NCBI GenBank assembly: GCA_025093555.1 | Contig: JAIWNF010000044.1 | Coordinates: 410,501 to 474,500, forward strand | Length of the DNA: 64,000 nt | Direction of reading: 5' to 3' | Origin: Circinella umbellata | Lineage: Eukaryota; Mucoromycota; Mucoromycetes; Mucorales; Lichtheimiaceae | In this document: positions 1 to 64,000 of the stretch, one piece after another | Layout: each line of letters opens with the position of its first letter | How positions within the stretch are numbered: the first letter of the stretch is position 1 | Translations under genes and position numbers: made by a program | The notes under the pieces: generated by a model | Databases searched by the model: none | Told to the model about the DNA's origin: nothing | The model's input: only the letters and a program-made list of their open reading frames with translations

Positions 1-3000
1 CATGCTACCAAGAAGTGTACTTGTAATAATAAATATAGCAAGAATAGCCAAACCAAGTAATTCGAGCGCCATCATGGAAATGTACGAATATTGTTCGAAA
101 AAGACATAAAATAATGAGTAAGGATAAACATCCAGACCCAGACTTTCGCTAAGACCATCGGAAATACGTCGAGCTGATGCTTGTGCTTCAATAAAATCCT
201 GTTGCGTACGAAGTGGTGTATGGAATGTGCGGAAATGTGATGCTTCAGTCGACTTGTGTTTGCGATCCACTACAATAGCATCACCATAAGCTGCTTTACC
301 ACCCAATGGACAATTTTCATCAGGTGGCATATTAATCCACATGTCAAAAAAGTCCAAAAATTCTTTCCCTTGTGGCATGGTTTCCATATTAACATCCCAA
401 TTAGGTAGACAATCCACACACTTTGGATCAAAATCAGGTTCACACATCTCATACTCGTGACGATATTCACGTTCTAAAGAATTGAAGTATAAGCTTTGTG
501 TTTCCTTGCGGTGACAGCAACCCACCGATGGATCAAGCCAATGTAAAAAGTCATCCACCCATACACTTGTAGGTTCACCGATATAAGACACTTTAGATCG
601 CTTGCGTTCTTGTTCAAGAATTGTACTCAATGAAAGGGGATCACATGCTGGAAAACGACCACATATCTTTTTTTGAATAGCAAGATCAGTCATATTGGCG
701 TTTCGTACAACAAAATAAACAGGAGGTCCTATATTGAGATAGTCATTCAAGTCATCAAAGTATGGAACAAGATAAGAGTCTGAGGGTAATGCAATTTGTT
801 GGTCAAGACCTAAAGGCAATTCAGGTACCAAAGCTAAACCAAGCATGAATAAACCAAGGAACGCAAGACAAATTACGTATCGCATTTTACGATTCAGAAT
901 AGCAGGTACATAGTACACACGACATAATGTTTGTAACCATCCTTCTTTTTCAAGTGGTTCTGGAGCTCGGATCTGTATGCATGGTACACAATCCAATCGA
1001 TTTGACTAAGATGTTGCAATGTATAATATTTAGTTAGGAAAAGATAAAAAAAAATCGAACGCATCTATATGTATCTCTCAAACGACTAGAATATATCATA
1101 TACATATATGAATTATTAAATAAGCATATTTTTTTTACCTGTGTTCGACGAGCATCCAATGCCATACATGAAACAAAACATGTCACTTGTAAAATAAAAT
1201 CAACAAAAATAGCAATAGATGCAACAATAGCAAAACTACTGACAGCTGGCATAGTTACCAATGTACCAAGACTAAAAGCAACAGTTTCACTAAGTGAACT
1301 GAGTAAAATACTTGGACCCATTTTACCCAAGGTTTTGGCAACCCGTTCTTCAACAGATTCATCTTCACCTAAATCTTCTCGACGAGCATATTCATGACAA
1401 AGAATAAATATATTGTCGACACCGACAGCAAGAACCAAAAATGGAATGACTTCAGCAATAATTAAAGTGGTTTTTTTGCCTGTCAAGGAAAAGAGACCCA
1501 CGGCCGTTGAGACGGAAAAGATGACAATAAGGATACCACAGACACCTAAACCAAATTTGGAATCAATGATCATTCGACGGAAATTCCATGAACGGAATCG
1601 ACCCAATGCAACCGATGCATAGATAAACATAACAAGATAACTGATAATCACAGTAACAGCATCCGTGTTGGATGATTTATTGAGTTCTGTTTCCAATGAA
1701 CTCTATAAAAAATAATTTTTAAACTTTTGTTAGCATTCTGTTACATGAATTTCCCTTTTGCTGCCTTTTATATATACCTCAGTAGAATAAGTAACACGAA
1801 CACCATCCCATTCAGGTCGATCATTCACTTTGGATAAAATATTTCGTAATAATGATTTCTCCCATTCTTCGGCCTTGGATACAACAGTCGGATCCAAAGA
1901 ATTATTTATAACAAAAGTGACGACAAGTGCGCGTGAGCTAAGATAATCATTGTCCTTATATCCTCCAAGAATAGCTGATGGTTTTAATGGTTGTTGGAAA
2001 TCGGGTAAACAAAGAGATGGTTGTTCGGTACAATCAAGGAAGTCACCTTTCCAATAATCCGGTTCAAAGTTTTCAATTTTTCCTTCCCAATAACCTGTCA
2101 CAGATTGAACAATACATGCATCCCCTATCGGATGAACACATATATCTTGAAGTGTATATCCATGCTCATCGGATTGCATATGTCTGATTTCTCGTTCCAA
2201 CTTGAACAAATTCATGATGCGATCTACTGTTACAATAGATTCTTCTTTTTCCTTGACAAAGAAAAGTTGTGTGACACGATAAAAAGGTGAAAAATGGTTG
2301 TCAAAATATGTTTTTTCTGCCAGGGCACGCGATGATGGTGATACCCACAAGTGAATTGGATCTTGCTCAACAGAAAATCGGGTCCATCCAGCAGAAGAGA
2401 GTGTGACCATAACAAGACCAATGATGATTACTAACCATGGATGACGTGCACAGAATAGACCTTGACGATAAAACCATCCTTGAAGTCGGGAATTAAGCCA
2501 ATATTGTTTTGTTATATGATCAGGATCCAATAAATTTTCTACTTCACTTCCATCCGATCCACCATCATCATCATCATCAAGTGCCAAAGGCTCATATAAT
2601 CCACGATTTTCTTCTTGATTCCAATTGTATCCAATGGCTTTTTGAAGCCAAACACCGACACGATGATTACGCGTCAAAACAAGTGTCAATACAACCAAAA
2701 TAATCAGAGCATATGTGGTCACCATAGTAAAGCTCCAACAGTTTAATACACCAACGTGACATTCAGGTACTTCTCCAGGAGCAGGCTCAAGCAATGGACA
2801 TGATGCTTCACAGTCCACACATGCACATCGATAAACTGAGTCGGAGTCATTACACGACTTTCCATTATCATCGTATCGTGTCAATGCATCACCTTCTTTG
2901 AGCGGTGGGAAGTCGATTTGAAATGGACTACCAAGGCCTAACCGTTTGGTACCCATGTAAGAAACCATACCATGCCAATTTTTGGCACCACCTCCAATAA

Positions 3001-3532
3001 AGTCCATGGCATAACCATTACTTGATCCAAACTTGATATCCTTGCAACTGTCATAGAATTGAGAACCAAAATTATCACCGACCCAGTAGTCAGCTTGTTC
3101 GACCGTGGCCTGGCCATTTTCGTTACCGGTTTGCGTAATGTTCACAAATGTTGATTGATTAGGTGAACACGAAAACGAACACCAAAATTGTAAGAAATTA
3201 CTCCAGCATGCAGGACAAGACGATATAATAGGTTTTGCCATTTGAACTTGACTAACAAGTTGATTAATTTGTGTTTCGTCACAACAAGCAGCACTTGTGG
3301 CATATTCGGCACCACACGTATCGACAAGTAACTTTCGAAATGAATCCGTTTCTGGTTGTACGGCTGGTTTATTGTATACACAATTGACTGGATTGAAGAG
3401 TCCACCACATTGACCTCGCATGGCACAATAACCATTTTCATGGATAGGTGTCGGTTCTTTATCAATAGCAAATACTAGTATAGTCCCCCATAATATTCCA
3501 AGAAGAATGGGTAGCGTGAAATGAGGTCTCAT
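1..3532 (-). CDS. NPC1: NPC1-like intracellular sterol transporter, 3' end outside window
   Basis: Niemann-Pick C1 family membrane protein, known to move sterol out of late endosome/vacuole membranes. Three exons join in phase: 3532-1778, 1702-1139 and 1005-1, giving 1108 residues before the left edge; both introns are GT-AG. Seen in the protein: a hydrophobic signal peptide from MRPHFTLPILLGILWGTI; a Cys-rich N-terminal sterol-binding domain (residues ~30-265); a membrane segment at ~270-290; a middle luminal domain; a sterol-sensing domain across exon 2 with AEVIPFLVLAVGVDNIF (~665-685); the first part of the C-terminal luminal domain; and membrane segments at the edge. Family members are about 1250-1300 residues, so the last ~150 are missing only because of the window border. 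No lesions were seen. The start is the first ATG before the signal peptide. Family assignment is firm; function is by homology. Confidence 0.95.
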
Positions 3533-5436
3533 TATTCAACACGCTTATAAAATAATGATAAAACAAAAGAGGAGAGAGGGAAAAAAAAAAAAGAGGTTGT
3601 TATTGAAAAGTTACTGCTATAAAAAAAATGTAAAAAATAAAAGAAAGAGACGTTAATGCCTTTTTGCTCACCAGTGTTTACCATTTTTGGTTTCAAAACT
3701 GTTTTGTTCTGTAACCTCGATGTGAGAAAATTAAAAATACTATGTACACACCTTTTTTTTTTCTTATACAAGAAAAAAGACGTCATGGATATACATTTTC
3801 GATATTGCGTAATGTCATCTTTGATGATATCTAAAGTTGTTCAACGTAGTGAAAAAAATTAGTAACATGGTTATTAATGATATACATACTCTGACAATTG
3901 TCATGTATTTTGCATTGTTTTATTAAATTATGCTGTCAACTTTTCAAATACCTTGTTTTATAATAATAGTTACTTATCATTTAGGTTATAGCAATTTATC
4001 GCCTATTATAAAGTTTTGCTTGTTTTTTAAATTGCTCTTCTACATTCTTCTTCATGACAAGGATTTTTTTTAGCCATTGTATTATTTGTTGTTGTTTTTT
4101 TTTTTTTTTGCTGCAAGGATTGTTCGGGCATGCGTTGCCTTTGGATAATGGTTACACAGGTACGAGTCATGAGAATGCTTGCTCTTAGTCGTTGGCGTCG
4201 CGGACTATTAAAAGCGTTTACGTTGCATATTCTATCATAAAATGCCTGTGCCTGCAAAAGATAATTTCTTTTTGTTGGTGTGAAAATTTATGACATTTTT
4301 AAGGTTATGTGAGATCTACGTTCTATAATGGTTATAATGAAAGATACACTCGAACGAGACAATTATGAAGAATAGTTTTCTTAAGTTGCTATGGGAGCAC
4401 CCTCCCATTTGTTTGGGGCAATTTTTTTTAGCTTTCCAGAAAGATGTGTTAACATAAACTCATAGAGCTCTCTTTTTTATGAACAACAAGCTACATTCTA
4501 CGTGATAAATTATATTCACGAACAAGCTCATCAGGGGACTTTATATGATGAAGTTGATAAAAAAAATCAATAATATGAAATCGTATAATGGAAATATATT
4601 AAATATTTGAGTTACTACTTTATATACTAAGGATCCTATGACATACATACATTCGATCGGACTATTAAGGTATTATATAGCTTGGAATAGTATAGCAGTA
4701 ATGACATCATATGTTGTTAAATAGGAATGGAGGAGAAAAGAAGAGAATATCCAATGGCACTATGATACAACTATAATATACCGCCTACCCCTGGATATTA
4801 TGTATCTCTTTTACATAAACCCATTGAGAAAAAACACCATGTACGTAATAATAAAACAACGTTTCCCTTTGTATCAGCTTTTGTTTGATGTGATGTATCA
4901 ATTTATAAAATAAATAAAGGTCTTTTTACATTTATTTTGTAGCACTGATCAACCCAAAACGATCAATTATACAACTGTTTCTCAAATAATTAAGATAAGA
5001 TATTTACTTGTAGCTTTGTTATTATCATCCACACATATATAATTGACAATCAATATATAAGAAATTGAGTAAAGAAAATATAATCCTTTTCTGATAAAAT
5101 TTATAAATCTCTTATCTCGATGTTTATATATAAAAGTAAAATAACTGGCGTGTAACAAGTAATGAATACAATCCAGCGTTTGATACTTGATTCTATAATT
5201 TGAAATATTTGAAAAAGTACGTAGCAATTGTGTATTGGCCCATACTTTAATAAGCTAATGTTATGACAACAGATATGTAAAAGCCCTGTCATAAAACCAT
5301 ATTCTCAAATCTATGTTATTAACGAACTCCACTCTTTACTACTAAAAAGATAATTTTTTATATATAGATATATTTTAATAAAAAAAATACGTGGTATGAC
5401 CATTATGTTTTGACATCAAATCATAAACCAATAAAA
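3533..5436. other. AT-rich intergenic region
   Basis: Presumed promoter side of the NPC1-like gene followed by AT-rich spacer with homopolymer runs. A 76-codon minus-strand frame at 4027-4257 follows a pyrimidine-rich stretch ending in TTTTGCAG, so it might be an isolated exon. It has no recognisable motif and a poly-A-encoded lysine run, so I do not call it a gene. Confidence 0.4.
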
Positions 5437-5619
5437 TTATGCCGCTTGTCTGACATTGACGCCTGAAAGGAAAGCCATATCATGTGACAATTCAGATAAT
5501 TTAATTTGGATAGCCGTTTTTTTTTCAGCAACATTGCACTTTAACAAAAAAAAAGTATTGTCATAAAGCAATGGTATCTCAAGCTTACAATTCATATAAG
5601 GAGTTGGATAATTAAATAA
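5437..5619 (-). other. Possible terminal exon or coding remnant, unrecognised
   Basis: A 60-codon frame open from one stop to the next on the minus strand, ending at a TAA at 5439-5437. Its composition (KLEIPLLYDN, ELSHDMAFLSGVNV) looks protein-like compared with the surrounding AT-rich spacer. It has no start codon at its upstream end, and no upstream exon was found. It could be a last exon, a gene relic or chance. Family not recognised. Confidence 0.25.
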
Positions 5620-6749
5620 TTAGTATAAAAAGGATAGTTTCTTCCTTTCAAACAAAATAACAATTAGTTCACTCTCTTTCATTTTTATTGAAATAAACTC
5701 TTTTCCCGACTATTTTGATCGGTTGAATTTGCTGGTTATAAAAACCACCCTTTTTTATTTCTTGAATAAGTTATTAATATAACTTTTCTAATTCCTCGAG
5801 TCCTTTACCCGGAATTTCTTATATTTCCTTTTTATTTTATTAATTACGATCCGAACGGGACGTAACACTACGTAATAATCCCTCTATTTTATACTATCCA
5901 AATATCCATTATCCAAATCCAAGTATAGCGAAGAGTAATATCAATCCATATCCAGAACATTCCTTTTTCAATAGCTATTAGCATACGCTATAAAATATCT
6001 ACTGGAAGAAAAATAAAATAAACTATTAGTATCAATAGTAAACAAATACATTATAGTAATATAACTCGGAAGGTACGTATGTATAAAAAAAAAGAGCGAC
6101 AGCACTTATAAATCATTATGCACAATGTCAGGTTAAATGACATTGATTATGTTAAGATACTGATATATAACAAGGAAGGGGTTTTAGTTATAAAATTAAG
6201 TAATAATGATTGTTTTGTATGGTTATCAAAGTGGATATTGAATAGTTTTGTTGACCAAGATTAAACAAAGTGGACTGTTGTATAAAATATATTTGTCTGT
6301 AAACTCGATCTACAATCGTTAGCATTTGGTATTTACGTAGCGAAAATGTAATATTTTAATCCTTAAGCTAACAGATGTTATTAGAGTTATTGTATAAGTA
6401 GTCTGTTCGTGTGAAAAACAGGTAAGTTGATACGTAAGTAAAATAATAATAAAAATTACTTATGTCAGAGTTAAATAATTCATATCTAATTTATTTTCTA
6501 CGTAACAAAAAAAGATCGTAGTATGGAGAAAAAAACAGAATCTGAAACATTCTGGAGTTCGGTCCTGAGTGAACGTTGTTTTTCGCGTGCGGCTATATTC
6601 ATCCAATGGTATTGTAGTTGTTTAATACCAAGTGATCTTTAGGATGAGTATAAAGGAAAAAAAACAGAAAAAAAATAATAATGGTCGCTTTTCTTTTTTT
6701 ATTTGGCGTGACACATATTTTTTTTCCTTCTACCACACATTATATAAAT
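5620..6749. other. AT-rich intergenic region, nothing recognised
   Basis: Long AT-rich stretch with poly-A/T runs. No frame with protein-like composition and no clear repeat structure was seen. Confidence 0.4.
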
Positions 6750-7203
6750 AGTAAGAGTAATTGAGCCATTACTTCTTTCCTTGGTACGACAAACAATCAG
6801 ATCACACTCGTATCCATTTAGGTTATCCATTATATTCCTCCACAAAACAACGTGACGATTATAGTAACACCCTTCTTGCAAAAATCAAATCTAATACTAA
6901 CATTCATTTACAACGTAATCTGTCTATTCGTGATTGTGTAACAGCCCTTAATGTATTGTCGTTAAATCATCCCTCTGGCATGTATTACGTCTAACCTCTT
7001 TTCCTAAATCTTTCTTTACTTCTCTGTTGCGTTCTATTTGTTTTTCTTCTCTTAATTTTAACATGTTTCCAAAAACTTTATATGATACTTTTCACCTATC
7101 CCCTCATGAAGGTGATCTTTCTGTGCTTGATCCATCAATCCAAGAATCAAATTTGCAGTTCCGTTGGATCTATTATGCCTTTATAGTAGTGTCGAACACA
7201 TGA
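6750..7203 (+). mobile_element. LINE (non-LTR retrotransposon) remnant, 3' part of RT ORF
   Basis: Two frames together match the region just after the reverse-transcriptase core of fungal L1-type LINEs. The first frame (to about 6963) contains LGYPLYSSTKQRDDY and HLQRNLSIRDCVTALN. The second frame (6964-7203) continues with SLWHVLRLTSFP and, later, GDLSVLDPSIQ and LQFRWI. The shift between them lies near 6963, so the copy has a frameshift and is dead. The 5' part of the element and its RT catalytic core are absent, as expected for a 5'-truncated LINE. No poly-A tail or target duplication was identified. The assignment rests on the spacing of SSTxQR, SIRxR/CxTxLN, LWHVLR and LxVLDP. Confidence 0.75.
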
Positions 7204-7458
7204 AAAAAAATTATATATAATCTGTATACTCTCCCAATCAGATATAAATAGTCAATCTCTATTTTTATTTATTATTTATTTATAATTTACAAGTCAATAT
7301 TCAAGTTGGTAAAATAGCGATTAAATCCTATAATGTAGTAGTCGCCAAAGTAAAAGAGATTATATATTATATATATATATATACATTATTTATTAAATTC
7401 GGACAGGGTAATAGATGGTGAATCGGCAGATTGGCAAAAGATAATATAATTGAAAGAT

Positions 7459-10400
7459 TTAGTCGCCACCTCCGCCCCCGCCTCCGCAACCTCCTCCTCC
7501 TCCGCCACCACAGCCTCCGCCTAATATACATATATAATTATAAAAGTATGCATTAAATCCAACGTTCTGCCAATTAATCTCTTCAACTGAATAACAAGAC
7601 CAATCTCTATACACATGCTGATTTTCAAATTTGATAAATATATGTAAGATATTTTTTAAAAGGCTTACCTCCTCCAGAGTCTCCTCCTCCTCCAGAGTCA
7701 CCACCTCCGCCCGAACCACAAGCACCTGAGCTGCCGCCTCCAATATCACTTGCATCAAAGTTACTAATTCCGCACATCGATGTCATATCAAGGCCATAAC
7801 TCGTACTACCAGTAGTCGTATTATATGTTGTAGGAGCATAGCCACTATAACCTTGTCGCATGCGAGCATGTATATCTGGAAAGAATTTAGAACCAGTAAA
7901 CTTGCCACTTGGACATGTTGTGAATTGGCATTCACTTTCGGAATACCAGTCAAGACCATCAGTCGTCCAACCCCACTGTTTATGTTTTTTGGAATACTTC
8001 CGCCGCATCATACCATAAAGACTCCATGATGCAACCCACCATTCGTATTTTTTTTCTTCTTTTTTTAAAGGTTTTATAAGCTGGAGATCAGTTCTTTTGG
8101 AATAATAATCGTCTTCAATTTGACCAAGAAAGCGTTCAGGATTCCGTTTATGGTAAACAGCTATTGTACTTCCAGGAGGTATACGACCATACACTGAGTG
8201 TTCATATTTTTTTTAGTATTCTGTAGTATCATATGTAAAACCATATGTTATGTAATCATTTCCCCACCACCACCACCACCCTTTTTTTTTGTGCGTGTGT
8301 ATTTACTTCGTTTTACTGTTATTCTCCAATGAGGATTTCGAGGACTATATGTTTTTGTCTCTAGAAAATTATAAAAAAAGGACATACATAAGTATTTTTT
8401 TTCTCCATTAACAATGAATATAACTAAGATGAAATGCAAACTAGACATCATAATTACCAATCCTAGTAAGAAATATAGGTGGTATATAATGATGTAATGG
8501 TAAGTTAGCAAATAAAGTTACAATGTATAATACAACTACTTTTTTTCCCATTATAACATTCAATAATGTACCTTTTAGAAACTCCTGCTGTTTCTTTATT
8601 GACAATCCCATCAAAGATTGTTCTATATCATTTGAATGGATATATATATAAATGTATTAGCTAATATTTATCTTTTACTTAAAATCAAGTTGGCGTGGAT
8701 TTCTATACATACCCTATGTATCCATATCCGGTATGAGAAATCTTTGAATAAATTTCTTCACGGACTTGACATGCTAATGTTTCTGAAATAATCAAATTTG
8801 ATTGAGATTCTTTATGAATAGTGATCGGCAAAAATGAGCTTGTTTGCTTTTTATTATCGTTGTCATCATTCCTCTTCTCATTGGAATTATTTTTACTTTC
8901 AGAAATAAAAGCAGGAGTGTCATTACGAGCTGAACTACCATGATGACTTAGATCTTCAAGTCTAAATATAAAATAAAAGAAAAAAAAAGATTATGATAAG
9001 CAAATTGAAAACAAATATACTCTATTTTTTTAGTTTATCAATGCTATACTTACAATAGGGTTGACATTTTCTTTTTCATATTACTATTAACGCATTTATT
9101 TTTTAATTGATTATATTTAAAAAAATTTCGTGTGGCTTTATGAGATATTTTTCGATGTACAGAACCTGCCATTTTGCCAAAGTCAATGCTTCGTGTAAAC
9201 GACGAAGGTAGTTTGTTCCAGGCATTTTTGGTTATAATAAAAGAATTTTCCAAATGAGAAGGCAGAACAGAGGTATTATGATTAGGAGCTCGACCTAATT
9301 GGGATAACATCATGTCGCGATAACTAAATGGAAAAAGCAAATGTGTACGCCAAACCATATCTATTGAACAATATATATTATTAGTTGTTATTGACAGCTC
9401 TTTTTTTTCGTATATTTGATTTTTTGGTATATACATATGTACATATTTAACCATGCATGCGTTTGTTATATTAAATTAGAAAGAATAGTATTTACCAATA
9501 GCCCATGTTGGAAGGATTGCGTTTTGTACTTCTGGATCTTTTTGAACTTTTAAAAGAAGTAAAAAATCGTGATAATCATTGATAGCGTTTGGAATATCGT
9601 GCTTTTCTGGGTTTTCCCATCTTGGTGTAATTTTAGTAACCATGGTATGTATGTATTCTCTTTGATTAAACATTGCTTGAACAAGATCCAAAGATAATCC
9701 CATTGGATTGTTTTTATGTGTAGATTTAACAATATTGGAAAATTCTATATTTTTACAGAAACTAATTAGTATACGTGTCTCTTGTTTTGGAGGGTTTATC
9801 TAATATCTTTCCTTTATATTTATATACTAAATAATCTTGATTACTATACCTTTGCAATAACTTTTGTCTCCAGAAGCATTGATTATATTTGTCTTTCCAT
9901 TGCCTTCAGAGTTAGCAATACAGTTTAACATATCATTCATATCTTTGCTTCCATAAAATACGTCTTTTGATTTCTTGATTCGTTTATCAATTCTTTCTTG
10001 AATAGGCTTCTCTTTAGAAGTGATCTTTTCATCTTTAAATGCCCCGTCACTGTCCAACTTTGTTCCACTAATTTATATGTTATTTTTTTTCGAGAAAGCT
10101 GAGTCGTTAGTTTATACTTATTACATATACTCTTCTAATTTGATGTATTATGCAACAATGTATTTGATATATATATTCTTTTCTACCTGACTTTGAATGG
10201 TAACGATGCCAATACATTAGAAATTGACAGTGAATCAACAGTGTTCTCAGGATGCTTACAAATAAAACTAGGGCATTTCACCACAACAGTAGGATCTGTT
10301 CGAAATGACGCATAATCTAACCTGTTTTATATAGTTTTTTTAACATATGTAAACAGAGAGGTTTAGTATATACAAAATTACCTCCTTTAATAAAAAAAAG

Positions 10401-11287
10401 CCACGCATTCTCTCATTACCAGCTTTCAAAATATATTTTCGAAGAACATGAACCACAATGGATATAAAGCGCGCGTCGTTCATGTGTTTCCCCTTCCAAT
10501 GTATCATTTCCATTTTTTATTTGGATAAGTTGCTCTCTAGTCGAATTATTGTCGAGTGATGTCTGTTCCAATTCTTCTTTTGTAAGTACGAATGGATAAA
10601 TATAGAAATGGACATCTCTATGACGGGTCCAGATTTTATCCAAGTAGTCTTTTTGTTTTTTATCTTTATCTCTTCTTTGCTTATGCTATATAAATTTTAA
10701 TTATGGAATATAACGTTGTTGGTTGCCTAATATTAGCATCATTAAAGAAAACAAAAAAAAAGGGGGAAATGCATGCTTTTTCTTGGAAAAAAAAATAAAA
10801 TAATTTTACCATGGGTTGTAAAGGAAACGGCTGGGACCATAGTGGTGCGAAATCAGAGTCAGGACAGATATCATCTTTGTACTGGTGAGGAGCCATCAAA
10901 TGTGCATGCCATGCATAAGCAATGTCTTTTTAGCAGTAGTGAAAAATAAAAAAGATTTAAAATTAATGCGATGTCACTAAATAATATATCTTATTTCTCT
11001 ACAAATTACTTTTCTTTACCCAATGGGACCTGTTTACTACTATTCCACCTTTCTAATGTATCTCGTTTTCCAACAATACGGATGAACTCCAAATAGCGTC
11101 TTTCAGCTGCAATTACATACAGTTTAAAAAGTTCTGGACCCAAAGACTGTTCGATATTATAAAAGCTTTCAAGAAGAGACATGTAGTAATAACAATTTTC
11201 CACAGTAACAATGGTATCCAAACGAGGTATATCGCCTCTATAAGAGAACATGGGTTCTTTAGAAAAGTTATTAGAAAATGTTGACAT
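7459..11287 (-). CDS. Glycine-rich domain-containing (GRDP-like) protein, 12 exons
   Basis: Twelve exons join without a phase error: 11287-11020, 10925-10810, 10685-10420, 10321-10187, 10067-9850, 9744-9496, 9360-9054, 8961-8713, 8622-8572, 8440-8307, 8193-7669, 7520-7459. Total 2580 nt, 859 residues, close to the usual length of plant and fungal GRDP proteins. Seen: AYAWHAHLMAPHQY at ~91-104 and WAIDMVWRTHLLFP at ~415-428, the two W-x-x-H repeats typical of the GRDP (DUF1399) domain; NPHWRITVKR in a C2-like middle region; GWTTDGLDWY; and a tail of Gly with regular Cys ending GGGGGGGD. The tail is split between exon 11 and a tiny exon 12. In plants the family is linked to development and stress; the fungal role is unknown. 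Weak points are the exon 10 acceptor and donor. Start is the first ATG of exon 1. Confidence 0.85.
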
Positions 11288-12489
11288 TATCGTTTTAGAA
11301 GCTTATAGATACAGTAAAATAATATGACAGAGTAGAAAAAAAAAAGAAGAGAAGAAGAAAGTTCTCAACAATAAGCTTTTTTTAAAGAAAGAAAAAATAA
11401 TGGTTAGCACAGCCTTCATTGTGTAACGTCAAATCATAGCATAATAAATGATTATGGCTACGCGCTTCTTTTTAAGAACTCCGTGGGTAAAATATAAGTA
11501 AATATAAATGCAAAGATTTACTGAAGCAGATAAATGCTTTTTTGTTCAGCAAAACAGTAAACTTTATTTTTCTTAAATATATTAAATTTTGCGTAGTTTT
11601 TTAATAAGAATGAAAATTACCAAAAATAAATGAGTTGCGTAGCCAAGTGAAAAAAAAAGGGGATTTGATATTACTACAGTGGCTCCATTCCCAAAGTTCA
11701 CAAATTTACAAACTTTGAGAGTGGAACCACTGTACTAAATAGCTTGCATAATTTTTGTCTCTATAACAAATGGAAGTGATTTCCCTATTTGTTAGTTGCA
11801 TTAGCGTTACAGACGCGCAACAAATGACAACGCAATACGCCATCCATCAAATTCAGTGTAACCTTTGACAAAAGCTTAAAAAGGCTGCAGATTTGACCAA
11901 GTTTATCCAAAAATAGTTAGACTCCGGTGCATAAAGAAATACATGAGATTATTAGTGAATGTAGATTGTATATTGCTCTTTAAAAGAGTTGAAAGAAGTA
12001 AAATAATAAAACAATAGCAAACACAGAATTCTTTTCCTTGCCCTTTTTACTCTGTGTACTAGCCGAATTACAACCGGTAATACAAATGCTTTCTTTTTGT
12101 ACCTGGCCAGCTATGCAGCCATGTAAGACCAAAGTACTGTTTTTTTCCTAATGAATTGCGGCTGACTCATTAGAACCAAAAACAATATCATATATTATAT
12201 TTAGTAAAAGAATAAAAGTAGTTTATGATTTGAAGCAAGAGAAAATGTGTAACAAGTCCCATTGTAAGTTTATAAGTATCATCAATAGTTATTTAAGTCC
12301 GATACTTCGCTCTTAGTAATTATAGTATCAGAGTACAAATAGAATAACACGAGAAGGTATGGATGGGAATCTTGACATATACGTAAAGAGCTTTCTTTTA
12401 AATTAGCAAATTATATTTTATGCAATGTATGTGTTATTATATTATTATATGTATAATATAAATCTCAATGTAACTTTTGGTCGTTTGTA
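11288..12489. other. Intergenic region upstream of the GRDP-like gene
   Basis: AT-rich spacer, presumed promoter side of the minus-strand GRDP-like gene. It contains the 56-bp mini-element at 11677-11732. Nothing else was recognised. Confidence 0.4.
11677..11732. mobile_element. 56-bp pogo/mariner-like mini-MITE
   Basis: The left end CAGTGGCTCCATTCCCAAAG and the right end, read in reverse complement as CAGTGGTTCCACTCTCAAAG, form a TIR over almost the whole element. It is flanked on both sides by TA (11675-11676 and 11733-11734). CAGT termini with a TA duplication are typical of pogo/Tc1-mariner elements. It is far too short to code and would need a transposase in trans. Confidence 0.65.
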
Positions 12490-12835
12490 GGCATTGTGTC
12501 CGGTTTCTCAAATTTGAGACCTCTTGACCAATGAGTCTTTCTTCTATTGGTACCAGGCCTTCGGCTCCAGTTTCCAACCAATTGGCAACCGATCTCCATG
12601 GGGTTTGGAAAACTTTTTTTATTTCTCAAGCCTTATTGTCCTAATACTCCGTCTGTATATCATAAGTCACTGAAAACAAAATAGCGTATAACGCTTACTA
12701 TTATACTTACTGTATTTAGCACAAGTGAGCTCCCTTTCTTCTGGATTAGTTTCTAAGCGCTTGTACACTTCGGATGCATCCTTCGCAGATTGGCCAGGAG
12801 TACAGATTCGCATTTATCAGTCAATGCTAAAAGAC
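12490..12835 (-). pseudogene. Possible gene relic, two protein-like fragments
   Basis: On the minus strand, one stretch reads SAKDASEVYKRLETNPEERE and, further downstream, another reads VFQTPWRSVANWLETGAEGL followed by IEERLIGQEVSNLR. Both are open and have normal amino-acid composition, unlike the flanks. They lie in order and could be exons or fragments of one decayed gene. The family was not recognised; composition recalls the lineage-specific repeated proteins found elsewhere in this window. No start or stop can be placed. Confidence 0.3.
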
Positions 12836-14296
12836 ACTAGATGTATCTATTTAAAGTTTTTGATTCATTTTTTCAGCCAAGGATTTCTGTTTACGTATTT
12901 TTCAATGGCCTATAAATACACACGACTGAAATTAACTTACAAAAATGAAAGATATAACTATGGAGAACAATAGTTCACAGAAAAGGGGGGGATTGTTTTT
13001 TGGTGAGGCTTAAAGTTGGTGAGTAGTTTTGAACTTTGGAGCAAAGTTGAAACACTCACAAATCTAATCCATATATGTATATGTGTGTATTGCCATTTCA
13101 TTGGTACTTTGTATATACAGTATTCTACATGTTTGTCATAAAATGGGAAGAGTAAATAAAAAAAATGTGCAGCCACAAAGCATTAAAGAAAAAAAGATCT
13201 GTTAAGCAAGTTTGTTTTTAAAAAAATTTAAAATATTAAAAAAAAGGAAGCCTAACAACTAAAAAGATGATTATTCGTTCAAGCTCTTTACAAGAAAACA
13301 TGGATGGGTTTTTGGATGGCTGCTACTACTAGTGATAAAGATACATTATTAGTTAATATTGTTAAGTTAACAGAGAGTGAACGCGATGGATGTTTGATAT
13401 GAATCACAAATGAAGAATGTGGTCGTCAATACTACTGCTACCCTTTTACATGATAGTCTTCATTTTGACAATAGTAACGTCAGAAAGAATCAAAATACCA
13501 TGGTCACTTGACCTTTATTTTCAGTTATTAAAACAAAATAATAATTTATTCACTTTCTTAATGATACACACAAAGTACTGTCTTATTTTGTTTGACCAGC
13601 CAATCCTTTTTGTTGATCTTGTGGGTGGTAAAAGAATGTCGTGTAATATACGAGACTTCTTGTTTTAGCAAGATTGGTGTTCCTTATAAATGTTGAAGAT
13701 TATCGTTGCTTCCACAGAAATATGACTGCTGTAGCCAGAGACTTGACAATGTGTGACAATCTTGTTTCATAATCAATTTGATGGGCGCAGCATCTAAATA
13801 TGCAAAACCGTATCTCTTATTAAACGGCTATCATAAATAAGTTGTCGTTATCTTTTCTTTCATCTTTTTGACTCGCTTGTTAAATACTCACGTCCTTGTG
13901 TATATGAAAATCAAGAATCCATGATTTTATCCTCTCTGCTATATAATAATTCAAGCATCATAATACAGCATTATTATAAATATGACCGCTTTGAGATTTT
14001 ACAGCGTTCACAAAGGATGTTTAACGTAACATAAATGATTATAACTATAACACTATAAATCAAAAGGTAAAGACAAGCTGGTAAAGGTGGCAACTTTTTG
14101 ATTTTTATGTGTGGATACATACTTTTTATACTATAAGCTGCCAAAGCATCATTACTTGATTTTTTCTAAACAGTTCTATACAATTAAAGCTGCGGCGAAA
14201 GATCTTAACGCGTACTTTTTCTTCTCTTTATTTTTTCACTTCACTTTTACATTCTCAACTTCTAAATTCTATTACACTATCTGTTCAACATAAACA
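12836..14296. other. AT-rich intergenic region, nothing recognised
   Basis: Only short AT-driven frames such as 13417-13668 on the plus strand, rich in Phe, Leu and Ile and without motifs. No repeat or RNA gene was seen. Confidence 0.4.
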
Positions 14297-17200
14297 ATGC
14301 CTAAAAGAGGGGCCAAAACAGAACAAAAACAACAAGCTAAACGAATCTGTTCAGAACCAAAAAAACCGGCTTTATGTGGATTGAAAGGGTCATTCGTCCT
14401 AAGTACTTATTTGAGATGAAGCTGGTCAATACCCATCGGTATATTGCCTAATGCCACCAAAAATTGGGCAAACATGAATATTGTATTGGATGATTATTTT
14501 AAAGAAGTGGCTACACCATTGTCACCTGATGATTTCTATAATCAACTTGAGGAAGCCTTCAATACAATTATTGCAAACTCAAAAAATGTTAGCTTAAAGA
14601 CGTATGTTCAACGATTACAAGCATTTTACGCGAAACAATCCATTAGGCAAGAAATGAAAGGCCGCTACTCTATTAAAAAAGAAGAAGCCGCGATAGTTCG
14701 TGCTAAACGAGCTGCTATTAATGCTGGAGAATTAACCGGAGCAATACTATCTCAAAAAGGAGCAGAGAATTTAAGAGAAGAGGTAATGACAAGTAATGTG
14801 GATTGGGAACTCACGAGCATATTAATAGTAATAATAAACTTATATATATATATATATATATTGCGCGGTCTCTATCTATAGGTAGGCGAACTTAATGAAA
14901 CCAGAAACCAAGCCATTGTAGGACAAAGTCACGAAGAAGAGGAAGATGATGCAGCGGAAATAGATAATGAACACACAGAAGGAGAGAATGAAGCAACGGA
15001 GATAGATAATGAACACACGGATGGAGAGAATGAAACAGCAGACATCGAAAAGGAACAAGAAGAGGAAGAGGTAAGTTTTTTTTGTGAGTTGTGTATTGTC
15101 GATAATAATAAGTTCTAAAAATCTTTTGATGTGACCACAGAGAGGTGATAGTAGCTTCCAGACAGTTTTGAACGAAGTGACTTCTAATGATAATAACAAT
15201 AATAACAACAACGTAAGTATATAGTTTTCTCGTTTTCTTTCTGTAACGTGTTGATTCTTTTGTTTTTTGTGTTGCTTATGTGATAATAAACTGTATGTAT
15301 ATAGTGTTTGCTAGTTCCGTTGATCCCCCCCGTCCTAGCAAGCACTAAAGGCATAGACATTGGTGGCTATCCCTCAACCTCGTCAAACCTTGCTCAAAAA
15401 TTCCATCAATTTAAATTAGCTGTACTTAACGGAGATGATAACGGTGACTTACTTAGTTACGAAAGTAACTTACATGAAATACTGTAATTGTCATTTTGAT
15501 TTTCACTTATACGTACGTTGTGTGATATAAAATTCATTTAATCTAATATCATCTCTTCGTTGTCATTTCCTTTTTTCTCTTCCCAGGTCTTTAACACATA
15601 TTCTTTTATTGAAGCAGAACCATATTAATTTACAAAAACAGATTATGGGTGATGATTTAATGAACAAAACTTATAATGATTTTGTTGAAAAATATGCTAA
15701 TATTGACTATGAAGATGAAAATAGTCAATTTATGAAAAATGTCAAGAAACTCATAAAAGTAAGTATTTTTTCTGAAACTTCTGTCGTAATGAGTTTTTCC
15801 AGAATATTGATGTCCCCCTTCGTTTAATTTGTTGATTTAGCCGTTAAAATTTGCTGGATTCAATCGAAATACTGTCGTGAAGGAGATTATCATGGAAATG
15901 TTGAAGTATTCACTTGGTTCATTTGAGTATTCAATTCTTCGTGCATTACAAAACATGTAAGAAGCCCTTTTTTTTATTGATATACTTCAGCTGGGGAACG
16001 AAAAAACAAGAATATGGATAACCATAATTTATGTATTGATAACAACTACTATTTATTTATTTTTTAGTGTTGAAGAATTTCCACATGAACCACTAAATGA
16101 TATAAAGGAGCATGATATTATTCATGGGATTGTTGACCCTATTATTCGTTCAGTATTATCTTCATGCCAGTACCGTCTTCGTTGGTAAGTAATAACCACT
16201 CTCGTATCCAATTATTAGCAGTTAAATATTTCGTTCCTATTTGTTTATTTGTTAATTTTTCATTGGTGATAGGCCAGAGATAAGTGCTGATGCGCGTCTC
16301 TGTCGCACAACCAGGTCTCAAAGACCAGATGCGATGTTATCAGAAGTAGATGGTTTGACCTATTCTATTTGTTATGGATATGGCAAGGTGAAAGCTAAGA
16401 ATACTGATAAATATGGAAAACAAGTTGATTTGGCAAGACTTGCAATAGTTGGGAAAGATACCATCGATATGCACAAACACAATCATGTTCTTTTATTTCA
16501 AGTTGTTGGTAACACAATCACGTTTTAATTGGAATATTTGGCTGCAGAGGCTACATACGTTTAGGGTTCTTAGTAGACCGATCCGGATCAGATCGGCACC
16601 ATTTCGAATCCGATCCGTTTTGAAACGGATCGGATTTTCGGAAATCCGGATTGTCCATGGATTAGAAAATTGCAATCCGAATCCGTTTCGTAAAAATCCG
16701 GATTGAATCCGTAATCCGTAATGCAAAAGGATCAATTAGATGAAAATTTAGGCTATATAGTAGATGTCACAGTATTTTTTCATGAGAAAAGGTATTTTAC
16801 AAGATGGTGTATGGTAGCCGTTTGAGATCGTTTAAGAACACTAAAACATTGGTAACAGAGGTGCATTATTTTTAGATGATTTTATTATTTTGGTTTGAAA
16901 AACATAATAGGAAATAAATAAGTTATAATAAAAAAAGAATTGTAGTAATAAAAAGTTATAGTGGGAAAATGAGTTCTAGTAGAAAAAAAGTTATAATGGG
17001 AAAAAAGAAGTTACAATGGGAAAAGAAAGTTATAGTTGGAAAAAAATTATAGTGGGAAAGTTATAGTAGAAAAAAAAAGTTATGCTGGTGCAGTACAAAT
17101 AAGTTTTTGTGGTAGAAATATAACATGACGTGGACTTTTTTTTTGTGGGGGCAAGTAGTAAATTTCCGGTGTGCTGAAAAAAAAGAGTATAAGTTTACCT

Positions 17201-17896
17201 TTTCTGTTTACAACCAAATAAAAGTTCATAATTCTCTTTATCATTACTAGATTAATAAAAATAGTAATTAAGTTCATTAATCTCTCTTTTTAATCTTCAA
17301 TTTTTGTTTCTTTCTTTTCAGATTTTTTTTTTCTATATTAAAGCCATTACTACTTTTCTTTTCAACTGCTCTATTCAAGTATACAATAATATACAAAAAC
17401 TTACTCTCTTCTTTATTTGAATATATATATATACCTTACCACAGCATTGTTAAAACTTTGATCCATTACTCTATAATTATAATGACGGATCAGAAAAATC
17501 CGACGGATCCATAGATCTCAATCCGTTTACAATCCGGATTGTAGAATTACGATCCGAATCCGATCCGAATCCGTTGAGACACAATCCAAATCCGATCCAA
17601 TCCGTATGAAAAACGGATCGGTTTATAAATCCGGATTGTACTAAGATCCCTACATACGTTGTCGCAAGATTGAATAGGATTAACTTACCAAGAAGTATTT
17701 CGGAAATTGAGGCGTTTACATTAGCAATCCCGTCGTTGTATCACGTATATACTGCATTTAAAACTAGTAAGACCACAATGACACATGAATACTGGATCGA
17801 AAACTACAAAGAAACACTTGACACACCCTCGTTTAAAACAATTATTGATAAGAGTAGGTTGAACTCACGTCCTTGTTTCATTCATCATGACAATTA
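14297..17896 (+). pseudogene. Lineage-specific multi-exon gene, broken by stops and a hAT insertion
   Basis: A plus-strand gene begins MPKRGAKTEQKQQAKR at 14297 and continues through several exon-like blocks: 14444-14810 (VLDDYFKEVATPLSPDDF), acidic repeats around 14880-15070 (EIDNEHTEGENEATE), 15609-15760, 15840-15957, 16070-16185 and 16274-16561. After the transposon it resumes at 17661 with the frame kept (EATY joined to VVARLNRINLP). Lesions seen: an early frame break near 14395, an in-frame TAA at 16526-16528 after GNTITF, and the insertion. The segment PDAMLSE followed by YGYGKVKAK has the spacing of a PD-(D/E)xK nuclease core but with V in place of E; this is only a suggestion. Function not known. 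Confidence 0.55.
16562..17652. mobile_element. Non-autonomous hAT-type element, copy 1 (1091 bp)
   Basis: Bounded by TAGGGTTCTTAGTA at the left and, in reverse complement, TAGGGATCTTAGTA at the right. It is flanked by a perfect 8-bp duplication CATACGTT (16554-16561 and 17653-17660). YARNG-type ends and 8-bp duplications are the hAT signature. The outer ~100-180 bp on both sides are packed with direct and inverted copies of ATCCG/CGGAT words, likely transposase-binding subterminal repeats; the core is AT-rich with GTTATARTGGGAAA-type short repeats. No transposase ORF is present. Orientation is reversed relative to copies 2-4. It disrupts an exon of the surrounding pseudogene. Confidence 0.9.
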
Positions 17897-18126
17897 ATAC
17901 CACCAACCTCTTTTTTTCATCAACCCCAGTATACTTTTTTACCCATATTTTTTTTTCGTATATACCTTCCATTATTATAATTTTAATATTATTACTGTAA
18001 ATATTCCCATTTATAATTTTCATTTTTCTTTCTATCACCTACATCTACAAAAAAAGTAAAATAAACTGCTTTATATGTCAAGGAATCATTGAATTATTGC
18101 ATTTCATCTTTTATTTCTAGAAGGTT

Positions 18127-20061
18127 CACGGTAAAAAATTTCAGTGGTAAAAATCGAGTAATTTCTTGTATATCTTGGTTTGGTAAAAAGTGAGTAGAAA
18201 TTGCAAATTCACAAAGAAAAACCAAACTAGGAATTATATGAAAAAATTTAAGAATTACCAAGCCCAAAATAATTAGGATATACCAGTACCAAACAAAACT
18301 AAGATATACCAGAACCAAACAAAACTAGAGATAACTCAATATAGCCCATCATTCCATAATTACAATTATCCTATCACGGCGCAATATATTCATACTTTTT
18401 ATTGTACAATAAACAAATACTATAATATAACGTGCTAAAGATTAGACTTGATCCAAATCTGCACGTGGTCGACGTTCATAAGGTGCTAGGTGACACTCCA
18501 TACTAAAAAACATCGAATATCAAAATTTATTATTAAATTACCCATATATTTATCATCAATAAGAAATGTAGATTTTGAAATAAAAAAAAGATACTTACAT
18601 CATACTCAATTGTTCCATTTCATACGGCGTAATGCTAAAAAATAATAGTGATTAGTTTTAATTGAAGAAAACCAGAATGAAATGCGTCTAAAAAAGTATG
18701 TACTTAATCTAAATATTGATCATACTGTAGGTTTCTATTTGTGTGGAACCGTAATAATGTATTATTTCCAAGTTTATACTATTCATATTTATTCTCTTAC
18801 CTGTTTCAATAATGTCTTGATCTTCCCGTTCCTCAACATGAGTTACTGCTACTGGTTGTTCTTTGTTCATTTGTTATTTTCAATATTTTAAGATCAATAC
18901 CTTCCTGCTTACCTGTTTCTAATGGTTCTTGTAAACTAGATCCATCTAATCCTCCATCGATTTCTGCACCTAATTTTTCTTGATAATCAGCATATACTTT
19001 TCGCGCACCATTCATTAAATTGTTCCATGCCTCACATAATAAGTGATTAGCTGCCCAACTGTTTTCGCATAAACCAAAGTTAATTCCAGTTTCATCTAAT
19101 ACGGCTGCTTCAAGTGCAGCAATGGCTGTTTCACGATCCTTGTCGCTTAAGGATGCCCAAGACACTGGAGCTGTCGGTCGACCAATAAAATGAGATTGTT
19201 CACTAATGGAATCCATTTGGGTAACGTCAGTGTCATTTCGTGTTGATTTTCCTTTTTTATTTTTGCTGTTGAGTAAAATTCGACGTTTTTCAGCAACTGT
19301 TTCCAATACAGGACTTCTCTCTTTTAATACTGTGTTATAATAAGCTTCAGCTGTTGTGTTTTCCATGTTTTCATCGCTACTTTGGATAACTAAAGAAACA
19401 ATACGTTCTTTCTTAATAGTCATTTTGTTAAAAACTCTTTTTCCTTCTATTACTTGAACAATGCGTGGGGCTGGAATGATGCCTAGACGTTGTTGATTAT
19501 TTGAATCTATTACTAGTGATTGATCACTTGAAAGAACGTCGTTTCGTGCGTTTGATTGTGAATCCTCTACGGCTTCTCTAATAGTATTGAGCATACGTAC
19601 AATTTCTTGGTTGTGAACATCATAATAATCTTTAAATTGATCAAATCTCTCCTGATGTTTATTGAGTGAATCGTATACAGTTTTTACATCTTTGGTAAGA
19701 TTTGTTATTTGACGGCGTACTTCGACAATCTCTTGTAGTGTATTTGATTTAGGAGGCATTGTTCAAGAGGAAAAAAAAGGTTAACTTTATTCATCTAAAA
19801 TATACAATCGTATGAAACAAGAAATAACTAGAAAGTACCATGAATCTGGTATATAGTGGGTATATTCCTGGTAAAACTTAGTTTAAGCTGAAATTTACTA
19901 AATTTTACAGACAGATTCTTGTAAATAATGGTGCTTTTAAGGTAAAGCTTGGTATATATTAAGTAGAACCATCATTTACCTATTATAAACTAAGCATAAC
20001 CAAGCTTTACTGGAAAATACCATAAAAACCCCCAGTTTAACCCATCAATTTTTTTACCGTG
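18127..20061. mobile_element. Candidate TIR element carrying the coiled-coil gene
   Basis: The left end CACGGTAAAAAATTTCAGTG and the reverse complement of the right end, CACGGTAAAAAAATTGATGG, share about 15 bp. They bracket one minus-strand gene and repeated GGTAAA/TACCA words close to both ends. No clear target duplication was found: left flank AAGGTT, right flank CGTTGC. CAC...GTG ends recall CACTA-type elements, but no transposase was recognised. The encoded protein may be a cargo or an unknown mobility protein, or the TIR may belong to a MITE pair. Type unresolved. Confidence 0.5.
18442..19759 (-). CDS. Coiled-coil protein of unknown function, lineage-specific family
   Basis: Main exon 19759 to about 18919, starting MPPKSNTLQEIVEVRRQI. 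Residues ~8-65 are heptad-like with many charged residues (VRRQITNLTKDVKTVYDSL), so probably a coiled coil. A Lys/Arg-rich linker at ~160-180 is followed by a conserved-looking domain with FGLCENSWAANHLLCEAWNN (~240-260). A donor GTAAGC follows LQEPLETG. Small downstream exons are likely near 18843-18800 and 18625-18585; the last is 18488-18442 and encodes MECHLAPYERRPRADLDQV with stop. The join between the second and third exons is one base out of phase in my reading, so that junction is uncertain or broken. The gene lies wholly inside the CACGG-ended element. Not recognised; the layout suggests a DNA-binding or multimerising protein. Confidence 0.55.
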
Positions 20062-20862
20062 CGTTGCCACGGAATACTGATACATAGTTTGAAATTCCAT
20101 CAGCTAGAGTAAAAGAAACGTAAGGCAAAAATAAAAGGTATTGTAAAAGGTATACAATACACTCCTAGAATCGAATTTATTAGAGGTAAGAAGACCAATG
20201 AATTTCTATGCTCGCTCTTTGTTATTCATAGTCGATATTTCACCAGACAGCGTTCAAATAAACCCTTTGTAGGTATGGTTTAGTATATTATAATACGGTG
20301 ACCTATATCTTCTCACTGCATATTAATGGTACAGTAAATTTAATAAAGAGAATTAACAGAAAAAGAACTTAAGGTAAAAGAGAACTGAAGAAAAGAATTT
20401 GAAAGTAGCAATTGCAAAAAGACTCAAAAGTGGGATCCAATTAAATGGCACACTGAATATTTAAACTAGAACAGGATTTATGATGGAAGCATGTGACTAT
20501 AGTCGATAACGATGATGATACGTACGTAATGGAAAAGATAAAGATAATAAATGTTGTTTATAATGGGGATAATGCTAATACTATTAATAATATATATGGG
20601 GAAAAAATTGGGTATGTAACGGAACGAACGTGACAATAGTCGACATTTTTTTTCTTTGTTCTCATCACTCTCTTATTCCTCACCCCCCATTTTTTCGATA
20701 TCATTATCATAAACAAAAGATGCCATATGTAAAATATCCTATATATAGATTTATATAAATTTACAAATTTACATTTAAAACTTGATACTAAAGTGGTGTA
20801 AGAATGGGATTAGAAAAAAAAGGAAGAAGGGTAAACAGCGATATTTAAATGATTGACAATCA
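20062..20862. other. AT-rich spacer, nothing recognised
   Basis: No protein-like frame, no repeat with clear ends and no RNA gene were seen between the TIR element and the end of the next gene. Confidence 0.4.
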
Positions 20863-22175
20863 TTATAACGATCGCTGGGGAAAATTGGTTCGGCAATCAA
20901 ACAAGTTGATTTTTTTATTGTGTAGTAGTTCTTCCCTACTGAATATCTCTATCAAGTGCTATTGTGGCAAGTGATCGATTATAATATTTTTGATGTTTGG
21001 GAGAGTCCTAATACACAAAAAGCATTGGATTAGTTCTTTCGATTTTCTTCATTGTTTTCCAGAATTACAGATTAATTAACTTACGAAAGGAACTCCTTCA
21101 AATCCTCAACATTGGTAGTTAGACCGGCAAAGTCCAAGGCCACAAGGGAAACATCATTGCCCCCTTGGGCGATAAATGTCAGCATTTCTATAAAAATAAA
21201 TTGTCAGTGTGATCCAAAACAAACCACTACAACCAGGGGGGGTTTGCCTTGGGTTGTGCCATGAACCCCTTCAAATTCTGATATATCAAAGTTTATTTGC
21301 AAATCTCTTTCACGAATTGGTTTATCCGCTGGAGATGATGGAGACATATATATCTTGTCTACCATAGATGTTGTTTGAAGTTTTGTCACCATTCTTTACA
21401 GAAGGCGGACACGTGTCTTTCTACTACAATTGACTGTAGACTTACGGCAGTAGCCGATTATTACATGATTTTCTTTTTTCAGTTGTTGAATTTGTTCCTG
21501 AAAGGTAGGAATATGCATTTGAATTCCTTTCGCTACGACGGCTATAAAATATATACTTATAAATATTATTTCTTCAATAAGCAATCAGATGCACGACTTA
21601 CCATGATTAGGGATCTTAGTACAATCCGGATTTATAAACCGATCCGTTTTTCATACGGATTGGATCGGATTTGGATTGTGTCTCAACGAATTCGGATCGG
21701 ATTCGGATCGTAATTCTACAATCCGGATTGTAAACGGATTGAGATCTATGGATCCGTCGGATTTTTCTGATCCGTCATTATAATTATAGAGTAATGGATC
21801 AAAGTTTTAACAATGCTGTGGTAAGGTATATATATATATATTCAAATAAAGAAGAGAGTAAGTTTTTGTATATTATTATATACTTAAATAGAGCAGTTGA
21901 ACAGAAAAGTAGTAATGGTTTTAATATAGAAAAAAAAATATCTGAAAAGAAAGAAACAAAAATTGAAGATTAAAAAGAGAGATTAATGAACTTAATTACT
22001 ATTTTTATTAATCTAGTAATGATAAAGAGAATTATGAACTTTTATTTGGTTGTAAACAGAAAAGGTAAACTTATACATTTTTTTTTTTCAGCACACAGGA
22101 AATTTACTACTTGCCCCCACAAAAAAAAAGTCCACGTCATGTTCAAAATGTTGGTGAAATGAAGACGAAAAATGT

Positions 22176-22251
22176 GATAGATGCTCTCTGAGCCACGCTT
22201 TATTTTCCTTTTCTGTAATAAAATAATAATTTTCCCTTTCTTCCCCATATC
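22176..22251 (+). repeat. DIRS inverted terminal repeat, left copy
   Basis: GATAGATGCTCTCTGAGCCA and the following ~55 bases match the reverse complement of 27516-27585 with few changes. The two copies lie just inside the outermost bases of the DIRS element. Confidence 0.85.
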
Positions 22252-22393
22252 TTTCTGCTAAGCATAGTTTCAATTTTTTTTTTTTTTTTTTTTAGGGATG
22301 GGAATATTGAATGATGATAAATATATAAAAGTAATGATAAAATAATAAACTACTATCCGAAAAAACGATGGTACCAAGAAGGGTGGGCATCTA

Positions 22394-23724
22394 TCACATT
22401 TTTTGTCTTATTTCACCAACATTTTGATTGTTTGTCATTTCTAAAGCAATCTCAGTTGGTTCCATTCCGACTCCAAATGTGATAGGCTTCTCTGATAAAG
22501 AAAAAATTGAATTTGTAATGGCTGAACTTGAGGATGCCTGTGCTGTTGGTTTATAATAAAGTTTTTCAAAGGTATTGCTGTAGAGACTCCAATTTGCATG
22601 TTCCTTTACTGATTGTATAGAATGACCTTTTTGAACAGCTTTAGTGCTTGAGGTTGAACGGATAGAGTGAGCTTTGTATATTGTTGTACCGATGCCAGAT
22701 GAATTCATAATATTCTTTACCCATTGTGACATTGTGGATGGCCTGATTGATGAGACTTTTTCAGGTTGATTGATATAAGCTAAAAACAAGGTGTGATCTT
22801 CGTCAAGTTCCATTCTTAAGTCTTGTGTCTTGTTAATAAATTCATTTAATGTATGTACTGGGCAAATATTGTGATCGATAATAACACCCAGTCTAATGGT
22901 TTTTACTTGAGTTTCCTTTGGTTGTCTAAAATGGATAGTAACTGATTCAAGTTGCGGATCTTGAGGTGAGGTGGAATAATTGAATAAAACATCCCGGTAT
23001 TGTAAACGACCAATATCAGACCTAGGTCTCGCCATAGTAGCTAAGCATAATAAGGCTATCGTTTTGTTGCAAATTGTGTAGTGTTAGATTGGTAGTATTA
23101 TTCCAATTTTTTAATATATGTTGAATCATCTTGTCTGTATCCCATGTTTCTAGTTGACTTCGTTTTGGGATTGAATTGTCTGATCTTCTTTTTGAAGCAA
23201 AGAAGTCTTGAATAAGTTGTTGTTGTGCAATAGGTGGTTGCTCGGAGTGGATAACTTTGAAAACCGCAGCAATAGAGGATTGAAGGTTGTTTAGATGAGT
23301 CGCACTATATTGATTGTTTTCTACTAAAAAATGTAAGACATTTGGTATGTTATATTCTTCAGGATCTTATATTGGGTCTTGTTTTTTGCACCATTTTACC
23401 CAATGGTTCCAACTGTGATTGTAATTTCTTGCAGTAGATGACCTTGTAGACTTATTTATGAACTCAATACTGTCTTCATTGAGCTGACTAGACTCTCCCT
23501 TGAGTGGGGATAACAGCCAAGCGGCTAGGTAAAACCTTGTTGAGGTTTTCATGATGATTGGGTAATCTAGATGTTGCATCTTGAGTAACATAGGGAACCA
23601 AAACTGACTCGGCCAGAAAGGGGTCACTAGCAATGCTTGATGAATCTTTTGTTGTTTTATTTTTTAGATTACCCTCAGAATCAGCTTCCATGGCGGGTTT
23701 AAGTACATTCCTTTCTTGATCCAA
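22394..23724 (-). pseudogene. DIRS tyrosine recombinase ORF, degenerate
   Basis: The C-terminal part (23035-22394) holds ARPRSDIGRL, HSIRSTSSTK and NWSLYSNTFEKLYYKP: the Arg, the H-x-x-R pair and the Tyr of the tyrosine recombinase active site in correct order. The N-terminal SAM-like part lies in another frame upstream: TRSSTARNYNHSW near 23440 and IQDFFASKRRSDN near 23170. Lesions: an in-frame TAA after KKQDPI at about 23367 and a frameshift near 23045. The N-terminal LVTPFWPSQFWFP is the usual end of DIRS RNase H before the recombinase. The enzyme would integrate the circular cDNA. Confidence 0.85.
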
Positions 23725-23779
23725 GTTTGTGTCATTACATCTTGTGCCTCGGCTTGAGGGCCCGGGTGCAAGCTCCAGT

Positions 23780-24862
23780 TAGGGATCTTAGTACAATCCG
23801 GATTTATAAACCGATCCGTTTTTCATACGGATTGGATCGGATTCGGATTGTGTCTCAACGGATTCGGATCGGATTCGGATCGTAATTCTACAATCCGGAT
23901 TGTAAACGGATTGAGATCTATGGATCCGTCGGATTTTTCTGATCCGTCATTATAATTATAGAGTAATGGATCAAAGTTTTAACAATGCTGTGGTAAGGTA
24001 TATATATATATTCAAATAAAGAAGAGAGTAAGTTTTTGTATACTATTATATACTTGAATAGAGCAGTTGAAAAGAAAAGTAGTAATGGCTTTAATATAGA
24101 AAAGAAATATCTGAAAAGAAAAAAACAAAAATTGAAGATTAAAAAAGAGAGATTAATGAACTTAATTATTATTTTTATTAATCTAGTAATGATAAAGAGA
24201 ATTATGAACTTTTATTTGGTTGTAAAACAGAAAAGGTAATTTATACCTCTTTTTTTTTTCAGCACACTACTCGCCCCCACAAAAAAAAAATCCACGTCAT
24301 GTTATATTTCTACCACCACCATAACTTTTTTTTTCACTATAAACTTTTTTATCACTATAACTTTTTTTTTACTACTATAACTTTCCCACTATAATTTTTT
24401 TTCAACTATAACTTTCTTTTCCATTGTAACTTCTTTTTTCCCATATTATAACTTTTTATTACTACAATTTTTTTTTTACTACAATTCTTTTTTTATTATA
24501 ACTTATTTATTTCCTATTATGTTTTTCAAACCAAAATAATAAAATCATCTAAAAACAATGCACCTCTGTTACCAATGTTTTACTTTTCTTAAACGATCTC
24601 AAACGACTACTATACACAATCTTGTAAAATACCTTCTCTCATGAAAAAATACTGTGACATCTACTATATAGTCTAAATTTTCATCTAATTGATTCTTTTG
24701 CATTACGGATTACGGATTCAATCCGGATTTTCACGAAACGGATTCGGATTGCAATTCTCTAATCCGTGGACAATCCGGATTTCTGAAAATCCGATCCGTT
24801 TCAAAACGGATCGGATTCGAAATGGTGCCAATCCGATCCGGATCGGTCTACTAAGAACCCTA
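23780..24862. mobile_element. Non-autonomous hAT-type element, copy 3 (1083 bp)
   Basis: Same family as copy 1 in opposite orientation, TAGGG...CCCTA ends, with a perfect 8-bp duplication GCTCCAGT (23772-23779 and 24863-24870). It is complete and has no coding capacity. It is inserted in the DIRS element between RNase H and the recombinase and is therefore the youngest layer of the nest. Confidence 0.93.
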
Positions 24863-24870
24863 GCTCCAGT

Positions 24871-26723
24871 ATCTCTTTAATTGGTGATTGTGCATTGCTG
24901 TAAATGCGTCGATCTTCAGCCGTCCCCATTTTTGTTGTATTCTCTTGAACATTTTCATTGGAATTGGTTGTTCGTAAAGAGGGATTTTCTTTCTCGATAG
25001 TTGGTCTGCACTGATGTTCTTGATTCCTTAGACATGTTGGTGAATCACCTTTAACTGATATTGATTGCACAGGTCTTGAATTTTTACTGCTAAATCCTAT
25101 AGATGAAATGATGCTGTCCCTCCATCTTTGGTGGTGTATTTTAGTGCTGTGGTATCGTCAGTGAAGACCTTTATTGTACAGTTTCTGTATTTTATGGCAT
25201 GGATTTTCAGTGCATAATATACTGCCATCAGTTCTCTTACGTTTATTGAGGTTGTTTTTGTTCCTAATTCCAAAATCCAAATGTTTTTGTCATCAGTGAG
25301 CTTATTCCCCAACCCGTATCTGAGCTGTCGGTGTAAATAGTGATGTCCGGTGATACGAGAGGTATCGATTGAATTGGAAGACCATTCTTTGCCATTATGG
25401 ACTCTTTCCACTATTGTATTTCTTGTTTGCTTTGGGTTGAGGTAAGACATGGCTTTTCCCAATTCTGGTGATTTAGATGTAAGGCTCTTGCAAGATCCCG
25501 TTGTAGGTGTCGGACATAAAGTAGGGCTTCCCCTATGGCAGGTATCATTGATGTGACTTTCCCTCACAGACCCGCAATCCACCGGCATGAACGTAGAATT
25601 GGTTGTGCTGCTTGTTTCATTCGTTGTAATAATTTGTTTACCTTTAGTGTTGGTACTGCGATTTTCATTTTCTTCGAGTTGAAGATGAACCCCAGAAATT
25701 CTTGTGTTTGGGAAGGTGTCAGTATACTCTTTTCTCTGTTGATTATAAATCCTAATGACTGGAGGTGTTTCATCACCAGTCGAGTGGTTGTAATTAGTTC
25801 CTCTTGTGAGTTCGATAATAGGCATATATCGTCTAAATAGTATACTAAGCAGATTCCTTGTTCTCTTAGTGGGGCAATTGCATATTTGATTAACTTTGAA
25901 AATACTCGTGGTGCCACGTTCAAACCAAAGGCGAGAGATCGATACTGGTACTGTATATAATATCTTCGTTTTTGAATGTTAAAAATTTTCTTGAGTCTAG
26001 ATGAATTGGCACTACTGTGTAAGCATCCTTGAGATCGATTTTGCACATGTAATCGTTTTTTTCTACCAACTCTCTTAGTGCTGGTACACCTTCCATTTTG
26101 AAGTGTTCACATTGTATGAACTGGTTTATCTTCTGACAATCTAGGATTGGTCGTTGTTTGTTTGGTTCTTGAATTGTGAAAATTTTTGAAAGAAAGTTGC
26201 TTGATTGTGTTGGCATTTCTTCTATGATTCCTGCTGAAAGGAATTTTTTGACTGTTTCGTTTGTTGCTGCTTGGTCTTGTAGCGGTTGCGTTTTTGTTGT
26301 CGATTTCCATGCTATTGGTTTCATTTTGAACTGAATCTGGTATCCATCCTTGATTATTGAGAGAGGCCATTGATGTGTTATTGTTTGTTTCCAATTGTTG
26401 TAAAAATGAGTTAAACGACCCCCCGGGAGAATTCCATCCTGTGGTACTACATAATGTTCTTGATCTTGATTGTGAGTTATAGTTAAATGTTTTTGATTTT
26501 CTGATTTTTTGATTTGATTTTGTAAATTTTCGAAGTTTTTTGTTGTTTTTTGTTGTGGTGGTGATTGTTGTTGATTGAGTAGTTGAATTAGTTGTTGTCG
26601 TTGTTTGATGTGTTGTTGGTTGGTGTTGAGGTGGGAGTATTGCGTTGTTGAAGGAATGAAGCACCTCGTCCTCTTCCTCCCGAGTAAAAAGACTGTCCTC
26701 GTGATGAGAAATTCCCACGCCAA
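24871..26723 (-). pseudogene. DIRS reverse transcriptase-RNase H, degenerate
   Basis: Reading frames change along the gene. The first (26723-25950) has SNFLSKIFTIQEPNKQRPIL and CKIDLKDAYTVVPI. The second (from ~25945) has YRSLAFGLNVAPRVF and VYYLDDICLLS, the YxDD catalytic box. RNase H pieces IYTDSSDTGWGI and SINVRELMAVYYAL follow in two further frames down to ~25097. A 5-bp duplication in ATACAGTACCAG near 25945 explains the first shift; at least two more shifts or stops follow before the nested hAT copy. The RT start overlaps the end of Gag, as usual in DIRS. Function would be cDNA synthesis from the element RNA. Confidence 0.85.
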
Positions 26724-27481
26724 CTTCCTCCTCGTGATCCACCATTTCTTCCTCTAAAACCATGGTTATATCCTCTGTTGTTGTGAATGGAATCTTTAAT
26801 AATTTTTTCTTTAAATCGTGCTTTATGGAGTTCTTTGATAAATTCGACATCAAAGGCATCTTGTTTTCCATTGTCTTCGGTTGCTGATGCATCCAAGTAT
26901 TTGATGCTACTAGGCAACTTGAGGGCTTTGATTGAAGCGTCTTTAGCTTCTTGTTCTTGGAATTTTGCTGTTCCAAATCCAAAGACTGCAAGTCGTTCTG
27001 CTTGGGTGATGGTGTCGCTGAGAATTTCACTATCTCCAGCTGGGGCAAAGGTTGCTTTGCTTTGCAAGTACAACAGTTGTTGATGTAACTTAGTGTTTGC
27101 TCGTGCTTGTATTCTTGTTGTTTCAGTGAATTTATAAATTGTATTGACGAGCTGATAGGTGTCCACCTTCCAGTTATTAAGTTCTGGTATAAGTTCTTTG
27201 TTGACTTGTTCATTTTTTGTCCAGTATTCATTATTATATTTTTGAGTTGACCTTCTGAATAACTTGAAATTTTCTTTGAGTTGGGCGGTTGTTGACTCGT
27301 CCAGGGCTTCTTTGATTGCAAATGGAAGTTCACTTCTATTGATGCATTCTTCTTTTTCACGAATTCGATTACTTTTGAGTTCTTTGACAATTTGTTCCAC
27401 TTCTTCCCTAGTGAAGATTTGTTGTGGTTGTTGTTGATATTGTTGTTAATTTTGTCCATTTGGTGAGTTGATATCACTCAT
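26588..27481 (-). pseudogene. DIRS Gag-like ORF with one premature stop
   Basis: ATG at 27481-27479 starts MSDINSPNGQN and meets an in-frame TAA at 27448-27446 inside a Gln-rich run, so CAA to TAA is likely. The frame then stays open to 26588. The middle part is hydrophilic and helical (KATFAPAGDSEILSDTITQ). The C-terminal part has RGG-type repeats (GFRGRNGGSRGGSWRG), which suit RNA binding. A longer 456-codon frame in the same place is a shadow that passes from this ORF into RT in the wrong phase. Confidence 0.7.
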
Positions 27482-27515
27482 AGTATTTCCACGATGCGCG
27501 GCTTTGAAAAATATA

Positions 27516-27585
27516 GGGAAGAAAGGGAAAATTATTATTTTATTACAGAAAAGGAAAATAAAGCGTGGCTCAGAGAGCATCTATC
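27516..27585 (-). repeat. DIRS inverted terminal repeat, right copy
   Basis: Reverse complement of 22176-22251. Its outer neighbour 27580-27639 duplicates the recombinase 3' end and forms the right part of the circle junction. Confidence 0.85.
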
Positions 27586-28771
27586 ACATTTGGAGTTGGA
27601 ATGGAACCAACTGAGATTGCTTTAGAAACGACAAACAATATATTTCTACCACAAAAACTTATTTGTACTGCACTACCATAACTTTTTTTTTTCCTACTAT
27701 AACTTTCCCACTATAATTTTTTTTCAACTATAACTTTCTTTTCCTATTGTAACTTCTTTTTTCCCATTATAACTTTTTTTCTACTAAAACTCATTTTCCC
27801 ACTATAACTTTTTATTACTACAATTCTTTTTTTATTATAACTTATTTATTTCCTATTATGTTTTTCAAACCAAAATAATAAAATCATCTAAAAATAATGC
27901 ACCTCTGTTACCAATGTTTTACTGTTCTTAAACGATCTCAAACGACTACCGTACACCATCTTATAAAATACCTGTTCTCATGGAAAAATACTGTGACATC
28001 TACTATATAGCCTAAATTTTCATCTAATTGATTCTTTTGCATTACAGATTATGGATTCAATCCGGATTTTTACGAAACGGATTCGGATTGCAATTTTCTA
28101 ATCTGTGGACAATCCGGATTTCCGAAAATCCGATCTGGATCGGTCTACTAAGAACCCTAACCATGATGTTCTTTATTGAGCACATATAAATTATGAGCGC
28201 GTTGTGTTTTATTTAAACCTTCCGTTAATATATTTTTCTGGCTCTCTGCTTTACAAAGATCGACTTTTGCTTTACCGCACCATTGTGCAAATGATAGAGG
28301 GGATTTTTTATTAAATAGAGTCGTAAACGGAGAAACGCTTGCTTGAATTTCGCTCATAGTAATGTTTTTAATAGAGTATATGGTGTTCATTGGGTCATCA
28401 ACAGGAAATACTTCGTTTAGAAACTCAACAGCCACTGGTAGAGAAGCTATGAACATGATAGGAATAATATAAGAACACATTCACCAACACAAAAAAAGAA
28501 AGAAATCTATTACAGTAAACACCTACCTAACATATTACTGTTGTTCGTTTGTGTTGTGGATGCTTCTGTAATGTCATCTTTGTACTTGTGGTATTTGAAG
28601 GGATTACTGAATAGTTTAATTTTCGAAATCAAAACTGGATCTCTTGGATCATTGCTATAACATAGAACTAGATCTGGAATCAACTCCAGCTTTTTTTTTC
28701 AATTTTTGTACTATCTCAGGTGTATATTCTTCACAATAAAACATACAAAGAGCTTGTCTTTTAGTAATCAT

Positions 28772-29190
28772 GGTGCAAAAGAAGAAAAAGGTGGGGTGTC
28801 ACTAAAAAAGGTGTATACAATTAAAAAGGTGCGCTTTTTAAAAGAGCGACATGACAAACAGAGTCACTGTATGAACAGCAGAAAAAAAGTACACTTTTTT
28901 TATTTCTTTCGGCTTTCTGGCCATAGGTGGGGGATAACTTTTTTTTTCTTTTATTGTGCGTTAGGCTCACATTGAAAAATAGGAAAGGCAAGTGATAAAC
29001 CAGTTAAGTAAAGATGTTATAGTAAAAAAGAAATAGAGGGAATATGAAGAAAGTGTAGATAAAAAATACACATATGACAAAGGAATGATGATAAACTACT
29101 TGGACAATTTAACCACTACTTTTCTCGCATCTTGACGGCGTTAGCATTACTATTATCTAAAGTATGTATAGCATTATTTGTTGTTGCTGT
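28772..29190. other. Spacer between the split gene and the gypsy element
   Basis: Presumed promoter side of the minus-strand gene starting at 28771. AT-rich; nothing else recognised. Confidence 0.4.
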
Positions 29191-29898
29191 TGTAACTGGT
29201 GTGGATGTATTTATATTAAATTTATAAGTAAATATATTTATTCAGCTACAACAGATGCTTATGTATTTTATAGTGAGCACCAGTAATATTATCATATATT
29301 ACAACGTAATTGTTTAATATGATAACTCAAGTTCTTTTAAGATAACATATGTTAAGCGATAATGATTTTAATATAATCAAATCTAGTACAGAGATATTAT
29401 GTCTGTATGTATTGAGTCTTTATAATGTGAATTCAGTTGTTAAAATCAAATACTATGATTAATATGTAGTTAACAAATATATATATAAAATAAGTAAGAT
29501 AATAATCTTAAGCTAATCTCTTAGATAAATAAAATAATTAAAACAACCCAATATATGGTGTTGAGTGATCAATAGAAAATAACTTCAAATTGATTGAATA
29601 ACAGATTGATGATTTTTATTTCGTTTAAAAAGTTGGGGTTTATATATCTTTTACAATTGTTCCGCAGTAACTATCTAATGTTATGCAGTTAAATCCGCAG
29701 CAACTGTTTAATGTCGCGCAGTTATTACATGTGATTGTTTAATTAATTAATTGGGGGGATATTTATATTAAGTTGTTGTACAATAGATTGATTCGTGTAA
29801 AAGGTAATAGAAATGAGAATATTCTTATATGAATAATTATTCTGAATATTCGTGTATAAAAATAGAAAATAAGAAAAGTTGTTTATGTAAGGGTTACA
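29191..29898 (-). repeat. LTR copy in inverted orientation (708 bp)
   Basis: Reads TGTAACTGGTGTGG...AAGGGTTACA on the plus strand, which is the reverse complement of the right LTR (TGTAACCCTTACAT...CCGGTTACA). Identity is high over the full length with scattered changes. After removing the MITE it lies about 50 bp upstream of gag, exactly where a 5' LTR should be, but it points the wrong way. No TGG-type primer-binding site follows it. Confidence 0.85.
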
Positions 29899-29901
29899 TT
29901 A

Positions 29902-30885
29902 TTCAGGCACTATTCAGGCATTAAATAGAAATGAGTTGTCTTAAGGTTAGGAACTATTCAAACTTTATTTAGTAGTACGTAGCCAATAACTATTGAAGTT
30001 GGTCAATGGTTTTTATGCTAACAATCTCTAACAATAGTAAAGAGAGTTATAGCTTTCTACATTATATCCAGTATTATATATATATATATGACATAATATA
30101 CATATATATTAGAGAGTGTAACACTTGTTTTTTATTGAGATTTTGAAGTAAATATATTTTTAGTAGTGTCATGAATCATAGCCATTACTATAGGGTAGTG
30201 AGATTTTATTCTTAGCCAAATAAAGCAAGATCGAGTACCATAAGACAGTATGCTACAAAAACTATTAATTAAATCATGATAATAATAAATAAATGCTTTA
30301 AAAAAATTGATGCCACATATACAGAATCAGAGCTAGAGCCGATAAACGGTTCTCGTATGCATAAATTAGTACCATTATTTTTTTTATATCTTGTTCTTGC
30401 TTATGTATGTGCATACCATAAAGAAATTAGATTTCACTAAGACAATGTTGTGGTTTTATTGCATCAATTGAGCTTTTTGTCCATTATTACATAAATTTAT
30501 AAAAAGTCAGTTGTTTAGTATTATATGTTCATGTTATAATAGCTATATGTAATATTCTTATATGTCAATTAATAAGATCAATACATATATCCACGTACAC
30601 CTCTACCCTAGCAATATAAGCCCCCTGACTAGTTTTCTTATGAGCAATTAAACTACTGCATACGTATTTGTATTATAGTTTCTTTTATTATGTACATATC
30701 TACATCAAATATACAAGAGTATTTTAGTTCATTGTAAGAGTGGCTTATTTAGTATATTAATTTTTTAATAAAAGGATAGTGTTGTAGATTTTATAGTGAT
30801 TTTAAATAGGTATATGATTAACCCAGTGATATAAAATTACTTCAATTAACAATGAAAGATAATTTATGCCTGAATATGGCCTGAA
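29902..30885. mobile_element. 984-bp MITE with TTA target duplication
   Basis: The left end TTCAGGCACTATTCAGGCAT and the reverse complement of the right end, TTCAGGCCATATTCAGGCAT, form a TIR in which the TTCAGGC word is doubled. It is flanked by TTA (29899-29901 and 30886-30888), as for PIF/Harbinger elements. The interior is AT-rich without an ORF. It lies between the left LTR copy and gag; removal joins the LTR end directly to the gag leader. Confidence 0.75.
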
Positions 30886-30947
30886 TTAAAGAGTGATCAA
30901 GTTTAGAAGTCCGTTCAGTGTACCGCATAATATACAATATATACAAG

Positions 30948-32250
30948 ATGGAAAACTATTTACCTGGCGTGAACAACAGTAGACGTCAAGTGCATAACGA
31001 ACTAACTGTGTTGGATGACCGCACTAGATTTGCTCTACCACCACCAGAGTTAACCTTCAGAGGTTATGAGCATGAAAATTTCCGCATGTTCAGAATAGAG
31101 TTCATTTCTTATATTTTAATTACTGGCGCACAAACAGAATCACGACGATCAGAAATATTACAAGGCGTATTACAAGGACCTGCATTGACTTATTATGTCA
31201 CTGAAATCTTACTATATTTACAAGAATTACGAAGTGAAGAAAGTACCCCACCAACCGTAACAGCAGCAATGGACTTACTAGAAAGAAATTATGTTACAGA
31301 ATATGATCTTCAACGATACAGAGAACGCTTCAATACCATAAATCAGAGATATAATGAAAGCCCTTGTTCATATCTTGGAAGATTAAGACAAGCTGCACAT
31401 GAAGCTGATATTAAAGATGAAGAACATATTGAATCCCGATTCAAGACTGGATTATTACCCGAAATTCGAAAGCATTACATGCATATGTGCGTTATGTCAC
31501 ATAAAGATGTATTACGAAAAGCAGAAGGATATTGGAATGCTGAATTAGAAGACAAGGCATCAAGAAATCCAATAAATAGACGCAAGAAATATACACCATT
31601 AAATACCATGGAGAATATGGGAAACCAAGACTATCCAGATGACGACCGTTATGTAGAACAAACTTTTGAAGATTTGTTACAACAAGGATTAACTGTTGCC
31701 GACGCTTTCCGAACAATGGGATCTCAAATCAGAGCCACAAACTATCAAAACGATAATTATAATCGACAAAGGACTTTCCACCAAGAAACAATTATTGTCA
31801 ACCACAACAGCAAAATCGTCAATCGTATTATAATAATGGAAACCGACAGAGATACAATAATTATCAAAATCGACCAGAATTCCAACGAAATCAAGAAAAT
31901 CAGTATAATCAAGAATGACCATCATATAACAACAATAATGATAATTATCAACAAAATCGACAAGCTTATCAACAATCAGATAAACGACAAACTTTTCAAC
32001 AACATAATTACGACGCTACTCAACATCACAATCAAAATAATTATCAGAAAAATGCCAATACTATTCCACCAGTAAAAGGAAATCAAGGATTAAGAAACGA
32101 CAACAAGAATTACGACAATTTCGCATACTTAGAAGATCGACCTGAAGAATATTATTACGACGATTATTACTATGACCCTTATTGGAATGATGATTATTAT
32201 CAAAATCATAATGAAACTCGATCGGCAAAAAACTACAAGGGCGAGTTGTA
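30948..32250 (+). pseudogene. Gypsy Gag, frameshifted
   Basis: The start MENYLPGVNNSRRQ is at the ATG 30948, preferred over an upstream GTG. Residues ~25-210 match the retrotransposon gag domain layout (FRMFRIEFISYILI, RYRERFNTINQRYNESP, RFKTGLLPEIRKHYM). Near 31790 the frame must move to continue into an Asn/Gln-rich, acidic Tyr-rich tail (YYYDDYYYDPYWNDDYY at ~32150), interrupted by a TGA near 31916. No CCHC zinc knuckle was seen. Beyond 32250 another frame continues with RSREEDNQQKR and MSLRSGTVVNKT, leading to protease. Confidence 0.8.
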
Positions 32251-32494
32251 AGAAGCGGTCAGCTCGAAGCCCTCAATACACCACACAAATCCGTTAATCA
32301 CGATTTATATTATAATGAAGACGAAGATGATTATTATTATCCAAAGAATCACTATACAACATATAAAAACAACAAAAAGAAACAACCTACTCAACATGAA
32401 TTATACATGGCGCAAAAAAGATCACGAGAAGAAGACAATCAACAAAAACGATGAACAATGTCTTTACGCTCTGGAACTGTAGTGAATAAAACAG

Positions 32495-33388
32495 TTGCAA
32501 GCAATACACAAGGTTCCAATAAAAGAAAGCAACGCAAGATTCGATTTGAAGAACCAATTACGAATGAAAATTTTTATCCACAACCACCAGCTTCTATTCA
32601 ACAAGATAAAAATTAACAACAAACTCCACAAGTTATTTCAGCATGCAATACAACCATCTCCAATAGAAGATCAACAACAAAGCAGTATAACACCAGCTGA
32701 TTATCACCAAACATTACCAACTATACAATCAACAATAAATGAAGATACAACAATGTTAGAACAGCCGTCAAATAGTTACTCAACAAAAGAAAATAATTCA
32801 GACCAACATAACAAAGGAAAAGGACCAGCAGAACAACGACCGAGACCATTAAGGCGTAAACCAAGAATGAAACCAGAAATTGAATACGATATAGTTCAAG
32901 ATGTTGCAAATATTACCGCACAAATAAAAATACAAGATCTCATCAAGCTCAGTCCAAAATTACGGAGAGATTTGCATGCATTCACATCAACACGAAGAAA
33001 GATAGAACCTTCTTTAAATATAAAAGATATCAATGATAAACTAGACCCGACAGCAGCATACTCGACTGTACACATACAAGGAAAACCAGTAACTTGCCTT
33101 TATGATACCGGAGCCGCAAAAAGTTGTATATCAAGAACCTTAATGGATGACCTAGAAATGGAAATACAAAAATCGTCATCAACACGATTTACCTTAGGAA
33201 ACGGCGCAATACAAGCATCAGAAGGAATTATCAAAGATGTCGAAATTCAAATTGGAAATTTTGTTAAAATCCCCATTACATTGGAAGTATTGACAGACAG
33301 TCCCGTACATTTAATTCTTAGAAACAACTGGATGGACAAAACAAGAGCTATAATAGACTTTGGAACCTACTATCACATTGAAATATAA
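32495..33388 (+). pseudogene. Gypsy aspartic protease region
   Basis: The frame open from 32495 has a basic segment (RPRPLRRKPRMKPEIEYD) and, at ~195-297, a retropepsin fold with CLYDTGAAKS as the active-site DTGA, FTLGNGAIQASEG as the flap region and HLILRNNWMDK near the end. It ends at 33388. It would cleave the element polyprotein. Frames before it are shifted relative to gag. Confidence 0.8.
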
Positions 33389-34047
33389 TAACCATCTAAC
33401 ATGTATATCATATAAAATTTCAAATCGACGAATAGAAGGAATTAAAACCCAAAACCAATAAAAACAGATTCCTCAGAAGCAGATGGAGATACGGAAGAAA
33501 CAGACGAAGAAACAACCGATAATACCGAAGATTACACATCATTTGAAAGTGATTACACTGATTCTACATCCGAAGAAGATGATATTATTGAAAATCAACA
33601 ACCAACCGAATTTTATTTAAAAGATGATGAATAAATACCCTACAACTAGAAGAAGTATGTGAACCACCATAATAATACAAATATCCATCATGATAATCAG
33701 TCAAACATCATCGTCAAGGATAAAGATATAACCAATAACATTATTACTTTGATGTTTATTATAATCCGGAAAAAAGGAACATAAAAGAAAGAATGAGATT
33801 AGTAACAACTGTCACAAACGGTTTCAGAGAATGATCTAGAATTAATATTTATAATAGAACAAATATAATAGGTCCTCTCATCCATTCGTATAAAACATAG
33901 TTTAGCCATGATCGGATAAAATAAGATAGTTACATAATTTAGAAAAGATATAAAAGAGTAGTTATTTTATTTCAGGAATAAACAGATTCTCAACTATATT
34001 TTACTTTAGTCCCATCTTTCTATTTTTTACTACTCGTATTTATCTCA
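33389..34047 (+). other. Gypsy internal non-coding or decayed stretch
   Basis: A short acidic frame (YTSFESDYTDSTSEEDDI at ~33540) is broken by stops. Two intron-like acceptor sequences (TTTATTTCAG and TTTACTTTAG) lie before 34010. Possibly an intron or a decayed part of the protease-RT linker. Confidence 0.35.
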
Positions 34048-35949
34048 GAATGGACCGCACCAAATGGAACATCATGTTATCATGTCTATACTAGAGAATC
34101 AATACCTTTGACTGGAAATGAAACCACTTACCTGACAGGCGAATTACCGCATACAAAATCTCAAGAATTACAGTTTTACCCATATCCAGCATTGTATCAA
34201 CCGTACGATTATCAAGAAACATCGCCAATATTACCAGGCCAAACACAAGTTGAAATAAAAATTGATAATCCTTGTCCCGATCCAATCGAACTACCATACA
34301 ATATATATCTTGGAGACTGTATGGATATTTATCATACAAGAACTGGAGAACAAGAAGAAGAATTAGACGATGATGAAATAGCAGAAATATATGGATACGA
34401 TTATGATCCATATAGATACGTGCAATTACGACGACAAGGAGCCACAAATGACCAAGACTTATTCATGCTACACGAAGGAATACCAGTACAACAATCCTTG
34501 ATTGTAATGCCACGACCAGGAGTCAAGATTTTGGAAATTTGGACTAAAGAAGATTTAATAGTTCCAATTAATCGATCAATATATTACCATGGAAAATTAC
34601 ATCCCCAGCTGAAAAACCACTACGTTTTGAACCCGAAAAACAACCAGACATAATACCCATAATTATTATTGCAATACAATACCTGCTGGATCAACAACCT
34701 TTACCATCACAATCCAAAATATGTCGACTATCAAATAATCATCAGCACAGCAAGTTTTGTTGGAACTCTACATGAAATACAAGATACAGATGAAAACCAT
34801 TCAACCACCGATTACAATATTTCGGAAAACGAACAAAAGGAACCACATAACGACGATATATATACACCACCATTGACTGAAGAACAAAAAAATAAATTGG
34901 ATATTGCAGACTTACCGGAAGACCAAGAACATAAAATTCGGAATACGTTTTTTAAATTGATCCAAAAATATCAATCCTGCATAGACTGGGATAATACAAG
35001 CTTATCCTGCACCAACGTATTACAAGCATCCATTGATACAGGAGACGCACAACCGATCAGAACAAGACCTTACAAAATGTCACCAGAAGAAGCCGAAGCA
35101 TTAAAAAAGGAATTAAATCGCTTATGCAAATTAGGTGTCATCGAACCATCCAAATCACCATGGTCAAGCCCAATTATTCTATTAAAAAAGAAAGGAAATA
35201 CAGGAGAATACAGATTATTATCAGATTTACGACGTTTAAATACGATTGCAAAGAGTTATAATTATCCATTGCCCAATGTAGAAGAATTATTATCATCTAT
35301 AACTGAAGGAAGCATATTTTCATGTCTTGATTTAAGACAATCCTTTTTTCAAGTACCTTTGGAACCATCCAGCCGCGACAAGACCACATTCACCACTAAA
35401 TATGGAAATTACCGTTACACGAGATTACCCATGGGATACAAGAATTCACCACATATTATGGCAGAAGTTGGAGCAATAGTATTTCGATCACTAATAGGAA
35501 CATGCGTAGGATTATACATAGATGATGTATGTTGCTATAGTAAAAATATACAAGAGCATTTATCAGATTTAGAACAAGTTTTTGAATGTTTGAAAATTGC
35601 CAATTTAAAAGTGAATATTGAAAAATGTTCATGGTTCAAAACAAAAATAAAATACCTTGGACATTATATTACACCATCCGGTATACACACTGATCCTGAT
35701 AAAACCAAAGCTATTCAAGAAACACCCATTCCGACTACCCAAAAACAACTACGAAGTTTCCTCGGTTGCTGTAACTATTTCAGAAAATTTATAAGCCGTT
35801 ATTCTCAACGAGCTCGACTATTAACAAAGATGACTGGCAACGATCCACCACCTTGGGGCGAAGCAGCAACAAAAGCATTCAATGATTTAAAAATGGCGTT
35901 AATACAAGCACCCATATTATCACGACCTGATTACAACAAAGACTTTTAC
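34048..35949 (+). pseudogene. Gypsy protease-RT linker and reverse transcriptase
   Basis: The linker frame 34048-34653 (PILPGQTQVEIKIDN, ELPYNIYLGDCMD) ends in a stop. The RT frame opens at 34669 and runs into the Harbinger insertion. Seen in RT: IRTRPYKMSPEEAEALKKEL; GVIEPSKSPWSSPIILLKKK; GEYRLLSDLRRLN; FSCLDLRQSFFQVPL; and the catalytic GLYIDDVCCYS at about 35515. The thumb and connection continue to RPDYNKDFYL at 35949. After TTA the Harbinger element begins. With that element removed, FYL joins to ITDGRKFGLG, the first motif of RNase H, in frame. Synthesises cDNA; here broken. Confidence 0.88.
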
Positions 35950-36185
35950 TTAAGTTGCTCTCAAGGTGCGAATTAATTTTTTGAAATTTTGAGCATTACT
36001 TTATATGGTATATGGGACATACCTAATTAGGTATCTGGGTGGCTTAAAAATAGGGCCGGTTGGGCCTCATTTTCCTTCTAATGCTTACTTAATATGGTAA
36101 TGCTAAAGTGTCCCACACACATCCCTTAATTTTTGAGCTTTTTACTTTCTTCTCTATTGATAATATATCTATTTACTTATTAAAA

Positions 36186-37415
36186 ATGGCACCACCTCAG
36201 CGTTCATCACGTACTAACTTTCCTGGGGTCTAGGAAGTTTGGAATTTCAATTCTCCTGTTCCCGAATCGAGTACTACATCTGTACCTCTCGATAGCATTA
36301 TGGATCATGAGATCATTGATCCCGTGCCTCATCCCCGCGTTCCTAATGACTTTGAGCCATCCGAGGCAAATGGCAACATCGCCTGGTGTTCGCAGACCAT
36401 TGCCGAACTCTTGGATTTGATGGCCGACAATTACAATTTTATGAATTTAACTAGTGACCAAAATCTAGTTGCTAATAAGTGGGAAGAAATATGTAGCGAC
36501 TTAACAGCACGGGCGTTTAATGCTGATTATACTAGTGAATCCACTTATGATGTAGATGCATTTGCACGTATATTGACCGTCGACAAGCTTAAATCCAAGT
36601 GGAATACGATGAAAGACACGTACAAGCTTATTCGTGATGCGTGTGAACACACTGGTGTAGGGGGACAACATCCAAACGTCAATTGGGTGTATTACGATCA
36701 AGTTGGTCAAATCATGAAGGATGATAGATGCATTGATAATGATGTCAGTTTGGAACCATTCCATGATGATATTGACAATGACGAAAGTATATTTCATAAT
36801 TATCAAGTTGAAAGAGTTCTTGATAATGAGCAGCAACTGTTTCATGCTGCAGAGGAAACACAAGCCTTGGCAACAGGAACAACGCCAAGAGCACCAGCAA
36901 CAGAAGAAACGCCAGTAACAACAACAGTAACAGAAGAAGCCCCAACACCAGCAGAAGCAGAAGCACCAGCACCAGCAGCAACTACAACAGAAGGAAACAG
37001 ACGTGTTGGATGAGGACGATATTCATTTATCAACATTGCTGAGGTCCGCCGTAACCTTGCCAATGCGAATATTGAATTCGAAAATAAAATGCAGGATGCA
37101 CAAGACAACATGTTTCATTGAATGGATGGACTTCTTGAGCGCCAGGCAAACAAAAGAAAAGCTGACCTTGACAATACTGTCAATGCTATTCTTGCCGAAA
37201 GGGAACAAGACAGGCCGGAGAAGCGACGGCGCCATGCAGATCAACAAGGCATACTGACCTGCCTTGCTGATAGCATAGAAAGTATGGCTAGAGGTCAGAA
37301 AATCATGCTGTAAATGATGGGTTATGAAGGGGATCATATAACAGATGTACAAAGTCGTTCTCTAGTTGAAAGGTCTTCAGATAATGAAGATCCTGATTCC
37401 GAAGAACACGAATAA
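36186..37415 (+). pseudogene. Harbinger Myb/SANT-like DNA-binding protein, four in-frame stops
   Basis: A single frame of 410 codons from ATG 36186 (MAPPQRSSRTNFPG) to TAA 37415. Residues ~75-170 form a Myb/SANT-like trihelix domain: WCSQTIAELLDLMADNY, NKWEEICSDLTARAF and KLKSKWNTMKDTYKLI. An Ala/Pro/Thr/Glu linker follows, then a charged C-terminal coil (RQANKRKADLDNTVNAIL) and an acidic end. Stops at 36231 (TAG), 37011 (TGA), 37119 (TGA) and 37311 (TAA) interrupt it without any frameshift. In Harbinger elements this partner protein binds the ends and imports the transposase into the nucleus. Confidence 0.8.
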
Positions 37416-37725
37416 ACTAATTCTCTCTCTTTTTTTAAAAGAAATATAACACTGATGGTATTTAGCTAGACTAGACTTGGAAATTAGAACTACATTAATA
37501 TTTATATTTTTAGGTAATAGCATATATTTATGTGAGTTGATTAGATAATGATATAGTGCAAGTATAATAGAACGTTTACTGCTACTGAATTGGTACGTTG
37601 ATGGAAATCAATATAGTGATAGTAATAAATTTATTATATATTCAAATTAACGAAATAAAATTGAGATTACTGAAATGTTTAATGAGATTTAAACTATTAT
37701 AATGAGTCTTACCTTCAATATTTTA
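37416..37725. other. Harbinger intergenic gap
   Basis: AT-rich sequence between the convergent genes, likely holding both 3' ends. Nothing else seen. Confidence 0.4.
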
Positions 37726-39508
37726 TTATTGTTGAGTGGAAGTACTGTTTCCTGCTGTATTTATAGAAGTGCCTAACACGCGTTGCATCAGCTGATTGCG
37801 GGTTTCCCTGCACGCTTCCCTCAGACGATTGTTTACTCGTCTAATTCCAATGTCGATTCAGACATTTGGATCGATATCTTGATAGGAGAATGATGGGACA
37901 GGAGGAAGGTCGTCATTACTTATTTGATTTTCACTGATTGGAAGCACTTCAACATTGTACTCCTCTTGTTCTCGATTATCCATGTCAACGAATGCCTCTA
38001 TACGTCCAACTTCTTCAAGATCCTCTTCTTCTTCGTCATTCATACTCAAACATATATTATGCAAGACACAACAAGCATAAATCACTTTTGTCATCCTCGC
38101 TACATCCAACATATAAAAGTGCTTCCAGAGCGTCTTCCAGCGAAGCACCAATGCACCAAATACGTGTTCAATTACCATTCGCGTCCCCGAGTGAATTTTA
38201 TTAAACTGAATATGATCCCTTTCTCTAGCATGGAGAAAAGGGACAACCACAGTAGGCATCATTGGGAACGCAGAATCTAATACAGAAACATTGATAAAAT
38301 TGATTAATAAAAATCTTTATGTTTATAATGTTATGTGTAATTTAAACCGTACCTGCAATAACAACCGTTCTATCCATACACATACGCTCTGGGATTCGCA
38401 GCATTCTTTTATATAAGGCGCTAGATCTGAAAACACGAGCATCATTTGTGCGACCTAGACATCATCTCGTTGATTTCAATTTATGCTGTAAACAATTTGC
38501 CAGTTATATTTTGAACAACGTACCTGAGTTTCCCAGTTTGATGAACGTGAAGTGTTTTTTATGGTCGCAAACTACGAGCAGACAAAGAGAAGCATGGTTT
38601 TTTCTATCAACGTAAAAATCACCATATCTTGCAGGTTTTTGAATGACCACAAGTTTACCATCCATGGCACCGATCACACTTGGAAGTCGAGGCTTTTCTC
38701 GAGTGCTCTTGACCATAAATCCTTCAGCAATTTCTCGTGTTCGAGCAAGATCATCTTTTGGCCAGGTGATATATTTATGACCGACTACTTGCATTGCAGA
38801 AATAAATTGATCAGTGAAATTGGCATAGGATCCATCACTAATTCCAAGTGTTTCTTGCATTACCCGAAAACTAAACATGGAGTTGGCAAATCGCCAAAGC
38901 ACAACAGCCACTTGGATTTCTACAGGGTATCCATCTTTTGCTTGTGAACCAGCATATTCGGGTCTACCCTTCAATTCGTTCACCAACTCCGTAAAAGCCC
39001 TAAGAGTGATATGGTAATGGGCTTTAAAACTGTTACGATTTCTTGCATCATCACGAAGATTGGGGTGACGAATAGTCTACCAGTTGATACTTTCGAATGC
39101 ACGCTGTTGTCGTGGTCTTCTTGTTTCGTTAGCCATTACAAATGCGGGATTAGCCCAGTATATTTCCAAAAAAATATCCTCTTGGACGATTCTGGTTCTA
39201 AGAGCTGCTTCTGTCATCAGTCTTGTAATACTTTCGAAGGGGATAGAATCCAAGATTTTAGTCTCCCGAACACTAATTGCAAGTAGTAAATCTTGCTCTT
39301 CACGTCTCAAAAGCTCCTCCTCATTTTCTTGTTGTTCCTGCTTCAAGATGTCCACTACAGCTGCTGTTGCTATCTTTACGCTTGCAAAGCCTGATTCCAT
39401 GTTGACAAAAACAGAATTGAAATCTTGATTATAACTGAGATCAAGAAGAGGGGAATTTCTATTACTGTCTATGCTGGCAGTGTCGTTTCTGTTGCTGTTG
39501 GTGTTCAT
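37726..39508 (-). pseudogene. Harbinger DDE transposase, three exons, two in-frame stops
   Basis: Exons 39508-38524, 38454-38353 and 38276-37726 join in phase to 545 residues. DDE_Tnp_4 motifs: LPSVIGAMDGKLVVIQ (first Asp), GRTNDARVFRSSALYKR (second Asp) and TRMVIEHVFGALVLRW (Glu), then YACCVLHNICL. The N-terminal part is charged and helical (KQEQQENEEELLRREEQDLL). Stops: TAG at 39079-39077 after ESINW and TGA at 37860-37858 after DIDPNV; the latter is followed by 43 more in-frame codons to the natural TAA. Splice sites are consensus. It cuts and joins the element ends; this copy should be inactive. Confidence 0.88.
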
Positions 39509-39679
39509 TATTTGATATTTGTAACTGTTAACAAGTTAAAGAGTGTTCACCCGTCCTTTGGGTAGTTTAAGAAGCATTCAACTCAGCTTATGTACACGTC
39601 ATCTCACATACCAAAATAGGTATATCCTAAAAAGGTAACTTGATTTTTTTGTGAATTAATTCGCACCTTGAGAGCAGCT

Positions 39680-40113
39680 TTAATCACAGATGGAAGGAAA
39701 TTTGGCTTGGGAGGTACACTCAGTCAACTCTGTGATGATGAAAAAAAAGAAACCATAATATCATATCTATCCTGTTCCACCACTAAAGGAGAAGAATCAT
39801 TATCCACTACAGGTTTAGAATGTGCATCATTAGTATATTGTGTACAACAAACGCGACATTATCTTTTGGGAAAAAAGTTTTATGTTGTTACAGACCATCA
39901 ACCTTTATCAGGCTACCTAAAAGAAAAACAACCCATCGGACGGCATGCAAGAGCATAGCATTTTTGAGCGAATACGATTTTGAAATTCATTACCAAAGTG
40001 GCAAGAAAAACCAAAGTGCAGACTTTTTGAGTCGACTTCCCGGTTTCTCCCATAACAACAAGAATGACCACGAGAACGAAAACGATCGAGTCGACGTGAG
40101 TATTGTAAAATAA
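39680..40113 (+). pseudogene. Gypsy RNase H, right part
   Basis: Continues RT after the Harbinger element: ITDGRKFGLGGTLSQ (first Asp), ECASLVYCVQQTRHYL (Glu) and FYVVTDHQPLSGYL (second Asp). At ~39955 the frame shifts to IAFLSEYDFEIHYQ and NQSADFLSRLPG, the conserved end of gypsy RNase H. A stop follows at 40113. It would degrade RNA in the RNA-DNA hybrid. Confidence 0.85.
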
Positions 40114-40582
40114 CAATATTCAATATAAAAAAAACATATATATAAATATAAAATATAATAAAAAATAATAATAAGAATAATAAAAATAGCACTATACAAG
40201 AAGGAAAAAAAAACAAAAACAAAAAGAAAAGAAAACAAAAGAAGACCAAAAGAAAACGTCATGAACACAAAAGAGAACAGTCACCAACCTTAAAAAGAAA
40301 TTGTTCATATTACCCCCTTTTTCACATGAATGTAACACAGTGTCAATCCCTTTATCTTACTCTATTTTAATATATAACATTATACACAAAATCATATAAT
40401 ACATAGCATAAAAAATTTTGACAATCACTGTAGTACCAATAACTCTTAAGTTTCCCCACATTATTGTAACCAAACTATTTTTGTAAAACCCCCATTATCT
40501 TATATTAATTAATTACATCGTACAAAACAAGATCAACATATCACACAAATCTCATCAGTATTCAGAAACCACGTTATTAAAA
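40114..40582 (+). other. A-rich spacer between RNase H and integrase
   Basis: A 470-bp A-rich stretch with no open frame, located where other gypsy elements continue the pol polyprotein directly. The integrase frame restarts with its own ATG behind it. Confidence 0.55.
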
Positions 40583-42184
40583 ATGGAAATCGAAACATAC
40601 AACAGAATCAAATATTTTCTAGAAAAGCTAGAATACCCACCAAGTTGCACCAAACAAATGAAAAGAACCATACGTTCTTAAAACAAACATTACCAAGTAC
40701 AAGGTAACAAGTTATATCGCCAAGGACGAACACAAAGATTAGTGTTTACGAAAACCACAGCACATGAAGCTATCTTTGCACATCACTCGCACGCTTTAGG
40801 AGGACGTTACACTTTTGACAACACATATTATAAAATTAAGCAAAAATATTATGTACCAGGTTTAACAAAAATGATTCGCGTTTATATCATTCAATGTGAC
40901 AGATGTCAGATACAACCATCTAAAAACAATTTAGAGCCTTTGAACCCTATTCCTGTAACCGCAAAAATATTTCATCATGTCCAGATTGATGCTAAGTTTG
41001 TGAAACGATTATAAGGAGGCTATCGATATATATTATCATGTTTTGATCTATTTTCAAAATATGTAGAAAGCAAAGCAGTTTGTTATCTAAGTGGAGCTGA
41101 AGTTTCAATGTTCATTCTTAACAAGATAATAGCAAATCACTTAGTACTAAAAATAATACACGTAGATGGAGGAGGCGAAAACATAAATGCAATAGTAAAA
41201 TCTATTTGTAAACAATACAACATCGAACATCGAAAAGGAAGTTCATATAACAGCCGTTCACAAGGAGGAATCGAAAGGTGGCACAGAAGTTTAAACATGA
41301 TGATCAAACGATTACCAAACGAAGAAAAACAAGACTGGGACCTATACTTGGATGCATTATTATTTGCTTACAGAACTATTAAACAAGCTAGTACAAAACA
41401 ATCACCATTTTTCATGATTTAAGGACAACATCCATATATACCATTTGACAACAATTATCTACCGGAAATACCAATGACAGAATTAAAATTCGATCAAGCA
41501 GTACAAGAAGAATTCTTAAAACATGTTGAAAAATTACAAAATGTACGAAATGAAGCCGCAGTAGAAATTAAACATGCACAAGAAAAACAAAAGAAACAAA
41601 TAGACCAAAAAATTCGCAAGAAAGGACAAGAACTCAAACGACCATTCAAGATTGGAGATCATGTCGAAATGTTCCAATCATGGGTAGCAAACACCTGGAG
41701 TGGAAAAATCATTGACCGATGGACCGGTATCTTCCTGATACACAAGATCAATAAACGAGGAACTTACAAACTAAAACAATTAAATGGCCAAATACTGAAC
41801 CAAAGTATTCACGGGAACCGATTACGAATTTATCGAATGCCAAACACGGAGTATAGAATGCCAAGTTATCAAGCATTATCATCTATGATTACGAATGACC
41901 AAGGAACCCACACTAAACAAAAAGAACGTGCATCAAATTTAAAAGATGAAAATTCCAGCAACAACCTCAATAAATCTAATGAAGAAGATGATACAAGTAC
42001 AACAAATTCACATGATGAAGATCCAATATACAAAAATCACAACACAAGACAAACACGAGTTGACAGAAAATACAATACAAGAAATGATCAACAAGATCTT
42101 GTACATGAAAATAGAAGAAACGTCAAATTACGACAAGTTACACCATATATACAAATACCAGTAAAACGCATCTTTTACGAATAA
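40583..42184 (+). pseudogene. Gypsy integrase in a separate ORF, three in-frame stops
   Basis: One frame of 534 codons from ATG 40583 (MEIETYNRIKYFLEKLEYP) to TAA 42184. The H2C2 zinc finger is HHSHALGGRY with CDRCQIQPSK. The catalytic core has FHHVQIDAKFVK (Asp), KIIH-VDGGGEN (Asp) and SQGGIERWHRSLN (Glu). A C-terminal basic part (KRPFKIGDHVEMFQ, GTYKLKQLNGQI) resembles the GPY/F module. TAA stops at about 40679, 41012 and 41420 break it, without frameshift. Hydrophilic tail after 41860. It would insert cDNA; this copy is dead. Confidence 0.85.
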
Positions 42185-42600
42185 CACAACATAAATTAAT
42201 CAACAATACAATTACACAACACATTCATCAATATAAAAAAAAATACAACACCAAAATACAACACTAAAATACAATACAAAAATACAACACAGCACAAAAA
42301 TACAATATAAAAATCACCAAACAAAATATACAGTAATACATTAATCAACACGATCTTAATATACACAACATCAAACACAAAAATTACATCATCAATCAAT
42401 CAAACAACTAGTCAGTGTCACAACATTACAATATCAATATCCAACAAAGGAATAATTCAACGACACAAATCAACATAAATAAATTACAATAACCAGAAAA
42501 AAAAATAATATATAAAGGCAACAAAACACAAACAAAAACAAATTCTCATCACCAACAATTTTATTCTTACACAACTCAATACATAAATCAATTACTTAAA
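42185..42600 (+). repeat. A/C-rich spacer with short tandem ATACAACAC-type units
   Basis: 42230-42330 repeats AAATACAACAC/AAAATACAAC units imperfectly. The plus strand of the stretch is almost free of G. It separates integrase from the extra ORF. Confidence 0.5.
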
Positions 42601-43179
42601 ATGCAAGCCCACCAAGAAAAACAAAATACTGCTCAATACACCTGGTCAACTGGTCAAGAACAAGAGATGGAGATCCAAACGGTATATCCAGAACAAGACA
42701 TTGTCGATCTTTATACACACATGGACAATGATTTTGTGTTGACAACCTACGAGGAAGCGCATTTAATTAAACTACAATCAAGTATCAAGGAATTAATCAA
42801 AACAAGAGACCAAATACAAGAGAGCGTAAGTAAACTGGTTCAAGAAACTATAGTGGTAGTGAAGCAAGCCGAACTAAGACATACTGAGTATTCACACCTC
42901 GATCGTTGGTACCGTTCAGGTATAATCGAAACTATAATTCAAGACGCGTACCTGGCAAACCCAATTACACCCTTTTGCATCAGTTGCAATGGAACGTTAG
43001 TACCAAATGGAGCGGAAGAAGGAATTTTCTACAATCCAAGAACGTGGATTCCAAGACAAGAAGCCGCATATGAGGCAGAAAGAAAACAACAACAACAAGA
43101 ACTAGAATGTTGGATTCAACAACAACAAGGACAACAACAACAACAAGAAGAATGGATCAAGCAAGAACCGTTACCATAA
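42601..43179 (+). CDS. Extra ORF downstream of integrase, intact, unrecognised
   Basis: A 192-residue frame without lesions starting MQAHQEKQNTAQYTWSTGQ. Residues ~55-85 are helical (KLQSSIKELIKTRDQIQ). A possible metal pair TPFCISCNG lies at ~120-130, and the C-terminal 35 residues are Gln-rich (QQQQELECWIQQQQ). No signal peptide or membrane segment was seen, so it is not an envelope-like protein although it occupies that position. It is the only fully open gene of an otherwise decayed element. Function unknown. Confidence 0.55.
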   Translation: MQAHQEKQNTAQYTWSTGQEQEMEIQTVYPEQDIVDLYTHMDNDFVLTTYEEAHLIKLQSSIKELIKTRDQIQESVSKLVQETIVVVKQAELRHTEYSHLDRWYRSGIIETIIQDAYLANPITPFCISCNGTLVPNGAEEGIFYNPRTWIPRQEAAYEAERKQQQQELECWIQQQQGQQQQQEEWIKQEPLP

Positions 43180-43574
43180 TTATTATTACTATATTAAACA
43201 ATTATCAATACCTTTATCAAAAATTTATCAATATCAATTATCGGATTAACAGTTAAAATAACTTAAAAAAATATTACAAAATCTTTATTATTACAATACT
43301 TATATCATTCTTCACTATTCACTATTCATTATCCATTCTCCATTTTCATATATAATCCCTTTAAACAATTATTATTATATATATCTATATTTATCTTTAA
43401 ATCCACCCTATTATTATAACATATTATATCATCTCTATCTTACCCTTTTTTTTATTTATTATCTTATTCAATATAAATCTTAATTCATTAAGATTGTCAA
43501 AATAAATACAATTGTTTATTTACATATCAACAATGTAAAGTGAGGGACCACATTAAAACGACCACGGGAGTGTG
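43180..43574 (+). other. Gypsy 3' non-coding region with polypurine-like tract
   Basis: AT-rich. AAAGTGAGGGA at about 43540, some 30 bp before the right LTR, resembles a polypurine tract, which supports reading the right LTR as the true 3' LTR of the plus-strand element. Confidence 0.45.
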
Positions 43575-45248
43575 TGTAACCCTTACATAAACAACTTTTC
43601 TTATTTTCTATTTTTACACTCGAATATTCTGAATATTTATTCATATAAGAATATTCTCATTTCTATTACCTGATACTCGAATCAACCATTGTACAACAAC
43701 TTAATATAAATATCCCCCCCAATTAATTAACTAAACAATCACATGTAATAACTGCGCGATATTAAACAGTTGCTGCAGAACAATTGTAAAGATATATAAA
43801 CCCCAACTTTTTAAATCAAATAAAGACCTATCAAATTATTTATCTATCTGAAGATACAGAAATTTTTTATTTTCTATTAATCACTCAATACCATATTTTG
43901 GGTTGTTTTAATTATTTTATTTATCTAAGAGATTAGCTTAAGATCATTATCTTACTTATTTTATATATATATATTTGCTAACTACATATTAATCGTAGTA
44001 TTTGAATTTAACAACTGAAGTCGCATTATAAAGACTCAAGACACACAGACATAATATCTCTGTACTAGATTTGATTATATTAAAATCATTATCGCTTAAC
44101 ATATATTATCTCAAAAGAACTTGAGTTATCATATTAAATAGGGATCTTGGTACAATCCGGATTTATAAACCGATCCGTTTTTCATACGGATTGGATCGGA
44201 TTTGGATTGTGTCTCAACGGATTCGGATCGGATTCGGATCGTAATTCTACAATCCGGATTGTAAACGGATTGAGATCTATGGATCCGTCGGATTTTTCTG
44301 ATCCATCATTATAATTATAGAGTAATGGATCAAAGTTTTAACAATGCTGTGGTAAGGTATATATATATTCAAATAAAGAAGAGAATAAGTTTTTGTATAT
44401 TGTTATATACTTGAATAGAGCAGTTGAAAGGAAAGTAGGCTTTAATATAAAAAAAATATTTGAAAGAAAAAAGAGAGATTAATGAACTTAATTATTATTT
44501 TTATTAATCTAGTAATGATAAAGAGAATTATGAACTTTTATTTGGTTGTAAAACAGAAAAGGTAAACTTATACCTCTTTTTTTTTTCAGCACACTACTCG
44601 CCCCCACAAAAAAAAATCCACGTCATGTTATATTTCTACCACCACCATAACTTTTTTTTCACTATAAACTTTTTTATCACTATAACTTTCTTTTCCCATT
44701 GTAACTTCTTTTTTCCCATTATAACTTTTTATTACTACAATTCTTTTTTTATTATAACTTATTTATTTCCTATTATGTTTTTCAAACCAAAATAATAAAA
44801 TCATCTAAAAATAATGCACCTTTGTTACCAATATTTTAATTTTCTTAAACGATCTCAAAGGACTACCATACACAATCTTGTAAAACACCTTCTCTTATGA
44901 AAAAATACTGTGACATCTACTATATAGCCTAAATTTTCATCTAATTGATTCTTTTGCATTATGGATTACGGATTCAATCTGGATTTTTACGAAACGGATT
45001 CGGATTGCAATTCTCTAATCCGTGGACAATCCGGATTTCTGAAAATCCGATCCATTTTAAAACGGATCAGATTCGAAATGGTGCCAATCCGATCCGGATC
45101 GGTCTACTAAGAACCCTAATATTAAACAATTACGTTGTAATATATGATAATATTACTAGTACTCACTATAAAATACATAAGCATCTGTTGTAGCTGAATA
45201 AATATATTTACTTATCAATTTAATATAAATACATCCACACCGGTTACA
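43575..45248 (+). repeat. Right LTR, interrupted by hAT copy 4
   Basis: TGTAACCCTTACATAAACAA at the start and CCGGTTACA at the end, with 6-bp inverted ends TGTAAC/GTTACA. Length is 686 bp after removing the hAT copy and one duplication. Orientation agrees with the plus-strand genes. Confidence 0.88.
44139..45118. mobile_element. Non-autonomous hAT-type element, copy 4 (980 bp)
   Basis: TAGGGATCTTGGTA at the left and AAGAACCCTA at the right, with a perfect 8-bp duplication ATATTAAA (44131-44138 and 45119-45126). It lacks about 100 bp of the AT-rich core found in copies 1 and 3, including part of the AACTTTT repeats, and has a G in the left TIR. Same orientation as copies 2 and 3. Confidence 0.93.
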
Positions 45249-45425
45249 ACAGCCACCATGGGCAACTTGTGCAGATATCGCAGATTTATCGCAGATATCG
45301 AAGTTTATGATTCAAATTTAAAACAGAGATTCCTTATTTAAGACATCCGTGTAACTTAGCTAGACCATTAAAAGCGATTGTATAATGTATATTTTTAGAT
45401 TATTTTTATTAAAAAAAAAAAAACG

Positions 45426-46962
45426 TTAACGATTGGATGGGGGAGCTCTTGCTTTTCCCTTTTTAGGTCGATGTGATTGGGTGGTGGAGGTGGATGAGGT
45501 GGATGATGATGGTGATGGTGCGGGACGAGTGGCAGGAATCATGGAGGGGTGGCGGTTGTCTTGATACAAATCATCTTGTTGTGGTGGTGGTAGTGGTCGG
45601 CGTGAGGAAGGAGAGGAGGAGGAGGCAACAGCACGCAGAGAGGAAGGAACGGAAAAGACGACCGGATCCGGGTGCGAAACAGTCGAGCTATAAGCATGAT
45701 ACAGTAATATTAATATATTAGTGGTCCATCACATAATACTCTACACTATTCTTATAATCCATTTTCAACTCACCTTGCGCCAGCGGCCTGACTGTGCCCG
45801 TCAATGGAGTGATCCCTATACAATAATTAAATCACTTGTCAGTAAATATAAATCAAAATGTAAAAGTGTATGATACTACAATGAAAACTAGCTTATAAAA
45901 GGAAGAATTCTTGTTTTGGTAAATAATAAACAGGATTTTTGGGTGTAAAAAGTTCGTGTACTTACAATGACATGGCATCAGTCGACCGTTGGGGCAAGCT
46001 TTATCTGCTGCGCATCATGTTCAAATCCATAATCCTAGTATTTTTTTATTAGAATAATGAACAATCTATATGAAATACATAATATTGAACAATATGATAT
46101 AACGATATATGATACGTACGATGCTTCTCGTCTGTCTTTGTCGTTTCTTCTTTTCCTAAAAATAACATATGAAACCAGTTAGTTAGTACTCAGTTGAAGT
46201 TCGATTGCTTTATATTCATTTGCATCATTTTTGTTTGTAACTTTTAACCCACGTCTCACTGTCAAATGGCACCTTCAAGTAATACTTGGCAATCCAGTTA
46301 TCCTCGGCGTTCTTGACGGGCATTCCATCTCGGTTTTCCTCGACGAAGGAATAGAACTGTCCGAGGATGTTCTGGAACGCCTTGCAATGCGTAAGGATGC
46401 TCTAACCCTTTTTCCTCTGGTCCAAGCAGTCATACGCGTTCATCATAGAATTAGCGACCCTGGTGGCGGAGTCCCTGCAGACGTTATGCGCGAAGACCGC
46501 CTTTTCGGAATCCAACGAACAGACGGGACCATAGAACATGTTATAAACATGTTCTCGGGCGACCTTTTTGCCATGCTCCCGTTGTTCTTCAGTTGTTGGC
46601 TTAGGAACAATTCCAGCAACAGGAAGTACGTATGGTACGGGGTGGCGATACCGTTCTTGGAGAGGGGAAGGAGGTTGTTGTTGTTGGGGAGGAGAAGAAG
46701 GTTGCTGTTAAAGAGGCGAGGGTTGCTGCTGTTGTTGTTGAAGGAGGCCGAGAATTTGCTCCTGGTTGTACAGCATTTGACGAAGCATTGCCTCAATGCC
46801 GCCAACATGTTGCTCCAGGTGATTAATATAGTTTTCTCCGTTTCGTTGGGAATCACCAATCGCCAAAACTTGCAAATAGATGTCCTCATTAGTTATGGGG
46901 ACCGGTTGTTGTTGCGTTTGTTGTTGTTGTTGTTGTTGCATTTGTTGTTGTTGCTGATTCAT
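45426..46962 (-). pseudogene. Unrecognised Gln-rich multi-exon gene with three in-frame stops
   Basis: Starts at ATG 46962 with a Gln-rich N-terminus. Exon 1 continues to about 46231 (YINHLEQHVGGIEAMLRQML, VYNMFYGPVCSLDSEKAVF, NAEDNWIAKYYLKVPFD). Short exons follow near 46155-46121 (KRRNDKDRREAS), 46035-45968 and 45815-45775 (DHSIDGHSQAAGA). The last exon, 45687-45426, is Ser/Pro-rich and ends KKGKARAPPSNR. Frames are conserved across all junctions. TAA at ~46706, TAG at ~46406 and TAA at ~46005 interrupt it. Heptads follow the Gln tract, so oligomerisation is plausible. Basic segments could bind nucleic acid. Family not recognised. Confidence 0.5.
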
Positions 46963-47416
46963 TTTTCCTGATGTCAAACGATAATAGTGAAAATAAAAAA
47001 ACCACATAACTTCTAAAATAAAAAATGTCACACAAACCGCAGTCCACACTCAGAGATAGCAGTCAAGGCCGCAGCAAAAAGAAATAGCATGAGACTCTAA
47101 GCACAGAACAATGACACCATTATACATGCCGCCGTATCAAAGTAACATGGAGAAAGAAAGAGAGAATACCCGAGGATGGCAATATAGATCATGATCGAAC
47201 AAAAACATAGAAACCGCAGCATATAAAAAAAAGTATAAATATGAAAAGCATGTTCAGAAATTATTAATCTCCATAATTTTTTTTTTACAATGCCCAAGTC
47301 TACCTTTATTTAGTGCAAAAAATGCTTCCAAGCTGTTGAAAAGACCAAGTATAGAAAACATTACGCTTTGTGTGGTATGACCTAAATTGCTATCTTGCAA
47401 AAATATTACATGCATT
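46963..47416. other. Spacer, nothing recognised
   Basis: Upstream of the Gln-rich pseudogene; AT-rich short frames only. Confidence 0.4.
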
Positions 47417-48186
47417 ATAAAAATAGGGTAGTGCTACCTGTGCGATTTTTTTTTCTTAGCGGTGCGATTTTTTTCTCGCGGGTGTTTAATTGTAGTGGTA
47501 CAGCGCAAACAGCCATAGCCAATCCTCTAGTGATATTACCAGTACGACTTCTCTTACTAAACGTACTTCATTAAGAAACTTTTTTAAAAAAATTACAAGT
47601 GCTTATCCGTGCGATTTTTTTTTCTGAGCGTAGAATATGAGAAAAAGCTGTGCGATTTTTTTTACTTCTAAATGCCATAGCTGACAGTTTATTTGATAAT
47701 GTAAAACTAGTCTACTAAAATATAATATAAAGGTATGTCGATTATGACTAGTTATTAGCACCAACTTGCTCGCATATTATACACAAAAAACAGATAATGC
47801 ACTTGGATTATTTGATTAAAAACGGCTTTATTGGTAGTGCGGTGCGATTTTTTATTTTTTCAAAAAAAATTACAAGTGCTTATCCGTGCGATTTTTTTTG
47901 TCTGGGCGTAAAATATGAGAAAAAGCTGTGCGATTTTTTTTTACTTCTAAATGTCATAGCTAACAGTTTATTTGATAATGTAAAAGTAGTCTACCAAAAT
48001 ATATAATATAAAAGCTTATTGATTATTACTGGCCATTAGCACCAACTTGCTCGCATATTATACACAAAAAACAGATAATGCACTTGGATTATGTGATTAA
48101 AAACGGCTATATTGGTAGTACAGTGCGATTTTTTATTTTTTTAAAAAAAAATTACAAGTGCTTATCCGTGCGATTTTTTTGTCTGA
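47417..48186 (+). repeat. MULE left TIR with ~280-bp tandem units
   Basis: TTACAAGTGCTTATCCGTGC recurs at 47593, 47870 and 48152, spacing 277 and 282 bp. Each unit contains GTGCGATTTTTTTT two or three times, plus ACTTGCTCGCATATTATACA. The repeated GTGCGA+T-run is a good candidate for transposase binding sites. Confidence 0.85.
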
Positions 48187-48878
48187 GCGTGAGAAATGAT
48201 ATTCATGATCACGCGAATTTCCCCCAGCACCACCCGTTATATGTTCTATCCAACTGGCCTCTTAATTGGTTACCGGAACGATAAGCTAATGAACAACAAA
48301 ACTTCACAGAATTAAAGCATCTAATCATTTGACATTTCGATAATTGTTTTTTTTATCTTATCAGAGCTAATAACATGATTTCAATATGACAGTAATATAT
48401 TAGTATAGTATTTGGCTTTCTCGGAAAATAGCTACATTATTGTAGCACATTTACGAAATTTATGAAGCAGTGAATTAAAATGTTATCACTTTTATTGAAA
48501 GTATTGCTAATGAGCATATAATATAAAACAATATGTATCAGTTACATTATTAGAGGTAATGATAGATGGATTTGTGAATGATTAGTATAACTTTGGTTTA
48601 TGTAAATAAATTAAAAAGAGCGCCGAAAACCGGCTACAAAATATCTAGCTATTATCTATCGAAATCATACATTGTGCTTATAACCGCGTTCATGCTTGAT
48701 GACTTTCTGATCCGTTATCATACACGATAGAATTATCGTAGCAGGTTTTCTTCCGTAAGTTCCGGATACATCCAAACTATTTATATGGAGCGAAATTTGT
48801 AGCATATTATCATACTTTGTATTTTTTTCATTATATTAAACATATAGTTCAATTTATTATCTGTATATCATCATTCAA
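48187..48878. other. MULE subterminal region and probable promoter
   Basis: Non-coding AT-rich stretch between the left TIR and the start codon of the composite gene. Confidence 0.45.
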
Positions 48879-51800
48879 ATGAGCGAACTTATTGGTACAA
48901 GATATCCAACCCGTGATGAACTCAAGGCATCTGTTCAATCATACGCAAGAAAGAATGGCTTTGCAGTCAAACAAAGTGTCAATGGACAAGGTGTTGGTAT
49001 TCTGTTCAAGTGCTCCTGTGAAGGTAATGGTAACGAGGATAAGCTTGGAGAGGATCGAAAACGCATGAAGAATAGCCAGAGAAGTGGCTGTAAATGGAAG
49101 CTCACAGCTTCCTTACCCAAGAAGGCCAAAGAAGGTGAAGAGGATCGGTTGTGGGAGGTTCGAGTCCTACGACTTCATTCTGGTCATAAATTTGACACCA
49201 AGAATCAGGGTACACCAGAGAGCATATCAGATGAAAACAACAACATGGTACATCATAACCATGTATTAATCAAAAACAATGACTCAGCTTTATGCAAGGT
49301 TTATAGCCAATATCGAAAGCGTTCAGATACCGTTATCAACACTCTGTCATCATTAAATCGGAATGTCCCTGCACAAGATATTATCAATACAATCGCCCAT
49401 ACACACAATGGATTTGTCATGACGCCCAAAGATGTTTATAACTTCTATCAAATGACTGCTAGCACACCAGGTGCTTCCACCGAATTTCGCCCCTTATTGG
49501 AGTTTTTGCAAGGAGAAGGCTATATTGTTCACTATGAGGTGACAAGACCAGGAAATACTCTCAAGGCTCTATTTGTTATTCATCCCGATTCTATAATGCT
49601 TGCTAGACGTTTTTCAGAAGTAACGCTCATAGATTCAACATACAAGGTTAATTTTCATAACATGCCTCTTGTTCACATTGTTGGTGTCTGTAATCTTGGA
49701 AGTCGTCAGCTTCGTACATTTCTTATTGCATGCTGTGTAATGGTGGATGAAAAAGAGTCTTCCTACACCTGGATGGCCAAAAAATTACATGATATTGTAT
49801 GGCCTACATCATCTATTTTTTCACCCCCTGCACTTTTTGTTACCGACCAAGATCCTCAACTTATCAAGAGCATCCACAGTGAATTTCCATCAAGTGATAC
49901 TATTCGGTGCGCCTGGCATGTTCAAAAGAATTTCTCTGACAGGTATAATGGCAAGTTTACTCCAAAGAAGCGGGGACAGAAATACTCAGACCAAGATAAA
50001 ATGGATCATATTGTCAGCAAGCTACTATGGTGTAGAACAGAAAAAGAGTTTGACAACGCTGTTGAGTGCTATTATAAACATATTCCCAAGTCTTCAATTG
50101 AAGCAGAGCTAAAGAGTTATATGGCTAGGTAATTTTTAAAACTCTATGCTTATATTTGATTATCTTTACCATTACTACTGGCACTATTGCATTTTATTAC
50201 TGTAATAACCGTTATAAAATAATTATTCTTGTGTAATAGCTGTTTAGAAAATAAGCACGTCTGGGGTGGTTATTGGTGTGAACAGTTTCCTCATTTTCAA
50301 TCCCGAACAACATCAAGGGTCGAATCATACCATAAAAGCTTAAAAGCACGGATAACTAAGTATGGTTCTTTGTTACATTTATTTCAAAAGATAAACGAGA
50401 AGCGTAATTGGATGGTATGTTTGTTCTATCTACATTTCTTTTTATAAAACATACACCAATATAATTATAATTTTATACAAGGACTAACATACATACTGTA
50501 TTATAATATATAGATGGAGGATGAAGACGGTGAGCTTTATTTAGAGCTACTGAAGCAACCCGTGATCATATCAAGTGATGCAGCAAAATACTTCGAGAAC
50601 CTCCTTGGACGCGTTTCTCACTATGCTTTATATATCCTACGTAATGAATATATCAATATCGATGAAGATAACCACAATGACAATTGCTGCTGTATTGTAA
50701 AGCAAAACCTTCGACTTCCATGTCGCCATGCAATGATTAAAAGTGATATGCCAATTTTATTAGAAAGTGTGTATTCTTTCTGGCATATATATGAAGAAGG
50801 CAAGTATTTCGAGAAATATCATTATGTATATAAACTATCAGGTGTAATTTATAACGAGATCACTATTATGAACATACTAACATATACTTTTAATATCTAT
50901 AGAAGCCGATGTTAGCATAAAAATTATCAGCAAAGAATTATCATCAAGGGCAACTACTATACTTTATACATTGCAAGAAAGATTTATACAGATCTACGAT
51001 CACCAGCGCCTAAACTTGTTAATGGATAATATTGAGAATATCTTGGCTAATGATGACGATATTTCTACTGACATCAATAAAATTCAAATACCAAGAAAAA
51101 TCAAAGCAAAAGGTCGTCCAAAAAAGCGAATCGCTAAACCAAGAAAAACAATCATCGATAAAATTAATTACGCAGACTTGAAACGTAAACGTGAAATTGG
51201 AAAAGAACGCTCATCAGATATTGGTACCACTATTAACCACCACCCAAAAAAGAAGTAAGAATATATTTCATTTTTTCAATGGATTCTTATACTGTAACTT
51301 TCTATACTTTGTTATATAATAATACTGTTATACTTCTTAGACAACATATAGTGAAATCAGAGGAAAGCAACATACCAATTCCAAATATTCCCAAACGTCG
51401 TATCAAAAACGTGAGATGTAGTACTAATCAAGAAGACACACTCCATATATTACATGCCAAAGGTAATTCATAATTTGTTAATTCTAGATATCTTTTCTTA
51501 TGTAGTGTAAGTAAAAAATTAACAAACGTTAAAAAATAGTACCGTACGAACTGTATCTCGAGCCAAACAACACTAATTCTTGCTTTATCGATGCACCAAT
51601 GGAAATGCTTTGGAGTTCAATACTGCCGTATATAAATCTCGACTCTGTTTCATTACTACACACACCTTACAATGTGGTTGATATTATGCTCCGTCTTTCC
51701 TCGCACTATCATCAAAAGAATACCATAACTGGCAGATCAATGGCTACCAGTATTGCACGCCGCTTTGCTTGGGGTCTTTCTGAATTTTCAGATCGACAAA

Positions 51801-53436
51801 TGAACAGTGCTCATTATTTCGTAAAACAACATTTACTGTCAAAGGCTTCATTGACATTTAAACAGAACTTTTTTCCGACATACACTTGTTCTACGATCTG
51901 TTCCTCTTGTGGTTTCAAATCAACACGAGAAAATCTGCTATTGGATATTGATACGGTTACTAGCGAGATAACTACAGAAGATCCTATTGAATTTACAGAC
52001 CAGTTTTATGCTCATCATGTACTGAATCCATGACAAGCAAAATGTAATTCGAAGGACTGTGCCCATAGAGATGCTACCCAAGAAAACATCATCACAAAAT
52101 ATTCTCCATTTTTGTTGATTGGGGCTGCCATGTGGAAAGATCCGCGATCAGATATACTTCAGTACACGCATTTTCCTTATGAGATGAAGTTCCATGATGC
52201 ACATTATATACTACATTCAAAAGTACACAGTGTGACTGATGATGGATTTCATTTTTATACAGTTGCAACTGTTGAACATCATAGTGAGCGATTCCTGGCT
52301 CGCTTTGACAATCTTAAACCCAATGTTGAAATTATAACGAATCGAGTATCACGAACCTCACAAGAAGTACTTTGCCAACCAGACAAAACTACTTTTGTAT
52401 GCTACAAGCTATCAACAATCAACAAGATACGGCCAACACTAATGGATACATTAGAAATCAATGAATCAGATGCCGTGTTGAGCCCTCGGTTGATTGGCGG
52501 TCGTGATGGTTCTTGTAAGTGTAATTTTTTTCACAGTAAAATATTTTATCTACCTATTACTAAAAGTTCTAATACTGTATGTGTTGTATATAGTGAGCCA
52601 GTGCTACTTCTGTAGAAAAAGTTACCGACACCGTTCACAAAAGTAATACAAGACCTTCATTCTAAGTACTCTATAACCGAAAGAATGCAGAAGTATTGCC
52701 AGAAGTACTTACTTAGACGAGGACCAATGAGCATGAAGCAGCGAGAAATCATTAATTTACATGATACACTTGGCTTAAGTAAGCAAGAACGTGATCACTT
52801 CTGCTGGACACATCGGTTTGAATGTGATTACAAGCCAGTAGCATTGGAAGAATCCTATCCTTTGTCAATTGACTTTGGGGAGCTCAATAATCGATAAAAG
52901 ATTTAAAGAACCAACTTGATGGAATTATTGCTGGGACGGAGGACAGCTTCTATTTGAGGCAAGCCATCAGATCAATAGAAAAGCTTGGAAGTAGAAAAGC
53001 TCAGAGCATGGTTCAAATGTTGCAGGAATCGCATGAATTTTCAGTATGTATAATAGTGATAACTTAAATTTTAGTAACAATCAAATAAAACAATTTTAAC
53101 AAAATCAATTTATATTACTTATAGGTTGGATATTATGGGAATCGAGGACAGGTTGCTATTGCAAATGCATTAGTCTCTATGTATTTAAAAAAACTTTCAG
53201 GAAATATTGAAACATATGGTCTAAGACCTATGTCATATATCCAGCAAGTATTAATTCCAGAAACCGGTGCACGGTTAATCCGTGAAGATATAAAAGACGC
53301 TCGACGAGACAATAAGCTAAATGAATTTGATATGATGCAGGTGGAACATGCAGGGGACCAAAAACTCTTGGAGTATGCACGATTGCGAATGAAGAAAAGT
53401 CGTGTATGGGGCAATAATATGTACCCGGAAACTTAA
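48879..53436 (+). pseudogene. MULE transposase fused to USP-like protease and RTC4-like domain
   Basis: Exons 48879-50128, 50240-50414, 50514-50799, 50903-51254, 51341-51462, 51540-52514, 52594-53043 and 53125-53436 join in phase to ~1307 residues once two single-base deletions are allowed. Order: FAR1-like Cys/His region (~10-105); MULE core with TLIDSTYKVNF (Asp ~252), FVTDQDPQLIKSI (Asp ~322) and CAWHVQKNF; SWIM finger CCCIVKQNLRLPCRHA (~537-552); AT-hook KGRPKKRIAKPRK (~640); USP-like Cys box NNTNSCFIDAPMEMLW (Cys ~743), Zn-type CSTICSSCG with CNSKDC, and DDGFHFYTV (His ~965); RTC4-like domain from SQCYFC through FCWTHR and VGYYGNRGQ to QQVLIPETGARLIREDI. Lesions: TGA 52031-52033, deletions near 52618 and 52893. 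Intron 3 is GC-AG (AAG then GCAAGT). Confidence 0.8.
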
Positions 53437-53879
53437 TAACAATACTATCATTCGATTCTTTACTTCGTACAATCACCACTTGATCACTATTACTCAATCT
53501 CTTTACATATAGTTTCTTTTACTACGTAAAATCTATTTTCTTTTTCCATATATATATACGTACTTGTCTACTTTTATATTATTATTACATATAATTACTT
53601 TATATTCCTATATTCTTAACTTTATTTTCTTTTTCTTTCTACCATCCATACTTATATTTCCTTTTTACATAATACTTTTTACATAGCTTAAATATATCTT
53701 AATGAAATAAAATAACAAATAGATATAATCAGCTTACTGTTCTATATAGTTTTGGCTTTGAACGTTACACCATGAGAGATATGAAAGCAACATATTAAGC
53801 TATCAGAAGAAAAATCGCACAAATAATGAGTTATGCTAATAGGAAATCTGTGTAGTTGTGAAAACCATTTCTACAATAA
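53437..53879. other. MULE 3' flank of the composite gene
   Basis: AT/pyrimidine-rich 3' region up to the right TIR. Nothing else seen. Confidence 0.45.
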
Positions 53880-54596
53880 TAAAAAATCGCACCGCACTAC
53901 AATAAAGCCGTTTTTAATCAAATAATCCAAGTGCATTATCTGTTTTTTGTGTATAATATGCGAGCAAGTTGGTGCTAATGCCAGTAATAATCAATAAGCT
54001 TTTATATTATATATTTTGGTAGACTACTTTTACATTATCAAATAAACTGTTAGCTATGGCATTTAGAAGTAAAAAAAATCGCACAGCTTTTTCTCATATT
54101 TTACGCCCAGACAAAAAAAATCGCACGGATAAGCACTTGTAATTTTTTTTGAAAAAATAAAAAATCGCACCGCACTACCAATAAAGCCGTTTTTAATCAA
54201 ATAATCCAAGTGCATTATCTGTTTTTTGTGTATAATATGCGAGCAAGTTGGTGCTAATGGCCAGTAATAATCAATAAGCTTTTATATTATATATTTTGGT
54301 AGACTACTTTTACATTATCAAATAAACTGTTAGCTATGGCATTTAGAAGTAAAAAAAATCGCACAGCTTTTTCTCATATTCTATGCTCAGAAAAAAAAAT
54401 CGCACGGATAAGCACTTGTAATTTTTTTAAAAAAGTTTCTTAATGAAGTACGTTTAGTAAGAGAAGTCGTACTGGTAATATCACTAGAGGATTGGCTATG
54501 GCTGTTTGCGCTGTACCACTACAATTTAAAACCCGCGAGAAAAAAATCGCACCGCTAAGAAAAAAAAATCGCACAGGTAGCACTACCCTATTTTTA
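53880..54596 (-). repeat. MULE right TIR with ~280-bp tandem units
   Basis: Reverse complement of the left TIR. The repeated word, here GCACGGATAAGCACTTGTAA, occurs near 54122 and 54402, about 280 bp apart, and AAAAAATCGCAC is found many times. The outer ~100 bp (GAAGTCGTACTGGTAATATC and onward) also match the left end inverted. Confidence 0.85.
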
Positions 54597-56010
54597 TGTT
54601 TTATAAGTAGCCTCGTTGAAAAAAAAATGCACATTACAACTTTGAATTTATTGGATCATTGGATAGTCAGGTTGGATGAAAATATATCCATTTGCATCTA
54701 AACTTTCGGATGGGATAATAATGCCAAATCCACATCAGCAGAACCCTATATTCTGTTGGATAAAAATGAATATCACCGCAACAATATATAATACTTTAAT
54801 ATACGTGAGTATTTTCTTGAGATAAACTGGACAGCCTCAAATATATGGTACTACTTATAATATTAACGGGAGAATATAGATATATATTACGAAGTATTTG
54901 TTCAGAAGGGATTGAGTATATTATTGGATGGGACATATATCTAGTATACTGATCAAGGATTTTGAGCTAACATGATTATGAGGGATGGAAACCATCCTCG
55001 TATCGATAACAACATACTCGAGAACGTCCAATAAGATAGAGTCGATTATCCAAAAGAATTTATGTATATACTTTATTGATGATAATAATAATAATATACC
55101 AGCCATAACAACAACACTACTTGGAATCCAATTCATAGTTGTAATACCTGATTCACTCTTGAACCTTTCATCCGTGTGTTTCTTTGATAATATGTGCTGT
55201 TCTATTAATAATATTAGGCGTAGAAAACATATTATAGCTTGCTGCAAAAGTAAAGTCTTTTTTTAACTTTTAAAAATAGCTTTGTTTGGTTAGTTGGAAA
55301 ACAGGTATAATATTATATTGTTGTTTGCTTGTTCTTTGGTTCTATTTTTTGTAACACTGTTTTTAGGATAGTATAGATTGACGTTCATTATGTTCAATAT
55401 TGATGTACGATTGTCAACTACATTGTTAACTGAAATGGTCGTTATATAGATTGCAAAAGTAAAGCGTGTCTTGAAAGTTTCAGCAACTGTTAGTTTTATA
55501 TCTTTTTGTATACTTTTTTTTTGTTCTAACCATGACAGTTCCATTCCTTCAGGCACATAAATCATTTTGAATAGAATGCTTTCCTTTTCTTATATTGCCA
55601 GCGTCCCTCTCTTCCATGTTGAATATATTCATGTTTCTTGAACACAATTACCGTTTTGTTTCCTCCAACCTTATACTACTTAACTCTATTTGGTGCTTCC
55701 GTTTTTTTTCCTCTTTCACAAGACAAACATATCTCACAAAAAAAAAGACATATAATTCAGATCTTATTATAGTTTCTACAATTGTTAGATTGAAATAAAT
55801 GTTTGTGTTTTTTTATCAAAAAAGGAAAGAATAAGGTGGGAAAAGAAAAAAAACTGACCCATTTGTATTTTTTTTGCTGTGGCTAAATAACCCCTTTCAG
55901 CTATGCATGATTATTTTACTGCTCAATATAAATGCTTTTCTTTTATATGGATCATTGCTATATGTTGTAGAGACTATATATAATGAAGATTATATATAAA
56001 AATAAAAATA
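54597..56010. other. AT-rich spacer, nothing recognised
   Basis: Short AT-driven frames on both strands only. Confidence 0.4.
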
Positions 56011-56186
56011 CAGTTGAACCCCGTTTTTTGCACAGGTGGGATTTGGCTTGAAAGTAGTGCAAAAACCGTGGGTGTGCAAAAAGTGGGGTCGAAAACATAG
56101 TAAAATTATAGTGGGATTTATGCTGAGAGGCGTGCAAAAAGTAGGGGTGTGCAAAAACCGGGAGTGCAAAAAACGGGGTTCAACTG
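56011..56186. mobile_element. 176-bp pogo-like MITE
   Basis: Perfect inverted ends CAGTTGAACCCCGTTTTTTG / CAAAAAACGGGGTTCAACTG, flanked by TA on both sides (56009-56010 and 56187-56188). The interior repeats the word GTGCAAAAA several times in both orientations. CAGT-type ends and TA duplications indicate the pogo/Tigger group; no coding capacity. Confidence 0.88.
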
Positions 56187-56224
56187 TATTATAAGTGATG
56201 ATAATTAAATATCACATCAGTGAA

Positions 56225-56400
56225 TATTTAGTAACCAAACATGAAATAAAAAAAGCTTGGTGCGATTATTCCACTACTAACCATGAAATAAAAAAGTTTT
56301 AGTGCGAATATTCCACTACCAAGCATGAAATAAAAAAGGCTGAGAGCGAATATTCCATTACCAAACATGAAATAAAAAAAGTTTAGTACAGAAATTGATG
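56225..56400. repeat. ~52-bp tandem repeat, three to four units
   Basis: CATGAAATAAAAAA followed by a short variable part and GCGAATATTCCACTACCAA-like sequence recurs about every 50 bp. A frame on the minus strand with Phe/Tyr/Met repeats is a by-product of this repeat. Confidence 0.8.
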
Positions 56401-56780
56401 ACGTAGAATGCGAATAAGAACATACCATCTGCGAAAATAAAAACGTCAAACTCGAAATATTTAACCTTGAACTTGAATATAAAAATATTACCCATGAAAA
56501 AAAAATATTATCCTTGAATATAAAAAACGTTTACCTCGAAATAAAAAAACACCATCCATGATTAATAAAACGCCATCTATGAATTCAAAATTAGCATCTA
56601 TGATTTAAAAAACGTCATCCCTGAAATCAAAAACACTATCCTTGAATTCAAAAATAGCATCTGCGAATATAAAAAACACCATCTGCGAGTATAAAAAGAA
56701 CATCCATGGAATCAAAAACGTCATCCTCGGAATCAAAAACGTCATCCTTGAAATCAAAAACACCATGGTCAACTTCTTCT
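56401..56780. repeat. Degenerate satellite with ~26-29-bp units
   Basis: Units of the type CATCCTTGAAATCAAAAACG occur at least twelve times with substitutions (CATCTATGAATTCAAAAT, CATCTGCGAATATAAAAAAC, CATCCTCGGAATCAAAAACG). Similarity is highest at the right end, where units are nearly identical. Confidence 0.75.
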
Positions 56781-57526
56781 GAAAAATCCTGTATATTAAA
56801 AAATGATAAATCTATTTATAACTAAATAAAAATAATGTAACATTTTATTGTAATTAAATTATTATAAAAATAAAAAAGTAAAGTGATAGTTAATTGTTAA
56901 TATAATTGTAGATGTAAAAACATCTACTTTAAGAATAGAATCATATGACATAAAAACGTCAAAAATAATTTTTTATTTTTTAACATTTTTTATTAAAGTT
57001 TAGATATTTATGTAATATAATTACTAAACAATAAATATAATTCTTAAAATTAAATTTTCTAATTCAAAAACATACCATGTTTCCATAAAAATTAATTTAT
57101 TGAATATATTTAATGTTTAGTAAATTATTTATATTTAGTAGTAGGAAAATGTTCCTCTTTATTTGAAAAAATAATTAATCCTCAAAAAGGTCTAGAAAAA
57201 CAGAAATAAAATCTTATTAAGTTTTATTATTATATTCTTAGTTCTATTGTTTTTGGTGTGTTGTGTTTACTTAAGGAATTATCATGTCGTATTTACTTAG
57301 GTGCAAAAGAAAATTATTATGCTGCGTTTGATAGTGATGATTTCCACTGACACGAATTGTTCACTTGTAAAAAAAAAAATCTTATCTTCATTTTTAAAAA
57401 ATATATATTATTTTGGTCCTCCCCCCAAAAAGAATAGTTCTTGCCAATTTTTATTGGAAACCGGACATTAGATGTGACTTAATTCTTTTTGAGGTTTAAG
57501 GTAGTTCTATCTACACCCTTTCCCCT
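56781..57526. other. AT-rich spacer, nothing recognised
   Basis: Very AT-rich; no gene or repeat with clear ends. Confidence 0.4.
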
Positions 57527-58967
57527 ATGATGAATGATTTTCGAAATGCATTGGCAAAAGAGGTGCAAGCCAAGCATCATGACTTAGACCTCCCTGCTCT
57601 TTCAGATAGCAAGGCATCACCAACAAAGTTGATGGCGAACAACGTTTTAAGAAAACTGTTACTGATTTGGCAAAATTTAAGAAAAAAGATGATGCGAAGA
57701 CGTGGGCCTGTTGTATTATAAGAACATTATCTCTTTATCCCAGATGAAATAAGAAATCATATTTAAAATATTTAAAATACAGATGTGAACAGAACTCAAT
57801 TCTAAAAAGGAAACTGAGTAAAATCGCCTAACGATGCCCTGCGCCTCGTCAACTTAAATTAAAGAATAAAAGAGAGTATCATGGCTAAGCCCAATATACT
57901 TCAGAACAGTAGCTATAGTAACCTTCTCAATATTAATGACTAATATCAAGTACCTGACTTTACTATCAATCACCCACATCACTCTAATAACTAAGCCCCA
58001 TAACTCATAGAATAGAAATTACATAAATACGGGTTGTAAATATAATTTTAAAGAAATAACTTTATTCTAGTTTCTAAATGATTATTAAAGATATAACAAA
58101 GTCTGAAAGGATTCATACCTTGTCTGTTTTTATTTCCTGCTCTTATTAAAATAACCAAATATCACAGGGCCAATGCTATTTTAGCCAACAATTTACTGTA
58201 AGTCAAATAATATTTCTAATTATATAGTTAAAATGAAATCAATATACCAAAGATTTTGTTTTCATATAAATTTTTCAAACATCTACCATGTCCCAATATT
58301 GGGTGGATTCTGTTGCGAAAATGAATTGTGAAGAACGTCTAATTATCTTTTACCAGAAAGAACTTGAAAGGTTAAAAGAAGGACAAAAAATAGCAAGACC
58401 AATGGATGAGGTCAACCAAGAAGAAGAATTGGAATCAAGTTCTGAAGATGAGCAACCATGAAAAATCCAATGTACAGCTACCTCGCTGACTCATTCTAGT
58501 CTTTAAGTACATAAAGGAAAGGACAGGATAAAATAGTCACGTAGAAAGTTTTGTGTGAAATCAAACTAATAATTGATGGTTATGTAATGCGTAGTTGGAC
58601 TTAATTGCACGTTTTGGTCTTATGAATCCGAAGAGCATGTGGACGTTATCAACTGGAAAGAAAGTGGAGGAAGCCTTGTTTGTATATGCTATTACTTATG
58701 ATTACGAAAGTTACTCTTCATTTATGCATGTATTATTTCCCATATTACTTCTCATCAAGCTAAACTATTTATATTTGTATGATTAGTCTTGAACACTCAT
58801 TTATTTTAGATATGACTGATGATCACTTTTTAAAAAACAACGTTTTCGCCCAAGAAGAGTGGAATGAGATGTTTAATAAGAATAAAAAAAGCAATACACC
58901 ACTGCCCAATGAATTGAAACAATACATGAATGCTCTTAATGTGGTAAATAATAACAGGAAGATATAA
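57527..58967 (+). pseudogene. Remnants of a lineage-specific gene
   Basis: Plus-strand fragments lie in order: 57527-57721 (MMNDFRNALAKEVQAKHHDL), 58288-58461, 58595-58710 (MNPKSMWTLSTGKKVEEALF) and 58786-58967 (EHSFILDMTDDHFLKNNVF, EEWNEMFNKNKKS). Splice-like joins cannot be placed with confidence, and the first fragment changes frame near 57650. The segments have normal protein composition and appear to be exons of one decayed gene, or two related ones. Function unknown. Confidence 0.4.
58288..58461 (+). CDS. Short ORF, 57 residues, possibly an exon of the surrounding remnant
   Basis: ATG 58288 to TGA 58461, starting MSQYWVDSVAKMNCEERLII and ending in an acidic serine-rich tail (ESSSEDEQP). 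The central part is a charged helix (YQKELERLKEGQK). Too short to assign. It may be a small protein or the N-terminal exon of the downstream fragments, since the acidic tail is followed by non-coding sequence. Confidence 0.35.
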   Translation: MSQYWVDSVAKMNCEERLIIFYQKELERLKEGQKIARPMDEVNQEEELESSSEDEQP

Positions 58968-59310
58968 GAAATTACGTACGTGTGCATGTGTGTATGTGTA
59001 TCTGTAAGATGAGTTTCTCATTTTTTAAGATGGATATTTAGACCTCATTTTCAAAATTGCGCAAAAAATTGTATCATATTGATGACTGGAAGAAAAACTA
59101 TAATCATTCAATCCATGGTGATTTCGACTGGGTGCATGTTACAATGCTGAATCTGTAGTACTATGGGAGATAGAGAAAAGAGACAGAAAGAGAAAGAACA
59201 TCTTTATTAATTGATTGATTCATTGATAATATTAACTTGCGGGAACTACAAAGTGGTAACCTACTCCATGCCCAGCTTGAATCTTGGCTCAATGCTCATG
59301 TGTGGAAATT
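58968..59310. other. Spacer, nothing recognised
   Basis: AT-rich sequence with a short GT-repeat near 58980-59000. Confidence 0.35.
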
Positions 59311-59582
59311 TTTATTTTTTTTATTTTTTTTATTTTTTCCATGCCAAGAAATATTATAAATATGGATAAACATTTATCCATTTTGATTTATATTTCTAGA
59401 AGGAACCTTCCAATATTCTTTTTAATATTTAAAAAGAATTATTGTTTTTATTTATCTTTTAAAAATGTTTCATTATTTCTAAAGAAGATAAAAATAGAAA
59501 TATAAATCAAAATGGATAAATGTTTATCCATATTTATAATATTTCTTGGCATAGAAAAAATAAAAAAAATAAAAAAAATAAA
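59311..59582. repeat. Long hairpin: 88-bp inverted repeat arms around a ~96-bp loop
   Basis: Left arm 59311-59398 and right arm 59495-59582 are complementary with about one or two differences. Each arm includes TTATTTTTTTT runs, CCATGCCAAGAAATATTATA and the palindrome ATGGATAAACATTTATCCAT. The loop has its own short palindrome (TTTTTAATATTTAAAAAG). Could be a foldback/MITE-type element; no target duplication identified. Confidence 0.85.
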
Positions 59583-60109
59583 TGAAATTCAAAATTCATT
59601 AAATTTTAAATATTATCTAATTGTGAATGTGTACCTATAATAAGTATATCATATCAGCAGTACTTAAGAGGCCAATGGTTATTATAAATACAAATTAATC
59701 AAGATAAAAGATGTAAAACTATTATAATTAAAAAAAGTGGAGAAGCTTTATTTTTAAAATAAAATAACAACTCTTTTACGTATATCTTTTTCTATTTTAT
59801 CTTATTTGATTATTATGGGTAGCTAAACTACTATATCTCATAAAAATAGATCAAAGGTTTTAAAACTACGTATTTATAATTGTTGTCACTATATAATCAT
59901 CTTTTTTCTATCAAGTACCTTTTTATTTAACGGTAGCATATTATATTCTTGATAGAAATAGTATTTAAGTGGATGATTTTAAGTGGATGCAGTATATTTA
60001 TTTATTAACTGGCGAATAAGTATTATCGGATAATATATTACCTGTCAGTTGTTTCCTGTTACACACTGCTTTTCCCTCTTATCTCCCCTATATACCCTGT
60101 ATCGAAATC
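59583..60109. other. AT-rich spacer, nothing recognised
   Basis: No frames or repeats of note. Confidence 0.4.
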
Positions 60110-60367
60110 TTGGCATTACTTAGTAAATTTTCACATTCCGATAAAACTTTGAAGGCTATAAACTCGATGAAAAATAAGTTTTTTTTAAAAAGAAAACGAG
60201 CGATAGATTTAGAATACAAAAATAAACACGTTCCATGTGCCAGAATATTGATTACTCAATGTCAAAAATATTTCATAGTGATCAAGTTTTTATGTTGGGA
60301 TTCAAATTATTTTGACGGTTTAAGACAGAATGCACTCTATATATATGAACTAAAAATGGACTTTTAA
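60110..60367 (+). pseudogene. Coding remnant, possibly a lineage-specific repeated gene
   Basis: Open frame of 85 codons from a TTG, with no ATG at its start: LLSKFSHSDKTLKAINSMK, ARILITQCQKYFIVIKFL and DGLRQNALYIYELKMDF. Composition is protein-like, and a YIYEL-type ending is plausible for an internal exon. No flanking exons were found and the family is not recognised. Confidence 0.3.
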
Positions 60368-60521
60368 ATTTCAAAGCAATAGCTCATCAATAACCATTAG
60401 AAACAAATTTAAGAAGATTAGTTTGTCTAATATGTTACACACACAGTGCTCTATATAGTGCAAATGAATAGAGTTTATACTACATACTTTAAATACACAT
60501 TATCAGTCAGCTAGGAAGATC

Positions 60522-60792
60522 AGAAGCTGCATTACGCGGTCATGATATGGCTACAAGAAATGAGTGGTGATAACATGCTGGCGCATCCACAAAGCCAGGT
60601 AACCACCTAACATACATGGTGGTCAGATCACCCTGACGCCGTTACTCCTCAACCTTAAAATCCTAGAAGCTGCGTTACACGGCCATGGTATGGCCACAAG
60701 AAATGAGTGTGATAACATGCTGGCGCACACACAATGCCAGGTAACCACCCAACATAAGTGGTGGTCAGATCACCCTGACGTCGTTGCTCCTC
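60522..60792. repeat. Tandem duplication, two ~130-bp units 143 bp apart
   Basis: AGAAGCTGCATTACGCGGTC at 60522 and AGAAGCTGCGTTACACGGCC at 60665 start two copies about 90% alike. Each contains ACAAGAAATGAGTG, AACATGCTGGCGCA and a short hairpin word (AACCACC...GGTGGT) followed by CAGATCACCCTGACG. GC content is clearly above the surroundings. Confidence 0.85.
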
Positions 60793-61294
60793 TATATAGT
60801 GCTAAAATTTAAAACAAGATTAGTAAAGTAAATGACTGAAAACCAATATACCTCAACTCATATATAACTTACTTCAAATAAACATTGACCATGGAAACCA
60901 TTCTACCATATTTGAAACTTATTCTGAAATGGTTGATATATTATGCTATAGAATCCAGATAACTTTATTAGCTGTTCAATCGTGGACGGAGAGATAAGAC
61001 AAGTTTACAAAATTTGATTTGAATTGTGCTTACCAATAATAACACAAGAACTAATATATTACAATGAAGTTATACAAGAGTTAGCACACTAAGAATAAAA
61101 ATAAGAATAAAATTATTGTTGCAATTATACTAAAAAAAAAACATCATTACTTATCTTTTTCTGATTTTTCAAGCACTAATTGACACATACTCAGCTACGA
61201 TCTGCCTTGCTCTAGCACATAAAGAGCTCATTAGCAACTTGAAAAGACTTTCTAAGCCGTTCCGATTAGTCCACAAACATCAAAAGATCTTTGG

Positions 61295-61500
61295 CTGCTT
61301 GGTATGGTCATCTACACTGGGAGTATGCAGCGTACTTACTGTAGTTAAATGAGCGCATTCTCAAGACTTCCACTGCAAGTACACATTTCCCTGGCTGTAA
61401 AAGGAAAAATGAAAAAGCACTGCTTGGTACGGTCATCCACACTGGGGGGTATGCGGCCTACCCACTATAGCTGAATGAGCGCATTCTCAAGACTTCCGTG
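61295..61500. repeat. Tandem duplication, two ~80-90-bp units 125 bp apart
   Basis: CTGCTTGGTATGGTCATCTA at 61295 and CTGCTTGGTACGGTCATCCA at 61420 begin two copies that share ACACTGGG, GTATGC and AATGAGCGCATTCTCAAGAC. Like the pair at 60522, it is GC-richer than the flanks and begins with a CTGC...GGT(A)T/CGG-type word. Confidence 0.8.
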
Positions 61501-62472
61501 CAATAGAAAGCAAGTTGTTCGAAATTCACCAGAAGGCTGTTTACATAAATCACTATAGTGACTATGAAACACTCCGACAGTGACAACTTGCTTATGTTCT
61601 ACACCACTTTACTTTCTTTATGTTTAAACTTATAATAATAATGATATATTATTACCGACAAAGAGTTTTATTTTATTCTGAGATAGTGTGATATGAACTA
61701 TGATTAAGGGAAAGGATCAATATTTATTGTACTTGGACTCAACAAATAATTCGATTTTTGGAATATATCCTGTACAATAGCAAACTTTAAGAAGCAAAAA
61801 AAAAATGAAATCCCACAATAAAGTATTATTGCTTGACATATAAACCAATTATTTTACTTTTTTTTTAGGGGGGGGAGGAGGTGGTGGAAAGAAAAAAGAA
61901 AATTATAGATTAAAGTTGTTGTATCCAACACATATTATTCATAAAGATAATTATTTGTCATTCTAATTATTAAAGTATAGCGTATCTTTAATTATGCTTT
62001 GCTGACATTCGTGTATTTCCCTATTTGGACCATGATTTATAAGAGCACAGAAGTCTGTCTTCTATAATGATATAAGGTTACAGCTGCGTAGATATATCAT
62101 ATCGTCAACCGCTCAAAGTCTAATCTTAATATCATTAATCTTATATTCATAATTCACACGGCCATGACAAATATAAATCTTACGTATACACATATCAATA
62201 TATCCCACTGATAATAAGATTCATATAAATAGAGATAATATTTTATTTTAATAAACTTTAGTTCAATTATTGTTCTTTTGGGTCTCGTTGACTTTTTAAC
62301 ATCTCTTTTATTTTATTATATTTGATTGATATAACATTTTTTTCAACGAATTCCTCGTTTTTTCTATCGAAATCTCTATTCTCATTTTATTTTATATTTT
62401 TTTTATAAACACACACACACACACACACATTTTTTATTTTTTTTCATCCACTTACCTTATCTTAACTACACT
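61501..62472. other. Spacer with a (CA) microsatellite, possible 5' region of the next element
   Basis: AT-rich. (AC)10 lies at 62409-62429, about 45 bp before the gag start. A 5' LTR or leader of the retrotransposon at 62473 should lie here, but I could not define its ends. Confidence 0.4.
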
Positions 62473-64000
62473 ATGTCTCATCAAGAAAATATTATTCCAT
62501 CTGCCACCGCTGATCATCATATTGAAGATGATATGATAAGCGAATCCGGTTCTCATGTGTCTGCTGCTTCGTCTTCTCGCATGCCACCAAGAATCGCGAA
62601 ATTGGTTGCTAAACTTGCTTTCTTGGAAGAAGAAATGGTACGTGATGATTTATCTGAGCAAGATTTAATCAAAATTCAAAGCTTGTTCGCCATCCATTCC
62701 AAAAGTTTGGACATGATCTTGGGTGTCCACAAGAAACTTATAAAAAAGGACAAGGTTGCCGTTGCCATGTCTCCATCAAGAACTATTGTTCCTACCGACT
62801 TGCCTTTGTTGCAATGGACTGGTAATGTTATCATGTATCCAAGTCCGTATTCTCGTCTATCCATGAATGTTTGGGTCGCTTTGAGGATATCCTTGATTCT
62901 TATAATCAAGATATCAACGTCAATTGGTGCTGTCTCCTCCCACATATGTTGTCTCCAGACCAACGTTCTTGGTTCATTGACCATTTGAAACTGCATGCTG
63001 CTTGGATTGGTCGTTCGCTCGCAAGACGCTCGTTAACAAATATGGTATCCAAGATGCTGACCGACAAGCACAATTTATGCAAGACTTTTCTCATTACGGA
63101 TGGGTCGTGATGACTCGGTGGAGCGGTACACCGACCGGTTTCACAAGCTTCGTCGCGAGGCAGGCTGTGAAGACAACCGCGTTATGGCTGCCTTGTACAT
63201 AAATTCGCTGTTACCTGAATTAGGCCAACACATAACCTTGGGTCAAGCTCACTTGTCTCCGGACAAACGTGCCACCATTGATCATGCCGCCAATCTTGCT
63301 CGTCGTATGTATGGTAATGTTGTCCATCAAAATATAGCAAACGAGTTGCTGCGAGTTCCGACTCGTCATCGTCAAGTTCTGCTGGTTCTGCTGCTGGTGG
63401 TCTGTCGCTTGCTGTTTCCGGCAAGAAAAATAAAGGAAAAAAGAGAGCCGACGCCAAACACTGCCGCTTACATGGAACAGGCCGTCATTCCTCCGAAGAA
63501 TGTCGCGCGCTGTCTTCATTACAAGTTGGTGGTAATACTGGTAAGGTTGCGAAGTTTGCTGGTTCGTCGTCTGGTGCTCGTGCTGCTGGTTCGTCTGCTG
63601 GTTCGTCTTCTTCCGGGAAGAAAAACTGTTTCAAGTGTGGCTTCGTTCCCTGGAAACAAGGTCATGTTTGTGAGGTCAATCATTTGGCAATCCGCTCTGC
63701 CTCTCTCCTCCAATCATCATCATCATCTTCGGCTTCTGGTTCCGTACCAGTCACGCCACCACCACCATCATCATTGCCTGTACCCGTACAGGATGATAAT
63801 TCTGTTTCTTCGGTCCGTCCGAATTTGGCTGCACCTGCTGCTGTTCCTCCTGCAAATGAGGATACGTTAATGTCTGAGGTTGAAGAATCTCTAGTCAAAG
63901 CCTGCTTTAACTGTAAGTCCAATCATTCTCATGATTTTACAAAACATCTTTTCAAAAATACTAAATCATACTATGTACCAATTACCTTAGAGGGACATGA
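62473..64000 (+). pseudogene. LTR-retrotransposon gag and start of protease, cut by right window edge
   Basis: Starts MSHQENIIPSATADHHIEDD at 62473. The gag core is spread over several frames: RFEDILDSYNQDINVNWCCL, then FARKTLVNKYGIQDADRQAQF, then SVERYTDRFHKLRREAGCED and LYINSLLPELGQHITLG. A Ser-rich linker is followed by a zinc-knuckle-like CFKCGFVPWKQGHVC near 63630, a Pro/Ser region, a second Cys pair (VKACFNCKSNHSHDF) and YYVPITLEGHD at the edge, which is the usual start of a retropepsin domain. At least four frameshifts occur between 62830 and 63370. Gag sequence and order suit Ty3/gypsy; RT is outside the window. Confidence 0.75.

Follow-up and report, generated by a model that had tools for sequence, protein, structure and literature searches.

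The 64 kb stretch of DNA analysed here (the window, part of contig C150 in a genome of 50.8 Mb and 210 contigs, within which all comparisons were made) contains a locus that raises a twofold question: is a MULE transposase joined there, within one gene, to a ubiquitin protease and an RTC4 domain, as an earlier note on this DNA had proposed, and what might such a protein do for the element that carries it?

Gene model and element boundaries

The fusion gene occupies 48879-53436 in eight exons, just as had been described; of its seven introns, each 77-111 nt long, six are GT-AG and one is GC-AG. The strings cited for its domains, namely the Cys box, the GFHFYT box, CYFC, FCWTHR, VGYYGNRG and VLIPETGARLIREDI, are all present. 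The gene and the element around it comprise the following features:

47426..54588, plus strand: whole MULE element, ~7.2 kb, ends GGGTAGTGC...GCACTACCC; terminal motif on both sides, arms 97% complementary
47426..48199, plus strand: left terminal inverted repeat; contains tandem modules of ~280 bp as well as GTGCGATTTTTTT boxes
53868..54588, minus strand: right terminal inverted repeat, from inverted-repeat comparison
47418..47425, no strand: left 8-bp flank TAAAAATA, sequence at the element border
54589..54596, no strand: 8-bp flank on the right, TATTTTTA; it repeats the left flank as its reverse complement and not in direct orientation
48879..50128, plus strand: exon 1, FAR1-like N-terminus and MULE DDE domain (match ~49620-49931)
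50240..50414, plus strand: exon 2, TSRVES motif, read from the sequence
50514..50799, plus strand: exon 3, SWIM-like CCC..CRH motif by eye; GC donor after the exon
50903..51254, plus strand: exon 4, linker; AT-hook core GRPKK at 51112-51126, by eye
51341..51462, plus strand: exon 5, basic linker
51540..52514, plus strand: exon 6, USP-like protease, containing an in-frame TGA; fold predicted from a sibling exon
52594..53043, plus strand: exon 7, N-terminal part of RTC4 (CYFC, FCWTHR), containing two frame breaks; whole domain in C197
53125..53436, plus strand: exon 8, C-terminal part of RTC4; stop 53434-53436

Joined, exons 1-6 read as one frame of 892 codons that ends at the TGA in exon 6 (52031-52033); with the two breaks in exon 7, all window exons together contain 16 stops in the reading. 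The earlier statement that eight exons keep one phase therefore fails for the copy in the window, and holds for the sibling copy C197, in which the same eight exons give 1307 codons and one stop, at the terminus. One fused protein is thus supported by at least one copy whose frame is open throughout, while the window copy does not encode the whole fusion. Chance does not account for the gene: the open run of exon 1 (416 codons) compares with a maximum of 150 in 500 shuffles, that of exon 6 up to its stop (163 codons) with a maximum of 157, also in 500 shuffles, and four further copies of exon 1 are ~100% identical.

Within the proposed FAR1/MULE/SWIM/AT-hook half, only the MULE DDE transposase domain passes its Pfam cut-off (PF10551, 6.3e-19, 68.7 bits, cut-off 27.6); the FAR1 match (2.9e-4) lies under its own, and the CxC..CxH pattern of exon 3 and the AT-hook of exon 4 were seen by eye, with no match to SWIM or AT-hook in Pfam scans of those exons. 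We take the TSRVES motif of exon 2 to be the likely holder of the third catalytic acidic residue.

The ends of the transposon, absent from the earlier note, are inverted repeats computed at 47417-48199 and 53868-54597, with ~280-bp tandem modules inside. The outermost 313-nt arms (47417-47729 versus 54285-54597) are 97% complementary, and further arms bring the total to ~780 nt. The terminal motif GGGTAGTGC has its first base at 47426 and its mirror copy ends at 54588, while all 13 of the GTGCGATTTTTTT boxes in the 64-kb window fall within the two arms, against 0.01 expected. The element thus has the long terminal inverted repeats that are a hallmark of MULEs, whose target site duplications measure 8-11 bp according to the available excerpts of PMC6446971. 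Perfect 8-bp direct repeats flank six of the nine elements for which both ends were seen; C168 has an 8-bp match as a homopolymer only, and the window copy and C143 have no direct repeat. The flanks of the window copy, being reverse complements, possibly reflect recombination between copies.

Other copies of the family

A genome search with exon 1 gave 53 matches, five of them (window included) ~100% identical, and a search with the USP exon gave 7 full-length copies at 91-100%, again counting the window. Over ~7.0 kb the window element shares 99.1-99.3% identity with those of C147, C167 and C197. When sibling copies are read with the exon borders of the window transferred to them, C197 is the only fully open one among the seven, and C189 is open for 1127 codons, as far as the end of its contig. 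The others are broken: C147 from exon 1, C167 and C143 from exon 7, C168 by stops in the USP exon, and the window as described above. These breaks may be biological or may be sequencing errors, the indels possibly being homopolymer errors. An open frame is also not the same as a working one, since C197 differs from the window at the His of the RTC4 FCxxH box, which is kept in the 3 other RTC4 copies aligned. C143 has the look of a chimera between a young copy and an older one, in that it shares a 40-bp outer flank with C168 (L020 8727-9518 and L023 59-860, respectively) and the 3' ends of both are only 92-93% like the window element.

Short members of the family also exist: the two examined, on C136 and C189 (L034 and L036; 2.7 and 3.2 kb), have terminal inverted repeat ends 96-97% identical over the first 160 bp and hold diverged remnants of the USP exon (43-54% identity).

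The USP-like protease

The middle domain had been called ubiquitin-protease-like from its motifs, and this was borne out by a predicted USP fold with a retained triad. For exon 6 of a sibling copy the predicted models resemble USPs with TM-scores of ~0.5, two of the five models having pLDDT of 54-55. The putative catalytic residues C15, H238 and D257, named by the order of the boxes and not by model coordinates, are intact in all 13 rows that cover them and are retained across ~6 families; in the window they correspond to 51581-51583 (Cys), 52250-52252 (His) and 52307-52309 (Asp). Pfam UCH had no match on the window pieces or the C197 protein, and its cut-off was passed by six relatives. A profile of the USP exon reached USPs in the PDB weakly (best 0.026, followed by two unrelated chains at 0.063 and 0.11), and a PDB search with the USP of L047 gave no match. 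Because Pfam UCH is silent on this exon we call it 'USP-like', and because the single-sequence Pfam and PDB searches were empty the assignment was settled by structure, profiles and relatives; probable membership in USP / peptidase C19 rests on the predicted fold and on these relatives.

A sister family with an OTU protease in the same place

The fusion is not an isolated oddity, and here the case is stronger than had been claimed: the same genome contains a MULE-OTU-RTC4 family together with MULE-OTU loci that have no RTC4 match, such as C64 and C209 (L026-L031 and L033 for both kinds), and the transposases of these sisters are 36-41% identical to that of the USP family. In the place of the USP domain they have a protease marked by a DG.CG[FWY]R box, followed further on by a His box. 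In a profile search with it, OTUD5 (4e-8) came ahead of chains titled RNA-dependent RNA polymerase, which we take to be viral OTUs, and of OTUD1; residues D17, C20 and H145 are invariant in 9 of 9 rows. Pfam OTU had no match in the 7 sister exons scanned, and an AlphaFold2 model of the OTU exon was poor (pLDDT 41.6) and was set aside. Two scans of viral contigs for relatives found none.

Between the matched transposase stretch and the protease lie 1439-1446 nt in the USP rows (excluding two split or decayed ones at 1729 and 3823) and 1404-1777 nt in the OTU rows. Collapsing 53 rows by hand into 45 transposase loci gave 7 with USP, 21 with OTU, 17 with neither and 0 with both; since each fold was searched with a single query, some of the 'neither' loci may have a protease that has diverged or been lost. 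Family search found RTC4 at 5 of the 7 USP loci and 7 of the 21 OTU loci, with no match at the other 14. The remaining two USP loci, C143 and C189, have broken or cut RTC4 DNA by tblastn; past the OTU of C64 and C209, 2.0 and 1.6 kb contained no RTC4 (best chance match E 0.21). The one RTC4 match with neither protease upstream that was examined, on C134, is a 3' remnant of the OTU family.

Further shared features are an AT-hook core, GRPKK or GRPPKK, upstream of both kinds of protease, and introns 1 (phase 2), 6 (phase 1) and 7 (phase 0). The intron that precedes the protease exon has phase 1 in the USP family and phase 2 in the OTU family, which falls short of demonstrating a clean exon swap. 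A transposase tree of 17 rows contains four deep lineages whose long branches meet in an unresolved order, and hence neither the direction of a swap nor the choice between one and two RTC4 captures is decided by the tree.

The RTC4 domain and its source

The naming of the last domain as RTC4-like proved correct by Pfam (PF14474): C197 matches positions 2-119 of 121 at 7.1e-17 (62.1 bits), and exon 8 of the window by itself at 3.7e-12 (46.9 bits, against a curated cut-off of 23.7). A stand-alone RTC4 gene lies on C142 (L032 3650-5326; Pfam RTC4 1.5e-15), with no match to MULE, USP or OTU in the 7.5 kb around it. We take its neighbours to be a Mio-like WD protein gene and a COQ4-like gene, which have the look of host genes, and it is probable that the C142 gene is a host relative of the captured exons. 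Its intron immediately before the CxxC is phase 1 in all candidates and that before GYYG is phase 0 with the best donor (GTAAGT), in agreement with C197 and with the OTU family, whose phases were picked among candidates by donor consensus. Introns common to the element and the C142 gene point to capture of host DNA, introns included, and most likely the RTC4 domain was captured in this manner from a host RTC4 gene.

Selection on the domains

All dN/dS values given here derive from small counts and carry no statistical test: in the OTU family they were 0.42 (transposase), 0.36 (OTU) and 0.25 and 0.10 (RTC4) for C29 versus C27, and 0.21 (transposase) for C29 versus C203, the other parts being saturated; in the USP family they were 0.49 (transposase), 0.50 (USP), 0.78 (RTC4 exon 7) and undefined (exon 8) for C197 versus the decayed C168, 0.86 (USP) and 0.41 and 0.83 (RTC4) for C197 versus L044, and 0.18 (transposase) and 0.53 and 0.57 (RTC4) for C197 versus C58. 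The OTU family shows the clearer constraint; in the USP family, where decayed partners may inflate the ratios, it is weak.

Relation to known systems

Both the joining of a transposase to a C19 peptidase and the idea of one deubiquitinase replacing another are already in print (excerpts of PMC2836005 and PMC9741609). Ginger1 DNA transposons, of which Hydra families carry OTU or Ulp1, resemble the present gene in placing an OTU or Ulp1 protease C-terminal to the transposase, but their transposase is of the Gypsy-integrase type and not MULE, and the available excerpts of PMC2836005 mention neither USP nor RTC4 for them. According to the same excerpts, a Trichomonas vaginalis protein likewise combines a DNA transposase with a USP-class protease (peptidase C19); it differs in being of the transposase_11 type and from a protist, and RTC4 is not mentioned there. 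Helitrons are also transposons that bear deubiquitinases, yet they are rolling-circle elements with VTD or OTU instead of USP, and RTC4 is not mentioned in the excerpts of PMC9741609, which report that Helitron VTDs react with ubiquitin probes and that OTU and VTD replace each other in Helitrons and herpesviruses, interpreted by those authors as different deubiquitinase classes serving the same need. Plant Kaonashi and KIU elements are MULEs with a protease for ubiquitin-like proteins, of uncertain role, but they are non-TIR MULEs with Ulp1 in one of several separate genes, and RTC4 is not mentioned in the excerpts of PMC13317346.

Yeast and fungal Rtc4 proteins contain the same domain (PF14474) above the curated cut-off but are host proteins without a transposase. 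Excerpts of PMC6162548 locate yeast Rtc4 to both nucleus and cytosol, link it genetically to telomeres and call its function unclear, and those of PMC9370660 report 45 RTC4 proteins in Puccinia novopanici and 15 in another rust, interpreted as host proteins. In the open-licence literature we found no paper on RTC4 combined with a transposase and none, by title, on a MULE with OTU or another deubiquitinase; the words OTU, protease and ubiquitin are absent from two papers about MULEs and fungal transposons, PMC6446971 and PMC12730594.

Interpretation

We consider it probable that the window contains a decayed member of a MULE family that was mobile recently and in which one gene encodes a transposase, a USP-type protease that would act as a deubiquitinase in cis, and a captured RTC4 domain. 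An active protease of this kind could take ubiquitin off the transposase itself or off proteins of the transposition or repair complex, by which the transposase would escape turnover or silencing, and RTC4 might serve as a docking or zinc-binding module for a host partner. Because USP and OTU are unrelated folds with shared chemistry in one slot, it is probably ubiquitin removal, not the fold, that is selected; the presence of an unrelated putative ubiquitin-remover in the same place in the sisters suggests that such removal is useful to the element.

Several other readings were weighed. The USP-fold domain could instead be dead or a scaffold not directed at ubiquitin (a binder of ubiquitin or ubiquitin-like proteins, or a SUMO or NEDD8 protease), to which we allow a minor but real chance: fold does not reveal modifier specificity, and plant and animal Mutator elements carry the SUMO-type protease Ulp1 (excerpts of PMC2836005), but Cys-His-Asp is intact in 13 complete rows and the slot of the sisters holds OTU, classed as a deubiquitinase in the excerpts of PMC9741609. 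That protease and RTC4 exons are mere passengers, host fragments without a role in transposition as in Pack-MULEs, seems improbable to us when 28 of the 45 transposase loci have a protease, similarly spaced and present in the four deep lineages of the 17-row tree, with the USP triad kept in ~6 families, and low C29-C27 ratios, small counts notwithstanding, for OTU (0.36) and RTC4 (0.10-0.25). This conclusion must be tempered by the RTC4 introns shared with the stand-alone gene, themselves a mark of DNA-level capture, by USP-exon ratios that are not low (0.50 and 0.86), and by USP copies that are mostly broken and OTU loci of which 14 of 21 lack an RTC4 match.

The earlier proposal would also have fallen had no peptidase or RTC4 fold emerged or had the parts always been separate genes; a USP fold is predicted, RTC4 is matched, and C197 joins all eight exons in a single 1307-codon frame. 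The last of these counts against adjacent genes within one element, in which the transposase would end before exon 6 and a protease-RTC4 gene would follow downstream, as do the 77-nt intron 5 and the 79-nt intron 6, which leave little space for a promoter and start, and the same order and distance repeated in the OTU families. We therefore hold separate genes to be quite improbable, even though the breaks of C167, C143 and the window lie in exons 6-7 and leave the transposase half open (C147, broken in exon 1, is the opposite) and plant MULEs can hold several genes, including one with Ulp1 (excerpts of PMC13317346). A fusion created by a mis-assembled repeat, for which one could cite the indel differences among copies (possibly homopolymer errors) and the chimeric look of C143, is hardly credible given a constant transposase-USP order at 7 loci on 7 contigs and transposase with OTU and RTC4 in the same order at 7 more loci.

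We offer tentatively, and with more doubt than conviction, a broader proposal: that the MULEs of this genome have a fixed deubiquitinase slot refilled with OTU or USP, that two lineages keep the captured RTC4 module, so that their life cycle would require ubiquitin removal at the site of an RTC4 partner, and that multi-copy RTC4 families of other fungi, such as the 45 proteins of Puccinia novopanici, are largely transposon-borne and not expansions of host genes. Transposon carriage would be a simple possible reason for the large fungal RTC4 families so far read as host adaptations. Related transposases in one genome that have deubiquitinases of unrelated fold at the same position would amount to a natural swap experiment, and the question of why transposons carry ubiquitin proteases becomes testable by swapping or inactivating the slot.

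Additional observations

Two multi-copy proteins, L045 (840 codons) and L046 (at least 832 codons), have a C-terminal USP-like domain without RTC4, and related USP stretches occur on C190, C156, C167, C158 and C169. Their N-terminal half shows D..D..C.xH..E-like motifs by eye and has no transposase match in Pfam; comparison with MULEs did not identify them as such (hhalign against MULE rows E 0.034, probability 1.5; no MULE Pfam match).

The left flank of the window copy (47418-47425) is identical to the target duplication of the C147 copy. To the left of the element, a Gln-rich open frame on the minus strand (46400-46970) starts ~460 bases away, placing the insertion point just upstream of it. 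To the right, a small inverted-repeat element at 56007-56190 has perfect 27-nt arms (AATACAGTTGAACCCC...) and by its look is a mariner-like MITE.
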